Source: Roseomonas sp.
GTDB taxonomy: Bacteria > Pseudomonadota > Alphaproteobacteria > Acetobacterales > Acetobacteraceae
Direction: 5' to 3'
NCBI GenBank assembly: GCA_020249925.1
Contig: JADCER010000004.1
Location: 62,001 to 126,000, forward strand
DNA length: 64,000 bases
A program made the translations under genes and the position numbers. Positions 1 to 64,000 of the stretch are shown here, one piece after another. The stretch's first letter is position 1; every line of letters starts with the position of its first letter. The notes under the pieces are model-generated. The model did not search any database. It saw only the letters and a program-made list of their open reading frames with translations, and was not told the DNA's origin.

Positions 1-174
1 CTGCGTCACGCCATCGCCGCGCCGGGCGAGGCTGAGCAGCACCAGCCAGCGCGATTCCGTCAGGCCAAAGGGCAGGATGCGTTGGTCCAGCCGCACGCGC
101 CAGCGCCGCGCAATCTGGGCAATGGCCACACCAAGCCGCCAGCGCGCTTGGGAAATATCTGACCCATCAGGCAT
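1..174 (-). CDS. MarR-family transcriptional regulator (partial, C-terminus outside window)
   Basis: Only the first 58 codons are present, read from an ATG at 174 to the window edge. The translated start MPDGSDISQARWRLG is followed by an amphipathic helix and the phrase LTESRWLVLLSLAR, which is typical of the first helices of MarR winged-helix repressors that carry an N-terminal dimerisation segment. The family binds short palindromes, often in its own promoter, and releases DNA on binding phenolic or oxidising ligands. A perfect 14-bp palindrome lies 40-53 bases upstream. It follows nth on the same strand, 56 bases after its stop. The ligand cannot be judged from this fragment. Confidence 0.72.
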   Translation of the reverse strand, partial: MPDGSDISQARWRLGVAIAQIARRWRVRLDQRILPFGLTESRWLVLLSLARRGDGVTQ

Positions 175-213
175 GCTGGGAAGGCTAATCCCGGAATGCC
201 TAGGATGCAAATA

Positions 214-227
214 GATAGCGCGCTATC
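214..227. promoter_or_regulatory. palindromic operator candidate upstream of the MarR gene
   Basis: GATAGCGCGCTATC is a perfect 14-bp palindrome between the nth stop and the MarR start codon. MarR regulators bind such dyads and often repress themselves, so autoregulation is the natural inference. There is no T-run beside it, so it is unlikely to be an intrinsic terminator of nth. Confidence 0.5.
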
Positions 228-230
228 GAA

Positions 231-932
231 TTACACGGGCGGCGCGAGCACCTTATCCCGGTAATTGCAGAACCCCCGCGCCGGGCAGCGCCAGCATTCC
301 GGCGCCCTTGCCTTGCAGATATAGCGCCCATGCAGGATCAGCCAGTGATGCGCATCGCGCAGCAATTCGGGCGGGCAGCGCTTGACCAGGCCTTCTTCCA
401 CCGCCCGCGTCGTCTTGCCGGGAGCCAAGCCCGTCCGATTGCCCAGACGAAAGATATGGGTATCCACCGCCATGGTATTCTGCCCAAAGGCGACATTCAG
501 CACGACATTGGCTGTTTTCCGCCCGACTCCGGGCAGGGCTTCCAGCGCGGCACGCTCTGCTGGCACCTGCCCGCCATGGCGTTCCACCAGCTGCGCCGCA
601 AGCGCCGCCACATTACGCGCCTTGGCCTGCCATAGCCCGATGCGGCGAATGAAGGGGGCGATGCCCTCAGCGCCCAGGGCGGCCATGGCGGCGGGCGTCG
701 GTGCCGCCTTGAACAGCCCCGGCGTGCATTTATTCACCGCCGCATCAGTGGTTTGCGCCGAAAGCACCACCGCCACCAGCAGCGAGAAATGATCCTGGTA
801 GAAAAGCTCCGTCTCCGGCGCGGGGTTGCCTTGGGCCAGGGCGCGCAGGAATGCCTCGGCCTGGTCGCGCGCCATCAGGCGGGCGCGGCGGGGCGCGCGG
901 GCAGAACCGTGATCGGGTTTCGCTTTGGGCAT
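231..932 (-). CDS. nth: endonuclease III (DNA glycosylase/AP lyase)
   Basis: Bifunctional glycosylase and AP lyase that removes oxidised pyrimidines in base excision repair. The 233-residue protein carries the helix-hairpin-helix LPGVGRKTANVV with catalytic Lys139, the catalytic Asp157 in VDTHIFR, and a C-terminal [4Fe-4S] loop of Cys206, 213, 216 and 222 with the canonical C-X6-C-X2-C-X5-C spacing. The basic N-terminal extension of about 20 residues before MARDQAEAF is common in this group; a start at the internal Met20 cannot be excluded. It is divergent from the DUF2244 gene. Confidence 0.95.
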   Translation of the reverse strand: MPKAKPDHGSARAPRRARLMARDQAEAFLRALAQGNPAPETELFYQDHFSLLVAVVLSAQTTDAAVNKCTPGLFKAAPTPAAMAALGAEGIAPFIRRIGLWQAKARNVAALAAQLVERHGGQVPAERAALEALPGVGRKTANVVLNVAFGQNTMAVDTHIFRLGNRTGLAPGKTTRAVEEGLVKRCPPELLRDAHHWLILHGRYICKARAPECWRCPARGFCNYRDKVLAPPV

Positions 933-969
933 GGTGTTCTGGGATCATTTTGACCTAAGTTAAGCGTCG

Positions 970-1473
970 ATGACACCCCCCAGAGAAACCGTTCTATTTG
1001 AAGCGATTTCCACCCCACCGCAGAGCTTTACGCTGCGGGGCTTTCGCGTCTTGGCGGGGCTGTTGATTCTGGCGGCGGCGATCCCGGCGGGCATCTTCTT
1101 CGCGCTTGGCGCCTGGCCGGTGCTGCCCTTTATCGGGTTGGAAGTCGGCGCGGCGCTGGCGGCGCTGCTATGGCATGCCCGCGCATCGCGCCGGATCAGT
1201 GAAATGGTATTGCTGACCGATGCCGGGCTTTCCATCCGCCATGTGGATCATCGCGGCCGCGTGGTGCGCAGCGTTCTGGATGCCTATTGGGCCAAGGTGG
1301 AATGGGATGAGGCCGCGCCGCGCGGCGGGCGGCTCTGGATCAAAAGCCGCGGCCGCACCCTGGAAATTGGCCGCCACCTCTCCGCGCCGGAAAAGGCCGA
1401 ATTGGCTGAAGCGCTGCGCGGCGCGCTGGCCCGCGCAAGGCGGCCGGATTTCGATAATCCGCAATTGCGCTGA
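970..1473 (+). CDS. DUF2244 integral membrane protein
   Basis: 167-residue protein matching the DUF2244 family, which has two closely spaced transmembrane helices (about residues 25-45 and 48-68, rich in Ala, Leu and Ile) followed by a cytoplasmic beta-rich C-terminal half. The function of the family is not established. In Alphaproteobacteria it often sits next to nth or cytochrome oxidase genes; here nth is divergent with 37 bases between the starts. The gene ends at the first copy of a tandem intergenic repeat. Confidence 0.8.
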   Translation: MTPPRETVLFEAISTPPQSFTLRGFRVLAGLLILAAAIPAGIFFALGAWPVLPFIGLEVGAALAALLWHARASRRISEMVLLTDAGLSIRHVDHRGRVVRSVLDAYWAKVEWDEAAPRGGRLWIKSRGRTLEIGRHLSAPEKAELAEALRGALARARRPDFDNPQLR

Positions 1474-1580
1474 GCATTTTCAAGCCAAGTGGAATCACTT
1501 GGCGACTCGGAAAATGCGATCAAACGAAGCATTTTCAAGCCAAGTGGAATCACTTGGCGACTCGGAAAATGCGATTAAAC
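1473..1580. repeat. two tandem copies of a 55-bp intergenic repeat with internal dyads
   Basis: The unit starting GCATTTTCAAGCCAAGTGG occurs at 1474 and again at 1529, a period of 55 bp, with only one difference seen in the common part (gatcaaac versus gattaaac). Each unit contains nested inverted repeats: outer arms GCATTTTC/GAAAATGC (1474-1481 with 1510-1517) and inner arms CCAAGTG/CACTTGG (1485-1491 with 1496-1502). It begins directly at the DUF2244 stop codon. The architecture is that of a REP/BIME-like intergenic repeat. No further copy was noticed in the window. Confidence 0.85.
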
Positions 1581-1587
1581 ATTGGTT

Positions 1588-1631
1588 CAGATCATCATCT
1601 GCAGCGCTATCGCGCAGTAGATGATGATCTG
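1588..1631. terminator. 13-bp-arm hairpin between convergent genes
   Basis: CAGATCATCATCT (1588-1600) is the exact reverse complement of AGATGATGATCTG (1619-1631), with an 18-base loop. It lies between the DUF2244 gene (+) and the lipoprotein gene (-), directly after the tandem repeat. Without a clear T-run it is not a classical intrinsic terminator, but it may serve as a bidirectional end or be part of the same repeat element. Confidence 0.5.
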
Positions 1632-1633
1632 AG

Positions 1634-1924
1634 TTAGCGCCTGACTCTCTCCACCCCGCCCTGGCGCGCATGGCCGCGCAGCGCCATGCAATCAAAATAG
1701 GTCCGGCGCTGCGTTGCGACGATTTCATTGCGCACGCGTTCTTCCTGCGCCTGAAAGCCAATGAAGATGCTATGCCGCAAATCCCTGAGCGCCGGGTCGC
1801 GCCGGGCTTCTTCCCGGCAGGCCGCGGCGTCTTCGCTGGTATCGGGCGGGAAGATATCTTCGCGCGATTGGCTGGCGCAGCCCGCCACCGCCAAGGCCAA
1901 CAGAAATGCCGCCGCTGCTTTCAT
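1634..1924 (-). CDS. small secreted lipoprotein, hypothetical
   Basis: A 96-residue product when started at the ATG at 1924, which overlaps the nudC stop as ATGA; this translational coupling decides the start over an ATG four codons upstream. The N-terminus MKAAAAFLLALAVAGC is a lipoprotein signal with lipobox AVAG-C. The mature part is charged and contains two further Cys residues (in AAACREE and TYFDCMA) that could form a disulfide. No family was recognised. Co-transcription with nudC is likely. Confidence 0.7.
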   Translation of the reverse strand: MKAAAAFLLALAVAGCASQSREDIFPPDTSEDAAACREEARRDPALRDLRHSIFIGFQAQEERVRNEIVATQRRTYFDCMALRGHARQGGVERVRR

Positions 1925-2844
1925 GATGCCAACCAATCCTCGATCAGCCGGCGCGCAATGGAATCAACGCGCGGCAGGGAAAAGCCAAGCTGCTGATGAT
2001 TGCGCAAATCATCGCGGCTGAACCAGCGCGCATCGCGCAATTCTTCGGGGTCTATGGTGATCTCCTCACTCAGCCCCTCGGCATGGAAGCCAAGCATGAT
2101 GGAAGATGGAAAGGGCCAGGGCTGGGATGAATGGTAGCGCACCGCGCCAACCCGCACATTGGTTTCTTCCTGAACCTCTCGGCGCACGGCTTCTTCCAGG
2201 CTTTCGCCAGGTTCCACAAAGCCGGCGAGGGTTGAATACATGGTGGTATTCGGAAAGCGCTGCGAATGGCCCAGCAGGCAGGAATCGCCACGCACCACCA
2301 GCATGATCACGGCGGGGTCGGTGCGCGGGAAATGCTGCGCATTGCAGACGGTACAGGTCATGACATGGCCGGCGCTACGCGGTTCGCAGACGCCGCCGCA
2401 TACCCCGCAAAACCGATGTTTTGTCCGCCAATGCATCAGGCCGCGCGCATGCGCCAGCACGCTGGCTTCCCCCGGCGGCAGCAGCCCTGCCACTTGGCGG
2501 AGATCGGCAAAGCCGCCCATTTCCGCCGGCAGCAGGGGAATCGGGTCATCAGCCGTGGAGCAATCCACGGCGAAAACCTGCCTTCCTTCCCATTCGCCGA
2601 GCCAGGCCCAGGGCCCGCCCGCCATGCGAAGCGCGCCGGCGGCCTCCCCAGTCAGTAAAACGGCCTGGGGGACGCCTTCCGCCACGCCGCGCATCAGGCT
2701 GCGGGCGCGCCAGACGGGGGCGAAAACCGTGTTGGGGTCCGCCAGCGCCGCTTCAATGAAGGCGGCGTCATCGCGGCGATGGGATGCCCGGTCTAGCGGG
2801 CTGCCCGTATAGGCATTGGGTCGGCTGGCAGGGATGGAAAGCAT
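1921..2844 (-). CDS. nudC: NAD(+)/NADH diphosphatase (Nudix)
   Basis: Cleaves NAD(H) to NMN(H) and AMP and, in characterised homologues, removes NAD caps from RNA. The C-terminal Nudix box GFVEPGESLEEAVRREVQEE is complete. It is preceded by the four-Cys zinc site CGVCGG...CTVCNAQHFPRTDP, and followed by the SQPWPFPSS-type motif specific to NudC. The start MLSIPASRPNAY at 2844 was chosen because the longer open frame to 3027 would run through the 4.5S RNA gene. The 307-residue length is normal for alphaproteobacterial NudC. Confidence 0.93.
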   Translation of the reverse strand: MLSIPASRPNAYTGSPLDRASHRRDDAAFIEAALADPNTVFAPVWRARSLMRGVAEGVPQAVLLTGEAAGALRMAGGPWAWLGEWEGRQVFAVDCSTADDPIPLLPAEMGGFADLRQVAGLLPPGEASVLAHARGLMHWRTKHRFCGVCGGVCEPRSAGHVMTCTVCNAQHFPRTDPAVIMLVVRGDSCLLGHSQRFPNTTMYSTLAGFVEPGESLEEAVRREVQEETNVRVGAVRYHSSQPWPFPSSIMLGFHAEGLSEEITIDPEELRDARWFSRDDLRNHQQLGFSLPRVDSIARRLIEDWLAS

Positions 2845-2892
2845 GGGGCTGAACCTGCCACGCGGCCCGGCGTGGGGCAACCAAGCCCCCCA

Positions 2893-2921
2893 TTGGCATT
2901 GGGGCATGGGGACATGATATG
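2893..2921 (+). promoter_or_regulatory. candidate sigma-70-type promoter for the 4.5S RNA
   Basis: TTGGCA at 2893-2898 matches the -35 consensus at five of six positions. With a 17-base spacer it is followed by the weak -10 candidate GATATG at 2916-2921, which would place the transcription start near 2928, a few bases before the first paired base of the SRP RNA at 2931. Confidence 0.45.
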
Positions 2922-2930
2922 GTGCTATCG

Positions 2931-3024
2931 GAAGGTCGGCGGCGGACGGGCTCCTCGCCAACCCGGTCAGGTCCGGAAGGAAGCAGCCGTAACGGGTTCT
3001 TGCTCGGGTCGCTTGTCGGCCTTC
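2931..3024 (+). ncRNA. ffs: 4.5S signal recognition particle RNA (bacterial small SRP RNA)
   Basis: The apical domain is unmistakable: GGTCAGGTCCGGAAGGAAGC followed by AGCCGTAACGG contains the GGAA tetraloop and the asymmetric internal loop that Ffh binds. The 5' end GAAGGTCGGC pairs with the 3' end GTCGGCCTTC to close a single rod about 94 nt long. It guides Ffh to nascent membrane proteins. Placement directly before dnaX is the usual arrangement in many Alphaproteobacteria. Confidence 0.95.
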
Positions 3025-3072
3025 CACCGCGCGCCCGCGCGATCATCGCGACAGGAAAGACCGCCCCGCGCC

Positions 3073-4986
3073 ATGGCTTCGGATATGTTCGGCTCACCGC
3101 TTCCCGCGCCTGGCGATGACACGCCGGAAGAAGCGGGCCTGCCTGAGCCGCCGGCCCCGGAAGGGCCGGGACTATTCGGAGACTCCACGCCGCCGCCCGC
3201 ACCAGCGCCCGCCCCGATGACGAAGCCTGTGGAACAGTCGGGCTACCGGGTGCTGGCGCGCAAATACCGGCCCACCAGCTTTGATGATCTGATCGGGCAG
3301 GATGTGCTGGTGCGCACGCTCCGCCATGCTTTCGCGCAAGGGCGTGTGCATCACGCCTTTCTGCTGACAGGTGTGCGCGGCGTTGGCAAAACCACCACGG
3401 CGCGCATCATTGCGCGCGCACTGAATTGCATTGGTGTGGATGGCAAGGGCGGCCCGACCGCAGACCCTTGCGGGGTTTGCCCGGAATGCAAGGCGATTCT
3501 GGCTGATCGGCACCCGGATGTGGTGGAACTGGATGCCGCTTCCAATAATAGCGTGGATGATGTGCGGGAATTGCGCGAAGCGCTGCGCTTCCGCGCCAGC
3601 CAGGGCCGGCAAAAGGTTTTCATCCTGGATGAATGCCACATGCTTTCCGGGGCAGCCTTCAATGCGTTTCTAAAGACGCTGGAAGAACCACCATCAGGCG
3701 TCACCTTCATTCTGGCCACGACGGAATTGCGCAAGGTGCCGATCACCATTCGCAGCCGCTGCCAGACCTTTGCGTTGCGCCGCGTGCCCCAAGAATCGCT
3801 CGCACAGCATTTCGCGCGGATATGTGACAAGGAAGCGGTGACGGCTGAAGCCGATGCGCTGGCCATGATTGCGCGCGCTGCCGATGGTTCCGTGCGTGAT
3901 GGGCTTTCCCTGCTGGATCAGGCAATTGGCCAATCCGGCGCCGCGCATGTCGCTGCCGAAGCGGTGCGCGACATGCTGGGCTTGGCGGACCGCGCCATGA
4001 TCATTGATTTGATGGAAGCGCTGATGGGCGGCGATATTGCCGCAGCGCTTGGCATTATGGATCGCGCGCATGAATTGGGCGCCGATCCCTTGGTGATTTT
4101 GCAGGATCTGGCGGAGCTTTGCCATTTGCTGACGCGCTTTCGCGCAGCCCCCGTGCTGCGCAAGGATGGTTCCCTGCCGGAAGCCGAGCGTGTGCGTGGT
4201 GCGGCTTTGGCGCAGAGGCTTTCTGTGCCGGTCTTGGGCCGCACCTGGCAAATGCTGCTGAAGGGTATTGGCGAATTGCAGCTTGAAGGTGCCGATCGTC
4301 GCGCTGCTGCGGAGATGGTGTTGATCCGCATTGCGCATGTCGCGGATATGCCAACGCCGGGTGATTTGGTGAAGCGCCTGACCGATGCTGGGGAAATAGG
4401 CTCCGCGCCTCGCCCGGCACCAGGTGGCGGCGGAGGCAGCTTGCGCGCGGTGGCTGGCGGTGCGCCAGTGCGTGCTGAAGCAGCGCCAAGCCCGCCCGTG
4501 ACCGCGCTGGCGCAGCCCAGCACCTGGCAGGAAATTGTGGCACTTGCTTCCGGAGTGAAGCCGCTTTTGCATGCGCAGCTTCGCCATAGTGTGCACCCCG
4601 TGCGCATTACGCCGGGGCGGCTTGAAATCAACCCTGAGGCGGATGCGCCGCGCGATCTGGCCGCGCAATTGACGGCGCTGCTGAGTGAAGCAACCGGCCA
4701 GCGCTGGACCGTGATCATCAGCCAGGAAGCCGGCGCGCCGACACTCGCCGCGCAAGGCAAGGAAGCGGAGGCGGATAGGCTTGCCACTGCCCGCGCACAT
4801 CCCTTGGTGCAGGCGATTCTGGCGGCGTTTCCTGGTGCTACGATTGAAGCGGTGCATGATGGCGCAGCCGATGCCTATGGGCTTTCGCGCAGCGCTGCCT
4901 TGCCTGATGATGATGCGCGCGATTTCGCGCCACCTGATGCCGAACCCGCTTACGGCGATGACGAAACCCCTCCCGATGATTTTTAG
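3073..4986 (+). CDS. dnaX: DNA polymerase III subunits gamma/tau
   Basis: Clamp-loader ATPase that joins the replicative polymerase core and helicase. The 637-residue protein has Walker A GVRGVGKTTTARI (near residue 100), a zinc module with Cys119, 133, 136 and 139, Walker B ILDECHM (near 187) and the sensor region TTELRKVPITIRSRC. A Pro/Ala-rich N-terminal extension of about 50 residues precedes the conserved YRVLARKYRP. The start at 3073 was preferred because the open frame further upstream covers the 4.5S RNA. No slippery A-run for making a short gamma form was seen. First gene of dnaX-ebfC-recR. Confidence 0.96.
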   Translation: MASDMFGSPLPAPGDDTPEEAGLPEPPAPEGPGLFGDSTPPPAPAPAPMTKPVEQSGYRVLARKYRPTSFDDLIGQDVLVRTLRHAFAQGRVHHAFLLTGVRGVGKTTTARIIARALNCIGVDGKGGPTADPCGVCPECKAILADRHPDVVELDAASNNSVDDVRELREALRFRASQGRQKVFILDECHMLSGAAFNAFLKTLEEPPSGVTFILATTELRKVPITIRSRCQTFALRRVPQESLAQHFARICDKEAVTAEADALAMIARAADGSVRDGLSLLDQAIGQSGAAHVAAEAVRDMLGLADRAMIIDLMEALMGGDIAAALGIMDRAHELGADPLVILQDLAELCHLLTRFRAAPVLRKDGSLPEAERVRGAALAQRLSVPVLGRTWQMLLKGIGELQLEGADRRAAAEMVLIRIAHVADMPTPGDLVKRLTDAGEIGSAPRPAPGGGGGSLRAVAGGAPVRAEAAPSPPVTALAQPSTWQEIVALASGVKPLLHAQLRHSVHPVRITPGRLEINPEADAPRDLAAQLTALLSEATGQRWTVIISQEAGAPTLAAQGKEAEADRLATARAHPLVQAILAAFPGATIEAVHDGAADAYGLSRSAALPDDDARDFAPPDAEPAYGDDETPPDDF

Positions 4987-4998
4987 GCGAAGGACACC

Positions 4999-5322
4999 AT
5001 GAAGAACCTGGGCAATATGTTGAAGCAGGCGCAGCAGATGCAATCGCGCATGCAGGAAATGCAGGCCAAGCTGGAAGCCACCGAAGTGGAAGGCCAGTCC
5101 GGCGGCGGCATGGTAGTGGTGCGCCTGACCGGCAAGGGCGATTTGCGCCGCGTCACGATTGATCCTTCGCTGATGAATGCGGATGAACGCGAAGTGCTGG
5201 AAGATTTGCTGGTGGCCGCGCATGCCGATGCCAAGCAGAAGGTGGAATCCACCATGGCGGCCGAAATGCAAAAGGCGACCGCGGGGATCAATCTGCCGCC
5301 GGGCATGAAGCTGCCTTTCTGA
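4999..5322 (+). CDS. ebfC: YbaB/EbfC nucleoid-associated protein
   Basis: 107-residue DNA-binding protein of the YbaB/EbfC family, a tweezer-like dimer. It starts MKNLGNMLKQAQQMQSRMQE with a coiled-coil N-terminal helix, then the central beta sheet (GGGMVVVRLTGKGDLRRVTID), and ends with a helical tail. It lies 12 bases after dnaX and 16 bases before recR, the conserved dnaX-ybaB-recR order, consistent with one transcript. Confidence 0.93.
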   Translation: MKNLGNMLKQAQQMQSRMQEMQAKLEATEVEGQSGGGMVVVRLTGKGDLRRVTIDPSLMNADEREVLEDLLVAAHADAKQKVESTMAAEMQKATAGINLPPGMKLPF

Positions 5323-5338
5323 AGCATCACGCAGCCTG

Positions 5339-5935
5339 ATGCTGCATAACGACCCGATCGAGCATTTGATTGCGCTGCTCTCGCGCCTGCCTGGTCTTGG
5401 CCGGCGCAGTGCGCGGCGCGCTGTCCTGAAAATGCTGATGGACCCCAATGGGCAGATGCTGCCCTTGGCCGCCGCGCTGCGTGACGCCGCAAGCGCGGTG
5501 AAACCGTGCGAGGTTTGCGGGAATCTGGACACGGTTTCCCCCTGCACGATTTGCCGTGATCCACATCGGGATCGGAAGCTGGTTTGCGTGGTGGAAGGGG
5601 TCGCGGATCTGTGGGCCCTGGAACGCGCCCATGCGCATCATGGGCTTTACCATGTGCTGGGCGGGATGCTTTCCGCGCTGTCTGGAACGGGGCCTGAGGA
5701 TTTGGCCATTCAGCCATTGCTCGCGCGGATTGAAACGGGCGATGTGGCGGAGGTGATCCTGGCCTTGCCCGCAACGGTGGAAGGCGCCACCACTGCACAT
5801 TACGTGACGGACCGGCTGAAGCCGAGTGGCGTTGCCATCACGCGGCTTGCGCAGGGCGTGCCGATTGGTGGCGCCTTGGATGTGCTGGATGATGGCACTT
5901 TGGCTGCGGCCTTGAAGGCGCGTCGCCCGCTTTGA
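5339..5935 (+). CDS. recR: recombination mediator RecR
   Basis: Works with RecF and RecO to load RecA on gapped DNA. The 198-residue protein has an N-terminal helix-hairpin-helix (LSRLPGLGRRSARRAV), a C4 zinc finger (Cys57, 60, 69, 72: CEVC...CTIC) and a Toprim domain (VCVVEGVADLWALE...GLYHVLGGMLSALSG). The length matches the family. It ends the dnaX-ebfC-recR cluster. Confidence 0.95.
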   Translation: MLHNDPIEHLIALLSRLPGLGRRSARRAVLKMLMDPNGQMLPLAAALRDAASAVKPCEVCGNLDTVSPCTICRDPHRDRKLVCVVEGVADLWALERAHAHHGLYHVLGGMLSALSGTGPEDLAIQPLLARIETGDVAEVILALPATVEGATTAHYVTDRLKPSGVAITRLAQGVPIGGALDVLDDGTLAAALKARRPL

Positions 5936-6008
5936 GGGCAAGATAGACCGCCTTGATCACCAGCCCCTCAGGGCGCACCCTGCCGCTTATGGATAGGGGG
6001 CAAGCGCC

Positions 6009-6776
6009 ATGCGGTTTGCGGGACAACAGGTTGTGATCACTGGCGCCGCCGGGGTTTATGGGCGTGGCTTGGCGGAAGCCTTTGCGCAAGAAGGTGCCCA
6101 TTTGCTGCTGAGTGATGGCGATGCCGCCGCGCTGGCCGCACTCGCCAATGTGCTGCCGCCGGGGCGCGCCGTACTGCATCCCGCTGATTTAACCGATGAC
6201 GCTGCGCTGGATGGGCTGATCGCCGCCGCCACCGGCAAGGGCGCGCCACAGGTGCTGATCAATAATGCCGGCATCTATCCCTTCATTCCGCTGCTGGAAG
6301 TGACTGGCGCGGAATGGGACAAGATCATCAGCGTCAATACCCGCGCACCCTTTCGCCTGATGCAGGGCATTGGCCGCGCCATGGCTGCGGCTGGGCGGGG
6401 TGCGATTGTCAACGTCACCTCAGCGGCTGCCGAAGTGCATCGCGGCAATGGCGTGCCCTACGGCGCTTCCAAATGCGCGCTGGAATATCTGACGCGCGCT
6501 TTTGCCTTGGAACTCGGCCCCTCAGGCGTGCGGGTGAACAGCGCTAGGCCTGGCTTTGCCGAGGGCAGCGCCGGCAACCCCATGCCGGCGGGCTATGCTG
6601 AGGCCATTCGCAGCCGTTCGTTGATGGGCGCACTCGGTACGCCGGCCGATTTCGCGGCGGGTGTGATGTTCCTCTGTTCCGATGATACCCGCTTCATGAC
6701 GGGCTCGGTCCTCGATTGTGGGGGTGGTGGGCATATCAATCGCCGCGCTGGTGCGGCCACCGCGGCGCGCGGCTGA
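6009..6776 (+). CDS. SDR family NAD(P)-dependent oxidoreductase
   Basis: Classical short-chain dehydrogenase of 255 residues. It shows the nucleotide-binding TGAAGVYGRG, the structural LINNAG, the catalytic Ser in NVTSAAA and the YGASK catalytic Tyr-Lys pair. An acidic residue after beta-2 (LLLSDGD) suggests NAD preference. The substrate is unknown. A strong purine-rich ribosome site (ATAGGGGG) precedes the ATG. The substrate-binding-type gene starts 27 bases downstream, suggesting a two-gene unit. Confidence 0.85.
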   Translation: MRFAGQQVVITGAAGVYGRGLAEAFAQEGAHLLLSDGDAAALAALANVLPPGRAVLHPADLTDDAALDGLIAAATGKGAPQVLINNAGIYPFIPLLEVTGAEWDKIISVNTRAPFRLMQGIGRAMAAAGRGAIVNVTSAAAEVHRGNGVPYGASKCALEYLTRAFALELGPSGVRVNSARPGFAEGSAGNPMPAGYAEAIRSRSLMGALGTPADFAAGVMFLCSDDTRFMTGSVLDCGGGGHINRRAGAATAARG

Positions 6777-6803
6777 AATGCAGTACTGAAAAGGGAAGAT
6801 ATC

Positions 6804-7529
6804 ATGATGGATCAAATCAAGGCGGAATTGGCGCCGACGGGCGTTTTGCGCGCCGGCATCAATATGGGGAATTTCCTGCTGGTCACGAGCCGCGCGGAAA
6901 ATGGCGATCCCGCCGGGGTATCGCCGAGCATGGCGCGCGCCATTGCCGATGCGCTTGGCGTGCCCGTGCACTACGTGCCCTTTGCGCGGCCCGGTGATCT
7001 GGCGGATGCGGTGGATACCAATGTCTGGGATATCGGCCTGATCGGCGCTGAGCCGCAGCGCGCAGAAAAAATCGCCTTCACCGCAGCTTATGCGGAAATC
7101 GAGGCGACCTATATGGTCCCTCCCGGTTCCCCCATCACAAAGATGGAAGAAGTGGATCGCCCCGGTAATCGCATCGCGGTGACGGCGCGGGCGGCTTATG
7201 ATCTTTGGCTGGAACGCAATATCCATCAGGCGAAGCTGATCCGTTCCGCCACACTCGATGCCGCATTTGAGCAATTCGCAGCTGAAAAATTGGAAGTGCT
7301 CGCAGGGCTGCGGCCGAAGCTGCTTTCGGACATCGAAAAAATGCCCGGTGCGCGGATTCTGGATGGCAAATTCACTGCCGTGCAGCAGGCGATTGGTACA
7401 TCACGCCGCAATGCTGCCGCGGCTGCTTTCCTTGCGGATTTTGTCGAAAAGGCGAAGGCATCCGGCCTGGTGGCGCGCTTCATTGCGGAACACAAGGTGC
7501 GCGGACTATCGGTCGCCCCGCCGGCCTGA
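6804..7529 (+). CDS. family 3 substrate-binding-type protein lacking a signal peptide
   Basis: 241 residues with the two-lobed fold of amino-acid ABC transporter binding proteins: GVLRAGINMGNFL, then VSPSMARAIADALGVPVHYV, the central WDIGLIGAEPQRAEKIAFTAAYAEIEATYMV, and a hinge region near IAVTARAAYDLW. The N-terminus MMDQIKAELAPTG has no hydrophobic signal sequence and no upstream in-frame start that would add one, so it is predicted to stay in the cytoplasm. No permease or ATPase gene is adjacent. It may be a cytosolic ligand carrier or an enzyme of this fold. Confidence 0.7.
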   Translation: MMDQIKAELAPTGVLRAGINMGNFLLVTSRAENGDPAGVSPSMARAIADALGVPVHYVPFARPGDLADAVDTNVWDIGLIGAEPQRAEKIAFTAAYAEIEATYMVPPGSPITKMEEVDRPGNRIAVTARAAYDLWLERNIHQAKLIRSATLDAAFEQFAAEKLEVLAGLRPKLLSDIEKMPGARILDGKFTAVQQAIGTSRRNAAAAAFLADFVEKAKASGLVARFIAEHKVRGLSVAPPA

Positions 7530-7582
7530 TTCTGTTACAATAAATTACGGTTACGGATTTTCCTCGGGAATTTCGGCTTGGC

Positions 7583-7596
7583 TTGACCCATGTCAA
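7583..7596. promoter_or_regulatory. FNR/FixK/CRP-type binding box upstream of the universal stress gene
   Basis: TTGAC-CCAT-GTCAA is a perfect dyad of the FNR/FixK/DNR type (consensus TTGAY-N4-RTCAA). Its centre at 7589.5 would fit a class II activator site if transcription starts near 7631. The only gene downstream is the universal stress protein, and usp genes are common targets of oxygen-sensing FNR-family regulators. Confidence 0.6.
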
Positions 7597-7630
7597 CGCT
7601 GGTTTCCGCGCGCGGCAATACCCACATTCC

Positions 7631-7661
7631 TTGGCGGGCGGCCGCTGCGGCTGCCCGCCAA
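7631..7661. other. long near-perfect hairpin in the leader of the universal stress gene
   Basis: TTGGCGGGC (7631-7639) pairs exactly with GCCCGCCAA (7653-7661), and inside it GCCGC (7641-7645) pairs with GCGGC (7647-7651) around a single T. The two stems stack into an almost perfect 31-nt inverted repeat. There is no T-run after it, so it is more likely a 5'UTR stem-loop than a terminator. Confidence 0.6.
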
Positions 7662-7728
7662 CAAAACAAGTGAATGCGTCATCACCGGCCAAGGGCCTGA
7701 AGATGCGCGACAGCCGGAGCGAATGGAA

Positions 7729-8538
7729 ATGAGTTTCACCAGTATCCTGACCCATCTTGACCCCGCCAATGCGGCAGACACGGAAGCGATGGCCGCAACG
7801 CCGCTGGCGCTCGCCGCGGCTTTTTCCGCGCATCTGACTGCGCTGATTTTTCCGGTTGAAGCTGCACTCAGCGCGACCACGCCGGATGATGCGGTGGCCG
7901 CCCAGCAGGAAGACAATGTCGCCAATCATTTGAAGGCTGCCGCAGAACGGCTTGGTGTGACCTGTGAGGCGCGCAAGCGCAGCAGCTTTGCCTATGGCAG
8001 CGGGGAGGTTTTCGCGGATCATCTGCGGGTTAGCGATCTGGCGGTCTTCACCCAGCGCGGCATGGCGGGCACGGGCGCACAGATCCTGTTGCAGGCCGCC
8101 ATTTTCGATTCCGGCCGGCCAGTTCTGCTGGCGCCCGCGGCGCGGCCCTTGGCCGGCCTGCCCCAGCGCATTCTTGTCGCTTGGGATGCGACGCCGGCCT
8201 CGGTCCGGGCCATTCACGGCGCGCTGCCGCTGATCCGGTGCGCGGCGGAAACCATCATCGCGGTTGTCAGCGATGACAAGGAATTGCGCCCTGGCCAATC
8301 GGGGATAGAGCTTGCCCATCTGCTGGCCCGCCATGGCGGCAAGCCGCGCTTCATGGCCTTGCAGCGCGGCAGCGGGGGGGTGCTGGAACGGCTTTTGGCC
8401 GCGGCAACCGATACGGAATCGGACATGCTGGTGATGGGCGCTGTGCGGCATTCCCCGCTGCGCAACCTGGTGCTTGGCAGCGCGACAACGGATCTGCTTT
8501 CCGGCGTCCCGCGGCTGCCGGTGCTTCTGGCGGCCTGA
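7729..8538 (+). CDS. universal stress protein with tandem UspA domains
   Basis: 269 residues made of two UspA-like halves, the first starting SFTSILTHLD and the second starting PQRILVAWDATPASVRAI. The second half keeps the ATP-binding-type end (MGAVRHSPLRNLVLGSATT), while the first is more diverged. The start at 7729 has GGAG nine bases upstream; a Met two codons earlier is also possible, but a longer open frame reaching into the previous gene is not. The FNR-type box 130-145 bases upstream suggests induction under low oxygen. Confidence 0.85.
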   Translation: MSFTSILTHLDPANAADTEAMAATPLALAAAFSAHLTALIFPVEAALSATTPDDAVAAQQEDNVANHLKAAAERLGVTCEARKRSSFAYGSGEVFADHLRVSDLAVFTQRGMAGTGAQILLQAAIFDSGRPVLLAPAARPLAGLPQRILVAWDATPASVRAIHGALPLIRCAAETIIAVVSDDKELRPGQSGIELAHLLARHGGKPRFMALQRGSGGVLERLLAAATDTESDMLVMGAVRHSPLRNLVLGSATTDLLSGVPRLPVLLAA

Positions 8539-8625
8539 GGAAGCGGCGGCGCTGAAAGCTGGCTATTCATGGGGCGGGGGGTCCCAGGTTGCCCCTGCCC
8601 GCCGGGCTGCGTATCTAGGGGCCGC

Positions 8626-9147
8626 ATGCCCCGCCTGATTCGTCTTTTGCCACTTTGCCTGCTGCTGCTTGCCCTGCCCGCCCTGGCGCAGCAGCGCCCG
8701 GCTGCGCCTGCGCAACCCCCCGGCCCGCGCCAGCTTGGCACCTTCCGGGATTGGACGGCCGCGACCTATCAGGAAAATGGCCAGAAGATCTGCTACGCCT
8801 TTACCCGCGCCAGCAAGACCGAACCAAACCGCCAGGGGGTGGTGCTGACGGTCACGCATCGTCCGGGCGGGCGGGATGCGGTGGCGATTACCGCCGGCTA
8901 TGCCTATCCGCGCAATGCGGAGGTCACGGTGGCCATTGGCCAAACCAACCTGCCCTTTTATACCGGCGGCAATTCCGCTTTTGCGCGCGATGGCGCGGCG
9001 GCGGTCGCGGCGATGCGCAGCGGCAATCGCGCAACGGCACGCGGCCCCGCTGCCGGCGGGCGCGGCACCGCAACTGACCAATTCAGCCTGGCCGGCTTTT
9101 CCGCCGCCCATGACGCGATTTCGCGTGAATGCCCGGCGCGGCGATGA
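8626..9147 (+). CDS. invasion-associated locus B (IalB)-like secreted protein
   Basis: 173 residues starting [21 protein letters not shown], a clear signal peptide with cleavage after ALA. The mature protein contains [22 protein letters not shown] and later VTHRPGG...[10 protein letters not shown], the pattern of IalB-family periplasmic or outer-membrane proteins of Alphaproteobacteria. Two Cys residues (in KICYAF and SRECPARR) probably form a disulfide. The stop overlaps the rlmN start as ATGA. The role is unknown outside Bartonella, where the family was named. Confidence 0.75.
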
Positions 9148-10319
9148 ACAGTGCTGTGCTTGACCTGAACGAGGCTGAGCGCGCGCGGATCCTGGCCAAG
9201 GCCGCAGCCTTCGCCCCGCCGCCGGCAACCCTGCCCGATGGCAGGCGCGATCTGGTTGGGCTTTCGCGTGAGGAATTGGCCGCCGAGATGGTCGCCCTTG
9301 GCGAAAAGCCCTTTCGCGCCAAGCAGCTTTGGCATTGGATCTATCACCAGGGTGAGACCGATTTCGCCCGCATGAATACCATCGCCAAGCCCATGCAGAT
9401 GAAGCTGGCGGAACGCTTTGTGGTGGGCCGACCGGAAGTGGCGACCCAGCAGGATAGCGCGGATGGCACGCGCAAATGGCTGTTTCGCTTCCGTGATCAG
9501 CAGCAGGTGGAAACGGTCTATATCCCCTCAGCCGATGAGGATCGCGGCGCGGTCTGCATTTCTACGCAAGTTGGCTGCACACTGTCCTGCCGCTTTTGTC
9601 ATACCGGCACGCAGGCGCTGGTGCGCAATCTGGGCGCGGCGGAAATCGTTGGCCAATTCATCGCCGCGCGCGATTCCTATGGCGAATGGCCAAGCCCCAA
9701 GGATGGCGTGCCGCGCCATCTTTCCAATATCGTCGTCATGGGCATGGGTGAGCCGCTCTATAATTACGAAAATATCGCCAAGGCGCTGAAGATCGTGATG
9801 GATCATGAAGGCATTGGCCTTTCGCGCCGGCGTATCACGCTTTCCACTTCCGGCGTTGTGCCGATGATGGATCGCTGCGGGGCGGAGCTGGGTGTGGGGC
9901 TTGCCGTTTCCTTGCATGCGGTGACGGATGAATTGCGTGATGAGATTGTGCCGCTCAATCGCAAATACCCAATTGCGGAATTGCTGGCCGCCTGCCGGCG
10001 CTATCCGGGTGCGTCCAATGCGCGGCGCATTACCTTCGAATACGTCATGTTGCGTGGCGTAAATGATAGTGAGGCTGAGGCGCGCGAATTGGTGCGCCTG
10101 ATCCGCGGCATGCCGGCCAAGGTGAACTTAATTCCCTTCAATCCTTGGCCCGGCAGCCCATACAAGACCAGCACATCGGAAGCCATTCAGCGCTTTGCCG
10201 AAATCCTGAATGATGCGGGCTATGCCAGCCCGATTCGTCGCCCGCGTGGGCGCGATATTCTGGCTGCGTGTGGGCAATTGAAGACGGAAAGCGAGAGAAA
10301 GCGGAAGGCCTTGACCTAA
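9144..10319 (+). CDS. rlmN: 23S rRNA (A2503-C2)/tRNA (A37-C2) methyltransferase RlmN
   Basis: Radical-SAM enzyme that methylates C2 of A2503 in 23S rRNA and A37 of some tRNAs. The 391-residue product has the cluster motif C145-X3-C149-X2-C152 (CTLSCRFC), the [13 protein letters not shown] loop, and the C-terminal Cys in ILAACGQL expected to carry the methylene intermediate. The ATG at 9144 overlaps the preceding stop, and MNSAVLD was chosen over an ATG five codons earlier. Confidence 0.95.
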
Positions 10320-10891
10320 TTCTCCAATTCGCTGTCCCAGTACAAATAATCCCGCCAGCTTTCATGCAGATAATTCGGCGGGAAGGACCGGCCATTTTCC
10401 TGCAATTCCCAGCTTGTCGGCTGGCGCGGTGTCTGGCGCGGGACCATGGCGCATTCGCGTGGCAGGCGATTGCCTTTGCGCAAATTGCACGGCCCGCAGG
10501 CGGTAACCACATTATCCCAGGAAGTCCGCCCGCCGCGTGAACGCGGGATCACATGGTCAAAGGTCAAATCCGGTGTGGGATAGGACCCGCCGCAATACTG
10601 GCATTCAAAGTGATCCCGCAGAAAAACATTGAAGCGCGTGAAGGCCGGGCGGCGTGCGGCGGGGATGAATTCCTTGAGCGCAATCACACTCGGCAAGCGC
10701 AGCGCGATGGAGGGTGAATGCACCTCCACATCATATTCATTCAGCACGGAAACACGGTCCAGAAAGACAGCCTTGATGGCGTCCTGCCAGGACCAGATGG
10801 ATAGCGGAAAATAGGAAAGCGGGCGGAAATCCGCATTCAGAACAAGCGCGGGATAGGCATGCGCCCCCGCGAAGGTACCGCCATCTGGCAA
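10316..10891 (-). CDS. HNH endonuclease
   Basis: 191 residues if started at the TTG at 10891, which has AAGGAG five to six bases upstream. The longer open frame to 11212 overlaps the esterase gene in another frame and is not credible as protein. The zinc-binding HNH core is intact: [20 protein letters not shown] with the His-Asn catalytic region, then [18 protein letters not shown]. This compact type (starting near [13 protein letters not shown]) is a widespread chromosomal HNH family in Alphaproteobacteria; its target is unknown. Its stop overlaps the rlmN stop convergently. Confidence 0.85.
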
Positions 10892-11027
10892 GCCTCGCTC
10901 CTTCCAGCGTGGCGCCACAGCATGCGGGGGTTCTAGTCGGCGGGAACCCCCAGATGTAGTGGTGCCGCCGCGACTGGTGAATTCATGACATGCGGCGCGC
11001 CGGGCTGCAAGCCATGCCAGGTAGGTT

Positions 11028-11696
11028 TCATCCGCCTGCAATACGCGGAAGGCTGCGCGCCAGCAGCGCGGTGCCGGCCGCAAGCCCGGCATCATCCAAC
11101 CCATGGCCGAGATCGGGGCGGAGCAGCAATTCATGCGGCACCCCTTCGGCCTGCAAAGCCCGCGCGGCCTGGCGGCTGGCCATGGCGGGCACCACCTCAT
11201 CCGCTTCGCCATGCACCAACAGTACGGGTGGGCGGGCGGTGACTTCGGCGGCGAAGCTTTCCGGCGCCAAAAGCGCGCCCGAATAGGCGAGGATCGAGGC
11301 CGGGGCCGGCACGGCGCCGCGCAGACCGGCGAAAAGCGCCACCATGGCCCCTTGGCTGAAGCCCATCAGTGCCAAACGGTCTCCGCCAATGCCGAGCTCG
11401 GCCAGCTTCGCTTGGGTGAAGTCCCCAAGGATGCCGGCGGCATGGCGGAGCCCGGCTTCAAGCCGCGCGGGGGTGCGGTCCGCAATGTCGAACCATTGCC
11501 GGCCGAAGGGTGCGCCCTGAAAGGGGAAGGGCGCATGGGGCGCGATGAACAGGGTATGGGGCAGGACCTCGGCCCAGACAGGCGCCGGGTCAATCAGGTC
11601 AAAGCCATCCGCCCCCACACCATGCAGCAGCAGAACCAGCGAATCAGGCTTGCCGCCTGAAGCGGGGCCATATTGCGGGCCTTCCAAAGCTGCCAT
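11028..11696 (-). CDS. phospholipase/carboxylesterase-type alpha/beta hydrolase
   Basis: 222 residues from the ATG at 11696 (MAALEGPQYGP). Catalytic triad: nucleophile Ser in GFSQGAM, Asp in GEADEVVP and His in DLGHGLDD. The oxyanion strand LVLLLHGVGADG is present. This is the YpfH/acyl-protein thioesterase-like group acting on short-chain esters. It is divergent from gluQ with about 50 bases between the starts; longer starts would overlap the gluQ promoter region. Confidence 0.88.
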   Translation of the reverse strand: MAALEGPQYGPASGGKPDSLVLLLHGVGADGFDLIDPAPVWAEVLPHTLFIAPHAPFPFQGAPFGRQWFDIADRTPARLEAGLRHAAGILGDFTQAKLAELGIGGDRLALMGFSQGAMVALFAGLRGAVPAPASILAYSGALLAPESFAAEVTARPPVLLVHGEADEVVPAMASRQAARALQAEGVPHELLLRPDLGHGLDDAGLAAGTALLARSLPRIAGG

Positions 11697-11749
11697 CTGG
11701 GATTCTCCACTTGCCTCGCGCATGTACTGCCCGCTACCCGGCGGAAGCC

Positions 11750-12601
11750 ATGGATGCAACGCCTGAAATCACGCGCTTCGCGCCAAGCCCGACAGGATTC
11801 CTGCATCTGGGCCATGCGCGCGCCGCGCTTTTCGCCTGGCGCCGTGCGCGCGCCACGGGCGGGCGGTTCTTATTGCGCATTGAGGATATAGATGCCACGC
11901 GCTGCCGCCCGGAATATGAGGCAGCGCTGTTGGAAGATTTGCGCTGGCTGGGCCTGGCTTGGGATGGCACGCCGCGCCGGCAATCCGCGCATTTCGCCGA
12001 ATATCGCGCCGCATTGGATAGGCTGGCGACGCGCGGGCTGACCTATCCCTGTTTTTGCACCCGCGCCGATATTGCGCGCGAAGTGGCCGCGGCGGGGGCT
12101 GCGCCGCAAGGCCCGGATGGGCCGCTTTATCCCGGCATTTGCCGTGACTTGCCGGAAGCCGAGGCCGCGCGCCGCATCGCCGCCGGGCAGCCCTATGCGC
12201 TGCGGCTCCACATGGCGCGCGCTTGTGAGGCTGTGAGCACGCCCTTGCAGGCGCATGAGGAAAATGAGGGTTGGCATAGATGCCGCCCGGAAGTTTTCGG
12301 CGATGTGGTACTGGGGCGGAAGGATGTGCCGGCATCCTACCATCTCTGCGTTACGCATGATGATGCGCTGCAAGGTATCACGCTGGTGACGCGCGGTGAT
12401 GATCTGAAACCAGCGACCGATTTGCATCGGCTGATCCAGGCGCTGATGGGCTGGCCCGCGCCGCGCTATGCGCATCATGCGCTGATGCGTGACGCGTCGG
12501 GGCGGCGGCTGGCGAAGCGCGATGGCGCGGAAAGCCTGCGGGCGCTGCGGGAGAAGGGCATCAGCGCCGCTGAGGTGCGGGCGATGGCGGAAGCGAACTG
12601 A
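11750..12601 (+). CDS. gluQ: glutamyl-queuosine tRNA(Asp) synthetase
   Basis: A shortened glutamyl-tRNA synthetase that attaches glutamate to queuosine-34 of tRNA(Asp). The 283-residue protein keeps the class I HIGH-type motif FLHLGHARAAL, a zinc site (CFC...YPGICR) and the KMSKS-type loop RRLAKRDGA, but lacks the anticodon-binding domain, as expected. The start MDATPEITRF at 11750 follows a GGCGGA ribosome site. Confidence 0.94.
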   Translation: MDATPEITRFAPSPTGFLHLGHARAALFAWRRARATGGRFLLRIEDIDATRCRPEYEAALLEDLRWLGLAWDGTPRRQSAHFAEYRAALDRLATRGLTYPCFCTRADIAREVAAAGAAPQGPDGPLYPGICRDLPEAEAARRIAAGQPYALRLHMARACEAVSTPLQAHEENEGWHRCRPEVFGDVVLGRKDVPASYHLCVTHDDALQGITLVTRGDDLKPATDLHRLIQALMGWPAPRYAHHALMRDASGRRLAKRDGAESLRALREKGISAAEVRAMAEAN

Positions 12602-13369
12602 CTACCCCGGTTCCCCCATCGCGGGCGTACCGCCACATTTCTGCATCAGCGCGAAAACCTCCTGCGCGGCGGCTTCAATCGCCGCCAGATCGGTGCCCTT
12701 CGCCACCACGGCAACTCCGCCCCCGCCGCCTTGGCGGTAATAGGGGTAGGACCCGATATCCAAATCGGCATAGCGCTGCTGAATGATAGAAAGCCCCTCC
12801 GCAATCGCGCCTTCCACCACGCCATGCGCATGCACGCTACGCGAAAGGATGGGCGGGCCACCTTGCAGGCGGGGCGCAAGTGCTTCGAACATGGATTGCA
12901 TGATGCGCGGCACACCCGCCATCACATGCACATTGCCGATGGTGTAACCCGGCGCGATGGAAACCGAATTCTCGATCAGAATCGCACCGCGCGGCATGGT
13001 CGCCATGCGCTGCCGCGCCGCGTTGAAATCTCCGGGCGGGGTCTGCTTCGCGTAATAGGATTCCAGCGCATGCCAGGCATCCGGATGCGGTTCCCAGGGC
13101 ACGCCAAAGGCGCGCGCAACACATTCGCTGGTGATGTCATCATGGGTTGGGCCAATGCCGCCGGTGGTGAAAACATGATCGAATTTCGCGCGCACTTCAT
13201 TGACGGTATTGATGATCACTTCCGGCACATCGGGGATGACGCGCACTTCCTTCATGGGAATGCCGATTTCACCAAGGCGCGTTGCCAGGAATTGCAGATT
13301 GGCATCGCGGGTGCGGCCGGACAGCACCTCATTGCCGATGATCAGCAGGCAGGCGGTCGGGTTCGGCAT
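12602..13369 (-). CDS. CinA/MoaB-type molybdopterin-binding domain protein
   Basis: 255 residues with the MoCF_biosynth fold: ACLLIIGNEVLSGRTRDAN at the start, FTTGGIGPTHDD in the middle and the MAGVPRIM loop. It corresponds to the N-terminal domain of CinA (ADP-ribose/FAD pyrophosphatase-like competence/damage family) without the C-terminal PncC amidase domain. It is last in the minus-strand group PPIase-argJ-GNAT/MutT-this gene, with 27 bases to the fusion gene. Substrate unproven. Confidence 0.85.
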   Translation of the reverse strand: MPNPTACLLIIGNEVLSGRTRDANLQFLATRLGEIGIPMKEVRVIPDVPEVIINTVNEVRAKFDHVFTTGGIGPTHDDITSECVARAFGVPWEPHPDAWHALESYYAKQTPPGDFNAARQRMATMPRGAILIENSVSIAPGYTIGNVHVMAGVPRIMQSMFEALAPRLQGGPPILSRSVHAHGVVEGAIAEGLSIIQQRYADLDIGSYPYYRQGGGGGVAVVAKGTDLAAIEAAAQEVFALMQKCGGTPAMGEPG

Positions 13370-13396
13370 GGGTCTCTCCTGTCGGGGCGGATAAGC

Positions 13397-14389
13397 TCAA
13401 AGGAAATCGCGCAGCATGGCAACCAGGGGGATATCGGCGGGCGGCATGGCGTAATCGCCAAGCCGCACCGGGCGCACCCAGGCCAGCGCCTGGCCTTCCA
13501 TCGCCGTTACCTGCCCCTGCCAGCGCCGACACAAATAAAGCGGCATCAGCAGATGGAATTTCTCATAGGTGTGGGACGCAAAGGTGAAGGGGCCAAGGCA
13601 GGCGGCACTGACATCAATGCCCAATTCCTCGCGCAATTCGCGGATCAGCGCTTCTTCCGGCGTTTCGCCCGGCGCCACCTTGCCGCCCGGGAATTCCCAC
13701 AAGCCGGCGAGGGGCTTGCCTTCCGGTCGGCGTGCCAGCAGCACGCGGTTTTCCGAATCGATCAGCGCTACTGCCGCCACCAAGAGCGTCGGCTTGCCAG
13801 TGGCCGGCGCGGCTTCGACCGGCGCGGCCGCTTCCACGGCGATATCCATACGCGTTGCGGTAAACAGCCTGACGGGCATGAGCCCGCCGCGCGAGATAAA
13901 CTCCTGGCTACCCGCGCCGCTTTCCTTGAAGCCGATCCGCCGCAACACCGCCGCCGAGCGTTCATTATCCACGAGCGCCGAGGCCACCAGCCGATCAATC
14001 TCCAGATTGGCGAGCGCCCAATGCGCCAGGCGCCCTGCCGCTTCCGACCCGAGCCCCTGGCCCCAATGGCGCCGGCCAATCCAATAGCCAAGCTCCGCCT
14101 CTCGCGGATTCTTCGCATCAAGCGTCAGGCCAACACAGCCAAGCAGCGCTTCCGTGCCATCCTCCTCACGCGTCACCGCCAAATGCCAGGCGGTGCCGGC
14201 GGCGATTTGCGCGCGGGTGGAAGCGATCCATTCATCCGCTAGATCGCGCGGATAAGGAAAGGGCACGCGGGCGAGGGTTTTCGCCACTTCCCAATCATTC
14301 ACCAAACGATGCAAGGCAGCGGCATCGTCAGCGCGCAAGGGCCGCAGCCGCAAGCGCTCTGTCGTCAGTGGCGCGAAGCTATCTTCCAT
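13397..14389 (-). CDS. GNAT acetyltransferase-MutT Nudix fusion protein
   Basis: 330 residues from the ATG at 14389 (MEDSFAPLTTERL). Residues up to about 175 form a RimJ/RimL-like GNAT domain (LRLRPLRADDA...ELGYWIGRRHWGQGLGSEAA). An Ala/Pro-rich linker leads to a C-terminal MutT domain with the Nudix box starting GGKVAPGETPEEALIRELRE. The second half should hydrolyse 8-oxo-dGTP or related oxidised nucleotides; the acetyl acceptor of the first half is unknown. It lies 17 bases after argJ. Free MutT next to argJ is common in Alphaproteobacteria, so the fusion is a derived form. Confidence 0.88.
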   Translation of the reverse strand: MEDSFAPLTTERLRLRPLRADDAAALHRLVNDWEVAKTLARVPFPYPRDLADEWIASTRAQIAAGTAWHLAVTREEDGTEALLGCVGLTLDAKNPREAELGYWIGRRHWGQGLGSEAAGRLAHWALANLEIDRLVASALVDNERSAAVLRRIGFKESGAGSQEFISRGGLMPVRLFTATRMDIAVEAAAPVEAAPATGKPTLLVAAVALIDSENRVLLARRPEGKPLAGLWEFPGGKVAPGETPEEALIRELREELGIDVSAACLGPFTFASHTYEKFHLLMPLYLCRRWQGQVTAMEGQALAWVRPVRLGDYAMPPADIPLVAMLRDFL

Positions 14390-14406
14390 GGCAGGGCTGG
14401 GGCGCG

Positions 14407-15645
14407 TCAGCTCCGGTAACTGCCATTGATGTCGATATAGCCATGCGTCAGATCGCAAGTCCAAACCGTGGATTTGCCCTTGCCAAGGCCAATATCCACG
14501 GTGATTTCCACCTCGCGCCCTTTCATGTGCTGCACAACGGGCGCTTCATCATAGCCATCTACCACGCCGCCATTGCGCGCCATCCAGACGCCGCCGACAT
14601 TGACCGAAAGCTTGTCGCGATCCGCGGGCTCACCCGCCTTGCCGACGGCCATGACAATGCGGCCCCAATTCGCGTCCTCACCCGCAATGGCGGTTTTCAC
14701 CAAAGGCGAATTCGCGATGGACATGGCAATGCGATGCGCCGAACGCGCGGTGGTGGCGCCGGTCACGTTGATCTGGATCAGCTTTTGCGCGCCTTCACCA
14801 TCACGTGCCACCATCAGCGCCAATTCCATCAGCACTTCATTCAGGGCGCGCGCGAAATCCTTCAGTACCGCGCCGCCTTCCGCCGGCACGCGGGCATGCT
14901 TGGCCGTGCCGGTGGCGAAGACCATCACCGTGTCGGAAGTGGAGGTATCAGAATCCACCGTCACGCAATTGAAGGAACGGTCAACGCCCTTCTTCAGCAG
15001 CGCCTGCAAGGCAGCGGCGGGGATTTTCGCATCGGTGGCCAGGAAGGAAAGCATGGTCGCCATATCAGGCGCGATCATGCCGCTGCCCTTGGCAATGCCG
15101 GCAATGGTGACCTCCGCATCGCTAATACGCGCCTTGCGGATGGCACCTTTCGGGAAGGTATCCGTGGTCATGATGGCCTTGGCCGCGCCCTGCCAATCAC
15201 GCTCTGCCGCCGTATCAAAGATGCGCGGCAGGGCGGCGATCAGTTTTTCGGTCGGCAGTTTTTCGCCAATCACGCCAGTGGAGGCCAGGAAGATTTCCTT
15301 GGGCTTGCAGCCTAGAATCGCGGCGGCGGCCTTGGCGGTTTCCTCGCATGTCTGGCGCCCGGCGCGGCCGGTAAAGACGTTGGAATTGCCGGCTGTGACC
15401 ACCAGGCCGCGCGCCTTGCCGCCGGGGAGCGCGCTGCGGCACCAATCCACCGGCGCGCCGGGGCAGCGATTGCGGGTGAAAACACCTGCCACCGTGGTCC
15501 CGGCCGGGAAGGCCATCACGGTCACATCATCGCGATCCTTGTAGCGGATCGCCGCGCGGCCTGATGCCACGCGCACCCCCGGCACCGCGGGCATTTCCGG
15601 CAGGGGTAAGGCAAGCGGTGAGGTCGGGATATCATGTCCGGCCAT
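14407..15645 (-). CDS. argJ: bifunctional glutamate N-acetyltransferase/amino-acid acetyltransferase
   Basis: Recycles the acetyl group from N-acetylornithine to glutamate and can also make N-acetylglutamate from acetyl-CoA, closing the cyclic arginine pathway. The 412-residue precursor has the autocleavage site in APDMATMLSFLATDA, where the Thr becomes the N-terminal nucleophile of the beta chain. It is in the middle of a minus-strand operon, 15 bases after the PPIase gene and 17 bases before the GNAT-MutT fusion. Confidence 0.96.
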   Translation of the reverse strand: MAGHDIPTSPLALPLPEMPAVPGVRVASGRAAIRYKDRDDVTVMAFPAGTTVAGVFTRNRCPGAPVDWCRSALPGGKARGLVVTAGNSNVFTGRAGRQTCEETAKAAAAILGCKPKEIFLASTGVIGEKLPTEKLIAALPRIFDTAAERDWQGAAKAIMTTDTFPKGAIRKARISDAEVTIAGIAKGSGMIAPDMATMLSFLATDAKIPAAALQALLKKGVDRSFNCVTVDSDTSTSDTVMVFATGTAKHARVPAEGGAVLKDFARALNEVLMELALMVARDGEGAQKLIQINVTGATTARSAHRIAMSIANSPLVKTAIAGEDANWGRIVMAVGKAGEPADRDKLSVNVGGVWMARNGGVVDGYDEAPVVQHMKGREVEITVDIGLGKGKSTVWTCDLTHGYIDINGSYRS

Positions 15646-15660
15646 GGGTCTTCTCTCAAT

Positions 15661-16596
15661 CTAACGGCGGGTAGGGGCGGCGGGGCGGCCCGCCGGGGCG
15701 GCAGGGGCTGGCGGTTCCGCGGCATCAAGCGCGCGGGGGGTAGAGCCATCCAGGTTGAACACTTCGATTTTGGCAGAAGCGCGGGCGCGTTCCACCAGGG
15801 TATTGATCTCGCCTTCAAACAGGCGCTGGCGCAGCGTTTCGCGCACTTCCTCATAGGCGGGCGGTGCTGAAGCGCGGCGTTCATCCACGCGAATGATATG
15901 CCAGCCAAAGGGGCTGCGCACGGGCGCGGCACTCATTTGCCCCGCCCGCAGCGCAAAGGCGGCTTCGGCGAATTCCGGCACCATGTCGCCACGCTTGAAG
16001 AAGCCAAGATCACCACCTTCCCGCGCGCCCGGCCCGGCGGAACGGCGCTGCGCCACGGCGTTGAAATCAGCCCCGGCGCGGATTTCGGCCAGGGCTTCGC
16101 GGGCTTCGGTTTCGGTTGGCACCAGGATATGGCGGGCGCGCACCTCTTCTTCCGCCGGGCGGGCGCGGATTTCGGCGTCATAAGCGGCGCGGATGCGTTC
16201 TTCCGTCACGCGTCCGGCCAATTCGCGGGACAGATAGGCCTGCTGCAATTCCTGTTCTTCGGCGCGGCGGATGCGCGCGCGCACCGCCTCATCCTTGTCC
16301 AACCCCGCCCGGCGGGCGGCGGCGGCCACGGCGCGCCCCGCAATCATTTGATCGAGTAGCAGGGGATAGAGCATTTGCGGCGGTGCGCCGCGCAATTCCT
16401 CGGGCAATTCCTGGGCGGCATTGGCAAGGTCTGAGAAGCGAATCTCCTCCCCATCCACTTTGGCCACGATGGGATCAGCCGGTGGGGCCGCCGGGGCCGG
16501 CTGGGCCAGACCGGGCTGGGCAAGGGAGACCCCCAGCAGCAGCGCCAGGGTGGCGCGAAGGGGGGCGGTGGCGGCAAGGCCGCGCGAATGGCGCAT
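15661..16596 (-). CDS. periplasmic parvulin-type peptidylprolyl isomerase
   Basis: 311 residues from the ATG at 16596 (MRHSRGLAATAPLRA), followed by a signal peptide ending near SLAQPGLAQ. A SurA/PrsA-like N-terminal region (VDGEEIRFSDL) precedes the parvulin domain (ARHILVPTETEAREAL...GGDLGFFKRGDMVPEF...PVRSPFGWHIIRVDE). The C-terminus is an Ala/Pro-rich tail. It should assist folding of secreted proteins. It is divergent from secA across 177 bases, a fitting pairing of export and folding genes. Confidence 0.9.
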   Translation of the reverse strand: MRHSRGLAATAPLRATLALLLGVSLAQPGLAQPAPAAPPADPIVAKVDGEEIRFSDLANAAQELPEELRGAPPQMLYPLLLDQMIAGRAVAAAARRAGLDKDEAVRARIRRAEEQELQQAYLSRELAGRVTEERIRAAYDAEIRARPAEEEVRARHILVPTETEAREALAEIRAGADFNAVAQRRSAGPGAREGGDLGFFKRGDMVPEFAEAAFALRAGQMSAAPVRSPFGWHIIRVDERRASAPPAYEEVRETLRQRLFEGEINTLVERARASAKIEVFNLDGSTPRALDAAEPPAPAAPAGRPAAPTRR

Positions 16597-16773
16597 AGGG
16601 GATGATCCCAATCCAGTGTTTGGCCCGGAACATGACCGATGCGCCCCTTCCCCACAAGGCGCAAGCGTTGACCCGCCCCCCTGGGAAGCCTATCTCTGCC
16701 ACCAATCCGAATCATGCTTGAGGCGCCCCGGCGCCAGGAACGGGCGCGAGCCCGCCAGAGATAGACGCGCCAG

Positions 16774-19503
<2,730 letters not shown>

Positions 19504-19535
19504 ACCCGCATGCGGGGCGTGGCGACAGATTCGCG

Positions 19536-19565
19536 TTGACAGGTCTTCAGCCGCGACACTAGGCT
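19536..19565 (+). promoter_or_regulatory. promoter for the arginine-type leader and GNAT-argC pair
   Basis: TTGACA (19536-19541) is a perfect -35 hexamer. TAGGCT (19560-19565) is a usable -10 with an 18-base spacer. Transcription would begin close to 19572-19573, at or next to the ATG of the leader peptide, so that mRNA would be leaderless or nearly so. Confidence 0.55.
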
Positions 19566-19572
19566 TTGTTCC

Positions 19573-19683
19573 ATGATTGGAACTTGCCGCCGCATCGCTA
19601 ACCGACGCCGTCGCTGCTTCTCAGCGGCGGCTTCTGTAGCTGCGTGCAGACAAGCCCCTCCCAAGGTGAGGTCCGCCCTGTAG
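19573..19683 (+). CDS. arginine-rich leader peptide (attenuator peptide)
   Basis: A 36-codon reading frame, too short for most gene callers, starting MIGTCRRIANRRRRCF and ending KVRSAL. Codons 6-7 and 11-14 are six Arg codons within nine residues (CGC, CGC, CGA, CGC, CGT, CGC), and two further Arg codons (AGA, AGG) follow. It sits between a TTGACA promoter and a T-rich terminator hairpin that precedes GNAT-argC. That is the arrangement of an amino-acid attenuator, in which ribosome stalling at scarce arginyl-tRNA changes RNA folding. An AGG nine bases before the ATG could be a weak ribosome site. Confidence 0.65.
   Translation: MIGTCRRIANRRRRCFSAAASVAACRQAPPKVRSAL
19586..19631 (+). promoter_or_regulatory. 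attenuator stem 1:2 overlapping the Arg codons
   Basis: GCCGCCGC (19586-19593) pairs perfectly with GCGGCGGC (19624-19631). The left arm contains leader codons 6-7 (Arg-Arg) and the loop contains the four-Arg run, so the position of the ribosome would control whether this stem forms. Downstream, CCGC at 19673-19676 can pair either with GCGG at 19683-19686 or, extended, with GGCGG at 19698-19702, giving alternative folds. Confidence 0.5.
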
Positions 19684-19720
19684 CGGTCCAACCCCGAGGC
19701 GGCATCAGCCCGCATCTTTG

Positions 19721-19757
19721 AACCCCCGCAGCCCCTGGCTTCGGGGGTTTTTCTTTG
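19721..19757 (+). terminator. intrinsic terminator of the GNAT-argC leader (attenuator)
   Basis: AACCCCCG (19721-19728) pairs with CGGGGGTT (19742-19749) and is followed by TTTCTTTG. It lies before the GNAT start, not after a gene, so it should end transcripts from the upstream promoter unless prevented. AACCCCGAG at 19690-19698 could compete for the right arm. Confidence 0.75.
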
Positions 19758-19778
19758 TCCAACTCGCAGGAATATCTC

Positions 19779-20327
19779 ATGCAGAATTGCAAGACCGACC
19801 ACCCCAATCCGCCACAAATATCCAAGGATGCCGGGCAGAAAACGCTGCGGCGCGCCACCACCGCTGATGTGACGATCATCCGCGACCTCGCCCGCGCGGC
19901 CTACGCGAAGTGGGTGCCCATCCTCGGGCGGGAGCCGCGACCGATGACCGCCGACTACGAGGCGGGAGTGCGCGACCACCTGATAGACCTGCTGCGTGTG
20001 GACGGCGAAGCCGTGGCGCTGATCGAAATGGCGCCTAAGGCTGACCACCTGCTGATCGTCAACGTCGCGGTGGTACCCACCCATCAGGGCTGTGGCCATG
20101 GCAGCGCGCTGATGGCGCATGCGGAGGAAGTCGCCCGCTCTCTCAACCTGCGCAAGATGCGGCTCTACACCAACGCGCGATTTGCCGAGAATCTCCGACT
20201 CTACGGCAGGCTCGGCTATCGGGTTGATCGTAAGGAAGAGCACCCGCAGTTCGGTGCGACCGTATACATGAGCAAGCGCCTCGACGCCGCAGGCAACGAG
20301 CAATCCAGCAATAGGAAACCATCATGA
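19779..20327 (+). CDS. GNAT-family N-acetyltransferase coupled to argC
   Basis: 182 residues from the ATG at 19779, which has AGGA seven bases upstream; an earlier TTG lies inside the terminator T-run. GNAT core: LLIVNVAVVPTHQGCGHGSALMAHAEEVAR (acetyl-CoA loop QGCGHGSA), then the YxNARFAENLRLYGRLGY motif. The stop overlaps the argC ATG (ATGA). Because of this coupling and the Arg leader, a role in arginine metabolism such as N-acetylglutamate formation is possible but unproven; the fold alone does not tell. Codons favour GAC and CTG, unlike its neighbours. Confidence 0.75.
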   Translation: MQNCKTDHPNPPQISKDAGQKTLRRATTADVTIIRDLARAAYAKWVPILGREPRPMTADYEAGVRDHLIDLLRVDGEAVALIEMAPKADHLLIVNVAVVPTHQGCGHGSALMAHAEEVARSLNLRKMRLYTNARFAENLRLYGRLGYRVDRKEEHPQFGATVYMSKRLDAAGNEQSSNRKPS

Positions 20328-21301
20328 GTATTCGCATTGGTATTGTCGGTATCAGCGGCTTTGGCGGAGGCGAAGCGATGCGCCTGGTCGCAAACCACCC
20401 GGCTTTCGAACTGGTCTACGCCGCAGGTGAAGGCAGCGCCGGCAGCCGCTTGGGGGACCGCTTCCCCGGTGCGCCAGCCAAGCTGGCCGAAATGATGATC
20501 GAGAAATGGGACCCTGCGATGCTCCCGAAGCTCGATGTGCTGTTTGCCTCACTGCCCACGGGCAGTTCCGCCGAGGCGCTGGCGCGTGTCCCCAAGGGCG
20601 TGAAGATCGTCGATATCGGCGGCGACCACCGCTATGTTGAAGGTTGGATCTATGGTTTGGCCGACATCTGGCCGGCTCAGATCGAGGGTCAGACTCGCAT
20701 TGCCAATCCCGGCTGCTTCCCTGCGGCGACGCTTACCGCGTTGGCGCCACTGCTGGCCAATAAGCTGATCGAACCCGGCAACATCGTGATTGACGCCAAG
20801 ACCGGCATCTCCGGCGCTGGTCGAGGCGGCGGCGACACTAAGTTCGGCTTTGCCGAGAGCAATGAGAACCTGGTGCCCTACGGTCTGATGAAGCACACCC
20901 ACATGCCCGAGATGGCCAGGACGATTGAGCAGCTAAGCGGCAGCAGCGCGGCCGGGCTGGTGTTTACGCCGCACCTGGTGCCGATGACCCGTGGCATACT
21001 CGCGACCATCTACTGCCGCGGTCGCACTACCACGGACCAATGCCTGGACGCGGCGCGGCGCTTCTACGACGGGCGGGCTTTTGTGCGCGTGACCGATAAG
21101 CCACCGCAGACCAAATGGGCGACCGGGTCGAACCTTTCGTTCGTTAGCTACGCAACGGACCCAGAGCGAAACTTGGTGATTGCGATGGGCGTGGTGGATA
21201 ATCTCGGCAAGGGGGCGGCAGGCCAGGCGGTACAGAATGCGAATCTGATCTGCGGCCTGCCGGAAACGGCTGGGCTGGAGGGCGTGCCTGTTTGGCCGTG
21301 A
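20324..21301 (+). CDS. argC: N-acetyl-gamma-glutamyl-phosphate reductase
   Basis: Third step of arginine synthesis, NADPH-dependent reduction of N-acetylglutamyl phosphate to the semialdehyde. The 325-residue protein has the Rossmann start IGIVGISGFGGGEAMRL, catalytic Cys in ANPGCFPAA, the KTGISGAGRGG loop and the HTHMPEM region. Translation is coupled to the GNAT gene by a 4-base overlap. Codon choice (more GAC, fewer GAT) differs from the flanking genes, so this copy may be acquired. Whether another argC exists elsewhere in the genome cannot be seen here. Confidence 0.9.
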   Translation: MSIRIGIVGISGFGGGEAMRLVANHPAFELVYAAGEGSAGSRLGDRFPGAPAKLAEMMIEKWDPAMLPKLDVLFASLPTGSSAEALARVPKGVKIVDIGGDHRYVEGWIYGLADIWPAQIEGQTRIANPGCFPAATLTALAPLLANKLIEPGNIVIDAKTGISGAGRGGGDTKFGFAESNENLVPYGLMKHTHMPEMARTIEQLSGSSAAGLVFTPHLVPMTRGILATIYCRGRTTTDQCLDAARRFYDGRAFVRVTDKPPQTKWATGSNLSFVSYATDPERNLVIAMGVVDNLGKGAAGQAVQNANLICGLPETAGLEGVPVWP

Positions 21302-21413
21302 GCGTCGCCAAGCGCATAATCAGACCGCTCGCTGCAACGCGCGCCAAATCATGCATTTCGCGCTATAGGCAGGCAAGAAAAGTCAGAGGTCGGGCGCTGC
21401 CCGGAAATACCGC

Positions 21414-21875
21414 ATGAAACTGGCCCGCCATGGCCTGATCGCCCTGATGCTGCTGGTGTTTGCCGCAACCGCTGACGCGGCCTGGGAATATACGCGCTGG
21501 GGCATGACGGAAGCGCAGGCGGTAACCGCATCACGTCGCGCGGTGCGCAGCCTGCCGGCGGCGGAACGGCGCATGATGGATGCGCGGGTGGAATATCGTG
21601 CGCGTGGTACCTTCAGCGTGGAGGGGCTGCGCATGAATATTGCCTTCGGCTTTGATACAAAAACCGGCGGCCTGGCGTGTGTTTCAGGCCGTGGTACTGC
21701 GGCGCAAGGCGATGTGCTGCGCCAAAGGCTGATCGCACGCTTCGGGCTGCCGGAATTTGATGATCAGGATCCGCGTAGTGGGGAACAGGACATCGGCTGG
21801 ACCACGCCGGACAAGATTGATCTGGTGATTACCTCAGCCGGCTTTACCCTGCTGCATTGCGCGCCGGGCTACTGA
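21414..21875 (+). CDS. secreted hypothetical protein
   Basis: 153 residues with a signal peptide MKLARHGLIALMLLVFAATADA, cleavage probably after ADA. The mature part starts WEYTRWGMTEAQAVTASRRAV, a pattern seen in small alphaproteobacterial periplasmic proteins of unknown function, and holds two Cys residues (GLACVSG and LLHCAPG). The 3' end overlaps the convergent MmgE/PrpD gene by 32 bases. No function is assigned. Confidence 0.7.
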   Translation: MKLARHGLIALMLLVFAATADAAWEYTRWGMTEAQAVTASRRAVRSLPAAERRMMDARVEYRARGTFSVEGLRMNIAFGFDTKTGGLACVSGRGTAAQGDVLRQRLIARFGLPEFDDQDPRSGEQDIGWTTPDKIDLVITSAGFTLLHCAPGY

Positions 21876-23208
21876 GCAGCGCCATCAGCGGCGCGATGGA
21901 CGCTGATTTATCCAAAGCCCATAGCGCCGCAATCTGCGCTTCCACATCGGAAGTGGTGCCGCCAAGTGCGGCATTGGCGCGGTATTTGGCGGCGAGTTCC
22001 GCGTCACTCAGCGGGTGTTCAGCGCTGCCGCGCGGGTGTTCGACATAGTGCTGATGCGTGCTGCCATCAGTCAGCATGATGGTCACGCGCGCCGCGCCTC
22101 GTGGCAGGCTGGCATCGCATGCCGCCACCACTTTGGCGCGCAGCGCCGCAAGGGAAGCATCCTGCACCGCGGGCATTTCAAAATCCGCCACATCCGCGCG
22201 GCCAAGCAGCAGCGCAATCGCGGCGCAGTGATGGATGCTGACGCGCGTGTCGCGTTCATTGCGCACGTCGCGATCCCCGCGCGCCAGCAACAGCGCATCA
22301 CCGGCCACCGTTACGCTTTTAATGTGCGCCACCGCCGCGCCAAGCTGTTCGCGCAGCGCCAGGCAGGCATCAATCACCGCATGAAAGACAATCCCCGCCG
22401 CATAGGGCTTGTAGGTATTGCGCGCGATTTCCCAGCGCTGGCCAAGCCCTTCTGTGATCTCGGCCAGCACCGGCTCATCCCCCATGGCGCGCGCCCAACC
22501 CAGAGGTCCTTCAATGGCCAGCGGCGCAGCACGATAGCCGCGGGCGGCAAAGCGCGCGGCCAATATGCCATTGCGTGCCGCATTGCCCACGCCGATATTC
22601 TTCGCAGCAGTCGCCAAGTTCTCAACGATGCTGCCGGATTGGCTGGCGGCAATGCCAAGCGCATGCGCGGTTTCTTCTGCCGATAGCCGCATCAGACGCG
22701 CCGCTGCCGCCGCCGCGCCAAAAACGCCGCAGGTTGCGGTAATGTGCCAGCCCCGCGCGTAATGTCCTGGGGAAACCGCATTGCCAATGCGGCAGGCGAT
22801 TTCTCCGCCCAATAGAAAGGCATGCAGAACCTCGGCCCCGCTGGCGCCGAGTTCCTCACCAAGCGCAAAGGCCACCGGGGCGACAGGTGCGCTTGGGTGG
22901 ATCACCGTGTTCAGATGCGTGTCGTCATAATCAAGCAAGTTTGAAGCGACAGCATTGACGAAAGCTGCTTCCATCACGCCAAGCCGATCGCGCTGCCCCA
23001 GCACGGTGGCGCGTGGCTTGCCTGAGGCATCGCGCATGATTTCAAACGCTGTGATCACCGCCGGATCACGCGCAACACCCAGGGCGCAGCCGATGTGATT
23101 GAGGATGGAACGCCGCCCTTCATGCCGCAGTGCCTCAGGCAGGGAATCGAAGCGCGATTCAGCGACAAAACGCCCAAGGATTTGCGTGGCGGAAAATGCT
23201 TCACCCAT
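21844..23208 (-). CDS. MmgE/PrpD family protein (first copy)
   Basis: 454 residues of the MmgE/PrpD fold, which includes 2-methylcitrate dehydratase, cis-aconitate decarboxylase and related lyases. Recognisable blocks are LLDYDDTHLNTVIHPSAPVAPVAFALGEE, the GYEVACR-equivalent GGEIACRIGNAVSPGHYARGWHITATCGVFGAA, and KNIGVGNAARNGILAA. The substrate is probably a tricarboxylic or dicarboxylic acid but not PrpD proper, as no prp genes are nearby. It lies 17 bases after the cyclase gene. Confidence 0.85.
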   Translation of the reverse strand: MGEAFSATQILGRFVAESRFDSLPEALRHEGRRSILNHIGCALGVARDPAVITAFEIMRDASGKPRATVLGQRDRLGVMEAAFVNAVASNLLDYDDTHLNTVIHPSAPVAPVAFALGEELGASGAEVLHAFLLGGEIACRIGNAVSPGHYARGWHITATCGVFGAAAAAARLMRLSAEETAHALGIAASQSGSIVENLATAAKNIGVGNAARNGILAARFAARGYRAAPLAIEGPLGWARAMGDEPVLAEITEGLGQRWEIARNTYKPYAAGIVFHAVIDACLALREQLGAAVAHIKSVTVAGDALLLARGDRDVRNERDTRVSIHHCAAIALLLGRADVADFEMPAVQDASLAALRAKVVAACDASLPRGAARVTIMLTDGSTHQHYVEHPRGSAEHPLSDAELAAKYRANAALGGTTSDVEAQIAALWALDKSASIAPLMALLSSPARNAAG

Positions 23209-23225
23209 GGGGCACGCCCTTTGAT

Positions 23226-23966
23226 CTATTCAGCGATTTCACGCGCCATGACACGTGCCGGCGCACCATCTGATCCGGTGATGGAAAGCGCACCGAAAAT
23301 GAATTCCACGCGCTTGCCGGCCAGCGGGCGGGGCCCGCGCAAATGTTCACAAATCAGCACGCCATCACGCAGCAGGCGCTGATGCACGGGCCAGGTGAAG
23401 CCCTCGGCCGGGCGGCGATGCACCGGCAGATCGGGCGTTGGAAAATCACAGGCCAATAGCTTCACCTGCTTCGCCACAATCCAATCCGCTGCTGCAAGAC
23501 TCAAACACGGATGCGCATCATAGGCGGGTGTATTGATGTGCGGCGAAGACCCCGTATCCAGCGCAAGGATATCACCCGGGCGCAGCAAGGGGCGCGCAGC
23601 TTCCAGATGTTCTGGTTCGATCAGGCTATTGGCCGGCAAATCAAAGCGCCAGACAACGCCGGGACCATTCCAGCGTTCCAAGGGAACTTGTTCCATGCTG
23701 GGGCCATCGCTGAAGAAGTGGCAGGGCGCATCCACATGCGTGCCGGTATGCACCACCATCTCAAAGCTCGTCACCGTTAGCGGATCGGCCGGCAGGCAAA
23801 ACAGCTTCTTGACCTTGGGCGGGCCGAAGGTGGGCACGCGCGGCATTGCTTCATCTATCGGGTGCGTCAAATCAAGCCAGGGGCCGAGCGGTTTGGTTTC
23901 CGTCCGCGGTGGCAGCGGCATCCAACCACGCCAACCAAGCCCGCGTTCCTTTGCCTTATCGCACAT
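23226..23966 (-). CDS. cyclase/kynurenine formamidase-family metal hydrolase
   Basis: 246 residues with the cyclase-family metal motif HTGTHVDAPCHFF (His-X3-Asp plus His) and the DLTHPIDEAMPRVP start region. Family members hydrolyse N-formylkynurenine or ring amides and esters using Zn or Mn. It is first in a minus-strand pair with an MmgE/PrpD gene, so a small organic-acid or amide degradation route is more likely than tryptophan catabolism. Confidence 0.82.
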   Translation of the reverse strand: MCDKAKERGLGWRGWMPLPPRTETKPLGPWLDLTHPIDEAMPRVPTFGPPKVKKLFCLPADPLTVTSFEMVVHTGTHVDAPCHFFSDGPSMEQVPLERWNGPGVVWRFDLPANSLIEPEHLEAARPLLRPGDILALDTGSSPHINTPAYDAHPCLSLAAADWIVAKQVKLLACDFPTPDLPVHRRPAEGFTWPVHQRLLRDGVLICEHLRGPRPLAGKRVEFIFGALSITGSDGAPARVMAREIAE

Positions 23967-24046
23967 GTTTTCTCTCCCCTATGCAGCGCGCATTTTTCAG
24001 GGCTTGGGCGTCAGTGAGAGTTTTTTCATGCTGCCCTCCCTCTCTT

Positions 24047-24060
24047 GCCACGATCGTGGC
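24047..24060. promoter_or_regulatory. perfect palindrome in the divergent MmgE/PrpD promoter region
   Basis: GCCACGATCGTGGC is a 14-bp perfect dyad in the 186-base gap between the cyclase gene (-) and the dimeric-barrel gene (+). Its position suits an operator serving both divergent units. No regulator gene lies next to it in this window. Confidence 0.4.
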
Positions 24061-24152
24061 CGGGCGCGCGCTATCTGTCCAGCACGCGCACCGCTTCCCC
24101 TCGCGCGCCAGCGGCGCAATACTCGGTCCCAAGACCAAAGGGATGAAACAGC

Positions 24153-24803
24153 ATGGCCAAGGGCGGCGGTTTGCTTTGCGTGATGAATGATATCGCGCCT
24201 GCTTGTGATCGGCGCGATTACGAAGCCTGGTATCAGCAGGATCACGTACCTGATCGGCTTGGCATTCCGGGATTTCTCTCTGCCCGGCGCTATCGCCGCC
24301 TAAATGGCCCGCGTGCGGAGTTTCTCACCTTCTACGAAACCGCGATACCGCAAGTGTTATGTTCCGCGCCTTATCTCAAGCGCTTGGCAGAGCCCACGGA
24401 GTGGACCGCGCGCATCATGGCGCATTTCCGCACCATGTCGCGCAGTATTTGCCGCGTGGCTTTGGATGAGGGGCAGGCCGGTGCCGGCGGCTTGCTGGCG
24501 CTGATCGCGCATCAGGCGGCACCCGCAGCAGCGCTTGAAGCACAATTGACCAAAGCCCTTGAACAGCCCGGCGTGACGCGCGTGCGGCTGTGGTGCGCTG
24601 ATCCAACCGTGACCGTCCCAAGCCCCGAAGAAAGACTACGCCCAGGGGGCGATGGGTCCTTCGCCACGATTATCGTGGTTGAAGGCACGAATGCCGAAAT
24701 GATCAATGCAGCGCTTGCCGCGCAGGGTGTATCGGACCCTGCCACTTTCTACAGCCTGATCTATGCGTCACCTGAACTACCCCAGAAGGAATCACCTCCA
24801 TGA
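24153..24803 (+). CDS. hypothetical protein, probable dimeric alpha/beta-barrel type
   Basis: 216 residues. The phrases LLCVMNDIAPACDRRDYEAWYQQDHVPDRLGIPGFLSARRYRRL and, later, FATIIVVEGTNAEM resemble two repeats of the ferredoxin-like (EthD/dimeric barrel) fold, with the DHVPDRL stretch typical of such proteins. Enzymatic function is unknown. Its stop overlaps the next MmgE/PrpD start (ATGA), so the two products are likely to act in one pathway. Confidence 0.65.
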   Translation: MAKGGGLLCVMNDIAPACDRRDYEAWYQQDHVPDRLGIPGFLSARRYRRLNGPRAEFLTFYETAIPQVLCSAPYLKRLAEPTEWTARIMAHFRTMSRSICRVALDEGQAGAGGLLALIAHQAAPAAALEAQLTKALEQPGVTRVRLWCADPTVTVPSPEERLRPGGDGSFATIIVVEGTNAEMINAALAAQGVSDPATFYSLIYASPELPQKESPP

Positions 24804-26161
24804 CCACGCGCGCCCTTGCGGAATTTACAGCCTCCATCAAGCCCGATGCACTGCCGCCAGAAGTACGGCGCCAGGCGACACGGCTTGTTTTGGATGCGCT
24901 AGGCTGCGCCATGGCAGCCTGGACTGAGGATGCGGAGAAATCCCGCATCGCGCGCGATATCGCGGCACTTTATCCCGGCGTACCCGGCGCGCATATCATG
25001 GGCACGAAGGGGGTTGCGGTGCAGCCGGCTTTCGCGGCACTCGCCAATGGCATTCTGATCAATGCCGCCGATAATGATGACACGCATAAGCGCGCCTTGT
25101 TGCATGTCGGATCCGTCATGGTGCCAACCGCGCTTGCCTTGGCCGAAGCGCGTGGGCTTTCTGGCCGCGCCATGCTGGCGGCGCTGGTGGCAGGGTATGA
25201 GGTCGCGGTGCGTGTCGGCATGGCGGTGATGCCAACGCATTATCGTTTCTGGCATTCCACAGCGACTAATGGCACTTTCGGTGCCGCTGCCGGTGCGGCC
25301 CATGCCATGGGGCTGGATGCAGATGGTGTGCAACGCGCGCTTGGCCTGGCCGGCACACAAGCTGCCGGGCTGAATACCTTCTTTGAATCCGGCGACATGA
25401 CGAAATCCATCCACCCCGGCAAGGCCGCGCTGAATGGTATTCTGTCGGCGCAATTGGCGGCGCTTGGTGCCACCAGCCCGCCCGGTATTCTGGAACACCC
25501 CAAAGGCTATCTGGCGGCATTTTCGCTGGAACCGAAAGCGGCCGCGCTCACGGCAGGGCTCGGGACGGAATGGGAGATTCTACAAAACGGCTTCAAATAT
25601 TTCCCTTCGATCCTGGCGAGCCATTCGCCCATTCAGGCAACACTCGCCATCGTGGCCAAGCACAAGCCGGACCCGAAGCGCATCATCGCCATTACCAATG
25701 AAACCTATGAAACGGTGAAATCACATTTTTCGAACAAGGATGTCACGACGCTGATGGGTGCGCGGGTTTCCGTGCCCTATTGTATCGCTGCCGCCGCGGT
25801 GGATGGGGAATTGACGCAGCGCCAATTCGCGCCGGCGCGCGTGAATGATGCGCTTATCCGCCAGGTGCTGGCGCGCACGGAAGTGGTGCCGGATGCGGAA
25901 TTGAACAAACTCTACCCGGCGAAATTCCCCGCCCGCGTGACCATTACCTTGGAAGATGGCACGAAGCTGACAGAAACCGTGCTGCTGCCGAAGGGTGACC
26001 CCGGCGCGCCGCTTTCCGATGATGAATTGGAAGCGAAATACCGCGACAATGCCGAACCGCTTTTGGGCAAGGCGGGCGCTGCGGCGCTACGGGACGCGAT
26101 CTGGCGCCTGGATGATGCGCCGGATGTGGCAGACCTCGTGCGCGCTATGCAGCCAAGATAA
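24800..26161 (+). CDS. MmgE/PrpD family protein (second copy)
   Basis: 453 residues, the same family as the divergent gene at 21844-23208 but clearly diverged in sequence. Blocks include NAADNDDTHKRALLHVGSVMVPTALALAEA, GYEVAVRVGMAVMPTHYRFWHSTATNGTFGAA and MTKSIHPGKAALNGILSA. Such pairs are found in clusters for uncommon dicarboxylic or aromatic-derived acids. Translation is coupled to the preceding gene. The exact substrate is not predictable. Confidence 0.85.
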   Translation: MTTRALAEFTASIKPDALPPEVRRQATRLVLDALGCAMAAWTEDAEKSRIARDIAALYPGVPGAHIMGTKGVAVQPAFAALANGILINAADNDDTHKRALLHVGSVMVPTALALAEARGLSGRAMLAALVAGYEVAVRVGMAVMPTHYRFWHSTATNGTFGAAAGAAHAMGLDADGVQRALGLAGTQAAGLNTFFESGDMTKSIHPGKAALNGILSAQLAALGATSPPGILEHPKGYLAAFSLEPKAAALTAGLGTEWEILQNGFKYFPSILASHSPIQATLAIVAKHKPDPKRIIAITNETYETVKSHFSNKDVTTLMGARVSVPYCIAAAAVDGELTQRQFAPARVNDALIRQVLARTEVVPDAELNKLYPAKFPARVTITLEDGTKLTETVLLPKGDPGAPLSDDELEAKYRDNAEPLLGKAGAAALRDAIWRLDDAPDVADLVRAMQPR

Positions 26162-26164
26162 CCC

Positions 26165-27037
26165 CTACCCATACCGCTTCAGAATATCGCGCATGGCCGG
26201 CGCCAAATCCGGCCTGGCCAGCGCGTAAGCTACCTGCGCTTCCAAAAAACCCGCCTTGTCGCCGCAATCAAAGCGGCGGCCTTCATAACGCAGCCCATGG
26301 AAGGGCTGCGTGCCGATCAGCTTCGCCATGCTGTCAGTCAATTGCACTTCACCGCCCGCGCCCTTTTCCATCCGCGCCAAATGGCCGATCACTTCCGGCA
26401 TCAGCACATAGCGGCCAATGATGGTCAGGTTGGACGGCGCCTTTTCAATCGGCGGCTTTTCCACCAGGCCCTTTACGGAAACCAGCCGCCCACGATCTTC
26501 CGCCACATCCAAAACGCCATAGCGGTTGACGCGATCACGCGGCACTTCCTCAATCGCCACCACATTGCCGCCGGTTTCGCGATAGGCCTCGGCAAGCTGC
26601 GCCGTGCAGGACACTTCGCATTGCATCAGATCATCGGGCAGCAGGATCGCGAAGGGATCATCGGCAATGAAGGCGCGCGCGCACCAAATGGCATGGCCAA
26701 GCCCCATTGGCACTTGCTGGCGCACGGAAAAGACCATGCCCGGCTGAATCGCGTCAGCCCGCAGCGCCGCCAATTCCTTTTCCTTGCCGCGTTCGGCCAG
26801 CGTCTTTTCCAGCTCATAGGCAATGTCAAAATGATCCACCAGCATGGTCTTGCCGCGCCCGGTAATCAGGCAGATTTGTTCAATGCCCGCAGCGCGCGCT
26901 TCTTCCACCGCGTATTGGATCAGCGGCTTGTCCACGATGGGCAGCATTTCCTTCGCCATGGTCTTGGTGGCGGGCAGGAAACGCGTGCCAAGCCCGGCAA
27001 CGGGCAGCACGGCTTTCTTGAGTGGCTTCAACGGCAC
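26165..27037 (-). CDS. galU: UTP-glucose-1-phosphate uridylyltransferase
   Basis: Makes UDP-glucose for exopolysaccharide, LPS and osmoprotectant synthesis. The 290-residue protein has the nucleotidyltransferase start AVLPVAGLGTRFLPATKTMAKEMLPIVDKPL with the catalytic Lys, the LLPDDLM metal site and the VEKPP sugar loop. The start is a GTG (VPLKPLKK) preceded by a GGGGAAG-type ribosome site. It is convergent with the MmgE/PrpD gene, 3 bases between stops. Confidence 0.95.
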   Translation of the reverse strand: MPLKPLKKAVLPVAGLGTRFLPATKTMAKEMLPIVDKPLIQYAVEEARAAGIEQICLITGRGKTMLVDHFDIAYELEKTLAERGKEKELAALRADAIQPGMVFSVRQQVPMGLGHAIWCARAFIADDPFAILLPDDLMQCEVSCTAQLAEAYRETGGNVVAIEEVPRDRVNRYGVLDVAEDRGRLVSVKGLVEKPPIEKAPSNLTIIGRYVLMPEVIGHLARMEKGAGGEVQLTDSMAKLIGTQPFHGLRYEGRRFDCGDKAGFLEAQVAYALARPDLAPAMRDILKRYG

Positions 27038-27113
27038 GGGAGGCTTCCCCTGAATTGATCTTCTTTCTTCTTATGCCGCGAAAGCCGGGCATGATTAAGG
27101 CGCGTGCTGGGGC

Positions 27114-28427
27114 TCAAAACACCGAAAAGCGCTCTTCCAGAATGCGGCGCCGGGGCACGCCGAGTGCGGCCAGCCCTTCTCGCGCGGCACGGATCATGGG
27201 GCCAGGGCCGCAGAGCAGGAAAATCCAACCCTCCCGCGCGGCTTGCGCCGCTTCGGCCTCGATCAATGCGGGCGTCATCATGCCGGCGAAGCCCGCCCAA
27301 CCCGGCGGGGGTTCCTGCAGCACATGGTGCAGATCAAGCCGCAAGCGCCCGGCAAGTGCTGCCAATTCCGCCGCTGCCATGATTTGCCCCTGATGCCGAT
27401 TGCCATAAAGCAGGGTGATGGGGCGGGTTTCGCCGCGCGCGGCGGCGTCCCGCAATAGGGAAAGCATGGGCGCCAACCCCGCCCCGCCGGCGATCATGAA
27501 AATGCCAGGCTCCTGCCGGCCTTCCAGGCATAGCGCGCCATGCGGGCCATCCACAAAGGCGCGCGCGCCAAGAGGCAGCGTGCCAATCTGGCGCGTGAAA
27601 TCGCCCACTTCCTTGATCAGAAAGCGCAAGGCCTTTCCATCCGCGGGCGCCGAGGCGATGGAGAAAGGATGCTCGCGCACCGAAAAGGCCGCGCAATTCA
27701 GCCGCAACCATGCGAATTGGCCAGCGCGATAGGAAAGCCCCGCATGGCCATCGGGTTCCAGCGTCAGCGACCACAGCCGATCACCCACCCGCTCCAGCCC
27801 CGCAATGCGCCAAGGGCGGCGCGCCAGGCGCCAAGGCCGCAGCACATAAACCGCAACCAGACTGCCGAGCGCCAAGGCCAGCAGGAAGGCCCAATAGGCG
27901 ATCAGCGCTGGTGCGCCCGAATAGCGCCCGGCCGAGATGGCATGGTGCAGCGCCAACCCCGCCAGCAGCGCCGCACCAAGCCCATGGCTGACCCGCCAAG
28001 TTTCATAGCGATAGGGCAAATCATCGCGCCTGATGGCGGTGAGTGTCAGCACGCCAAGCAGCAACCAGGCCAAAGCACCGGAAATGAGCGAGGCCGCATC
28101 CAAGCCCAGCACCAGCGCGCCGGTAGGGTCATCCGGGCGATCAAAAGCCGCGCCGCTGGGGCTCAGGTAAAACAGCGGATGCAGCAATGCCGCGATCGTC
28201 AGCACATGCGCGAAAACCTGATGCCAGCGCAGGCTGCGATCCATGCCGATGCCGGCACTGATCACGCGAAACCGGCCAGAGAGCAGAAATTCCAACAACA
28301 GCGCTGCGGTCGCCATCATGGCGATGGCGCTGGACGCCTCATCCAACCAAGGCCGCGCGGGGCCGATCAGCCACCAGCCAAGTGCGACCGGCAGCACGAC
28401 CAACAGGGCATAGGCGGCAAGGATCAC
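27114..28427 (-). CDS. ferric reductase-like transmembrane flavoprotein
   Basis: 437 residues starting at a GTG. The N-terminal half (about residues 1-200) holds six predicted membrane helices of the ferric reductase/NOX type, with His residues for b-type haem (HQVFAHVLTIAALLHPLF; VSHGLGAALLAGLALHHA). The C-terminal half is an FAD/NAD(P)H ferredoxin-reductase module (REHPFSIASAP for FAD, MIAGGAGLAPMLSLLRD and FLLCGPGPMI for the nicotinamide). It should pass electrons from NAD(P)H across the membrane; the acceptor is unknown. Confidence 0.87.
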   Translation of the reverse strand: MILAAYALLVVLPVALGWWLIGPARPWLDEASSAIAMMATAALLLEFLLSGRFRVISAGIGMDRSLRWHQVFAHVLTIAALLHPLFYLSPSGAAFDRPDDPTGALVLGLDAASLISGALAWLLLGVLTLTAIRRDDLPYRYETWRVSHGLGAALLAGLALHHAISAGRYSGAPALIAYWAFLLALALGSLVAVYVLRPWRLARRPWRIAGLERVGDRLWSLTLEPDGHAGLSYRAGQFAWLRLNCAAFSVREHPFSIASAPADGKALRFLIKEVGDFTRQIGTLPLGARAFVDGPHGALCLEGRQEPGIFMIAGGAGLAPMLSLLRDAAARGETRPITLLYGNRHQGQIMAAAELAALAGRLRLDLHHVLQEPPPGWAGFAGMMTPALIEAEAAQAAREGWIFLLCGPGPMIRAAREGLAALGVPRRRILEERFSVF

Positions 28428-28551
28428 AAGGGCGGGCAGGGTGGATCACCTTTCATCGCGCACAGCCTATCATCGCCTGCGCCGCACGTCTTGGTTTTGA
28501 CGCCTGCGCGGATTGGGATTTGAATATCATTAAAGCCCAAGGGCAGAACGC

Positions 28552-29682
28552 ATGAACTCCTCCCCGCTATTCAACCCTGCCGATTTTCGTATCGCGCCTG
28601 GCATTACGCATCTTTGTGCCGCTGGGGAAACACCCTTTCTGCGCCAGCATGATGCCGCCTTTGCCGCCTATGCCGTCGATAAATCGGATGGGCCGGCCGG
28701 GCGCCATCGTCAGGAAGCCATGATGGAAAGCGCGCGGGCGCGGGCGGCGCGGCTGTTTCATGTTCAGCCTGCGGATATCGGCTTTGTGTCATCGGTGGCG
28801 GAGGGCGTTTCCATGGTGGTGGAAAGCCTGGATTGGCGCGCAGGCGATACGGTGCTGGTGGACCCGGATGAATATCCATCTGTCGTCGCACCGCTAACGC
28901 TGCAACGCCAGCCCAAAGTGACGCTGCGCTTTGCCAAGGCTGCCGACCCCGCCGGCTTTGCTGCCGCGATTGATGGCTCAACGCGCATGATTGGCGTCAG
29001 TGCGGTATCCTTCCTGAATGCGGCGCGGCATGATCTGCTGGCCTTGCGCGCGGCAGCGGATAGGGTTGGCGCGCTGCTGGTGGTGGATTTCACGCAAGGC
29101 GCCGGCTGGATGCCAATCCATGCCGAGGTTGCGGATTTTGCTTTCTCCGCCTGCTATAAATGGCTGCTGGGCTGCACAGGTGTCGCGCTGGCCTATTGGA
29201 ATCCCGCGCGTCAGCCAGGCTGGGTGCCAAGCACGGCGGGGTGGCATTCCATTGCCTCTATGGGGCGACCGGATTGGTCTGAAACGCCCGCGCTGCTGCC
29301 AGGCGCTGCGCGCTTCACGCGCGGCAATCCATCGCATCTTGGGCTTTATGTTTTGGATTCGGCGCTGCGTTATCTGGAAGCCCATGCGCCTGAGGCGATT
29401 GAAGCCCATGTGCAGCGCCTGACGGTGGGGCTGCTGGAACGCTTGCGCGAGGCCGGCATTCCTTCCACCACGCCGCCCGATCCGCGCTGGCATGGTGCGA
29501 GTGTTTGCGCTGAACACCCGAAAGCAGCTGCGATTGTGGAGGGCATGGCGCAACGCGGTGTGCTGATTTGGAATGGGCGCGGGCGCATCCGCATTTCCTT
29601 CCATGGCTATAATGGCAGTGATGATATGGACCGCGCCGCGGATGCCCTGATTGCCGAATGGCGCGCTGCGGGTGCAAGCTGA
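28552..29682 (+). CDS. class V aminotransferase (PLP-dependent)
   Basis: 376 residues of the IscS/kynureninase fold. PLP lysine in FAFSACYKWLLGCTG, cofactor Asp in VVDFTQGAGW, and the early EAMMESARARAARLF helix. The kynureninase-like spacing and lack of an active-site Cys loop argue against a cysteine desulfurase. It is followed 28 bases later by an alcohol dehydrogenase, suggesting joint function in amino-acid or amino-alcohol breakdown. Confidence 0.83.
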   Translation: MNSSPLFNPADFRIAPGITHLCAAGETPFLRQHDAAFAAYAVDKSDGPAGRHRQEAMMESARARAARLFHVQPADIGFVSSVAEGVSMVVESLDWRAGDTVLVDPDEYPSVVAPLTLQRQPKVTLRFAKAADPAGFAAAIDGSTRMIGVSAVSFLNAARHDLLALRAAADRVGALLVVDFTQGAGWMPIHAEVADFAFSACYKWLLGCTGVALAYWNPARQPGWVPSTAGWHSIASMGRPDWSETPALLPGAARFTRGNPSHLGLYVLDSALRYLEAHAPEAIEAHVQRLTVGLLERLREAGIPSTTPPDPRWHGASVCAEHPKAAAIVEGMAQRGVLIWNGRGRIRISFHGYNGSDDMDRAADALIAEWRAAGAS

Positions 29683-29710
29683 CGGATAAGATCACCCGGA
29701 GGAAGCGCCG

Positions 29711-30844
29711 ATGCGCATGAAAGCCGCCATTCTATTCGAACAGGGCCTGCCGCGCCCCTATGCCAAAACGCGCCCCTTGGTGGTCGAGGAGGTGGAGCTT
29801 GACCCACCTGGCCCCGGTGAAATCCTGATCGAAATCGCGGCGGCGGGGCTTTGCCATTCAGACCTTTCCACCATTGAAAATCAGCGCCCGCGCCCGCTGC
29901 CGATTGTGATCGGCCATGAAGGGGCCGGCATTGTGCGCGAATGCGGGCCAGGCATTACGGATTTGAAGCCCGGTGATCATGTGATCACGGTATTCGCCTC
30001 ATCCTGCGGCACCTGCCGTTACTGCGCCCGTGGCCGACCCAATATCTGCCCGAGCGGCAATGCGGCACGCGCGGCGGGATCGCTGGTGAGTGGTGCAAAG
30101 CGCATCAAGCGCCTGGATGGGAATTATGTGAACCACAATAGCGGCTTGTCATTGTTCGCGCAGTTCGCCGTGGTGGCGCGGCGTTCAGCAGTGAAGATTG
30201 ATAAGGATATCCCGCTGGATGACGCAGCGATTTTCGGCTGCGCGGTGATGACCGGTGCGGGTGCGGTGATCAATACCGCACGCTTGCAGCCCGGTGAAAA
30301 TGTCGCGGTGGTGGGCCTGGGCGGTGTTGGCATGAATGCGCTTTTTGCCGCCGTTGCTTCGGGCGCGGATCGCATCATTGCCGTTGATACCAACCCGAAA
30401 AAGCTTGAACAGGCCAAGGAATGGGGTGCTACCGATGTCTTCCTGGCCGGGAATGATGATTGCGCGGCGGCGGTGCGTGATGCGACCGATGGCGGTGTGG
30501 ATACGGTGATTGAAACCGCCGGCACCATCCCGGCCATGCAGCTTGCCATTGCCATTACTGCGCGTGGCGGCAGCACCATTAGCGCGGGCTTGCCCAATGT
30601 GAATGCGTCAGTGTCTTATCTCCATGCGAATTTGGTCTCAGAAGAGAAGAGTATTCGCGGTTCCTATATGGGATCCTGCGTGGCGGAACGCGATATTCCG
30701 CGCCTGCTCTCGCTCTATCGGCGCGGCAAGATGCCGGTGAATAAGCTCAAAAGCGGCGTGGTGAAGCTGGAAGAGATTAATGACGGTTTTGACCGGCTTT
30801 CAGACGGCACGGTGCTGCGGCAGATGCTGAAGCCGAATGGGTAA
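29711..30844 (+). CDS. zinc-dependent alcohol dehydrogenase (MDR superfamily)
   Basis: 377 residues. Catalytic zinc ligands lie in GLCHSD and GHEGAG. The structural zinc lobe [15 protein letters not shown] has the usual four Cys. The coenzyme site [11 protein letters not shown] is followed by an acidic residue (AVDTNP), favouring NAD. It belongs to the class III/NDMA-type group. The gene is probably co-transcribed with the class V aminotransferase and converges on an SDR gene 3 bases away. Confidence 0.88.
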
Positions 30845-30847
30845 CGA

Positions 30848-31630
30848 TTAAATGTTGCCATCCTTGGCGGGCAGGCGGCTGAAAATCGCGGCCCGCCAGG
30901 AAATCGGCAGACTGCCCGCGAAGCGTGCCAGCATAGTGGTGGGCCAGGGATAGGCGATGCGGGTCTTGCCGCGCGCCAGCCCCGCCAGCGTGCGCCGCGC
31001 GGCTTCATCCGCATCCATCAAAAACGGCATGGGGAATTTATTGCGCGCGGTCATGGGTGTGCGGACATAGCCTGGGCAGATCGCATGCATCCGAATGCCG
31101 CGCGCGCGTTCTGTCGCATCCAGCGCTTCCGCCCAGCGCTGCACCGCGGCCTTTGTCGCGCAATAGGCCGGCGCACCCGGCGCGGCCACGAAAGCAGCGA
31201 CGGATGCCACCACGGCCACCCGTCCGCGCAGCCCATCGGCGCCGGGGGTTTGCGCGGCCATGACCTCCAGCGCCGGCAGGGCAGTATTCAAAACGCCCGT
31301 CACATTGACCTCAAAAATCCGCCTTGCCTGGGCGGCGGGTTCCGTCACCCCGCCGGTGCCGGCGGAAATGCCGGCATTGGCGATCACCAAATCAAGCCGC
31401 CCAGCGCCCGTGATCCAACCCGCCATGGCCGCAGCGTCGCAGACATCCAGCACACATGGTCGCACCTCTGCCCCGCGCGCGCGGCAGGCGTTGGCCGTTT
31501 CTTCCAGCCTGGCGGCGTCGCGTCCCGAAAGATGCAGCACCACGCCGGGCGCGGCGCAGGCTTCCGCCAGGGCACGACCCAGGCCGGATGAGGCACCGGT
31601 AATCAACACATTTTGCCAAAGCGCTTGCAT
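30848..31630 (-). CDS. SDR family oxidoreductase
   Basis: 260 residues from the ATG at 31630 (MQALWQNVLITG), which has AGGAG five bases upstream; the longer open frame to 32092 is antisense to yicC. Motifs: TGASSGLGRAL, LVIANAGIS, the Ser in VASVAAF and YCATK. It resembles short-chain dehydrogenases acting on acyl or lipid substrates, but the substrate is undetermined. It is divergent from yicC with only 28 bases between the starts. Confidence 0.85.
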   Translation of the reverse strand: MQALWQNVLITGASSGLGRALAEACAAPGVVLHLSGRDAARLEETANACRARGAEVRPCVLDVCDAAAMAGWITGAGRLDLVIANAGISAGTGGVTEPAAQARRIFEVNVTGVLNTALPALEVMAAQTPGADGLRGRVAVVASVAAFVAAPGAPAYCATKAAVQRWAEALDATERARGIRMHAICPGYVRTPMTARNKFPMPFLMDADEAARRTLAGLARGKTRIAYPWPTTMLARFAGSLPISWRAAIFSRLPAKDGNI

Positions 31631-31658
31631 AACATCTCCTCTGGCGCAAAAACCGCGC

Positions 31659-32558
31659 ATGGCCAAGCTTGCATCCATGACCGGTTTCGCCCGTGCCGAT
31701 GGCACCCTGCCCGATGGCGCTTCCTTCCTGTGGGAAGTGCGCAGCGTCAATGGGCGGGGGCTCGATTTGCGGCTGCGCCTGCCCAATGGGCTGGATGCGC
31801 TGGAACCCGCCTTGCGCGATGCGGCCGGCAAGGCGTTCAAGCGCGGCAATATCTCGGCCACGCTGAACATCAAGCGGGACGAAAAGGCGGGGCCGCGCCT
31901 GACACCGGACCCTGTCGCGCTGGAACAAGCGCTGCGCCTGGCGCTGGATTTGGCGGCGCGCATCCCGGGCGCCCCGCCGCCGCGCGCCGAAGCGCTGCTG
32001 ACCCTGCCCGGCGTGCTGCGCGCGGAAACCACGGAACTGGACGAGGCTGCGGAAGAAGCCCGCCGCGCTTCCGTGGCGGCTAGCTTTTCCACTGCCCTGC
32101 AAGCCTTGGCGAAGTCCCGCGCGGCGGAAGGCGCGCGGCTCGCGGAAATCCTGGCCGTCTTGATTGATGAAATCGCTGCCCTGGTGGCACTCGCCCGCGA
32201 TGCAGCGGCGGATCAACCCGCGCAGCAAAAAGCGCGCTTGCTGGAAAGCCTGGCCGCGCTGCTGGAAGGTGAGCGCCGCGTGCCGGAGGAACGCTTGGCG
32301 GCCGAGGTCGCCCTACTCGCCGCCAAATCCGATGTGCGGGAGGAGATTGATCGCCTCAACGCCCATATAGCCGAAGCGCGTGCGCTGCTTGCTTCCGGTG
32401 ACGCGGTGGGCCGGCGGCTGGAATTTCTGACGCAGGAATTCGTGCGCGAAGCCAATACGCTGTGCAGCAAATCTGCCAGTGTCGCGTTGACGCGCTTGGG
32501 GCTTGATCTGAAAGCGGCGATTGAACGCCTGCGCGAACAGGCAGCGAATGTGGAGTAA
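31659..32558 (+). CDS. YicC/YloC family endoribonuclease
   Basis: 299 residues from the ATG at 31659. The start MAKLASMTGFARADG is the hallmark of the YicC family (MTGFxR). The C-terminal half has the conserved EEIDRLNAHI and the final RRLEFLTQEFVREANTLCSKS. Characterised members are RNases that influence small-RNA stability. Six bases separate it from gmk, a conserved pairing. Confidence 0.93.
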   Translation: MAKLASMTGFARADGTLPDGASFLWEVRSVNGRGLDLRLRLPNGLDALEPALRDAAGKAFKRGNISATLNIKRDEKAGPRLTPDPVALEQALRLALDLAARIPGAPPPRAEALLTLPGVLRAETTELDEAAEEARRASVAASFSTALQALAKSRAAEGARLAEILAVLIDEIAALVALARDAAADQPAQQKARLLESLAALLEGERRVPEERLAAEVALLAAKSDVREEIDRLNAHIAEARALLASGDAVGRRLEFLTQEFVREANTLCSKSASVALTRLGLDLKAAIERLREQAANVE

Positions 32559-32564
32559 GCGCCC

Positions 32565-33185
32565 ATGAAGCGTCGCGGCCTTTGCCTGGTGATCGCGGCT
32601 CCGCCCGGGGCGGGAAAGACCAGCATCTCCCGCGCGCTATTGGACAGCGAGGCTGATCTCACGCTTTCCGTCAGCGTCACCACACGTGCCATGCGCCCCG
32701 GTGAACAGGATGGCGTGCATTATCATTTCCGCGATATGGCCGAATATCACGCCATGATCGCGCGCGGTGATTTGCTGGAGCACGCCATGTTTCTGGGCCG
32801 TGGCTATGGCACGCCGCGCGCGCCAGTTGAGGCGGCCTTGGCCGAAGGGCGCGATGTGCTGTTTGACATTGAATGGCAGGGCCATCGGCAATTGAAGGCC
32901 AGCATGCCGGCCGATGTCACCAGCATCTTCCTGCTGCCGCCCAGCATGGCGGAACTCGAAAACCGGCTGCGCAAGCGCGGCCAGGATAGTGATGCGGAAA
33001 TCATCAGGCGCATGGCCGCCGCACGGGAAGAAATCACCCATTGGGATGAATTCGATCATGTGCTGATCAATCAGGATTTCGATGCCACTGTGGCAGCAGC
33101 CCGCGCCATTTTGCATGCCGCGCGCAGCACCCGCGCGCGCCAGCCAAGCATGGCGGATTTCATCAAGGGCTTGCTCGGCGCGTGA
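32565..33185 (+). CDS. gmk: guanylate kinase
   Basis: Phosphorylates GMP to GDP. The 206-residue protein has the P-loop AAPPGAGKTSISR (residues 11-23), where APPGAGKT replaces the usual APSGAGKS, the GMP-binding VSVTTRAMRPGEQDGVHYHF, and the DIEWQG motif. The variant P-loop is common in Acetobacteraceae. Translation of the next gene begins at a GTG overlapping the stop. Confidence 0.95.
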   Translation: MKRRGLCLVIAAPPGAGKTSISRALLDSEADLTLSVSVTTRAMRPGEQDGVHYHFRDMAEYHAMIARGDLLEHAMFLGRGYGTPRAPVEAALAEGRDVLFDIEWQGHRQLKASMPADVTSIFLLPPSMAELENRLRKRGQDSDAEIIRRMAAAREEITHWDEFDHVLINQDFDATVAAARAILHAARSTRARQPSMADFIKGLLGA

Positions 33186-34105
33186 GCATTGTTCTTGGCA
33201 TAGTTCTGCCGGTCTTTGCCATTATTGCGCTGGGCTATGCGGCTTCGCGCTGGCGTTTTGTGGATGAGGGTGGCTTTCGCGGGCTGAATTTCTTCACCTT
33301 CTCCATCGCTTCGCCCTGTTTGTTGTTCAATGGTGGCACTTCCGGCCATGAAGGCGGCGGGCCGGCCGCATTCGCCTTCTTCATCGCCTCCATGCTGATT
33401 TACGGCATTGCGCTTTGGCTGGGCCGTGCAAGGCTGCGCCAGGGCATAGGTGCGGCGGGCCTGTTCGCGCTGAATGCCAGCTTCGGCAATACCGTCATGC
33501 TTGGCATTCCGCTGATCACGGCGGCTTTTGGTCAGGCGGGGCTGACCATTTTGCTGGCCATTCTGGCGCTGCATTCCATGGTGTTGCTGAGTGTCGCAAC
33601 CGTGGTGGCGGAGATTGGGCTGCATAGCCAGGCGCCGCTGTCACGCGTATTGCGCGCCACCTTGCTGGGTGTGCTGCGCCATCCGATTGTCATGGCAGTC
33701 TTCCTCGCTTTCGTCTGGCAGGGGCTTGGCCTGCCTGTGCCGGCGCCGGCGCGGCGTGTGCTTGAATTGCTCGGCGCGGCGGGGCCACCGCTGGCGCTGT
33801 TCTGCCTTGGCGGATCGCTCGCGGGGTTTTCGTTGGCCGGCGCGCGGGCCGAGGTTGCTTTCGCCAGTTTCCTGAAACTCGCGCTCATGCCCGCGCTTGC
33901 CTGGGGCGCTTGTTGGGCCTTGGGGCTTTCGCCCTTGGAAACGGCAGTGGCGGTGGTGAGCTCTGCCCTGCCCACCGGCGCCAATGCCTTTCTGCTGGCG
34001 CGGCGCTATGAAACCGGCGTGGGCGCTTCGGGTGCGACGGTGCTGCTTTCTACGCTGATATCCATCGCAACACTTTCCGTGTTGCTCGCTTACTTCAAGG
34101 CATGA
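33182..34105 (+). CDS. AEC family (auxin efflux carrier-like) transporter
   Basis: 307 residues, almost entirely hydrophobic, with about ten membrane helices in two halves. The start GTG at 33182 overlaps the gmk stop (GTGA). Recognisable blocks are ALNASFGNTVMLGIPLITAAFG and SSALPTGANAFLLARRYETG, the latter matching the conserved C-terminal helix pair of bacterial AEC/malate-type carriers. It probably exports or imports an organic anion. Confidence 0.87.
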   Translation: MSIVLGIVLPVFAIIALGYAASRWRFVDEGGFRGLNFFTFSIASPCLLFNGGTSGHEGGGPAAFAFFIASMLIYGIALWLGRARLRQGIGAAGLFALNASFGNTVMLGIPLITAAFGQAGLTILLAILALHSMVLLSVATVVAEIGLHSQAPLSRVLRATLLGVLRHPIVMAVFLAFVWQGLGLPVPAPARRVLELLGAAGPPLALFCLGGSLAGFSLAGARAEVAFASFLKLALMPALAWGACWALGLSPLETAVAVVSSALPTGANAFLLARRYETGVGASGATVLLSTLISIATLSVLLAYFKA

Positions 34106-35326
34106 TCATTCCGCGGCGGTGAGTGCCGCGCGGCGGCGGCGCGCCAGCCGCCATTCCTGACCAATCGCCATGATGGCGGTTAGCAGCATGAAGCCGGCGG
34201 TGGTGATGAAGATCAGCCGTGGTTCGCCCGCTTCCAACAACCAGCCAAACAAGGGCGGCCCCACCATGCCGCCGATATTGAAGCCGGTGGAGACAATGCC
34301 GAACACCGCCCCCGCCTGCCCTGGCGGTGCGGCGGCGCGCACCAGCATATCGCGCGATGGCATGATCATGCCGGTCAGCAAGCCGGCCGCGATCATGGCA
34401 AGCACCAGCGCAAAGCCCTGGAAGGTGCCATTGCCGATCAACAGCATCATGCTTGCGGCGGCGATGAAGCCAAAGGTCGCGACCAACCCATGGCGCTTGG
34501 TCCAATCCGCGATATAGCCGCCCACCAAAACGCCAATCGCGCTCGCGAACAGATAGCCGGTCAAAGCCCCATTCGCGAGTTCCAGGGTCATGCCCTGCGC
34601 CACCCAGGCCGCAACGGAAAAGCTATGTATGCCACCATTGGCCAATGCGAGCATGATGAAGAATACCATCATCGCCATCACGGCCGGGGTCAGCACGCGG
34701 CGCACGCCACCCGCTTCGGAAGCGCGCTGCGCGGTTGCTGCCGGGCGGGGTTTGGCCGCATCGCGCCGTGCGGCGAATATCAGCGGTATCGCGACCAGCG
34801 GGCCAACCAGGCCGCCAGCAATCATTGCCCAGGACATGCCGCCGAGTGCAGCAACACCCAGCATGAAGGCGGGTGCGATGGCACCACCCAAAAAGCCGCA
34901 AGCGGTGTGCAAGGAAAAGGCGCGGCCCACACGGCCTTCGCTGATATCCGAACCTAGCACCGCGTAATCCGCTGGGTGATAAACACTATTGGCAAGGCCA
35001 GCCATGGCGGCGGCCACCAATAGCATGGGCCAGCTTGGAAACAGCCCAAGCAGAATGAAGGCGGAACCCCCAAACATCAGCGCCGCTGCCAGCATTTTGC
35101 GCGGGCCTATCCGGTCCACCACAAAGCCCATCGGCGCCTGCGTAAAGGCCGAGACAATATTGAACACCGTCAGCGTCAGGCCGAGTTCGATATAGGAAAC
35201 ATCGAGCGATTCCCGCAGCAGCGGGAATAGCGGCGGCAGGATCAGGATATGCAAATGGCTGACGAAATGCGCGGCACAGATTTGCGCCAGCGTGGTTTTT
35301 TCAGCCGCACTCCAACCCGATGCCAT
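34106..35326 (-). CDS. MFS transporter
   Basis: 406 residues, 12 predicted membrane helices. The cytoplasmic loop VDRIGPRKMLAA after helix 2 is the MFS signature (usual G-X3-D-R-X-G-R), and a central loop of charged residues (RRDAAKPRPAATAQRA) separates the halves. The ATG at 35326 lies two bases after the polA stop; a TTG at 35332 is an alternative. The substrate is unknown. Confidence 0.85.
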   Translation of the reverse strand: MASGWSAAEKTTLAQICAAHFVSHLHILILPPLFPLLRESLDVSYIELGLTLTVFNIVSAFTQAPMGFVVDRIGPRKMLAAALMFGGSAFILLGLFPSWPMLLVAAAMAGLANSVYHPADYAVLGSDISEGRVGRAFSLHTACGFLGGAIAPAFMLGVAALGGMSWAMIAGGLVGPLVAIPLIFAARRDAAKPRPAATAQRASEAGGVRRVLTPAVMAMMVFFIMLALANGGIHSFSVAAWVAQGMTLELANGALTGYLFASAIGVLVGGYIADWTKRHGLVATFGFIAAASMMLLIGNGTFQGFALVLAMIAAGLLTGMIMPSRDMLVRAAAPPGQAGAVFGIVSTGFNIGGMVGPPLFGWLLEAGEPRLIFITTAGFMLLTAIMAIGQEWRLARRRRAALTAAE

Positions 35327-35328
35327 GG

Positions 35329-38205
35329 TCAATGCGCCTCTGCCCAGGAATGGCCTTGCCCAACTTCAACCGAAAGCGGCACGCGGAGTGTGGCAACCGA
35401 TTCCATAATGCTCCGCACAAGGGCGGAGGTTGCTTCTACCTCAGCCTCTGGCACCTCGAACACCAATTCATCATGCACTTGCAACAGCATGCGCGCCTTG
35501 AGGCTGGCATCGCGCAAGGCGCGCGGCAGGCGCACCATGGCGCGCTTGATGATCTCTGCCGCGCCACCCTGGAAGGGGGCGTTGATGGCGGCGCGTTCGG
35601 CGCCGGCACGGCGCACCGGGTCGCGCGTGGCGATATCCGGAATCCACAGCTTGCGGCCGAAAGGTGTGCGCACAAAACCATGGGTGCGCGCTTCTTCCTT
35701 CAGCCGCTCCATTTCCTGCCTTATGCCCGGATATTGCGCGAAATAGGCATCAATAATGGCGCGGCCTTCTCCCGGCGGAATGCCAAGGCGCGTCGCAAGA
35801 CCAAAGGCCGACATGCCATAGATGATGCCGAAATTGATCGTCTTGGCGCGGCGGCGCGCTTCCTTGTCCACCTTGTCGCGCGGAATGCCGAAGATTTCGG
35901 ACGCGGTGCGGGCGTGGATGTCTTCGCCTGCCGCGAAGGCTTCACGCAATGTCGGTACCTCAGCCAAATGCGCCAGCAATCTCAGTTCAATCTGGCTGTA
36001 ATCAGCGGCCAATAGCACATGGCCCTTTTCGGCGATGAAGGCGCGGCGGATGCGCATGCCTTCCTCACTCCGGATCGGGATATTCTGCAAATTGGGATCG
36101 GTCGAAGAAAGCCGCCCGGTCGAGGTGATCGCCATTTGATAGCTTGTATGCACGCGCTTATCGGCGGGATCTATTTGCGCGGCTAGGCCCTCAACATAGG
36201 TGGATTTCAGCTTGGCCAATTGGCGCCATTCCAGCACCTTGCCGGCCAATTCCACGCCTTGGGCGCTGAGTTCTTCCAGCACCGCCGCATCGGTGGAATA
36301 GGCGCCGGTCTTGCCCTTGCGCCCGCCGGATAGCCCCATTTCATCAAACAGGATCTCGCCCAATTGCTTGGGCGATCCGACATTGAAGGCGCGCCCCGCA
36401 AGCTTATGAATGGCGGCTTCCAAGACTGCCAAGCGCCCCGCGAAGTCTTCGCCAATGCGCGCCAATTCCGCGCCATCCACCTTCACGCCGGCGGCTTCCA
36501 TCTCGCGCAATACGGGGATCATGCGGCGTTCGATCTGTTCGTAACTCGCCAGCGCGCCATCGGCGCGCAGGCGCGGGCGCAGCAGCAGCCAAAGGCGCAA
36601 AGTCACATCCGCATCTTCGGCGGCATAGGCCGTGGCCTTGTCCAAAGGCACTTCGCTGAACAGCATCCGCGCCTTGCCGGTGCCCGTCACCTCATCAAAG
36701 CTGATCGGCTTATGGCCCAGATGCAGAACCGAAAGCTCATCCATGCCATGGCCATGCCGACCGGCTTCCATGGCGTAGGATAGCATCATGGTGTCATCAA
36801 TCGGGCTGATGTCGGCAAAGCCGCCATTCTCGGCCCGCGCTAGCACTTCCAGATCATATTTCGCGTGCTGGAAAATCTTCAGCACCGAGGCATCGGTGAA
36901 AAGCGGCCGCAGCAAAGCGAATGCGGCATCCGGCGCGATTTGCTCAGGCGCCGGCGCGGCCAGCATATCGCCCGTGCTGCCATGGCGGATCGGCACGTAA
37001 CAGGCGCGGCCCGGCGCAATGGCAAGCGAAAACCCGACCATATTGGCGCGCCGCGCATCCAGGCTATCGGTTTCGGTATCCACCGCGACAACGCCTGCTT
37101 CACGCGCCAGCGCGACCCAGCGCGCCAGGCTTGCTTCATCCGTCACGCAATCATAGGCGCCAAAGGGCGCAGCAACATTGGGCGTCTCTGCCGCGGGTGC
37201 CTCCGACGCCATGGCACGGCTCGCCGCGCGATGCGGTGCGCCATTCGCCTCGCCAAAGCCCATGCGCGCCAGGATGGAGCGGAAACCCTGCGCACGCAGA
37301 AAGGCTTCCAGCTTGCCATCACCCGGCGCCTTGGCTTCCAGCGCGGCAATCTCCAGCGGCAGCGGCGCATTGTCATCAAGCGTCACCAGGCGGCGCGAAA
37401 TCCGGGCCATCTCGGCGTTTTCCAATAGCGCTTCGCGGCGCTTCGGCTGCTTGATTTCGCCCGCGCGGGCCAGCAGCGCTTCAAGATCGCCATATTCGGT
37501 GATCAATTGCGCCGCGGTCTTGATGCCAATGCCCGGCACGCCCGGCACATTATCCGTCGCATCGCCGGCCAGCGCCTGCACATCCACCACTTTTTCGGGT
37601 GCGACGCCGAATTTTTCCATCACCTCCGGCGCGCGCAGCGGCTTTTGCTTGATGGGATCGAGCATTTGCACCGCAGGGCGGATCAATTGCATCAGATCCT
37701 TGTCAGAAGACACAATCGTGACATGACCGCCGGTGGCTTCGAAAGCCTTGGCATAGGCGGCGATCAGATCATCCGCTTCAAACCCATCCTGCTCCACGCG
37801 CGCGACACCAAAGGCATCGGTCGCATCGCGGATCAGGCCGAATTGCGGCACCAATTCCGGCGGCGGGTCCGGGCGATGCGCCTTGTAATTGGGGTAAATC
37901 TGATTGCGGAAGGTATTGCGCCCGGCGTCAAACACCACCGCGATATGGCTGGCGGCGTGACGCAGCAGAAACTGCGACAGCATATTGGTGAAGCCAAACA
38001 CCGCATTCACCGGCGTGCCATCCGGGCGCGTCATCGGCGGCAGCGCGTGATAGGCGCGAAAGATATACCCCGAACCATCCACCAGAATCAGGTGGCGTTC
38101 ACCGGGCTTGGTTTCCGGCAGGCCCTCGGCCCCCGCAATCGCCTCGCTCAAGGCTTTGCCATGTGGGCGCGCCGCTTCAGGGCCGGTGCCGTCTTCAATG
38201 GCCAT
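35329..38205 (-). CDS. polA: DNA polymerase I
   Basis: 958 residues from the ATG at 38205 (MAIEDGTGPEA). All three activities appear intact: a 5' nuclease domain (LILVDGSGYIFRAYHALPP...DGFEADDLIAAYA), a 3'-5' exonuclease with the Asp-X-Glu motif VDTETDSLD, and the family A polymerase with motif A DYSQIELR, motif B RRRAKTINFGIIYG and motif C VHDELVFEV. It fills gaps in repair and removes Okazaki primers. The start lies inside the end of the zinc-finger gene upstream (11-base overlap). Confidence 0.96.
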   Translation of the reverse strand: MAIEDGTGPEAARPHGKALSEAIAGAEGLPETKPGERHLILVDGSGYIFRAYHALPPMTRPDGTPVNAVFGFTNMLSQFLLRHAASHIAVVFDAGRNTFRNQIYPNYKAHRPDPPPELVPQFGLIRDATDAFGVARVEQDGFEADDLIAAYAKAFEATGGHVTIVSSDKDLMQLIRPAVQMLDPIKQKPLRAPEVMEKFGVAPEKVVDVQALAGDATDNVPGVPGIGIKTAAQLITEYGDLEALLARAGEIKQPKRREALLENAEMARISRRLVTLDDNAPLPLEIAALEAKAPGDGKLEAFLRAQGFRSILARMGFGEANGAPHRAASRAMASEAPAAETPNVAAPFGAYDCVTDEASLARWVALAREAGVVAVDTETDSLDARRANMVGFSLAIAPGRACYVPIRHGSTGDMLAAPAPEQIAPDAAFALLRPLFTDASVLKIFQHAKYDLEVLARAENGGFADISPIDDTMMLSYAMEAGRHGHGMDELSVLHLGHKPISFDEVTGTGKARMLFSEVPLDKATAYAAEDADVTLRLWLLLRPRLRADGALASYEQIERRMIPVLREMEAAGVKVDGAELARIGEDFAGRLAVLEAAIHKLAGRAFNVGSPKQLGEILFDEMGLSGGRKGKTGAYSTDAAVLEELSAQGVELAGKVLEWRQLAKLKSTYVEGLAAQIDPADKRVHTSYQMAITSTGRLSSTDPNLQNIPIRSEEGMRIRRAFIAEKGHVLLAADYSQIELRLLAHLAEVPTLREAFAAGEDIHARTASEIFGIPRDKVDKEARRRAKTINFGIIYGMSAFGLATRLGIPPGEGRAIIDAYFAQYPGIRQEMERLKEEARTHGFVRTPFGRKLWIPDIATRDPVRRAGAERAAINAPFQGGAAEIIKRAMVRLPRALRDASLKARMLLQVHDELVFEVPEAEVEATSALVRSIMESVATLRVPLSVEVGQGHSWAEAH

Positions 38206-38422
38206 GATCCTCGCCGGCGCCTTCGGCCAGCACATAGGTGATGGAACAGTAAGGGCAGGTCACATCATGGCCTTCAATATGCAGCCAGATGCGGGGGTGG
38301 CCGAGGCCGCTCGCCGCTTCCCCATCGCAGGCCACCTTGCGGCTATGGACCGTGACGCGCTGTTCGGGTGTCACGCCCACCACGGGCTTTGGGCCATAGC
38401 TGGTCATTTGCTGGTCGCGCAT
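38195..38422 (-). CDS. zinc-finger CHCC domain protein (NDUFS6-like)
   Basis: 75 residues from the ATG at 38422, which has AGGA five bases upstream. Motif: ACDGEAASGLGHPRIWLHI then TCPYCSITYVL, giving Cys, His and two Cys ligands as in the zf-CHCC family, related to the NDUFS6 subunit of respiratory complex I. In Alphaproteobacteria such small proteins are frequently encoded near polA or respiratory genes. Overlap with polA indicates coupling. Confidence 0.85.
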   Translation of the reverse strand: MRDQQMTSYGPKPVVGVTPEQRVTVHSRKVACDGEAASGLGHPRIWLHIEGHDVTCPYCSITYVLAEGAGEDHGH

Positions 38423-38503
38423 CTGGGTCCTCATTTGGCAAAACTTTTGCGGATCATACCGGGGCGGCGGGTGATGGACCAGCCTTGCCCGGCACCCTAT
38501 CTG

Positions 38504-39502
38504 ATGCCCATGACCATGAAGCCCCTCATAACGTCGCGCCGGGCGCTGCTGGCCGGCCTGGCTTTGGCCGGCTGTGCGGAGGCGCGTGCCCCCATGGGGC
38601 CGGCGGTAACCAGGCCCGCCGTGCTGGATGATGCGTTGGTCATGGCCGATGGGCTGCGCCTGCCGCTGCATGCCTGGCGCCCGGAAGGGCCACCGCGCGC
38701 CGTGATGCTCGCCTTGCATGGCATGAATGAATATGGCCGGTCCTTTGCCGAAGATGCTGCGCCCTGGTTCACCGGGGCGGGGGTGGCGCTTTACGCCTAT
38801 GACCAGCGCGGCTTTGGCGGCGCCGCGCCGCGCGGCGTTTGGCCGGGGCATGAGACCCTGGCGCAGGATGCCATTACCGCCGCTGGGTTGATGCGCGCCC
38901 GCCATCCGGGCCTGCCGGTCTTCATGATGGGCGAAAGCATGGGGGGTGCGGTGCTGGTGCTGGCCGGCAGCAAGGCGCCCATGGCCGATGGCCTTGTGCT
39001 GTCCGCCCCGGCCTTGCGCGGGCGGGCCAGCCTGGCCTGGCAGGCGCGGCTGATGCTGGAAACGCTGAATGCGCTGACGCCGGGACTGGCGCTATCTTCC
39101 AGCGCGCCGCTGTTTCGCCCAACGGATAATCTGGACGCCTGGCGGCGCTGGTCCGGCGACCCGCAAGTGTTGAAGCAAACCCGGGTTGATGCCGTGGCCG
39201 GCCTGGTTGATCTGATGGATGCTGCCACCGCTGCCCTGCCGCGCTTCACCGCCCCAGCCCTGGTGCTTTACGGCGCGAAGGATGAGCTGGTGCCGCCCAA
39301 GCCGATTCGCGCCGCCCTGGCCCAATTGCCGCGCGGGGCCGCCCAGCGCCTGGCCTTCTACCCAGAAGGCCATCACATGCTGCTGCGCGATTTGGGCGGC
39401 GCGGCAGTGGCCGGCGATATCCTGGCCTGGATGGCCGATCGCGACGCGCCCTTCCCCAGTGGCGCGGATCAGGCGGCCGCCGCTTGGCTCGGTTTGGCCT
39501 GA
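38504..39502 (+). CDS. lysophospholipase-like alpha/beta hydrolase lipoprotein
   Basis: 332 residues; ATGs at 38504, 38510 and 38516 are all in frame and none has a strong ribosome site, so the exact start is uncertain. The lipoprotein signal TSRRALLAGLALAGC has its lipobox Cys, and a twin-Arg that could suggest Tat export. Hydrolase 4 type: nucleophile Ser in MGESMGGA, Asp in GAKDELVP and His in EGHHMLL. It probably hydrolyses monoacylglycerol or lysophospholipid at the membrane. Confidence 0.85.
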   Translation: MPMTMKPLITSRRALLAGLALAGCAEARAPMGPAVTRPAVLDDALVMADGLRLPLHAWRPEGPPRAVMLALHGMNEYGRSFAEDAAPWFTGAGVALYAYDQRGFGGAAPRGVWPGHETLAQDAITAAGLMRARHPGLPVFMMGESMGGAVLVLAGSKAPMADGLVLSAPALRGRASLAWQARLMLETLNALTPGLALSSSAPLFRPTDNLDAWRRWSGDPQVLKQTRVDAVAGLVDLMDAATAALPRFTAPALVLYGAKDELVPPKPIRAALAQLPRGAAQRLAFYPEGHHMLLRDLGGAAVAGDILAWMADRDAPFPSGADQAAAAWLGLA

Positions 39503-39572
39503 ACGGGCTTCCAATCCTGGCGGCGCATGGCATGGTGGGGGAAGGTAATTTCGATAAGGGAGGCATAACCCC

Positions 39573-39953
39573 ATGCCGGTCAATGGCCTTGGCCCCTATG
39601 ATGACAGCAATATCTTCGCACGTATCCTGCGCGGCGAGATTCCGGCGAAGAAGGTGCATGAGGATGATCATGTGCTGGCCTTCCATGACATCGCTCCCCA
39701 GGCGCCGGTGCATGTGCTGGTGATCCCGAAGGGCAAATACGTCTCCATCGCCGATTTCAGCGCTACTGCGACGCCTGATGAAATCACCGGCTTTTGGCGC
39801 GCCGTGGGTCAGGTGGCGAAGGGCCTGGGGCTGGAGCCCGATGGCTATCGCGTGCTGATGAATATGGGCATGCATTCCGGCCAGGAAGTGCCGCATTTTC
39901 ATGTGCATATTTGTGGCGGGCGCCCCTTGGGGCGCATGATCGCCCAAGCTTGA
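39573..39953 (+). CDS. HIT family nucleotide hydrolase
   Basis: 126 residues of the HINT group of histidine-triad proteins. The triad HFHVHICGG is intact, and the N-terminal FARILRGEIPAKKVHEDDHVLAFHDIAPQAP is typical. It cleaves AMP-amidates such as AMP-lysine. A strong AAGGGAGG ribosome site precedes the start. The GMC oxidoreductase follows 20 bases later. Confidence 0.93.
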   Translation: MPVNGLGPYDDSNIFARILRGEIPAKKVHEDDHVLAFHDIAPQAPVHVLVIPKGKYVSIADFSATATPDEITGFWRAVGQVAKGLGLEPDGYRVLMNMGMHSGQEVPHFHVHICGGRPLGRMIAQA

Positions 39954-39973
39954 GAATAGAAAGAGGAAGCGTG

Positions 39974-41674
39974 ATGTTCGATACGATTATTGTGGGCGGC
40001 GGTTCCGCCGGTTCAGTGCTGGCGCATCGGCTCTCAGCCCGGAGCGGCCATAAGGTGCTGCTCTGTGAGGCTGGCCCCGACGCACCGCCCGGTGAGGAAC
40101 CGAAGGAAATCCGCGACAGCTACCCTGGCACCGCCTATTTCGATCCGCGCTTTCATTGGACGGAACTGCGCGTGCATACGCAGATTGTCTCTCACAATAA
40201 CCCTGGGGAACGCCCGCCCTTGCGCAAATACGAACAGGCGCGGGTTTTGGGCGGCGGTTCTTCCATCAATGGGCAAATGGCCAATCGTGGCGCGCCAACG
40301 GATTATGATGAATGGGAAGCGCGTGGCGCGACCGGCTGGAATTGGGATGCGGTGCTGCCCTATTTCAAAAAGGTTGAGCACGATCTTGATTTCGATGGTC
40401 CCTTCCATGGCAAGGATGGGCGTATCAAGGTGCGCCGTATCAAGCCCGAGAAGTGGAACAATCACGCCAAGGCCGCCGCCAAATCCTTCGCCGCCGCCGG
40501 CTTCAAGGCTTTGGAAGACCAGAATGGGTTTTTCGAGGATGGCTATTTCCCGATCACCATTTCCAATGCCGAGGAACAGCGTGTTTCGGCCGCCATGGGC
40601 TATCTGGATCGCGAAACCCGCGCCCGGGAAAACCTGACGATTTCCTGCGAAACCCAGGTGAGGGAATTGCTGTTTGAAGACCAGCGCTGCGTTGGCGTAG
40701 TGGCCCTGGTGCGCGGGCAGGAACAGCGCTTCATGGGGCGGGAGATCATCCTATCCTGCGGCGCCATTCATTCGCCAGCGCATTTGCTGCGTTCGGGCAT
40801 CGGCCCCGTTGGGCATTTGCGGGATTTAGGTATTCCCGTGCGCATGGCCCTGCCAGGTGTTGGCCAGGGCCTGATGGATCATCCTTCCATTGCGCTATCG
40901 TCCTTCCTGAAGCGTGGCGCACGGGTAGATAATCAAACGCGCCGCCATATCCTGCTTGGGCTCCGCTACTCATCCAAGCTGGAAGGCGTGCCGGCGGGGG
41001 ATATGTTTGCCGCTGTTGTCAGCAAATCCGCCTGGCATGCGGTGGGGGAGCAAGTCGCTTCCATGCTGCTTTGGGTCAACAAGACCTATTCGGAAAGCGG
41101 GCAATTGAAGCTTGCTTCCAGCAATTGGCGCGATGAGCCGATTGTCGAATTCAACCTTCTGTCAGACAAGCGCGATCTTGACCGGCTGATGAGCGGCTTT
41201 CGCATGATGGCCGCGATCCAGATGAGTGATGAGCTTGGCAAGGTCACGGATAATCACTTCCCGGCCAGCTATAGCGACCGCGTGCGCAAGATTGGCGTGG
41301 TGAATGACAAGAACCGCATGCTGACCAATTTGATCAGCCTGGTGCTTGATGGGCCGGCTTTCCTGCGCAAGTATTTCATTGACCGTTTCGTGGTGGAAGG
41401 CTTCCGCATTGATCAGGTGCTGACCGATGATGCGGCTTTGGAAGCCTTTATCCGCAAGGCGACGATTGGTGTTTGGCACGCTTCCTGTTCCTGCCGCATG
41501 GGCCGGCCGGAAGACCCCATGTCGGTGGTGGATATCAATGGCCGGGTGAAGGGGATTGAGGGGCTGCGCGTGGTGGATGCGTCAATCTTCCCGGTTGTGC
41601 CCTGCGCGAATACGAATTTCCCGACGTTGATGTCGGCGGAGAAAATCGCCGATGCGATCATTGCGGGGGAGTGA
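39974..41674 (+). CDS. GMC family FAD-dependent oxidoreductase
   Basis: 566 residues from the ATG at 39974 (MFDTIIVGGGSAGS), preceded by AAGAGGAAG. The FAD-binding start, the GMC signature ARVLGGGSSINGQ and the C-terminal VWHASCSCRMG...NTNFPTLMSAEKIAD with the catalytic His are all present. It belongs to the choline/alcohol dehydrogenase group. No aldehyde dehydrogenase is adjacent, so choline is not specifically suggested. It is the last core-like gene before the AT-richer island. Confidence 0.88.
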   Translation: MFDTIIVGGGSAGSVLAHRLSARSGHKVLLCEAGPDAPPGEEPKEIRDSYPGTAYFDPRFHWTELRVHTQIVSHNNPGERPPLRKYEQARVLGGGSSINGQMANRGAPTDYDEWEARGATGWNWDAVLPYFKKVEHDLDFDGPFHGKDGRIKVRRIKPEKWNNHAKAAAKSFAAAGFKALEDQNGFFEDGYFPITISNAEEQRVSAAMGYLDRETRARENLTISCETQVRELLFEDQRCVGVVALVRGQEQRFMGREIILSCGAIHSPAHLLRSGIGPVGHLRDLGIPVRMALPGVGQGLMDHPSIALSSFLKRGARVDNQTRRHILLGLRYSSKLEGVPAGDMFAAVVSKSAWHAVGEQVASMLLWVNKTYSESGQLKLASSNWRDEPIVEFNLLSDKRDLDRLMSGFRMMAAIQMSDELGKVTDNHFPASYSDRVRKIGVVNDKNRMLTNLISLVLDGPAFLRKYFIDRFVVEGFRIDQVLTDDAALEAFIRKATIGVWHASCSCRMGRPEDPMSVVDINGRVKGIEGLRVVDASIFPVVPCANTNFPTLMSAEKIADAIIAGE

Positions 41675-41858
41675 GGGGGCGCTGATTTACTAATGAAGCA
41701 GGCGAAACCCTTCATGCGACATTACGCCGATTTGGAGATTATTCATGGGTAGGTCTTCATCATAAAGGGAGATGCGTTTCTCGGACCCAAGCAAGTGCAG
41801 TAGAACTCGATCGCAAATTTTTGTTGACATTCAGTTACCTACGAGAGTGAGATAAACC

Positions 41859-42953
41859 ATGCTATCCGGTCAAAACCTTCGCTCAGCAGAAGCTGGTTCG
41901 GGCAGGCGGGTCAGGGTGCTTCTCTCTGGTCCCGGCCTGATAGGCAAAAAGCATGCGCAGCTTATTGCCCAGTCTGCAAACAGCCTTCTGATCGGCATCG
42001 TTGCGCCAACGAGCAAAGAAAATTTAGATTTCGCAGCCGAGCGCGACTTACCGCTATATACGTCATTGGATGAAGCCATAGCCAAGATATCATTTGATGC
42101 CGCTATCATTGCATCACCAAATGAGTTTCATGTGCCGCAAGCCCTAACATGCATAAAGCATGGGATACCGGTGCTGGTCGAAAAACCACTCGCGGCAGAT
42201 CTTGAAAGCGCTGCTTTCATCTGCGCCGAGGCAAAAAGATGCAATGTCCCTGTTCTTGTCGGCCACCATCGAACCTACAGCAGTATGCTGACCGAAGCGC
42301 GAAATTTCATTCAATCCTCGGAATTTGGTGAATTGGTTGCCGTGCAGGGAAGTGCGCTTTTTCGCAAGCCTGAACAGTACTTCGAAGAAGGCCCTTGGAG
42401 AGCGAAGATTGGTGGCGGACCCATCCTGATCAATCTTATCCATGAAATTGGCATCCTCCGTTTTCTTTGCGGACAAATAAGTGCAGTCTCTGCCAGCGCA
42501 AGCCGGAGGCGCCGGGGTTTAGAGGTCGAAGATACCGCTGCGATTGGTCTCAGATTTCAAAATGGCGCACTTGGCACTTTCATCCTTTCCGACATCGCGG
42601 CGAGCGACCGGAGTTGGGAATTGACCACCGGCGAAAATCCTGCGTACCCGCAATCCCTCGATACGGCTTGCTACCACTTTGCCGGCACCAATGGCTCCCT
42701 TGATTTTCCGGTCATGAAGACACGATTCTACCAACCCAGCCACCCCCCATCATGGTGGTCGCCCTTCGAAACAGATTTCTTGAGAAGGGAAGTGGCCGAT
42801 AACCTTAGCAAGCAATTCGCCCATTTTGAGGCCGTGGTGCTGCATGGGGTGCGTCCTCTTGTGCCACCTGAGGAGGGCTATGAAAACATGCGCGTTATTG
42901 ATGCTGTCAAGCGTTCGATAGATGCGCATGCTGAGGTTGAGGTGCCACATTGA
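41859..42953 (+). CDS. Gfo/Idh/MocA family oxidoreductase
   Basis: 364 residues. The Rossmann start VLLSGPGLIGKKHAQLI is followed by the VEKPLA motif with its catalytic Lys and the GGGPILINLIHEIGILRFL motif, where the usual Asp before the conserved His is Asn, as in one subgroup of the family. Members oxidise a sugar hydroxyl to a keto group with NAD(P), as in WlbA or NtdC. It is the first gene of an AT-richer island, followed directly by a DegT-type aminotransferase, the classical partner. Confidence 0.87.
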   Translation: MLSGQNLRSAEAGSGRRVRVLLSGPGLIGKKHAQLIAQSANSLLIGIVAPTSKENLDFAAERDLPLYTSLDEAIAKISFDAAIIASPNEFHVPQALTCIKHGIPVLVEKPLAADLESAAFICAEAKRCNVPVLVGHHRTYSSMLTEARNFIQSSEFGELVAVQGSALFRKPEQYFEEGPWRAKIGGGPILINLIHEIGILRFLCGQISAVSASASRRRRGLEVEDTAAIGLRFQNGALGTFILSDIAASDRSWELTTGENPAYPQSLDTACYHFAGTNGSLDFPVMKTRFYQPSHPPSWWSPFETDFLRREVADNLSKQFAHFEAVVLHGVRPLVPPEEGYENMRVIDAVKRSIDAHAEVEVPH

Positions 42954-44128
42954 GTAAGGCCAAACCAATGAAGTTTGAGAGGCCTGTGGCCACTGGAAGT
43001 GTACCCGCCGAGGAGGTCGTGCCCTTGTATGTGAGCCAACCTCTCCTGCCGGATCCGACCGCCCTCAATGAATACATCAGCAAGATCTGGGCTTCCAAAT
43101 ATGTGACCAATCACGGCCCATTGAGTCTGGAACTTGAAGATCGTCTGGCGGCTTTTCTACGTGTGCCGACAGCCAGATTATTCAATAATGCAACGATAGG
43201 GCTCCTGGTCGCGCTCAAGCTTTTCGATCTTCCCCCTGGAAGCGAAGTCATTACTACCCCGATGACTTTTGCCGCGACCGCCCATTCGATCGCCTGGAAT
43301 AATCTACGACCGGTTTTCGTGGATATCAGGAAGGCTGATTTGACGATTGATCCCGAGGCTGTGGAATTGGCGATTTCACCCCGAACCTCGGCGATCCTGG
43401 CGGTGCATGTTTATGGCTGCATCTGTGATCATGATGCCTTGCAGCGTCTGGCCGACTTGCATGGCTTAAAGCTGATCTATGATGCAGCCCATGCCTTTGG
43501 CGCCTATTGGAATGGACGTCCTGTCGCCTCTCTGGGAGATGCGTCAGTCTTTTCCTTCCACGCAACAAAGCTCTTCAATACTCTGGAGGGCGGGCTTATC
43601 ACAACCAATAAGGTTGAAGACCGTGAAAGTATCTATTTGCTCCGAAATTTCGGCATCAAGAATGAGGAGGAAGTAGTTGCAGTCGGCATCAACGGCAAAA
43701 TGAATGAGCTTCAGGCTGCCATTGGTCTGCTTAATCTCGATATCTTCGAAATCGAGCGTGAGAAACGCAGCAGGCTGAGACAGCGCTATAGGGAAATTCT
43801 GAGCGGTTTGGACGGTGTGCTTCTGCAGGAGGCTGCAGAAAACACCACCCAGTCCGAGCAATATCTTCTGGTGCGTATTGACCGCACACGATCGCGCCTT
43901 GATCGGGACCAGGTGAAAGAACGCCTCGCCGAAAGGAAGATATTTGCCCGGAAGTACTTCTACCCTATCTGCACGGATTATGAACCCTATCGCAACATGC
44001 CGATCATTTCCAAGCGCGCCAGGCCTTATGCCCAAATTGCCAAGGAACAGGTGCTTTGCCTGCCTTTGCATTCAGCCGTGACAGAGGCCCATCTTGACCT
44101 GATCGCGGAAGTCTTCCGCGAATGCTGA
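42950..44128 (+). CDS. DegT/DnrJ/EryC1/StrS-family sugar aminotransferase
   Basis: 392 residues starting at a TTG that overlaps the preceding stop and has GAGG seven bases upstream; an ATG at 42968 with AAGG is the alternative. PLP-binding Lys207 lies in FSFHATKLFNTLEGG, and the fold start PLLPDPTALNEYI and the YDAAHAFGAYW cofactor motif agree with the family. It transfers an amino group, usually from glutamate, to a keto-sugar nucleotide made by the upstream dehydrogenase. Confidence 0.9.
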   Translation: MSKAKPMKFERPVATGSVPAEEVVPLYVSQPLLPDPTALNEYISKIWASKYVTNHGPLSLELEDRLAAFLRVPTARLFNNATIGLLVALKLFDLPPGSEVITTPMTFAATAHSIAWNNLRPVFVDIRKADLTIDPEAVELAISPRTSAILAVHVYGCICDHDALQRLADLHGLKLIYDAAHAFGAYWNGRPVASLGDASVFSFHATKLFNTLEGGLITTNKVEDRESIYLLRNFGIKNEEEVVAVGINGKMNELQAAIGLLNLDIFEIEREKRSRLRQRYREILSGLDGVLLQEAAENTTQSEQYLLVRIDRTRSRLDRDQVKERLAERKIFARKYFYPICTDYEPYRNMPIISKRARPYAQIAKEQVLCLPLHSAVTEAHLDLIAEVFREC

Positions 44129-44218
44129 CTCGTCGGCACCATACCGTCGCGCGAAATTAGCCGTGACCATCTTTTGAAGTCGTTATTGCCTTGCATCAGC
44201 CAGAAGGGAGGAAAAGCC

Positions 44219-45337
44219 GTGAAAGTCTTGCTGCTTGACGCAGCCTTCAGCGCGGTTCCCATTCACGAATACCTCACTGCTATCGGCTGCGATGTCTGGA
44301 CCATGGGAAATAGAAGTGAAGACGCTCTTGCTGTCGCCCATAAGGAGAATTGGATCTGTGCCGATTATGCGAATGCGGCTCTGGTTCAACACTACGTTGA
44401 TGTGCATGGCTTCGAAGTGGTTGTGCCCGGATGCACCGATGTTTCGATGGCGAGCTTTGTTCGGCTCAAGCAGCGGGGCAGCTATACCCTCTCGGCAGAA
44501 ACAAACGATATCCTTACCAACAAGCCGCTATTCCGCCGGCTATGCCTTGAACTGAATATTCCGGCGCCCCGTGCGGTAGATGTTAGGCTGCTCCCAAGGT
44601 ACGGGAAATTCATCTGCAAGCCAGCGGATAGCTTTAGTGGCCGAGGCGTCACGATCTTCGATGCGGCGGATACGAAAGCAGTGGATGCGGCCGTGCGTCT
44701 GGCAAGGACCCAAAGCCCGAGCGGCGAGGTGATCTGCGAAAACTTTATCGAAGGGGAGTTGCACAGCTATACGGCCTTTCTGAAGTCTGGAGCCGTTGAC
44801 CGGGCCTTCATCGTTCGCGAGGGGTCGCGCTACAATCCTTTTGCTGTCGATACATCCTATCTTTGTGATGATTATGACAGCAAAAAGCTGGGCACACTGC
44901 GTGGCGCGATTGAAGCAGTATCCGCCCATCTTGGCTTATGCGACGGCCTTTTGCACACGCAGTTCCTGGACGCGGGAGATGGCATCGCAATCATTGAAAT
45001 GACAAGGCGGTGCCCGGGTGATCTATACGCGCGACTGATTGAATATAGCACAGGGTATCACTATGCCGGTGAGTATGCCGCATGTTTTCTCGGTACCCAT
45101 AGGGAAGCTCCTCCACTGCGGCGACGCTATGTCTTGCGTCACACGCTAAAGCAGGTCGGGAAAGACCGATTCTTTGGCTTGGGTATTGACTTGCCAGGTG
45201 TTTTCAAGATTGTACCGCTTGCACGCAATGGCGACACCCTGGACGCGAAAGTGGCGACACGTGTTGCATTGGCTTTCGCTGAAGCCGTGGATGATGAGAG
45301 TTTGCGACGGCTTTATTTCGAGACCATTAATCGGTGA
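44219..45337 (+). CDS. ATP-grasp domain ligase
   Basis: 372 residues from the GTG at 44219, which has an excellent AAGGGAGG ribosome site seven bases upstream; a TTG at 44174 has none. The N-terminal part (VKVLLLDAAFSAVPIHEYL) is the pre-ATP-grasp fold. The ATP-grasp core has FICKPADSFSGRGVTIFD, the NFIEGELHSY hinge and the metal-binding IIEMTRRCPGDLYARL. Such enzymes form amide or ester bonds from a carboxylate and an amine via an acyl phosphate. In this context it could acylate the amino sugar with an amino acid or other acid. Confidence 0.8.
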   Translation: MKVLLLDAAFSAVPIHEYLTAIGCDVWTMGNRSEDALAVAHKENWICADYANAALVQHYVDVHGFEVVVPGCTDVSMASFVRLKQRGSYTLSAETNDILTNKPLFRRLCLELNIPAPRAVDVRLLPRYGKFICKPADSFSGRGVTIFDAADTKAVDAAVRLARTQSPSGEVICENFIEGELHSYTAFLKSGAVDRAFIVREGSRYNPFAVDTSYLCDDYDSKKLGTLRGAIEAVSAHLGLCDGLLHTQFLDAGDGIAIIEMTRRCPGDLYARLIEYSTGYHYAGEYAACFLGTHREAPPLRRRYVLRHTLKQVGKDRFFGLGIDLPGVFKIVPLARNGDTLDAKVATRVALAFAEAVDDESLRRLYFETINR

Positions 45338-45443
45338 TGCTCAATTGATTTGGCTTTATCCATCCTTAAGTGGTTAAGACTGGTGTTTGCGACCAGATAC
45401 AATGCGAGGTGCCCTATGAGCATAAAAATCGGGAATCATCCAT

Positions 45444-46661
45444 TCAACGTGTGTAGGCCCAAAAAGAGCTATTTCTTTCTAAATGAAACATTGACACCAT
45501 TTCAAGAATCTCACCAATAAAGCGATCAACCCCAAATTCATCCTCAGCCCGACGCCTGCTTTGATCGAGTATTGCTAAAAGATCGCTATCACGGCTTGCA
45601 CCCATTTTCCGAATATCAGAGATATGTGCGTCGATTTGATCCGGCAATTCGGCGCCATCAATAAGAACCGATTTGAAATTTGGGTAAGAAGCGAGCGCTT
45701 GGTCAAGAAAAGGCGTACCGTCAGAGATGCTAAAAGCCTTTGCCATGAGGGCAGAAACGATTCGTTCATGCACGAAATTCAAAGTACAAGGCGAAATATT
45801 CAGCAAGATGCGGCTACGTGCGTAGACCTGATCAAGCTGGTCGGCCGGAATTGGTCCATGAAACTTCGCGCGCGAATTGGTCTTTTCTATGTGTGCCCAA
45901 TTACCAAAGATATGCCCGCCATGTCGCATGACTTCCCATAACATGCGTTCGGCCCTTACGGCGCGGACATAAGCATCCACCTCCGAGCAGACCCTTAGTA
46001 GCAACGCCTTACTCTCACCGAAACGCATCGTGTGCGCCGCGAAGGCATCAACAACAATCTGTCCGATGGTTTTCTTCTGCCCCGCCAGAGCGACGGCTGA
46101 CGCATCTTCAATAACTCCACGTATTTTATCCGGAAGCGTAGTCCACTTGGCGCGTCTAGCCTTGGGGTCCACGCCAGTTTTGACGTAGACGATTTCAAGA
46201 TCCCGATCGTGCCAGGGGGTTTGGTCCGCCAGTGGATTGGGGGGATAAAAGCCCCCGCAGACAGCGGAAAAATTCCTACCATTCATGATGTCGCGATAAA
46301 CCTGTTGAAAGTCTTCGGAGGCGTAGAGATGGTATAGCCCTGAGCCTTCACTAGAATGCAAGCCTGGCGAATGAAAAGGAGCGTCACCCATAAGGGAGAT
46401 GAATGGAACATTCAGGCTGGTCCAAAGGTTGCCAGCTTCGACGCTAAGCCCCATCCCGAAACCTTGAAATGAAAAGCAAAAGACCGGTTGGCCCGCCGCA
46501 AGACAAGCGTTAAGCTTGTCAGGCCAGCCTTCACCCAAAAGGTCTATGACAGTGACAGAAATACCGTACAGCTTTGCCCGATTGGCGAAACTGTCAGTCA
46601 ACCAGGTCAAAATAGCGTTATCATTTTGACCTACTAGGGCAATTGCCGAGATATTTGACAT
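45444..46661 (-). CDS. CgeB-like GT-B glycosyltransferase
   Basis: 405 residues. The C-terminal half shows the glycosyltransferase pattern of the CgeB/Glyco_trans_1_2 group (FHGPIPADQLDQVYARSRILLNISP, then HERIVSALMAKAFSISDGTPFLDQAL), and the N-terminal half has a Rossmann-like start. Donor and acceptor are unknown. It is transcribed toward the ATP-grasp gene (convergent) inside the same AT-richer island, so it may transfer the sugar made by that cluster. Confidence 0.72.
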   Translation of the reverse strand: MSNISAIALVGQNDNAILTWLTDSFANRAKLYGISVTVIDLLGEGWPDKLNACLAAGQPVFCFSFQGFGMGLSVEAGNLWTSLNVPFISLMGDAPFHSPGLHSSEGSGLYHLYASEDFQQVYRDIMNGRNFSAVCGGFYPPNPLADQTPWHDRDLEIVYVKTGVDPKARRAKWTTLPDKIRGVIEDASAVALAGQKKTIGQIVVDAFAAHTMRFGESKALLLRVCSEVDAYVRAVRAERMLWEVMRHGGHIFGNWAHIEKTNSRAKFHGPIPADQLDQVYARSRILLNISPCTLNFVHERIVSALMAKAFSISDGTPFLDQALASYPNFKSVLIDGAELPDQIDAHISDIRKMGASRDSDLLAILDQSRRRAEDEFGVDRFIGEILEMVSMFHLERNSSFWAYTR

Positions 46662-47165
46662 GTCTCACCATCGAGATGTTTGACCATTCTCACCATAACG
46701 AATCGGACGGAGATGGCCAAGTCAGAAGTTGTAGGGAGTATTTCAAACGTATAATGCGATCCACATCCCCAACTCTCAACAGAGTTGGCTCGGTCACACT
46801 TCTCAATCCCAAGCAGCGAAATTTCTGGGCCCGGATGGTGCTCCGCAACCTGGGTTCAGTGTAATGCGTTGGGGAAGGCCGACCAGGCAAACGGACCTGG
46901 TTAGGAAATAGTCGCCAAAGCTCCATACCCAGTGATTTCCTATAGGATGACGTCCGCTTTTCTGAATCGAGTACCACCACCCCTCGTTGAAGGCGCCGCT
47001 TTTCTGGTGTAACGATTTGTCTTTCCATCTCGCCCGTTACTGGCACCATCGTCTTCGGTGCATTTCACGTGGAGAATGAGAGCGATTATTGTCTGCGCAA
47101 TATAACTGCGGCCAGAAAAAAGCAGCTTCAGACGGCGTTCCGTTTCAGCGAAAGGTGTTGAGTAC
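46662..47165. other. 504-base gene-free stretch in the island
   Basis: Between the divergent glycosyltransferase and methyltransferase genes no credible coding frame was found; the open frames here lack any recognisable motif. A short duplication TCTCACCAT occurs at 46663-46671 and again at 46688-46696. The AT-rich composition and length suggest a decayed or regulatory region, possibly the remnant of a lost gene or insertion. Confidence 0.4.
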
Positions 47166-48000
47166 ATGAGAGATGTTTCGAAACTTATCGAGAGCGAGCT
47201 TCAATACTTTAAGCCCATGCTTGAAAGAAGCATCAGATCTTCCGTGGCAGAGCGGGAGGCTTGGCGCAACGAAACAATTCGTCAGCGTCAAGAAAGAATT
47301 TCGCTTGAGGTTTTCGATATGCTCCATGGGACCGTGCGCTATGGTCCTTTTTGCAGGACTGAAGCTTGATAGAGAAGCTTGGTGGGGATGCTTGGACCTA
47401 GGCAGCCAATGCCTCGGACTGTATGAGTTGGAGATCCTCAGTTTTTTGGCGCAAGTCAAATTTGGTCAGTTTGCGACTTTTGTAGACATTGGCGCTGCGG
47501 ATGGTTATTATGCAATCGGTATGCTCAAGACGCAGAAGATCCGCAAAGCGATCTGCTTCGAACAATCCGAATTGGGACGCGAGACTATCGCGAAGAATTG
47601 GCGACGTAATGATTCGAAAGGTATTCTCGAAATCTTCGCGGAGGCAAATCCGGAAACGATCTGCGCCTTACCTCGGGCTGACCTTTCTGGCGCCCTTGTA
47701 ATGGTTGACATCGAAGGTGCGGAGTTCGATGTTTTGGTTGAGAAGACCCTCAGCGTACTTAAATCCTGCACCATTGTGATAGAAATCCATAATTGGATTG
47801 ATGACTTCTCCACACGCTACGCGGCGTTTCTTCAAGAGGCGTCGAAATATTTTGAGATAGAGATTTTTAAACCTATCGAGCGCCCCACGAGCAGCATCAA
47901 AGAGTTGGCAGACTTCACCGATGATAATCGTTTGTTACTGGTCTCTGAGCGCCGGCCGTGCTTGATGCGATTCATAAAACTTGTGCCCAGGCCGCCCTAG
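47166..48000 (+). pseudogene. FkbM-type methyltransferase, frameshifted
   Basis: Two overlapping frames together give one protein: frame 1 from the ATG at 47166 (MRDVSKLIESELQYF) to GTVRYGPF, then frame 2 continues AGLKLDREAWWG and runs to 48000. The switch lies in a run of five T at 47348-47352; with four T the reading would be uninterrupted as YGPFAGLKL. The second part holds the methyltransferase core (FVDIGAADGYYAIG for SAM, MVDIEGAEFDVL). It is likely a sugar O-methyltransferase inactivated by a one-base insertion, unless the extra T is a sequencing error or is bypassed by slippage. Confidence 0.7.
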
Positions 48001-48088
48001 CCAGCCCTTTGGTCGCGAGGCGGCCGGTAAAGAGAATAAGGCTCCACAGCCCCTCTCCCATGCCCCGTTTCCTCTGATATAAGACGCC

Positions 48089-49300
48089 ATGAGCATGACC
48101 CTGGCCGATATCCTGGCGCCAATGCCGCCAGAGCGCTTCTTCGCCGAATATTATGATCAGCAGCCGCTGCATCTGCCGGGCGCTGCGGAGAAATTCGCCC
48201 ATATCCTGGATTGGGCCGGCATTAATCGCCTGCTCTGCATGACGCATATCTGGTCCGAACGCAGCCTGAAGGTGGTGCTGGACAGCACCACAATCCCCGC
48301 CGCGCAATATAGCCAAAGTGCAATGTCGCGCGATGGCGCCACGGCTTTGCAACCCATCCCCGCCAAGGTGCAGGAATGGGTGGCGCGCGGCGCTTCCGTG
48401 GTGATGAATGATGTTGATAGCCTGACACCGGGGCTTGCTGGCGTTTCCAATGCGCTGGAAGGCGCTGGCCTCGGCAAGGCGCAGGCCAATGTCTATATTT
48501 CCTGGCAGAGCCACAAGGCGTTTCATGCACATTATGACACGCATGATGTCTGGGCCGTACAGGTAGAAGGGGAAAAGACCTGGAACATCTGGGAAGGCCG
48601 CGCCGAATGGCCGGTGGCGCATGCCATTTTCCGCAGCCAGGGTCAGGAATTTCATGAAAAGGCCAAGGGCGCGCTTCGGTTCAAGGCGCATCTCAAAAAG
48701 GGCGATCTGCTTTATCTGCCGCGCGGCTGGTATCATGATGCCTTGGCCGAGGCACCCAATTCCGTCCATATCGCCTATGGCGTGCATGCGGCGATGGGCG
48801 TTGATTTCATGGGCCTGCTAACAGAACGCGCCTTTCACGATGCGGAGTTTCGCAAGCCCCTGCCGCGGCAGGATGGCTCGGCGGCAGCGAAATATGCGCT
48901 GACACAACGTGCCGCCTTGCTGGGCCAGCGCATCGCCGAATGGTCGCGCGATCCGAAATTCCTGCAAGCGGTGGAAAGCTTCCTCGCGCATTACCGCTAT
49001 GAACGCGGCGGCTATGATCTATTGGCCGCACGCGGCGCGGCGCCGGCAGCAGCCGTGGCCGAGGGCACCCCGGCATTCCGCGTGCGCCCCAATGTGAAAA
49101 CCGTCCGCCGTGGCGCGGAGTTTGGGCTGCGCACCGAAATGGGCATCCTGCCGATCACCGCTGAGGAGGTTGAGGCCGCAGCCTGGATCATCACCCAGCC
49201 CAGCATTACGGAAACCTCTCTGGCCCTTGCCTGCCCAGGCGCCAAGACCGCGGCGCTGATTGAAAAGCTCCGCGCGGCGGAGATTTTGCTGCCGGCATGA
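48089..49300 (+). CDS. cupin-fold (JmjC-like, Cupin_4) protein hydroxylase
   Basis: 403 residues. The double-stranded beta-helix is seen in FHAHYDTHDVWAVQVEGEKTWNIW with the iron ligands His-X-Asp, and the second His in SVHIAYG. This is the ROX/YcfD-like group of 2-oxoglutarate- and Fe(II)-dependent oxygenases that in some bacteria hydroxylate ribosomal proteins. The C-terminal winged-helix-like region (ITAEEVEAAAWIIT) is also typical. The target here is unknown. Confidence 0.82.
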   Translation: MSMTLADILAPMPPERFFAEYYDQQPLHLPGAAEKFAHILDWAGINRLLCMTHIWSERSLKVVLDSTTIPAAQYSQSAMSRDGATALQPIPAKVQEWVARGASVVMNDVDSLTPGLAGVSNALEGAGLGKAQANVYISWQSHKAFHAHYDTHDVWAVQVEGEKTWNIWEGRAEWPVAHAIFRSQGQEFHEKAKGALRFKAHLKKGDLLYLPRGWYHDALAEAPNSVHIAYGVHAAMGVDFMGLLTERAFHDAEFRKPLPRQDGSAAAKYALTQRAALLGQRIAEWSRDPKFLQAVESFLAHYRYERGGYDLLAARGAAPAAAVAEGTPAFRVRPNVKTVRRGAEFGLRTEMGILPITAEEVEAAAWIITQPSITETSLALACPGAKTAALIEKLRAAEILLPA

Positions 49301-49728
49301 AGCCTGGCCCATGGCTCGCCATCATCCTGGCGCTCGCGGCGCTGCCGGCGTTGGCGCAGCCCTATGGCTTTTCCTGCGTTGGTGCGGAAAGGCTGGAAGA
49401 TGATGTGTTTTCCATCGCTTTCCCGCGCGGCAGCGCCGCTATCCCGGAAGCCGCACGCTCTCCGCTGGCGGCGGCCATCGAAGCCGCCTTGGCGGAACCG
49501 GGGCGCAATATCTGCATCCTGGGCCATGCGGGGCAGGAAGGCGGGGCCACCACCTCCATCCAATTGGCCGCACAACGCGCCCGCGCCGTGACCAATGCCA
49601 TGGCGGAGCGCGGCATTGCGGCGGAACGGCTGCGGGCAGAGGCACGCAGCGCCCAATTCAGCCCTGCCGTCCGCGCCGCCGAGCCCCCATCGCGCACCGT
49701 TACCATCGTGCTGATGCCACCACCCTGA
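49297..49728 (+). CDS. small OmpA-like periplasmic protein
   Basis: 143 residues starting with a signal peptide MKPGPWLAIILALAALPALA. The rest corresponds to a single OmpA C-terminal (peptidoglycan-binding) type domain: FPRGSAAIPEAARSPLAAAIEAAL, ICILGHAGQEG and QLAAQRARAVTNAMAERGIAAERL. The usual Asp and Arg contacts are partly degenerate, so peptidoglycan binding is uncertain. The start overlaps the cupin stop (ATGA). Confidence 0.72.
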   Translation: MKPGPWLAIILALAALPALAQPYGFSCVGAERLEDDVFSIAFPRGSAAIPEAARSPLAAAIEAALAEPGRNICILGHAGQEGGATTSIQLAAQRARAVTNAMAERGIAAERLRAEARSAQFSPAVRAAEPPSRTVTIVLMPPP

Positions 49729-49822
49729 GGCATCAAGGGGCTTGCCCCTTCATCCGCACAGGGCCAGAAGGGGTCAGGATGAACAGGGTGCGATTCGCGC
49801 CCAAAGCCAAGGAGAAACGCCG

Positions 49823-50329
49823 ATGCTGTCGCGTCGTTCCCTATTCGCCGTCGGCGGCGCTGCCCTTTTGCTCAATGGCTGCGCGCAGGTCGCGCCGGAA
49901 GGCGGCCCGCCGCTCATGGATGTCCTGGGTTCTGATCCAAATCTGTCCAGTTTCCGCGCCGCGCTGCGCAGTTCTGGGCTGGCTTCGGAATTGTTTGAGC
50001 GGCCTGGCATCTACACCGTACTTGCCCCCACCAATCTTGCCTGGTCGGGTGCACCGGAACGCATTCGTAACGGTGACCGCGAAGGGTTGCTCAACCTGAT
50101 CGCGGGCGGGCGGCTGAGCCTGGCGAGTATCCAGGCGCGCGGCGGTCGCATCCGGATGTTGGGCGGCATTGACGTGCGCGTGGTGGGTGGAACCGCGGAA
50201 AGCCCGCGTATTCAGGCGGCACGCCCGGGCCAGGCGCCTTCCGGTACGTCGGCGAGCATCATTCGTGCCAATGTGATGGCGAGCAATGGCGTGGTGCATG
50301 TTGTGCAAGGCGTGCTGATCCCGACGTGA
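49823..50329 (+). CDS. fasciclin-domain lipoprotein
   Basis: 168 residues from the ATG at 49823, with AAGGAG nearby. The Tat-like and lipoprotein signal LSRRSLFAVGGAALLLNGC has a lipobox Cys. The mature part is one fasciclin (FAS1) domain: FRAALRSSGLASELFERPGIYTVLAPTNLAW near the start and NGVVHVVQGVLIPT at the end, the H2 and YH-type motifs. Such domains act in surface adhesion. The start of DUF2459 overlaps its stop. Confidence 0.8.
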   Translation: MLSRRSLFAVGGAALLLNGCAQVAPEGGPPLMDVLGSDPNLSSFRAALRSSGLASELFERPGIYTVLAPTNLAWSGAPERIRNGDREGLLNLIAGGRLSLASIQARGGRIRMLGGIDVRVVGGTAESPRIQAARPGQAPSGTSASIIRANVMASNGVVHVVQGVLIPT

Positions 50330-50967
50330 TCCAGGGCGGCGCGGAGAAAGCCTTTGCCTTTTCGCGCCGCACTATCCTTGGCGCGCTGCTTCTTGCGCCG
50401 ACACTTGGTTTCGCGAGCAACGCCAGGCATCGGGTCTGGGTTGTCAGCAATGGCTGGCATAGCGGCATTGTGCTGGCGCGCGCCGATGTGCCTGAAAGCG
50501 TGATCCCGGAAATCGCCGATTTTCCCCAGGCGCGGTTTTTTGAATTCGGCTGGGGTGATGCGGAATTCTACCCGGCACGGGAAGCGGGCGCCTGGCTTGC
50601 CTTGCGCGCGGCCTTTCCAGGGCCGGCGGTGATGCATGTGGCGGGCCTTCCGGATCATCCCGCGCGCATTTGGCCCAATGTCACCATCCTGCCCTTTGCC
50701 GTTGATGCCGATGCGCTGGGCCGATTGCTTGATTTCCTGCGCCATAGTTTTGACCGTGCCGGGGCGGGGCGCGCGGTGGTGACGGCGCGTGGCATCTACC
50801 CTTTCAGCCTGTTCTATCCGGCAACAGGGCGGTTTCACGTGTTCAACAATTGCAATACCTGGACCGCGCAGGCACTGACGGCCATGGGGTTTGGCGTGTC
50901 TCTTGGTGGCGTAAATACGGCGGATGATCTGATCAGCCGCATCCGCCCCTTTGCATTGGCGGAGTAA
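50326..50967 (+). CDS. DUF2459 family protein
   Basis: 213 residues starting at a GTG that overlaps the fasciclin stop. It has the DUF2459 pattern: a signal-like N-terminus (SRRTILGALLLAPTLGFA), VVSNGWHSGIVLARADVP, FFEFGWGDAEFY, and the final VFNNCNTWTAQALTAMG. The NCNTW block with a possible Cys/His site suggests an enzyme of the cysteine peptidase/amidase type, but no activity is known. Confidence 0.8.
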   Translation: MIQGGAEKAFAFSRRTILGALLLAPTLGFASNARHRVWVVSNGWHSGIVLARADVPESVIPEIADFPQARFFEFGWGDAEFYPAREAGAWLALRAAFPGPAVMHVAGLPDHPARIWPNVTILPFAVDADALGRLLDFLRHSFDRAGAGRAVVTARGIYPFSLFYPATGRFHVFNNCNTWTAQALTAMGFGVSLGGVNTADDLISRIRPFALAE

Positions 50968-50968
50968 T

Positions 50969-51742
50969 TCAGCCCTTCTTCGCATCCCCAATCGGCGTGG
51001 CATCGCGTGTCATGCCCGCCAGCACTTCCGCAACATGGCGCACCTTTACTGAAGATCCTTCGCGCTTCAGCCGCCCCGCCATGTTCAACAGGCAGCCCAT
51101 ATCGCCCGCCAGCAAGGTGCCCGCACCGGTTGCCTGAATATCGCGGCATTTATCGGTGACCATGCGCACGGAAATATCGGGGTATTTCACACAAAACGTC
51201 CCGCCAAAACCACAGCAGATTTCCGGCTCCGCCAATTCGATCAGGCTTAACCCCTCAACGGATTTCAGCAATTTGCGCGGCTGCGCCTTCACGCCCATCT
51301 CGCGCAGGCCCGAACAGGAATCATGATAAGTCACGCTGCCATCCAGCCGCGCGGCGACCTTTTCCATGCCCATCACATCGGTCAGGAAGGACACAAGTTC
51401 ATGCGTACGCGCGGCGAGTGCTTCCGATTTGCCGCGATAATGCGGGTCATCATCAAATAGCGCCGGGTAGTGATGCGCGATCATGCCGGCGCAGGAACCG
51501 GAAGGCGCGACCACATAATCATAGCCCTGGAAGGCATCCACCACTGCGCGGGCCAGCGCCTTGGCATTGGCGCGGTCGCCGGAATTATAGGCGGGCTGAC
51601 CGCAACAGGTTTGGCTTGGCGGCACTTCCACCAGGCAGCCGGCTTCTTCCAGCAGCTTGATGGCGGCAAAGCCAACCGTCGGCCGATAGAGATCCACCAG
51701 GCAGGTGACAAAAAGCGCAACGCGCGGACGGGTTTGGGTCAT
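50969..51742 (-). CDS. (Fe-S)-binding protein, LutA/YkgE type
   Basis: 257 residues with two cysteine-rich CCG domains (SQTCCGQPAYN near residue 40 and EICCGFGGTF in the second half), the arrangement of LutA, the iron-sulfur subunit of L-lactate oxidation. The usual lutB and lutC partners are not adjacent here. It may act in lactate or glycolate metabolism with partners elsewhere. Confidence 0.85.
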   Translation of the reverse strand: MTQTRPRVALFVTCLVDLYRPTVGFAAIKLLEEAGCLVEVPPSQTCCGQPAYNSGDRANAKALARAVVDAFQGYDYVVAPSGSCAGMIAHHYPALFDDDPHYRGKSEALAARTHELVSFLTDVMGMEKVAARLDGSVTYHDSCSGLREMGVKAQPRKLLKSVEGLSLIELAEPEICCGFGGTFCVKYPDISVRMVTDKCRDIQATGAGTLLAGDMGCLLNMAGRLKREGSSVKVRHVAEVLAGMTRDATPIGDAKKG

Positions 51743-51791
51743 GGGCGCTTTTTACCCTGGCCGATGCGTGCTGGCGATACGGGGCAAAGTA

Positions 51792-52646
51792 TCAATTCAG
51801 GCGCTGGCGCAATTCGCCAGCAAGCGCGCGGACGCGGGCGGCCGCTTCGCCTTCCGGCACCAATTCCAGGAAGCGATCCAGGCAGCCGAGTGCGGCACCA
51901 ATCCGTTCCAGCCTTTGGTTCATCAGCCCCGCTTCGCGCCAAAGCGCGGCATGATCGGGCGCCAGACGCAGCATGTCTTCGGTCGCGGAAAGGGCCGCCT
52001 TCACATCCCCGCCGCGCAAGCGCCGCAGCTTGATGTTGTTTTGCAGCCGCAGCAGCACTTCACGCCGCGTCATGGGGCGCAGCACGCCGGGGCGAAGTTC
52101 CGCCTTTTCGCCTTCCACGCGCTTGATCAGCGCGCGCAAATCCTGCGCTTCCAGAACCTTGCCGCCCGCAAAGACATCCAGAATAAGCTTGCCCTTGGGT
52201 CCTTCCAGCGCGAGCAGGAAATGGCCGGGGAAATCCACGCCAAAGGCGCCCCAGCCCGCGGCATCGGCGGCATGCAGCCACAAAATGCCCAGCGCCACGG
52301 GCAGACCGCGCCGGCGTTCCACCACATGGATCAGATTGGCATTCGCCATATCCTCATAGGTTTCGGAATCGCCCTGATACCCGAAATGCCCATGCAGCGT
52401 TTCCGCCAGGATCAGGCGGCGCGCTTCCAGATCACCGCCATCCGCCTTGCCATCCATGCTGGCGGCATCCACCACCTTGCGTGCGATATCGGAAAAATGC
52501 GCGGCTACCTTGCGCCAATCGGCCTCCGGCGCATCCACCCGCGCCAATTGCAAGGCAACGGTCGCGATATCAAGCTCCAGATCCGGCAGGTTACCGGCGG
52601 CTTCGATCGCGCTGCGTGGTTCGGGGGCATGGGTGATCGTCATCAA
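51792..52646 (-). CDS. SirB1 family transglutaminase-like/TPR protein
   Basis: 284 residues. The central part is the SirB1-type transglutaminase fold (NANLIHVVERRRGLPVALGILWLHAADAAGWGAFGVDFPGHFLLAL), where the catalytic Cys of true transglutaminases is absent. The C-terminal part is TPR-like (LRRLRGGDVKAALSATEDMLRLAPDHAALW...). It probably acts by protein contact. It lies in the middle of a minus-strand series, between the LutA-like gene and hemW. Confidence 0.82.
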   Translation of the reverse strand: MMTITHAPEPRSAIEAAGNLPDLELDIATVALQLARVDAPEADWRKVAAHFSDIARKVVDAASMDGKADGGDLEARRLILAETLHGHFGYQGDSETYEDMANANLIHVVERRRGLPVALGILWLHAADAAGWGAFGVDFPGHFLLALEGPKGKLILDVFAGGKVLEAQDLRALIKRVEGEKAELRPGVLRPMTRREVLLRLQNNIKLRRLRGGDVKAALSATEDMLRLAPDHAALWREAGLMNQRLERIGAALGCLDRFLELVPEGEAAARVRALAGELRQRLN

Positions 52647-52685
52647 TCATATTTTTACGTCTTCTTCAGGAAGGATCAAGTTTTA

Positions 52686-53894
52686 TCAGCGCAGCAGCAG
52701 CGGCAGCATGGAATCCAGGCGCAAAAGCCCCTCCCCGGTTGCGCAAAGCCGGCCATTTTCGCGCCAAAACAGGTAACCCTCATCCAGGCAGGCCGCCAGC
52801 ATGGCGGGGTCCACAACCTCGGCAAAGGCAAGCCCGGCGCGGGCTTCGATTCGCTTGGGGTCTATGCCCTCCGTCAGGCGCAGCCCCATCAGCATGGCTT
52901 CCCGGCCAACTTCCGCAGGGCTCAGGGTTTCCACATCCACTGCCGCATGGCCCTGGGCTTCTACCAGGCGCAGCCATTCTTCCGGCGCGCGATGGCGCCG
53001 CGTGGCCTGAATGCTGCCTTCGTGCAACACACGTTGATGCGCCCCGGCGCCGATGCCAAGGTAATCGCCATAGCGCCAATAAGCCAAATTATGCCGGCTT
53101 TCCGCGCCGGGCTTGGCGTAATTGCTGATCTCATAAGGCTTGAGCCCAAAGCGCGCCGCTTCTTCCGCCGTTGCCAGATAAAGCCGCGCCGCATCATCTT
53201 CCGCCGGCAGCGCAAAGGCGCCACGGCGATAGAGCGTTTCAAACTGCGTGCCGGGTTCAATCGTCAGCTGATAAAGCGAGAGATGATCAGCCGCGAGCGC
53301 CAAGGCTTGGCGCAGCTCTGCCCGCCAGGTGGCTTCCTGCTGGCCGGGCCGCGCATAGATCAAATCGAAGGAAAGCCTTGGGAAAATACCGCGCGCCGCT
53401 TCCAAGGCGGCAATCGCCTGCCCCACATCATGGCGGCGGCCAAGAAAGCCCAAAGCCTCCGCATTCAGGGATTGCACGCCAAGGCTTGCGCGATTGACCC
53501 CGGCATCCCGAAACGCCGCAAGCTTCGCGGCTTCCACGCTGGTGGGGTTGGCTTCCAGGGTGATTTCAATATCGGGCAGCGGGTCGAAGAAACGCGTGGC
53601 ATCTTCAATCAAGGCCGCGACGGTTTCAGGCGCCATCAGGCTTGGCGTGCCGCCGCCAAAGAAAATGCTCGCCAGCGGGCGGCGACCAAGCAGCGCCGCT
53701 TCATGCGCCAATTCGCGCCGCAAGCCCGCGCGAAAGCGTGCCTCATCCACCCTGTCACGGACATGGGAATTGAAGTCACAATAGGGGCATTTGGCCGCGC
53801 AAAACGGCCAATGGATGTAAAGCGCCAGCGGTTCCACGCAGGGTCTATAGGCTATTCCAGCTTCACGCCGGAAGCCTCGACCAACGGGTGACAC
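52686..53894 (-). CDS. hemW: radical SAM family heme chaperone HemW
   Basis: 402 residues if started at the GTG directly after the ridA stop; a second GTG at 53837 (VEPLALYIHWPFC) would give 383 residues and fits the family better. The radical SAM motif CAAKCPYCDF has the three cluster Cys residues, and FFGGGTPSLM and the ASLGVQSLN block follow. It shares the HemN fold but lacks coproporphyrinogen oxidase features; known members insert heme into respiratory proteins. Confidence 0.92.
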   Translation of the reverse strand: MSPVGRGFRREAGIAYRPCVEPLALYIHWPFCAAKCPYCDFNSHVRDRVDEARFRAGLRRELAHEAALLGRRPLASIFFGGGTPSLMAPETVAALIEDATRFFDPLPDIEITLEANPTSVEAAKLAAFRDAGVNRASLGVQSLNAEALGFLGRRHDVGQAIAALEAARGIFPRLSFDLIYARPGQQEATWRAELRQALALAADHLSLYQLTIEPGTQFETLYRRGAFALPAEDDAARLYLATAEEAARFGLKPYEISNYAKPGAESRHNLAYWRYGDYLGIGAGAHQRVLHEGSIQATRRHRAPEEWLRLVEAQGHAAVDVETLSPAEVGREAMLMGLRLTEGIDPKRIEARAGLAFAEVVDPAMLAACLDEGYLFWRENGRLCATGEGLLRLDSMLPLLLR

Positions 53895-54368
53895 TCAATC
53901 TACGGCGAAGACCGCGTCAATCTCGACTGTTGCATCGAGTGGCAGTTGCGCCACGCCGATGGAGGTGCGGGCATGCCGGCCATTCTCGCCCCAAAGCGCG
54001 ATGAACAGCTCCGAACAGGCATTGATCACCTTGGGATAATCACCCATGCCGGGTGCTGCGGTCACGAAGCCACGCACCATCACCACCTGACGGACGCGGC
54101 CAAGATCGCCACCAAGCGCCATGCGCAGGGTGGAAAGCAGTTGCAGGCCGATCGCGAGCCCGCCTGCGCGCGCGGTGGCCAGGTCAACATCCTTGCCATA
54201 GACCCCGGTGGGGTAGGGCACACCGTTGCGTTCGCATATCTGGCCGGCGAGGAAGATCAGATTGCCCTCACGCCGCCACAGGATGAATTCCGCCACAGGC
54301 TTGGCCGCCGGCGGCAGGGCATGGCCAAGGGCGGTCAGGCGGGACAGAAGTTCGGCGTCAGTCGGCAT
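53895..54368 (-). CDS. RidA family protein (enamine/imine deaminase type)
   Basis: 157 residues from the ATG at 54368 (MPTDAELLSRLT). It contains the RidA-type ending ARTSIGVAQLPLDATVEIDAVFAVD, with the Arg that in RidA binds the substrate carboxylate, and LIFLAGQICERNGV. Members hydrolyse reactive enamine intermediates; this longer YjgF-like subgroup is not fully characterised. hemW starts directly after its stop. Confidence 0.85.
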   Translation of the reverse strand: MPTDAELLSRLTALGHALPPAAKPVAEFILWRREGNLIFLAGQICERNGVPYPTGVYGKDVDLATARAGGLAIGLQLLSTLRMALGGDLGRVRQVVMVRGFVTAAPGMGDYPKVINACSELFIALWGENGRHARTSIGVAQLPLDATVEIDAVFAVD

Positions 54369-54520
54369 CACAGAGCATCCCCGATAGGTCAAAAAAGCGC
54401 GGCGCAGAGCCTGCGTTTGTCGTCAGCGCCTATCTTGCATGCGTGAAACCAAGCGGCAAGGCATGGCTCAGGGTATCTAAGCCTCATGTTGCCCTTGCCA
54501 TTTCGTTTTACGTTGCGGGC

Positions 54521-54751
54521 CTAACGCTTCTTGCCGCCGGCGCGTTCCAGGGACGCGATGCGCAGCGCGGCCTTGCCGGATGCCTTCGCGATTTCATTGT
54601 CCTGCGCTTCAATTTCCTTGCGCGCGGGCAAGTCCCCATCAAGCCCGCCGAGCAATTCCGCCGGCACCTTCCGGTTGGAACGGCGGCTGCCATCCTCATA
54701 AATCACATCAAACAGCACGAAGCGTGCTTGGGTTCCTGGCTTATTGGCCAT
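54521..54751 (-). CDS. small hypothetical protein downstream of cspA
   Basis: 76 residues from the ATG at 54751 (MANKPGTQARFVLF), which has AAGGAG six bases upstream; an earlier in-frame start at 54799 lacks a comparable site. The sequence VLFDVIYEDGSRRSNRKVPAELLGGLDGD then a charged helical tail suggests a small beta-hairpin plus helix. No family name was recognised. It overlaps the preceding gene by 11 bases, indicating coupled translation. Confidence 0.65.
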   Translation of the reverse strand: MANKPGTQARFVLFDVIYEDGSRRSNRKVPAELLGGLDGDLPARKEIEAQDNEIAKASGKAALRIASLERAGGKKR

Positions 54752-54929
54752 GGTGTTCTCCTTTAGTCCTTGAATCTTCGCTGGTGTCGGCTTCGGCATC
54801 CTGCGGTTCTTCGCCCGCCTTGCGCCGCGCCACCGCTTCCTTCAGCGCTTCCAGCTTGGCTTCCTTGCGCGCCTGCTTGGCCCGGTTCACATCAGCCCGG
54901 TTCTGCCCATAATTCGGTTTGCGCGCCAT
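54741..54929 (-). CDS. small charged protein of the MARKPNY type
   Basis: 62 residues, extremely rich in Lys, Arg, Glu and Ala, starting MARKPNYGQNRADVNRAKQ and predicted to be one long helix with an acidic end. Short proteins with this start occur widely in Alphaproteobacteria near cold-shock genes; the function is unknown. GGAG precedes the ATG. It begins after the cspA terminator, so it may have its own promoter. Confidence 0.65.
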   Translation of the reverse strand: MARKPNYGQNRADVNRAKQARKEAKLEALKEAVARRKAGEEPQDAEADTSEDSRTKGEHHGQ

Positions 54930-54946
54930 GCCGCTTCTCCAAACAT

Positions 54947-54978
54947 AAAACGAAAACGGGGCGACAAACGCCGCCCCG
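54947..54978 (-). terminator. intrinsic terminator of cspA
   Basis: Read on the minus strand, CGGGGCG (54978-54972) pairs with CGCCCCG (54963-54957) around an 8-base loop and is followed by TTTTCGTTTT, a textbook Rho-independent terminator about 40 bases after the cspA stop. Confidence 0.8.
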
Positions 54979-55018
54979 CTCCAGAAACTACAGCGCCCGA
55001 AAGCGCCGCAATCGCAGA

Positions 55019-55225
55019 TCAGATCTTGCGCAGATTGCCGGCAGAGATCTTGCCCTGCTGGCCCTTCTGCAATTCAAAATCAATCTTGTCGCCTTCGTTC
55101 AGGCCTTGCAGGCCAGAACGCTGGACATCGCTGACATGAACGAAGACGTCCTTGCTGCCATCATCGGGCTGGATGAAGCCATAACCCTTGGTGGCGTTGA
55201 ACCATTTTACAGTGCCGGTTGCCAT
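55019..55225 (-). CDS. cold-shock protein CspA family
   Basis: 68 residues, one CSD fold with RNP1 KGYGFIQP and RNP2 VFVHVS, starting [16 protein letters not shown]. Binds single-stranded RNA and DNA and melts mRNA structure. GGAG lies nine bases before the ATG. A candidate promoter about 165 bases upstream gives a long 5'UTR, as is usual for cold-induced csp genes. A strong terminator follows. Confidence 0.95.
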
Positions 55226-55388
55226 GCTGTTTACTCCGGTTGAGAAACTCCGCCACGCGGGATCGCGCTACGGGCCGACCATCGCTACAGCCCAACCATG
55301 GGAAGGCACGGGAAGCAGGTTTGAGGAAACTCGCCAAACCTTCATGGGGCCGGGCCGAAACGCCCAAACCGGACGAGGTGACAAGGGC

Positions 55389-55417
55389 CATATGGGCCTT
55401 TCGGAGCCCAATCGCAA
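55389..55417 (-). promoter_or_regulatory. candidate cspA promoter
   Basis: On the minus strand TTGCGA (55417-55412) and CATATG (55394-55389) are spaced by 17 bases. Transcription from here would give a leader of about 155 nt before the cspA ATG, matching the long structured leaders of cold-shock genes. Confidence 0.4.
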
Positions 55418-55451
55418 GTTTTTCCTTAAAAGGCCGAAAAAAAGAGCCGCG

Positions 55452-56183
55452 CTATTCCAGCCAATGCCGCGCCGCAGTGACCACCACGCCGTTGGAACGC
55501 CCGCCCGCAAAGGTCTCGATGCGTGATGCATAGCCCTGCGCCAGTATCATCGCGGTCTGCAGGTCAATCGCAATCCGCCCCGCCATGGCGATCCGCGCCT
55601 CCTGCCCCGTATTGCCAAGCCGGCCGGCCAATTCCACCGCGCAAAGCGCGACCAGCACCTGCTGTGCTTCGATCCGTGAAAGCCCCTCGGCGCGGCAGGT
55701 CACGCCGCGCGGGCTTTCGGGCACCGGCAATTCAAACGTCACACCGGGGGCGATGCGCCGTGCCGTCAGGCTCCAGCTTTCAAATTGCCGGCGCCAGGGA
55801 ACCAGCGCGCCATCCCGCTCGGCATCGGGCGGGTCATGGGTAAAGCTTGCGATGCCGCCATCATCGCGGCGCAGCACGGCCAGTCTTTCGCCGCGCAGCG
55901 CTTCCGGTGCCAGAATAAGGCGCGTCGCGCGCGCCCGCGCATCGCGTTCCACCGTCGCGACATTCAGGCAATCGCGCCGTGGCGTCCGATCCAGCCTTTC
56001 CCATTGTTCGCGGCAGAGCCTTCGCCAGCTGCCCCAGGCAGTCCCACCAATCGCTACCGGCGCGGTGATTGGCGTGACGGGCGCGCTCAAGGGCAGGGCA
56101 GGGGCGACGGTCCGCCAATCCGGCGCTTGCGCAAAAGCGCTTGCGCCACAAAGGCTCAGCGCAAGTAGCAGAAGGCGCAGCAC
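55452..56183 (-). CDS. secreted hypothetical protein
   Basis: 243 residues with signal peptide MLRLLLLALSLCGASAFAQ. The mature part holds four Cys (RRLCREQWERL, RRDCLNVAT, VTCRAEG, LVALCAVEL) that could make two disulfides, and an Arg-rich middle. No family was recognised. It is last in a minus-strand operon with an Ldh-type dehydrogenase, a Bug-type binding protein and a hydrolase; only 3 bases separate it from the dehydrogenase. Confidence 0.68.
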   Translation of the reverse strand: MLRLLLLALSLCGASAFAQAPDWRTVAPALPLSAPVTPITAPVAIGGTAWGSWRRLCREQWERLDRTPRRDCLNVATVERDARARATRLILAPEALRGERLAVLRRDDGGIASFTHDPPDAERDGALVPWRRQFESWSLTARRIAPGVTFELPVPESPRGVTCRAEGLSRIEAQQVLVALCAVELAGRLGNTGQEARIAMAGRIAIDLQTAMILAQGYASRIETFAGGRSNGVVVTAARHWLE

Positions 56184-56186
56184 CGC

Positions 56187-57275
56187 CTAAAACATGCCCG
56201 GTGTCGGGATGGCATTGATGCCAAGGCTGCGCGCGGTGTCCGCCAGAATATCCCAGGTGGTGGCATCCACCGGAATGCCACCGGCCAGCCGCGCCGCGCG
56301 TGTCGCCCTTTCCTTCTCACCGGCTACCAGCACGGGCTGGTCAGGATCGGCGGGCGGAGATGCCTTCACATGCGCAATCACCGCGGCCATTTCGGATCGG
56401 AAAGCGGCCAGATCACCGAAGCGCGCCGGGTCAATCACAAAGGCAAGCCAGCCATTGACGATGCTGCCATCCTTCGGGTGATGCGGTGCCGCGGTTACGC
56501 CACCAATCAGCGCGCCGGCCAGGATTTCGCACATCAGCGCCAGCCCATAGCCCTTATGCCCGCCAAAGGGCAGCAAGGCGCCGCGCGGCTGATCCCGATA
56601 CAAAACGCCAGGATCATTGGTGGGCTTGCCCTTGGCATCCACCAAGGCGCCATCCGGCACTGGCTTGCCGGCATTGAAGGCCACACGGCACTTGCCAAGT
56701 GCGATGGCCGCCGTCGCGAAATCCAGGATAAGCGGGTGTTCGCCTTCCGCCACTGCCGGCACGGCGACGCAGACAGGATTGGTGGACATGCGCCCATCGC
56801 TCCCGCCAAAGGGCGCCACCGCGCCGGGGCCGGAAACGCCATTGACGAAATGGACCGAAATCATCCCAGCCCGCGCCGCCTGTTCACCGTAGGAGCCGAT
56901 GCGCCCCAGATGATGCACATTCTTCAACGCCATCACCGCATGGCCATGCTGGCGCGCGGCATTGATCGCCCAATCCATGGTGATGCGCCCAATGCGCTGG
57001 CCATAGCCCATCTTGCCGTCAAACACGGCAAGAGACGCCTCCTGCCGCACCGCTTCCGGCATGGCGCCGGCATGAAGCTTCCCAGCGCGGAGATTTTCCA
57101 CATAGCGCACCAGCAGCATGATGCCGTGGCTGTCATGGCCTTGCAGATTCGATTCCAGCAAATGATCCGTGACCATCGCCGCTTCATCTTCTGGGCTGCC
57201 GCCGGCGCGGATCATGGCATGCACCAGGCCGCGCAAGGCAGCGGGATCAACGCGGAGCATCGGGGCGGCTTTCAT
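56187..57275 (-). CDS. Ldh/malate dehydrogenase family oxidoreductase
   Basis: 362 residues from the ATG at 57275 (MKAAPMLRVDPAAL), which overlaps the preceding stop as ATGA. The family-specific blocks are ESNLQGHDSHGIMLL, KNVHHLGRIGSYGEQAA, the NAD-contact TNPVCVAVPA and GHKGYGLALMCEILAGAL. Members reduce 2-keto acids such as 2-oxosuccinate, ureidoglycolate or 3-dehydro-gulonate. Its position behind a Bug-type binding gene suggests a role in using an imported organic acid. Confidence 0.88.
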   Translation of the reverse strand: MKAAPMLRVDPAALRGLVHAMIRAGGSPEDEAAMVTDHLLESNLQGHDSHGIMLLVRYVENLRAGKLHAGAMPEAVRQEASLAVFDGKMGYGQRIGRITMDWAINAARQHGHAVMALKNVHHLGRIGSYGEQAARAGMISVHFVNGVSGPGAVAPFGGSDGRMSTNPVCVAVPAVAEGEHPLILDFATAAIALGKCRVAFNAGKPVPDGALVDAKGKPTNDPGVLYRDQPRGALLPFGGHKGYGLALMCEILAGALIGGVTAAPHHPKDGSIVNGWLAFVIDPARFGDLAAFRSEMAAVIAHVKASPPADPDQPVLVAGEKERATRAARLAGGIPVDATTWDILADTARSLGINAIPTPGMF

Positions 57276-58243
57276 GATTCCCTCCAGGGGCGGCGCTGCC
57301 ACAGGCCGCGCAATTCCTTTTCATTACGCTCGACTTCGGCGCGATAGGCATCGCCGATCAGCGGCGCCAGCGGCAGGCCAAGCCTTTCCGCCTCCCTGAT
57401 GAAATTCGGATCAGACAGCGCCGCGCGGAAGGCCGCTTCCAGCCGAGTGCGAATCTCTGCCGGCAAGCCAGGCGGCGCCACCACGCCGCGCGTTGCCCCA
57501 CTCACCAGCCGATAGCCTTGCTCCCCGAAGGTTGGCACATCCGGCGTGCCGGCCCAGCGTGTTGCCGCCGCCTGGCCGAGGGACCTGATCTTGCCATCAC
57601 GCAGCAGGGCGAGGCTTTCACTCATGTTGAAGGCGCCCACCTGCAAATGCCCGCCCAATAGCGCTGTCGAAAGCGGCGCCATGCCGTTGAAGGGCGCGTG
57701 GGTCATCGGCGGCACGCCGGCCATTTCCTCAAAGGCGATGACCAGCAGATGATCATCCGAACCAATGCCCGTGCTGCCATAGGAAATCTGCCCCGGCCGC
57801 GCCTTGGCCGCCGCGATCAGGTCCCGCAAATCCCGCAGCGGCGAATTGGCCACGACGAACAAGCCGCCCGGATCATCCACCACATTGGCGATGAAGGTGA
57901 AATCAAGCGCCCGGTATCTGGTTTGCCGTTCCATGGGATAGGTCACCAGGGCCGGCACGGATGTCGCGGCCAAGGTATAGCCATCGGGTGCGGCAGCGAA
58001 GGCCACTTCCCAGCCAAGCTGCCCGCCAGCGCCGGCCCTATTCACCACGACAAAGCGCGCGCCCGGCAGCTGCGCCTGAAGCCCCGGCAGGATCATGCGC
58101 GCCATGGTGTCCACCCCGCCACCGGGCGGGAAGGGCACGATGATTTCAATCGGCCGATCCCCCGGCCAGGCGGCATGGGCAAGCCGCGGCGCGGCCAAGG
58201 GCAGGGCGGCCAGCCCGGTCAGGATATGGCGACGTGATGGCAT
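57272..58243 (-). CDS. Bug-type tripartite tricarboxylate transporter binding protein
   Basis: 323 residues with a signal peptide (MPSRRHILTGLAALPLAAPRLA, Tat-like twin Arg). Bug-family blocks are PIEIIVPFPPGGGVDTMARM near residue 40, VVNRAGAGGQLGWEVAFAAAPDGYTL, and YGSTGIGSDDHLL. It should bind a carboxylate in the periplasm for a TctAB-type permease, which is not in this window. Its end overlaps the dehydrogenase gene start. Confidence 0.87.
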   Translation of the reverse strand: MPSRRHILTGLAALPLAAPRLAHAAWPGDRPIEIIVPFPPGGGVDTMARMILPGLQAQLPGARFVVVNRAGAGGQLGWEVAFAAAPDGYTLAATSVPALVTYPMERQTRYRALDFTFIANVVDDPGGLFVVANSPLRDLRDLIAAAKARPGQISYGSTGIGSDDHLLVIAFEEMAGVPPMTHAPFNGMAPLSTALLGGHLQVGAFNMSESLALLRDGKIRSLGQAAATRWAGTPDVPTFGEQGYRLVSGATRGVVAPPGLPAEIRTRLEAAFRAALSDPNFIREAERLGLPLAPLIGDAYRAEVERNEKELRGLWQRRPWRES

Positions 58244-58268
58244 GGTTTTTCTCCCGGTTTGTTGGTCT

Positions 58269-59282
58269 TCACGGAATGGATTTCAAAAACGCCGCGAGTT
58301 CTTCGCGCCAGAACCGCGCCTGGCCGGTGGTGCCATGGCCGGCGGTCTCCCTACTGCCCGGTATCAGCAACAGCCGCGCATCCGGGATGCGCGCCATGGC
58401 GGCGGCCATCAGCCCGGTCTCGTGCGGGTTGCGTTCATCATCCGCGGAATTGATCGCGAGCACCCGTGCCCTGATCCGCCCCAGCAGCGGTTCCGGGTCA
58501 TAATCCCGTGATGCCTCATACATATAGATAAGGTCATTGGCGTCGGATGGGCCCGGCTGGGCCAGGCGTTGATCCAGCAGCGCATCCGCCACCGCCCGAG
58601 TCGGGGCCGCCTGTTGCAAGGCCTGCGTCCCCCCATTGGTCGCGATATTGAAGAACAGGAAGGCCAAGGGCAGGCAAGCCGGCTGGCTGGTGTAATCCCC
58701 ATCCTGATAGGACGGGTCGCGCCGGATGGTTTCAATCAGCAGGCGCCGCAGCATCCAATTCCGCCCGGACATCGCGGTGGGCTGGGCCGCCATGGGCACG
58801 ATCGCATCCATGAATTCAGGATGGGTCACGCCCCAAAGCCAGGCCAGCATGCCGCCCATGGAATTGCCGATGATCAGCCGGACATGGCCGATCCCAAGGC
58901 CCTCGGTCAGCAGGCGGTGCTGCGCTGCCAGAATATCGGCGTAATTGAAGCGGGGAAAACGGGCCTTCAGCCCATCCGAGGGCTTGGAGGATTTCCCCGC
59001 CCCCAGCGCATCCGGGATGATGATATGGTGCTTCGCCGCATCCAAAGCCTGGCCGGGTCCGAAAAGCTGCCCGGCAAAACCCGGCGAGATCATGCTGCGC
59101 GCGGAACCCGCCGAACCATGCAGCACCAGCACGGGAATGCCTGAAGGATCACCAAGGGTCAGGTAGCCCAGGCGAAGTTCCGGCAGCACCTCCCCGGTGT
59201 GGAAGCGGAAATCCCGCGCGACCCAGCTGGCTTCGCTGGGTTCGGGGTAAGGGGCAGCGGGTGCGGGGCTGGCGGCAGCCAT
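58269..59282 (-). CDS. MetX-like alpha/beta hydrolase
   Basis: 337 residues. The fold resembles homoserine O-acetyltransferase: LGYLTLGDPSGIPVLVLHGSAGSARSM, nucleophile Ser in IIGNSMGGMLA, Asp in NSADDERNP and His in GHGTTGQ. The substrate-specific loops of MetX (such as the conserved GGSXGG form) are altered, so acyltransferase or esterase activity on another alcohol is as likely. It is 25 bases before the Bug-type gene, probably the first gene of the operon. Confidence 0.8.
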   Translation of the reverse strand: MAAASPAPAAPYPEPSEASWVARDFRFHTGEVLPELRLGYLTLGDPSGIPVLVLHGSAGSARSMISPGFAGQLFGPGQALDAAKHHIIIPDALGAGKSSKPSDGLKARFPRFNYADILAAQHRLLTEGLGIGHVRLIIGNSMGGMLAWLWGVTHPEFMDAIVPMAAQPTAMSGRNWMLRRLLIETIRRDPSYQDGDYTSQPACLPLAFLFFNIATNGGTQALQQAAPTRAVADALLDQRLAQPGPSDANDLIYMYEASRDYDPEPLLGRIRARVLAINSADDERNPHETGLMAAAMARIPDARLLLIPGSRETAGHGTTGQARFWREELAAFLKSIP

Positions 59283-59446
59283 GACCTTTTCCTTGCGCGT
59301 GGCGTTTCAGGTCAGCCTAGATCGGTTTGGCGGCATGGCAAATCGGCCCAAAGCTTGCCGCGCCCCGCACTGGCCCCTATACCCGCGCGCGAATGCCATC
59401 CCGCCCGGGCTGGCCCCGTTTCAACCGCCAAGATGCAGGTATCCCC

Positions 59447-60013
59447 ATGGCGAAGATGCAAGCCAACCAGATGCGCGCCGGCATGGTCATTGAATTTGAA
59501 GGCCAGCGCTACACCATTCTGAAGCAGAACATCATGATCCCCGGCAAGGGCGCCGCCGTGATCCAGGTGGAAATGCGCAATGTGAAGACCGGCGCCAAGA
59601 AGGACCAGCGCTGGCGCACCGCCGATACGGTGGAACGCCTGACCACCGAGGATAAGGAATTCACCTATTCCTATGAGGATGGCGCGAATCTGGTCCTGAT
59701 GGACCCGGAAACCTTCGAACAGACCCTGGTGCCCAAGGATATCCTGGGCGACCGCCTGCCTTTTTTGCAGGAAAACATGACGGTCAATGTGAAGCTGATC
59801 GAAGGTGAGCCGGTTTCGATGGACCTGCCCGAGACGGTGACGCTTGAGATTGTGGAAGCCGATCCGGTGGTGAAGGGCCAGACCGCGTCTTCATCCTATA
59901 AGCCGGCGGTGCTTTCCAATGGGGTCAAGGTGATGGTGCCGCCCTTTATCACGGCAGGTGAGAAGATTGTCGTGAAGACCGCCGATGGTACCTATTACGA
60001 AAGGGCGAAGTAA
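59447..60013 (+). CDS. efp: elongation factor P
   Basis: Relieves ribosome stalling at polyproline. 188 residues from the ATG at 59447 (MAKMQANQMRAG). The modifiable loop has IPGKGAA with Lys34, the residue that EpmA lysylates, so an EpmA/EpmB-type modification system is expected in this organism. Three OB-like domains of normal length. The longer open frame upstream was rejected. Confidence 0.95.
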   Translation: MAKMQANQMRAGMVIEFEGQRYTILKQNIMIPGKGAAVIQVEMRNVKTGAKKDQRWRTADTVERLTTEDKEFTYSYEDGANLVLMDPETFEQTLVPKDILGDRLPFLQENMTVNVKLIEGEPVSMDLPETVTLEIVEADPVVKGQTASSSYKPAVLSNGVKVMVPPFITAGEKIVVKTADGTYYERAK

Positions 60014-60022
60014 GGCGGACAG

Positions 60023-60056
60023 GGCGGGCTGTATCGCGATGGCCCGCCAATATCTT
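60023..60056 (+). terminator. terminator after efp
   Basis: GGCGGGC (60023-60029) pairs with GCCCGCC (60042-60048), then AATATCTTTG follows. The stem is strong but the T-run is broken, so termination may be partial. Confidence 0.55.
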
Positions 60057-60098
60057 TGTTAAGGAAAATTGCCCCTGAGTGAAAAATGCGACCCGGCG

Positions 60099-60152
60099 TT
60101 TAGAATTTATTAACCATTTCAGGTTTTAGTAAGATCACGTCGCAAAATGCGG
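60099..60152 (+). promoter_or_regulatory. conserved leader of flagellin 1: TTTAG/TTAACC box plus hairpin
   Basis: TTTAGAATTTATTAACCAT (60099-60117) and a small hairpin CGCA/TGCG (60141-60151) recur upstream of the second flagellin at the same spacing: 31 bases from TTAACC to the CGCAAAA start. From hairpin to ATG is about 61 bases here and 62 there. The promoter type cannot be named; the hairpin may be a regulatory RNA element. Confidence 0.6.
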
Positions 60153-60213
60153 TGGAACATAGGCGCAAAGACTTCCTTTTGGGGGTTGGCGCTGTGGAAA
60201 CGGAAAAATTCCG

Positions 60214-61047
60214 ATGACGATGAATTCCATCAATACGAATGCGCAGGCACTGATCGCGCTGCAGGCGCTCAATACGACCAATACCCAAATGTCGGTGACG
60301 CAGAAGCGTGTTTCCACGGGCTATCGCGTGGCCGATGCCAAGGATGATGGCGGGGCTTTTGCGGTCGCGCAGGCGGTTCGTTCTGATGTGGCTGGTGTCA
60401 TCGCGGTCGGTGAGCAATTGGGCGGCGTCAAGGGCATTTTGCAGACGACCTTCGCCGCACTCTCAGTCGTTTCTGACACAATGAAGCAGGTTCGCGCCGT
60501 GCTGACGCGCTTGGCGGATAGTGCCATTAGCGCGGATCAACGCGCTACATACGTGCAACAGTATGAACTTCTGGCCGAACAGGTGCAGAGCTTTGTTGAT
60601 GACGCCTTTTACAATGGTCGTACCCTGCTTTCGACCGTTGCTACGGCGGGTGGCGGCAGCCTCACGGCCATCCGCAATGAAAGTGGCGCAACCTTCACAA
60701 TCAATGCCGTGGACGGCGCCACCCTGAAAATGCCCGCAACCGCGCCAACCAGTGCTGCCCAGGCGACAAGCTGGATCGTCAGCGGGGGTGACTTTGATGA
60801 TGTGGATAGGGCCATCTCGACTGCGCTCAATGAGTTCGGCTCCTCGATGGCCTTTGTGGATAATCAGATCAAGTATAACGTACAAAAAGTTGATGCCATG
60901 GAAACTGGGCTCGGCGCTCTGGTGGATGCCGATCTTGCCAAGGAAAGCTCCACGCTGGAGGCGCTGAAGGTCCGCCAACAGCTTGGGGTCCAGACACTTG
61001 GGCTGGCCAATCAGGGGCCACAGGTTCTGCTGGGGCTGTTCCGTTAA
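60214..61047 (+). CDS. flagellin (first copy)
   Basis: 277 residues with the conserved N-terminal D0/D1 region (MTMNSINTNAQALIALQALN...RVSTGYRVADAKDDGGAFAVAQAVRSDV) and C-terminal D1/D0 (ALVDADLAKESSTLEALKVRQQLGVQTLGLANQGPQVLLGLFR). The central variable domain is very short, as in other alphaproteobacterial flagellins. It is exported by the flagellar type III system, hence no signal peptide. The start MTMN aligns with MSFN of the second copy. It ends with a strong terminator. Confidence 0.95.
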   Translation: MTMNSINTNAQALIALQALNTTNTQMSVTQKRVSTGYRVADAKDDGGAFAVAQAVRSDVAGVIAVGEQLGGVKGILQTTFAALSVVSDTMKQVRAVLTRLADSAISADQRATYVQQYELLAEQVQSFVDDAFYNGRTLLSTVATAGGGSLTAIRNESGATFTINAVDGATLKMPATAPTSAAQATSWIVSGGDFDDVDRAISTALNEFGSSMAFVDNQIKYNVQKVDAMETGLGALVDADLAKESSTLEALKVRQQLGVQTLGLANQGPQVLLGLFR

Positions 61048-61078
61048 TCCTCCTTGCGCTTTTGTGCTTGCCCGCCTT

Positions 61079-61112
61079 GCGCCCGGCCCCGTGCCGGGCG
61101 CAACTGTTTTTG
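61079..61112 (+). terminator. intrinsic terminator of flagellin 1
   Basis: GCGCCCGGC (61079-61087) pairs perfectly with GCCGGGCGC (61093-61101) around a 5-base loop, then AACTGTTTTTGG. Located 31 bases after the flagellin stop. The rest of the 300-base gap to the second flagellin is its leader. Confidence 0.8.
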
Positions 61113-61231
61113 GCGCCCCCTTGGCGCCAGGGCTTGATGCCACCCAAAACTGCCGCAAAGCTTGCCCCTTAAGGCGCCTGGTAAGCTTCGCTTAAAAAAA
61201 ATTGACTAGGCTTTAGTTTTTTCGGTCCGCA

Positions 61232-61285
61232 TTTAGTTTTTATTAACCATCATCGGGCAGAGTTACTGTGTGCCGCAAAAAGCGG
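61232..61285 (+). promoter_or_regulatory. conserved leader of flagellin 2: TTTAG/TTAACC box plus hairpin
   Basis: TTTAGTTTTTATTAACCAT (61232-61250) and the hairpin CCGC/GCGG with a 5-base loop (61273-61285) match the first flagellin leader. At the stem base, the U-G pair of copy 1 is a C-G pair here, a compensating change that supports the hairpin as RNA structure. Confidence 0.6.
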
Positions 61286-61347
61286 ATGACAAACTGGCAA
61301 TCGCTACTCAGGGTAGAGCGGGAGCCACTTGAAAGGGGAAGACCCCA

Positions 61348-62184
61348 ATGTCGTTCAATTCTGTCAATACCAATCGTCAGGCCGTTTTCGCCCTGCAATC
61401 CCTCAATCAGACCAATTCTGAACTCGGTGGCGTTCAGAAGCGCGTTTCCACCGGTTTCCGCGTGGCCGACGCTCGGGATGATGGTGGCGCCTTCGCCGTT
61501 GCTCAGGCAGTGCGTTCGGATGTCGCGGGCGTCACGGCGGTTGGCGAACAGCTTGGTGGTACGCGTGGTATTCTTTCCACCACCTTCGCCTCGCTCTCCG
61601 TGGTGTCTGACACCATGAAGCAGGCGCGCGCCGTGCTGACCCGCTTGGCTGATGCCGCCGTTACCGGCGCCTCGCGTACTCAGTATCAGGAACAGTACTC
61701 CTTGCTCGTCAACCAGATCGGCAGCTTCATTGACGATGCATTCTATAATGGTCGTACGCTGCTGAGCACCGTTGCTACTGCTGGTGGTGGTAATATCGTC
61801 AGCATCCGGAATGAATCAGGGGCAACTTTCACCATCGAAGCTGTGGATGGTGCTGCCCTCAGGCTCAATACGACAGTGCCGGCGGACGCGGCGGCCGCGG
61901 TGGCCAGGCTTGCCCCTGGCACTGGTGACTTCGATGTGAAAGACGCGGCCGTTTCTACCGCGCTCAACAAGTTTGGCGCGCAGATGCAGTTCGTCGAGAA
62001 CCAGCAGGTCTATAACTCCAAGAAGATTGACGCCATGGAGGACGGTCTTGGAGCGCTTGTGGATGCTGACCTAGCCAAGGAAAGCTCGAAATTACAAGCA
62101 CTCCAAACCCGACAGCAGCTTGGTGTCCAAACCCTTGGCATTGCGAATCAGGGGCCGCAGGTCCTCTTGAGCCTCTTTCGCTAG
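61348..62184 (+). CDS. flagellin (second copy)
   Basis: 278 residues, a close paralogue of the first flagellin across the whole length (MSFNSVNTNRQAVFALQ...RVSTGFRVADARDDGGAFA) and with the same terminal VQTLGIANQGPQVLLSLFR. Differences cluster in the central segment (about residues 165-210). Preceded by AGGGGAAG ribosome site. The two probably form one mixed filament, with copies under the same leader-type control. Confidence 0.95.
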   Translation: MSFNSVNTNRQAVFALQSLNQTNSELGGVQKRVSTGFRVADARDDGGAFAVAQAVRSDVAGVTAVGEQLGGTRGILSTTFASLSVVSDTMKQARAVLTRLADAAVTGASRTQYQEQYSLLVNQIGSFIDDAFYNGRTLLSTVATAGGGNIVSIRNESGATFTIEAVDGAALRLNTTVPADAAAAVARLAPGTGDFDVKDAAVSTALNKFGAQMQFVENQQVYNSKKIDAMEDGLGALVDADLAKESSKLQALQTRQQLGVQTLGIANQGPQVLLSLFR

Positions 62185-62228
62185 TGACAAGAAATCTGAG
62201 GATGTAAATTCCTCGGCATCACAATAAA

Positions 62229-62259
62229 GTGATGGCCCCGGTCAAGCCGGGGCCATCAC
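62229..62259 (+). terminator. 13-bp perfect hairpin between flagellin 2 and flbT
   Basis: GTGATGGCCCCGG (62229-62241) is the exact reverse complement of CCGGGGCCATCAC (62247-62259). No T-run follows, so it may be a weak terminator or a processing/stability structure that lowers flbT/flaF expression relative to flagellin. Confidence 0.6.
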
Positions 62260-62278
62260 CCAAAACCGGAGACAAAAA

Positions 62279-62704
62279 ATGTCAACGCTCGTACTCGAAC
62301 TCCGCCAAGGCGACATGATGATCGTCAATGGCGCCCCGATCCGCTTCCGCAACCGCGCGCGGATTGAACTTACCGCCAAGGCACGCTTCCTGTTCGGCAA
62401 GCAATTGATGACGCCCGATATGGCGGATACGCCAGCCCGGCGTATCTACTTCGCCTTGCAGACCGCCTATATCGGCGATTACGAAGAACGCAAGGCCGGC
62501 CTGGAAGAAGCGAAGCAACGCATCGCCGAATTCAAGGAAGCGACCACATCAAACCTTGCGCGGGAATATCTTGATCGTGCGCTCGCGCTTGCGGAAGAAG
62601 ACCAGTGCTACCAGGCGTTGAAATTCGCCCGCCGCGTCATGCGCCACGAAGAAGTGGTGCTGGGCCTGACACCTATCGCGCAATTTGCTACCACGGCTGA
62701 ATGA
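62279..62704 (+). CDS. flbT: flagellar biosynthesis repressor FlbT
   Basis: 141 residues of the FlbT family (LVLELRQGDMMIVNGAPIRFRNRARIELTAKARFLFGKQLM). In Caulobacter, FlbT binds the 5' leader of flagellin mRNA and promotes its decay until the hook is finished. GGAG lies eight bases before the ATG. Its stop overlaps the flaF start (ATGA). The two flagellin leaders just upstream carry a conserved hairpin that could be its target. Confidence 0.93.
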   Translation: MSTLVLELRQGDMMIVNGAPIRFRNRARIELTAKARFLFGKQLMTPDMADTPARRIYFALQTAYIGDYEERKAGLEEAKQRIAEFKEATTSNLAREYLDRALALAEEDQCYQALKFARRVMRHEEVVLGLTPIAQFATTAE

Positions 62705-63063
62705 CGGCGACACCCATGAACCAAATGCTTGGGCCGCGCGGCTACGGTGCCACGCAACGGGTCCGCACACTTCGCGAACAGGAAGCCGATGTCTTCCGTC
62801 GCATCAATTATGGCCTGAAGGCGGCGCTGAATGGCGATGCCATAGATCGCGCCCGCGCCGTTTCGGATAATCGGCGCCTTTGGTTCGCCATTGAAGCGGC
62901 GCTGGTCAATCCGGAAAATCAGCTTCCCGAAGCCACCCGCATCGGCATCATGCGCCTTGGTCGCGGCGTGCAGCGGGAGATGGAAAATCTGGAACCTGAT
63001 ATCAATTTTCTTATTGATATCAACGAACAAATGATCGCCGGTCTTTCCGGCGACCCGGGTTGA
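62701..63063 (+). CDS. flaF: flagellar biosynthesis regulator FlaF
   Basis: 120 residues of the FlaF family (RVRTLREQEADVFRRINYGLKAAL...RRLWFAIEAALVNPENQLPEATRIGIMRLGRGVQREM). It is required for flagellin synthesis or secretion and acts opposite to FlbT. The start at 62701 overlaps flbT. Gene order flbT-flaF is reversed compared with Caulobacter. Confidence 0.92.
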   Translation: MTATPMNQMLGPRGYGATQRVRTLREQEADVFRRINYGLKAALNGDAIDRARAVSDNRRLWFAIEAALVNPENQLPEATRIGIMRLGRGVQREMENLEPDINFLIDINEQMIAGLSGDPG

Positions 63064-63075
63064 CCCAGTCCCGCT

Positions 63076-63654
63076 TCAAATCATGCGCATCAGCGTTCCA
63101 TCGCGCCTGATCGCGTGGTGGAACAACGCGCCGCCCACATGCAGCGCGATCAGCACCACCAAAAGCCAGCCGCCGATGGTGTGAAACAGCGACAGGATTT
63201 TCGCGAGGCTTTCCCAGGCTTCCATGAATTTCGGGAATTCAATGAAGCCCAAATAAGCGGTGGCACCGCGCATTGGGAAACCCCAGGCATTGGTGGCCAT
63301 GAAGCCCAGCAAGGGCTGGATAATCAGCAGCGCATAAAGCGAATGATGCACGGCGGCTGAGGCGGTGCGAAACATTTTCGGCATGTCATTCGGCAGGCTG
63401 GGCGGCGGGCTGAGCCGGCGCCAGATCAGCCGGGCAATGGCGACAAACAGGATGGTCAGCCCCGCGCTTTCATGCACGGCGTAAAACCCCATCTTGCTTG
63501 CATCCTTCACATGCTGGATGACGAAGCCAAGCGGCAGCGCCACCAGCATCAGGCCAAGCGTCACCCAATGAAACAGCTTCGCAATCGCGCCATATTGCCC
63601 CGCCGGATGCGCCGCATCGGTTCCCTTGGGGGGCAAAGCTGCCATGCCATCCAT
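63076..63654 (-). CDS. cytochrome b561-type membrane protein
   Basis: 192 residues from the ATG at 63654 (MDGMAALPPKG); a longer start at 63684 is less likely. Four predicted membrane helices with His residues for two b-type haems: KLFHWVTLGLMLV, FYAVHESAGLTIL, SAAVHHSLYALLIIQPLLGF, and LFHTIGGWLLVVLIALHVGGALFHH. It should carry electrons from or to quinone; the partner is unknown. Confidence 0.87.
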   Translation of the reverse strand: MDGMAALPPKGTDAAHPAGQYGAIAKLFHWVTLGLMLVALPLGFVIQHVKDASKMGFYAVHESAGLTILFVAIARLIWRRLSPPPSLPNDMPKMFRTASAAVHHSLYALLIIQPLLGFMATNAWGFPMRGATAYLGFIEFPKFMEAWESLAKILSLFHTIGGWLLVVLIALHVGGALFHHAIRRDGTLMRMI

Positions 63655-63722
63655 CACGCTCTCCCTTCGTCTTGCCGGCAGCATGGCACGAAGCGCGCCG
63701 CGCGCGCGAGGGGTTTCGCACC

Positions 63723-64000
63723 ATGATCGCCGCCCATGCGGATTGGAGCCTTGATCCGCGCAAGCGCTGGGTCAGCATCGCCCGCCGCCAGGGGAGGCAT
63801 TGGCAGGCCAGCGCCCCGCGCCTGGTGGGCGATCCCGCCACGCTGGCGGCGCATTTGCTGGCGGAAGGCAGCCCCGCCGCTTTGGGCCTGGACCTGCCAC
63901 TCGGCGTGCCGCGCGGCTTCGCCGAAAACCGCCCTGAAAAGGATTTTCCGGCCTTTCTGGCGGGGCTTGCGGGAAAGGCTGATTTTTTCGCGGTATCCCC
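63723..64000 (+). CDS. hypothetical protein (partial, C-terminus outside window)
   Basis: Open from the ATG at 63723 to the window edge (92 codons). It starts MIAAHADWSLDPRKRWVSIA, with GLDLPLGVPRGFAENRPEKD later. The start resembles DUF429-like proteins in which an early Asp lies in a strand of an RNase H-like fold, but the fragment is too short for a firm call. It is divergent from the cytochrome b561 gene across 68 bases. Confidence 0.55.
   Translation, partial: MIAAHADWSLDPRKRWVSIARRQGRHWQASAPRLVGDPATLAAHLLAEGSPAALGLDLPLGVPRGFAENRPEKDFPAFLAGLAGKADFFAVS

Follow-up and report, generated by a model that had tools for sequence, protein, structure and literature searches.

The leader between secA and a GNAT-argC gene pair of this Roseomonas sp. 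is best explained, with a probability that we put at about 0.88, as a ribosome-mediated transcription attenuator that would sense charged tRNA-Arg and control an accessory argC operon. Comparison of related sequences and folding models establishes the anatomy of this leader, its reading frame, its alternative pairings and, within the models, the dependence of these pairings on the position of the ribosome. As predicted from them, the element would work like a classical amino-acid attenuator, its unusual feature being the target, an accessory argC.

The leader and its genes in the Roseomonas window

The features below all lie within the window, by which we mean the whole stretch of 64,000 nucleotides that was analysed.

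19536..19541, + strand: -35 element TTGACA, read in the sequence; the TTGAC layout recurs in relatives
19560..19565, + strand: candidate -10 element TAGGCT, 3/6 to consensus, placed by its spacing
19573..19683, + strand: putatively leaderless leader-peptide ORF of 36 codons, MIGTCRRIANRRRRCFSAAASVAACRQAPPKVRSAL, with stop codon TAG at 19681-19683
19603..19614, + strand: Arg-codon run CGA CGC CGT CGC (codons 11-14), the predicted ribosome stall site
19607..19616, + strand: segment 1, 5' arm of the 1:2 hairpin over Arg codons (fold; pair counts)
19622..19631, + strand: segment 2, 3' arm of the 1:2 hairpin (folds; pair counts)
19641..19647, + strand: TGCGTGC, strand of a conserved middle helix, partner of GCCCGCA at 19708-19714 (alignment pair counts)
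19708..19714, + strand: GCCCGCA, the other strand of the middle helix, partner of 19641-19647 (alignment pair counts)
19721..19729, + strand: segment 3, terminator 5' arm AACCCCCGC, antiterminator partner of GCGGCGG (folds)
19721..19756, + strand: intrinsic terminator AACCCCCG/CGGGGGTT, with inner AGCC/GGCT and then a T-rich tract (sequence, scan, fold)
19779..20327, + strand: GNAT acetyltransferase gene, the first past the terminator (Pfam; AGGA at 19768-19771)
20324..21301, + strand: accessory argC, N-acetyl-gamma-glutamyl-phosphate reductase (TIGR01850)

The consensus -35 element announced by the first-pass annotation is readily found downstream of the end of secA (19503), and the 36-codon frame with its ATG at the predicted start of transcription is equally present, the ATG at 19573 sitting 37 nt from the first base of TTGACA. 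The sigma-70 scan output for the window does not list a promoter at TTGACA 19536, and TAGGCT is a weak -10 candidate. The ORF has Arg at codons 6, 7 and 11-14 and two further Arg codons outside this cluster, so that the six Arg residues claimed within RRIANRRRR are there. A T-rich terminator just before a coupled GNAT-argC pair had also been claimed and is borne out, with a terminator scan core at 19730-19749 and the start of argC overlapping the stop of the GNAT gene through ATGA at 20324. A bacterial small signal recognition particle RNA (55.5 bits) is located in another part of the window, at 2930-3028 on the + strand.

The ArgC protein of the window scores 287.7 bits against TIGR01850 (NCBIfam cut-off 233.6), and two further matches to it exist in the source genome, one on contig C8 (31% identical) and one on C24 (29% over 169 residues). 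The C8 protein reaches 376 bits against TIGR01851 (cut-off 229.85) and 156.7 bits against TIGR01850 (cut-off 233.6). Judged by these scores, the argC of the window is an accessory second copy of the TIGR01850 type beside a TIGR01851-type argC. Closely related ArgC proteins, defined by at least 80% identity with gene pieces included, occur in 43 of 394 Acetobacteraceae genomes, all of which have at least two ArgC matches among the matches listed, although a few of them owe the additional match to a further piece of this close type. A covariance model of the leader finds in the source genome the leader of the window only, its other match (E 0.05) being the opposite strand of the same terminator.

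In the proposed mechanism, the A of the leader ATG would be the transcription start or lie close to it, and translation of the leaderless ORF would follow at once. When Arg-tRNA is plentiful, ribosomes would pass the Arg run and segment 2 would be covered or re-paired with segment 1, segment 3 would then be free, the terminator would form and transcription would end near 19756. Under a shortage of charged Arg-tRNA, a ribosome would be expected to pause with its A site on one of the Arg codons of the run, covering segment 1 and leaving segment 2 free; the GCGGCGG at 19624-19630, which lies within segment 2 and doubles as the antiterminator strand, would pair with CCCCCGC in the terminator 5' arm, so that no terminator would form and GNAT and argC would be transcribed. 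It is in this sense that we infer a response of the attenuator to arginine.

Conservation, reading frame and distribution of the leader

The same layout was found in 75 distinct leaders from Acetobacteraceae, from a second alphaproteobacterial family (probably Methylobacteriaceae, judged by a plasmid relative) and from an Agrobacterium plasmid. These leaders were gathered without regard to frame, with a pattern that required CGA as the first codon of the run, and they share descent, so that counts over them are not independent. A start codon lies 35-38 nt from TTGAC in 73 of the 75, and at exactly 37 nt in 60, a distance that suits a leaderless message; the two leaders without such a pair are L167 and L169. 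All 73 detected starts are in frame with the Arg cluster, at a distance of 30 nt in 41 leaders, 27 nt in 31 and 33 nt in one, and six of the 73 shift frame on the way from the cluster to segment 2. Because the stem could be read in any of three frames, the fact that the Arg frame is always the one used suggests that the codons are under selection, with the reservation that these are 73 related leaders and not 73 independent events.

Four or five consecutive Arg codons are present in 67 of the 73 leaders and fewer in the remaining six, in ORFs of 29-41 residues (52 leaders). The counterparts of codons 11-14 encode Arg in 49, 49, 50 and 45 of 50 leaders, whereas Arg6 and Arg7 have Arg counterparts in only 8/50 and 29/50, which leaves codons 11-14 as the conserved part of the RRIANRRRR cluster claimed. 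A supposed constancy of CGA at the first place of the run was discarded as biased, given that the search pattern demanded CGA, and L177 has Gly there. CGG is absent from the Arg runs (0/306 codons), which is partly forced by the stem and by the pattern. The leader of the Ti plasmid of Agrobacterium leguminum (L064, 2775-2922), placed before argC, has two Arg codons and a shortened 1:2 region and retains the terminator and antiterminator strands.

Relatives of the GNAT protein at 1e-20 are found in 163 of 397 genomes of the family sample and at 29 loci in public genomes, many of them titled Roseomonas or Acetobacteraceae, and in 62 loci the leader pattern occurs 26 times, if repeats of the same sequence are counted. 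The covariance model, which was built from 19 leaders and run with strict filters that may lose weak cases, matched 46 of 394 Acetobacteraceae genomes at E 1e-3, 40 of these below 1e-7. The six genomes between both thresholds were excluded from the leader count; in one of them, G351, the pattern search finds no leader in the fetched locus. Leaders below 1e-7 were present in 37 of the 43 genomes with a close ArgC versus 3 of the 351 without it. In the second family 31 of 75 genomes match the model, while wider samples yielded 5 of 385 genomes for the class at 1e-4, three of them real and one of these the window's own, and 3 of 249 for the phylum, where the window's own is the only real match. 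The matches in G577, G735 and G1019 (E 6e-5 to 8e-5), which belong to other families, were rejected as terminator-like sequences without a leader, and the phage records searched gave no match to the leader. A second, partial match was seen in G750 (L104, C1 2590599-2590687, E 7e-5), without the usual start or terminator; it overlaps a short fragment resembling argC (48% over 65 residues) and looks like a remnant of the accessory module. With the Arg cluster, the frame, the antiterminator and the terminator conserved in dozens of species, the comparison of homologous leaders proposed in the first pass came out in favour of the attenuator.

The genes that follow the leader were surveyed at 30 separate loci of the family (31 fetched rows minus the opposite-strand row of the window's own leader). 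The leader stands directly before argC in 19, before GNAT and then argC in seven, before another gene and then argC in one, and before GNAT only in three, so that a non-housekeeping argC follows it in 27 of 30. The three genomes with a leader but no close ArgC are G052, G108 and G206 (67% complete), and in each of them the leader precedes GNAT. In the second family argC comes right after the leader in all 20 fetched loci, taken from the 31 positive genomes, and plasmids of Roseomonas haemaphysalidis, Methylobacterium aquaticum and Agrobacterium leguminum (Ti) carry the leader directly before argC and without GNAT. Because of these plasmid leaders, the partner of the leader is, as far as gene order tells, argC, with GNAT as an optional middle gene. 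No leader was found in the 330 nt before argC on two Paracoccus plasmids and one from Paraburkholderia, nor in the 350 nt of readable upstream DNA of a close accessory argC in G007, G174, G179 and G388 (L152-L155); in G010 and G239, also with a close ArgC and no leader, argC is present only as pieces at or near contig starts.

Some loci depart from these arrangements. Three leaders occur in G359 (L105, L106), two before GNAT and one before argC, which suggests a small arginine-responsive regulon. In L122 (G347) a different middle gene, whose start presumably resembles an NTF2/SnoaL-like protein, replaces GNAT between leader and argC, and in L121 (G266) about 800 nt separate GNAT and argC, which overlap in the window. 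As for the GNAT protein itself, a role as N-acetylglutamate synthase was not supported, known synthases appearing at E ~1 only; three homologues on Pantoea and Sphingomonas plasmids (of 13 records) were set aside, being in other contexts and without argC; and PADLOC gave no match for GNAT or ArgC.

Alternative structures and the position of the ribosome

In folds of the free RNA, segment 1 (19607-19616) pairs with segment 2 (19622-19631), and the left arm of this stem covers three Arg codons instead of the two originally assigned to it. The antiterminator was analysed in transcripts ending just before the terminator 3' arm. In this pre-terminator RNA, masking of the Arg codons gave antiterminators of more than 2 nt in 49 of 52 leaders, compared with 0 of 52 with the codons free, the three other masked leaders not passing 2 nt; the ribosome-at-stop condition of this comparison can by its design give nothing but zero and does not count as a test. 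The alternative downstream pairings that had been claimed are thus recovered in the models, with GCGGCGG pairing to the terminator 5' arm. At a threshold of more than 3 nt, the antiterminator appeared with masked Arg codons in 48 of 52 real leaders, in 75 of 312 (24%) when the stretch between the strands was shuffled, and in 17 of 312 (5%) when everything was shuffled. The recurrence in 75 sequences and these shuffled controls show that the leader architecture is more than chance.

A closer approximation to translation was obtained with an explicit ribosome footprint slid codon by codon along 50 leaders, the two frame-changed leaders set aside and the stop codons covered. When codons -8 to -4, counted from segment 2, occupied the A site, more than 3 nt of antiterminator were formed in 16, 30, 34, 23 and 13 of the 50 leaders, so that even the two best codons reach this threshold in just 30/50 and 34/50; elsewhere, stop codons included, it was formed in at most 3/50. 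Arg is encoded at -8 in 13 of 50 leaders and at -7 to -4 in 49, 49, 50 and 45. This result is partly built in, as the Arg codons form the left arm of the 1:2 stem; its informative part is that, in the models, the stall window falls on the Arg codons and does so in the right frame. When folded to equilibrium, the complete leader of the window keeps the terminator with a probability of at least 0.95 at every ribosome position tried. The proposed check by folding with a placed ribosome was answered in two ways, favourably for the pre-terminator RNA with masked Arg codons and unfavourably for the complete leader. Since the terminator wins at equilibrium, the switch must be kinetic and act during transcription, and known attenuators likewise switch while the RNA is being made.

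Pair counts over 52 leaders used structures taken from the window's own leader, a choice that favours them over slid versions. For the antiterminator, 86.7% of 2004 cells were paired, in comparison with 39-49% when slid, and 54 cells were changed on both sides versus 25.4 in shuffles; the pairs with changes on both sides numbered 13 versus 10.3 in shuffles, and 35 of 500 shuffles reached 13. For the terminated state, 95.5% of 1451 cells were paired, versus 38-49% when slid, and 8 cells were changed on both sides versus 1.8 in shuffles; the pairs with such changes were two, a number reached by 257 of 500 shuffles. The main terminator helix had 98.1% of its cells paired. In the exclusive helix GCGG/CCGC five of seven pairs are invariant, and support from covariation is found at its inner end only, where one pair fails in 15 of 52 leaders. 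The near-invariance of the outer antiterminator helix is what would be expected of strands common to two structures and leads to little covariation support; RNAalifold, applied to the 52-sequence alignment, recovered the middle helix only and not the outer antiterminator helix. In G225, which is outside the alignment, the 1:2 stem is built differently, by pairing of GCCGCAGC with GCTGCGGC.

Other explanations, known systems and the role of the accessory argC

Macrolides stall translation at Arg/Lys-X-Arg/Lys (+X+) motifs, and the Arg run fits such a motif, which brings up a drug-inducible attenuator where a ribosome-targeting drug would stall translation at the Arg-rich motif, GNAT would be the resistance enzyme and argC a passenger. 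Of the solved proteins that GNAT matches at E 0.001, an IAA acetyltransferase (1.4e-5) and a puromycin N-acetyltransferase (6e-4) are the two closest, and three genomes of the family have leader and GNAT without a close ArgC, but the resemblance of GNAT to resistance enzymes is a weak one, of a kind shared across the fold, and the usual target is argC, with GNAT often absent (argC alone in 19/30 loci; argC in 20/20 of the second family), so that we find this explanation very hard to sustain. Arginine could also be sensed by a metabolite-dependent arrest peptide, as in speF-type leaders, where the nascent peptide causes the arrest together with a bound metabolite; here the nascent peptide with ribosome-bound arginine or ornithine would stall translation. 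Such a device would suit the conservation of an Arg-rich peptide of comparable length ahead of a gene of the arginine pathway, and in Salmonella the orf34 leader already exemplifies arginine-linked control through a short ORF (PMC6386406). However, the Arg run is conserved whereas most residues ahead of it vary, six leaders shift frame right after the run, which implies that the peptide beyond it is not needed, and arrest by excess arginine would turn on a biosynthetic gene at the wrong time. Moreover, the peptide has no Pfam match at 0.001, DUF2618/speF orf34 included, a search whose sensitivity is limited by such a short peptide, and altogether we give the arrest peptide only a slight chance.

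The conserved frame also bears on a third proposal, in which the element would serve as an unregulated terminator for the upstream transcript together with a promoter, or would give rise to a small RNA or small protein acting in trans, its Arg codons being only a by-product of a GC-rich stem. The terminator is indeed strong and the hairpins stable, CGN repeats make good stems, and rnTrpL of Sinorhizobium is described as a dual-function small RNA (PMC10117765). Nevertheless, a stem readable in three frames is used in the Arg frame in 73 of 73 leaders, the frame is maintained up to the run while some leaders lose it beyond, and a plain terminator would not need the conserved long-range alternative pairing, all of which makes the by-product proposal highly improbable. 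The preferred reading is still an attenuator sensing charged tRNA-Arg, and the leader presents the characters by which this class is recognised: an ORF with an Arg run, mutually exclusive hairpins, dependence on the stall position in the models and a pathway gene downstream.

The his, trp, thr, leu, ilv and phe attenuators of Proteobacteria consist of a leader ORF with a run of cognate codons, alternative segments pairing as 1:2, 2:3 and 3:4, and an intrinsic terminator. The likeness lies in the ORF with cognate codons, the alternative segments and the intrinsic terminator before the genes, whereas here arginine would be sensed, the ORF would be leaderless and the target would be an accessory argC instead of a whole biosynthetic operon. 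In the search of Rfam suggested in the first pass, no family reached its gathering score for the leader of the window or six related loci; among the amino-acid leaders (His, Leu, Thr, Trp, Phe) the best at the leader was His_leader, with 15.6 bits versus a gathering score of 49. T-boxes bind tRNA directly and have no leader ORF, and the Rfam models gave no T-box at gathering score in the window and none up to E 10 at 19500-19800. They share with the present leader the sensing of tRNA charging for arginine genes, and are mentioned for such genes outside Actinobacteria in a survey that describes no conserved RNA structure before the arginine operons of Actinobacteria (PMC1262725). In Sinorhizobium, trpL (peTrpL, rnTrpL) is described as a leaderless ORF at the 5' end of the RNA, likewise a leaderless leader ORF of an alphaproteobacterium, but with Trp codons before trpE and 14 residues instead of the 29-41 found here (PMC10117765); leaderless messages are described as common in Caulobacter (PMC4117421). 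The nearest precedent, as described in PMC6386406, is orf34 of Salmonella speF, in which pausing at two consecutive Arg codons under low arginine alters RNA structure, RNA stability and speF expression. Both systems have a short upstream ORF with consecutive Arg codons where ribosome pausing alters (here, is predicted to alter) RNA structure. However, orf34 has two Arg codons and a Shine-Dalgarno start, and acts on an ornithine decarboxylase through RNase G sensitivity, Rho termination and translation control (PMC6386406), in contrast to the intrinsic terminator and arginine-synthesis gene of the present leader.

The main text of one broad terminator survey (PMC2965389) contains neither the word 'arginine' nor the arg gene names tried. 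Arginine-codon attenuation had been presented in the first pass as not a standard described case, a view with which our search agrees: in open-licence full texts, a body of literature outside which most subscription papers lie, no arginine-codon attenuator other than speF orf34 was found, and none that acts on the transcription of an arg gene. Judged by that literature, attenuation of transcription at arginine codons would here be seen for the first time in an arg gene. The proposal of such control over GNAT-argC holds for the conserved leader features and has to be amended for the genes, argC being an accessory copy and GNAT optional.

From plasmid carriage and its scattered distribution, the accessory argC seems to travel with its own sensor. 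A broader idea, possible though rather doubtful, is that the leader and the accessory argC, with an optional GNAT or other middle gene, make up a mobile starvation-sensor module, carried among others by plasmids and reaching Acetobacteraceae, the second alphaproteobacterial family and Agrobacterium, which would provide a starvation-inducible spare ArgC and in some cases an acetyltransferase, perhaps to protect the host from antimetabolites or from competitors that block its arginine synthesis. For several amino acids control by leader-peptide attenuation is established, and bacterial arginine synthesis is usually presented as controlled by repressors or T-boxes. If the attenuator is confirmed, a conserved Arg-codon attenuator of Alphaproteobacteria would fill a gap in arginine control and would offer a natural read-out of tRNA-Arg charging where translation is leaderless. 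It would also raise the question of why these bacteria keep a second, starvation-controlled ArgC, and why this ArgC is carried with its own sensor.
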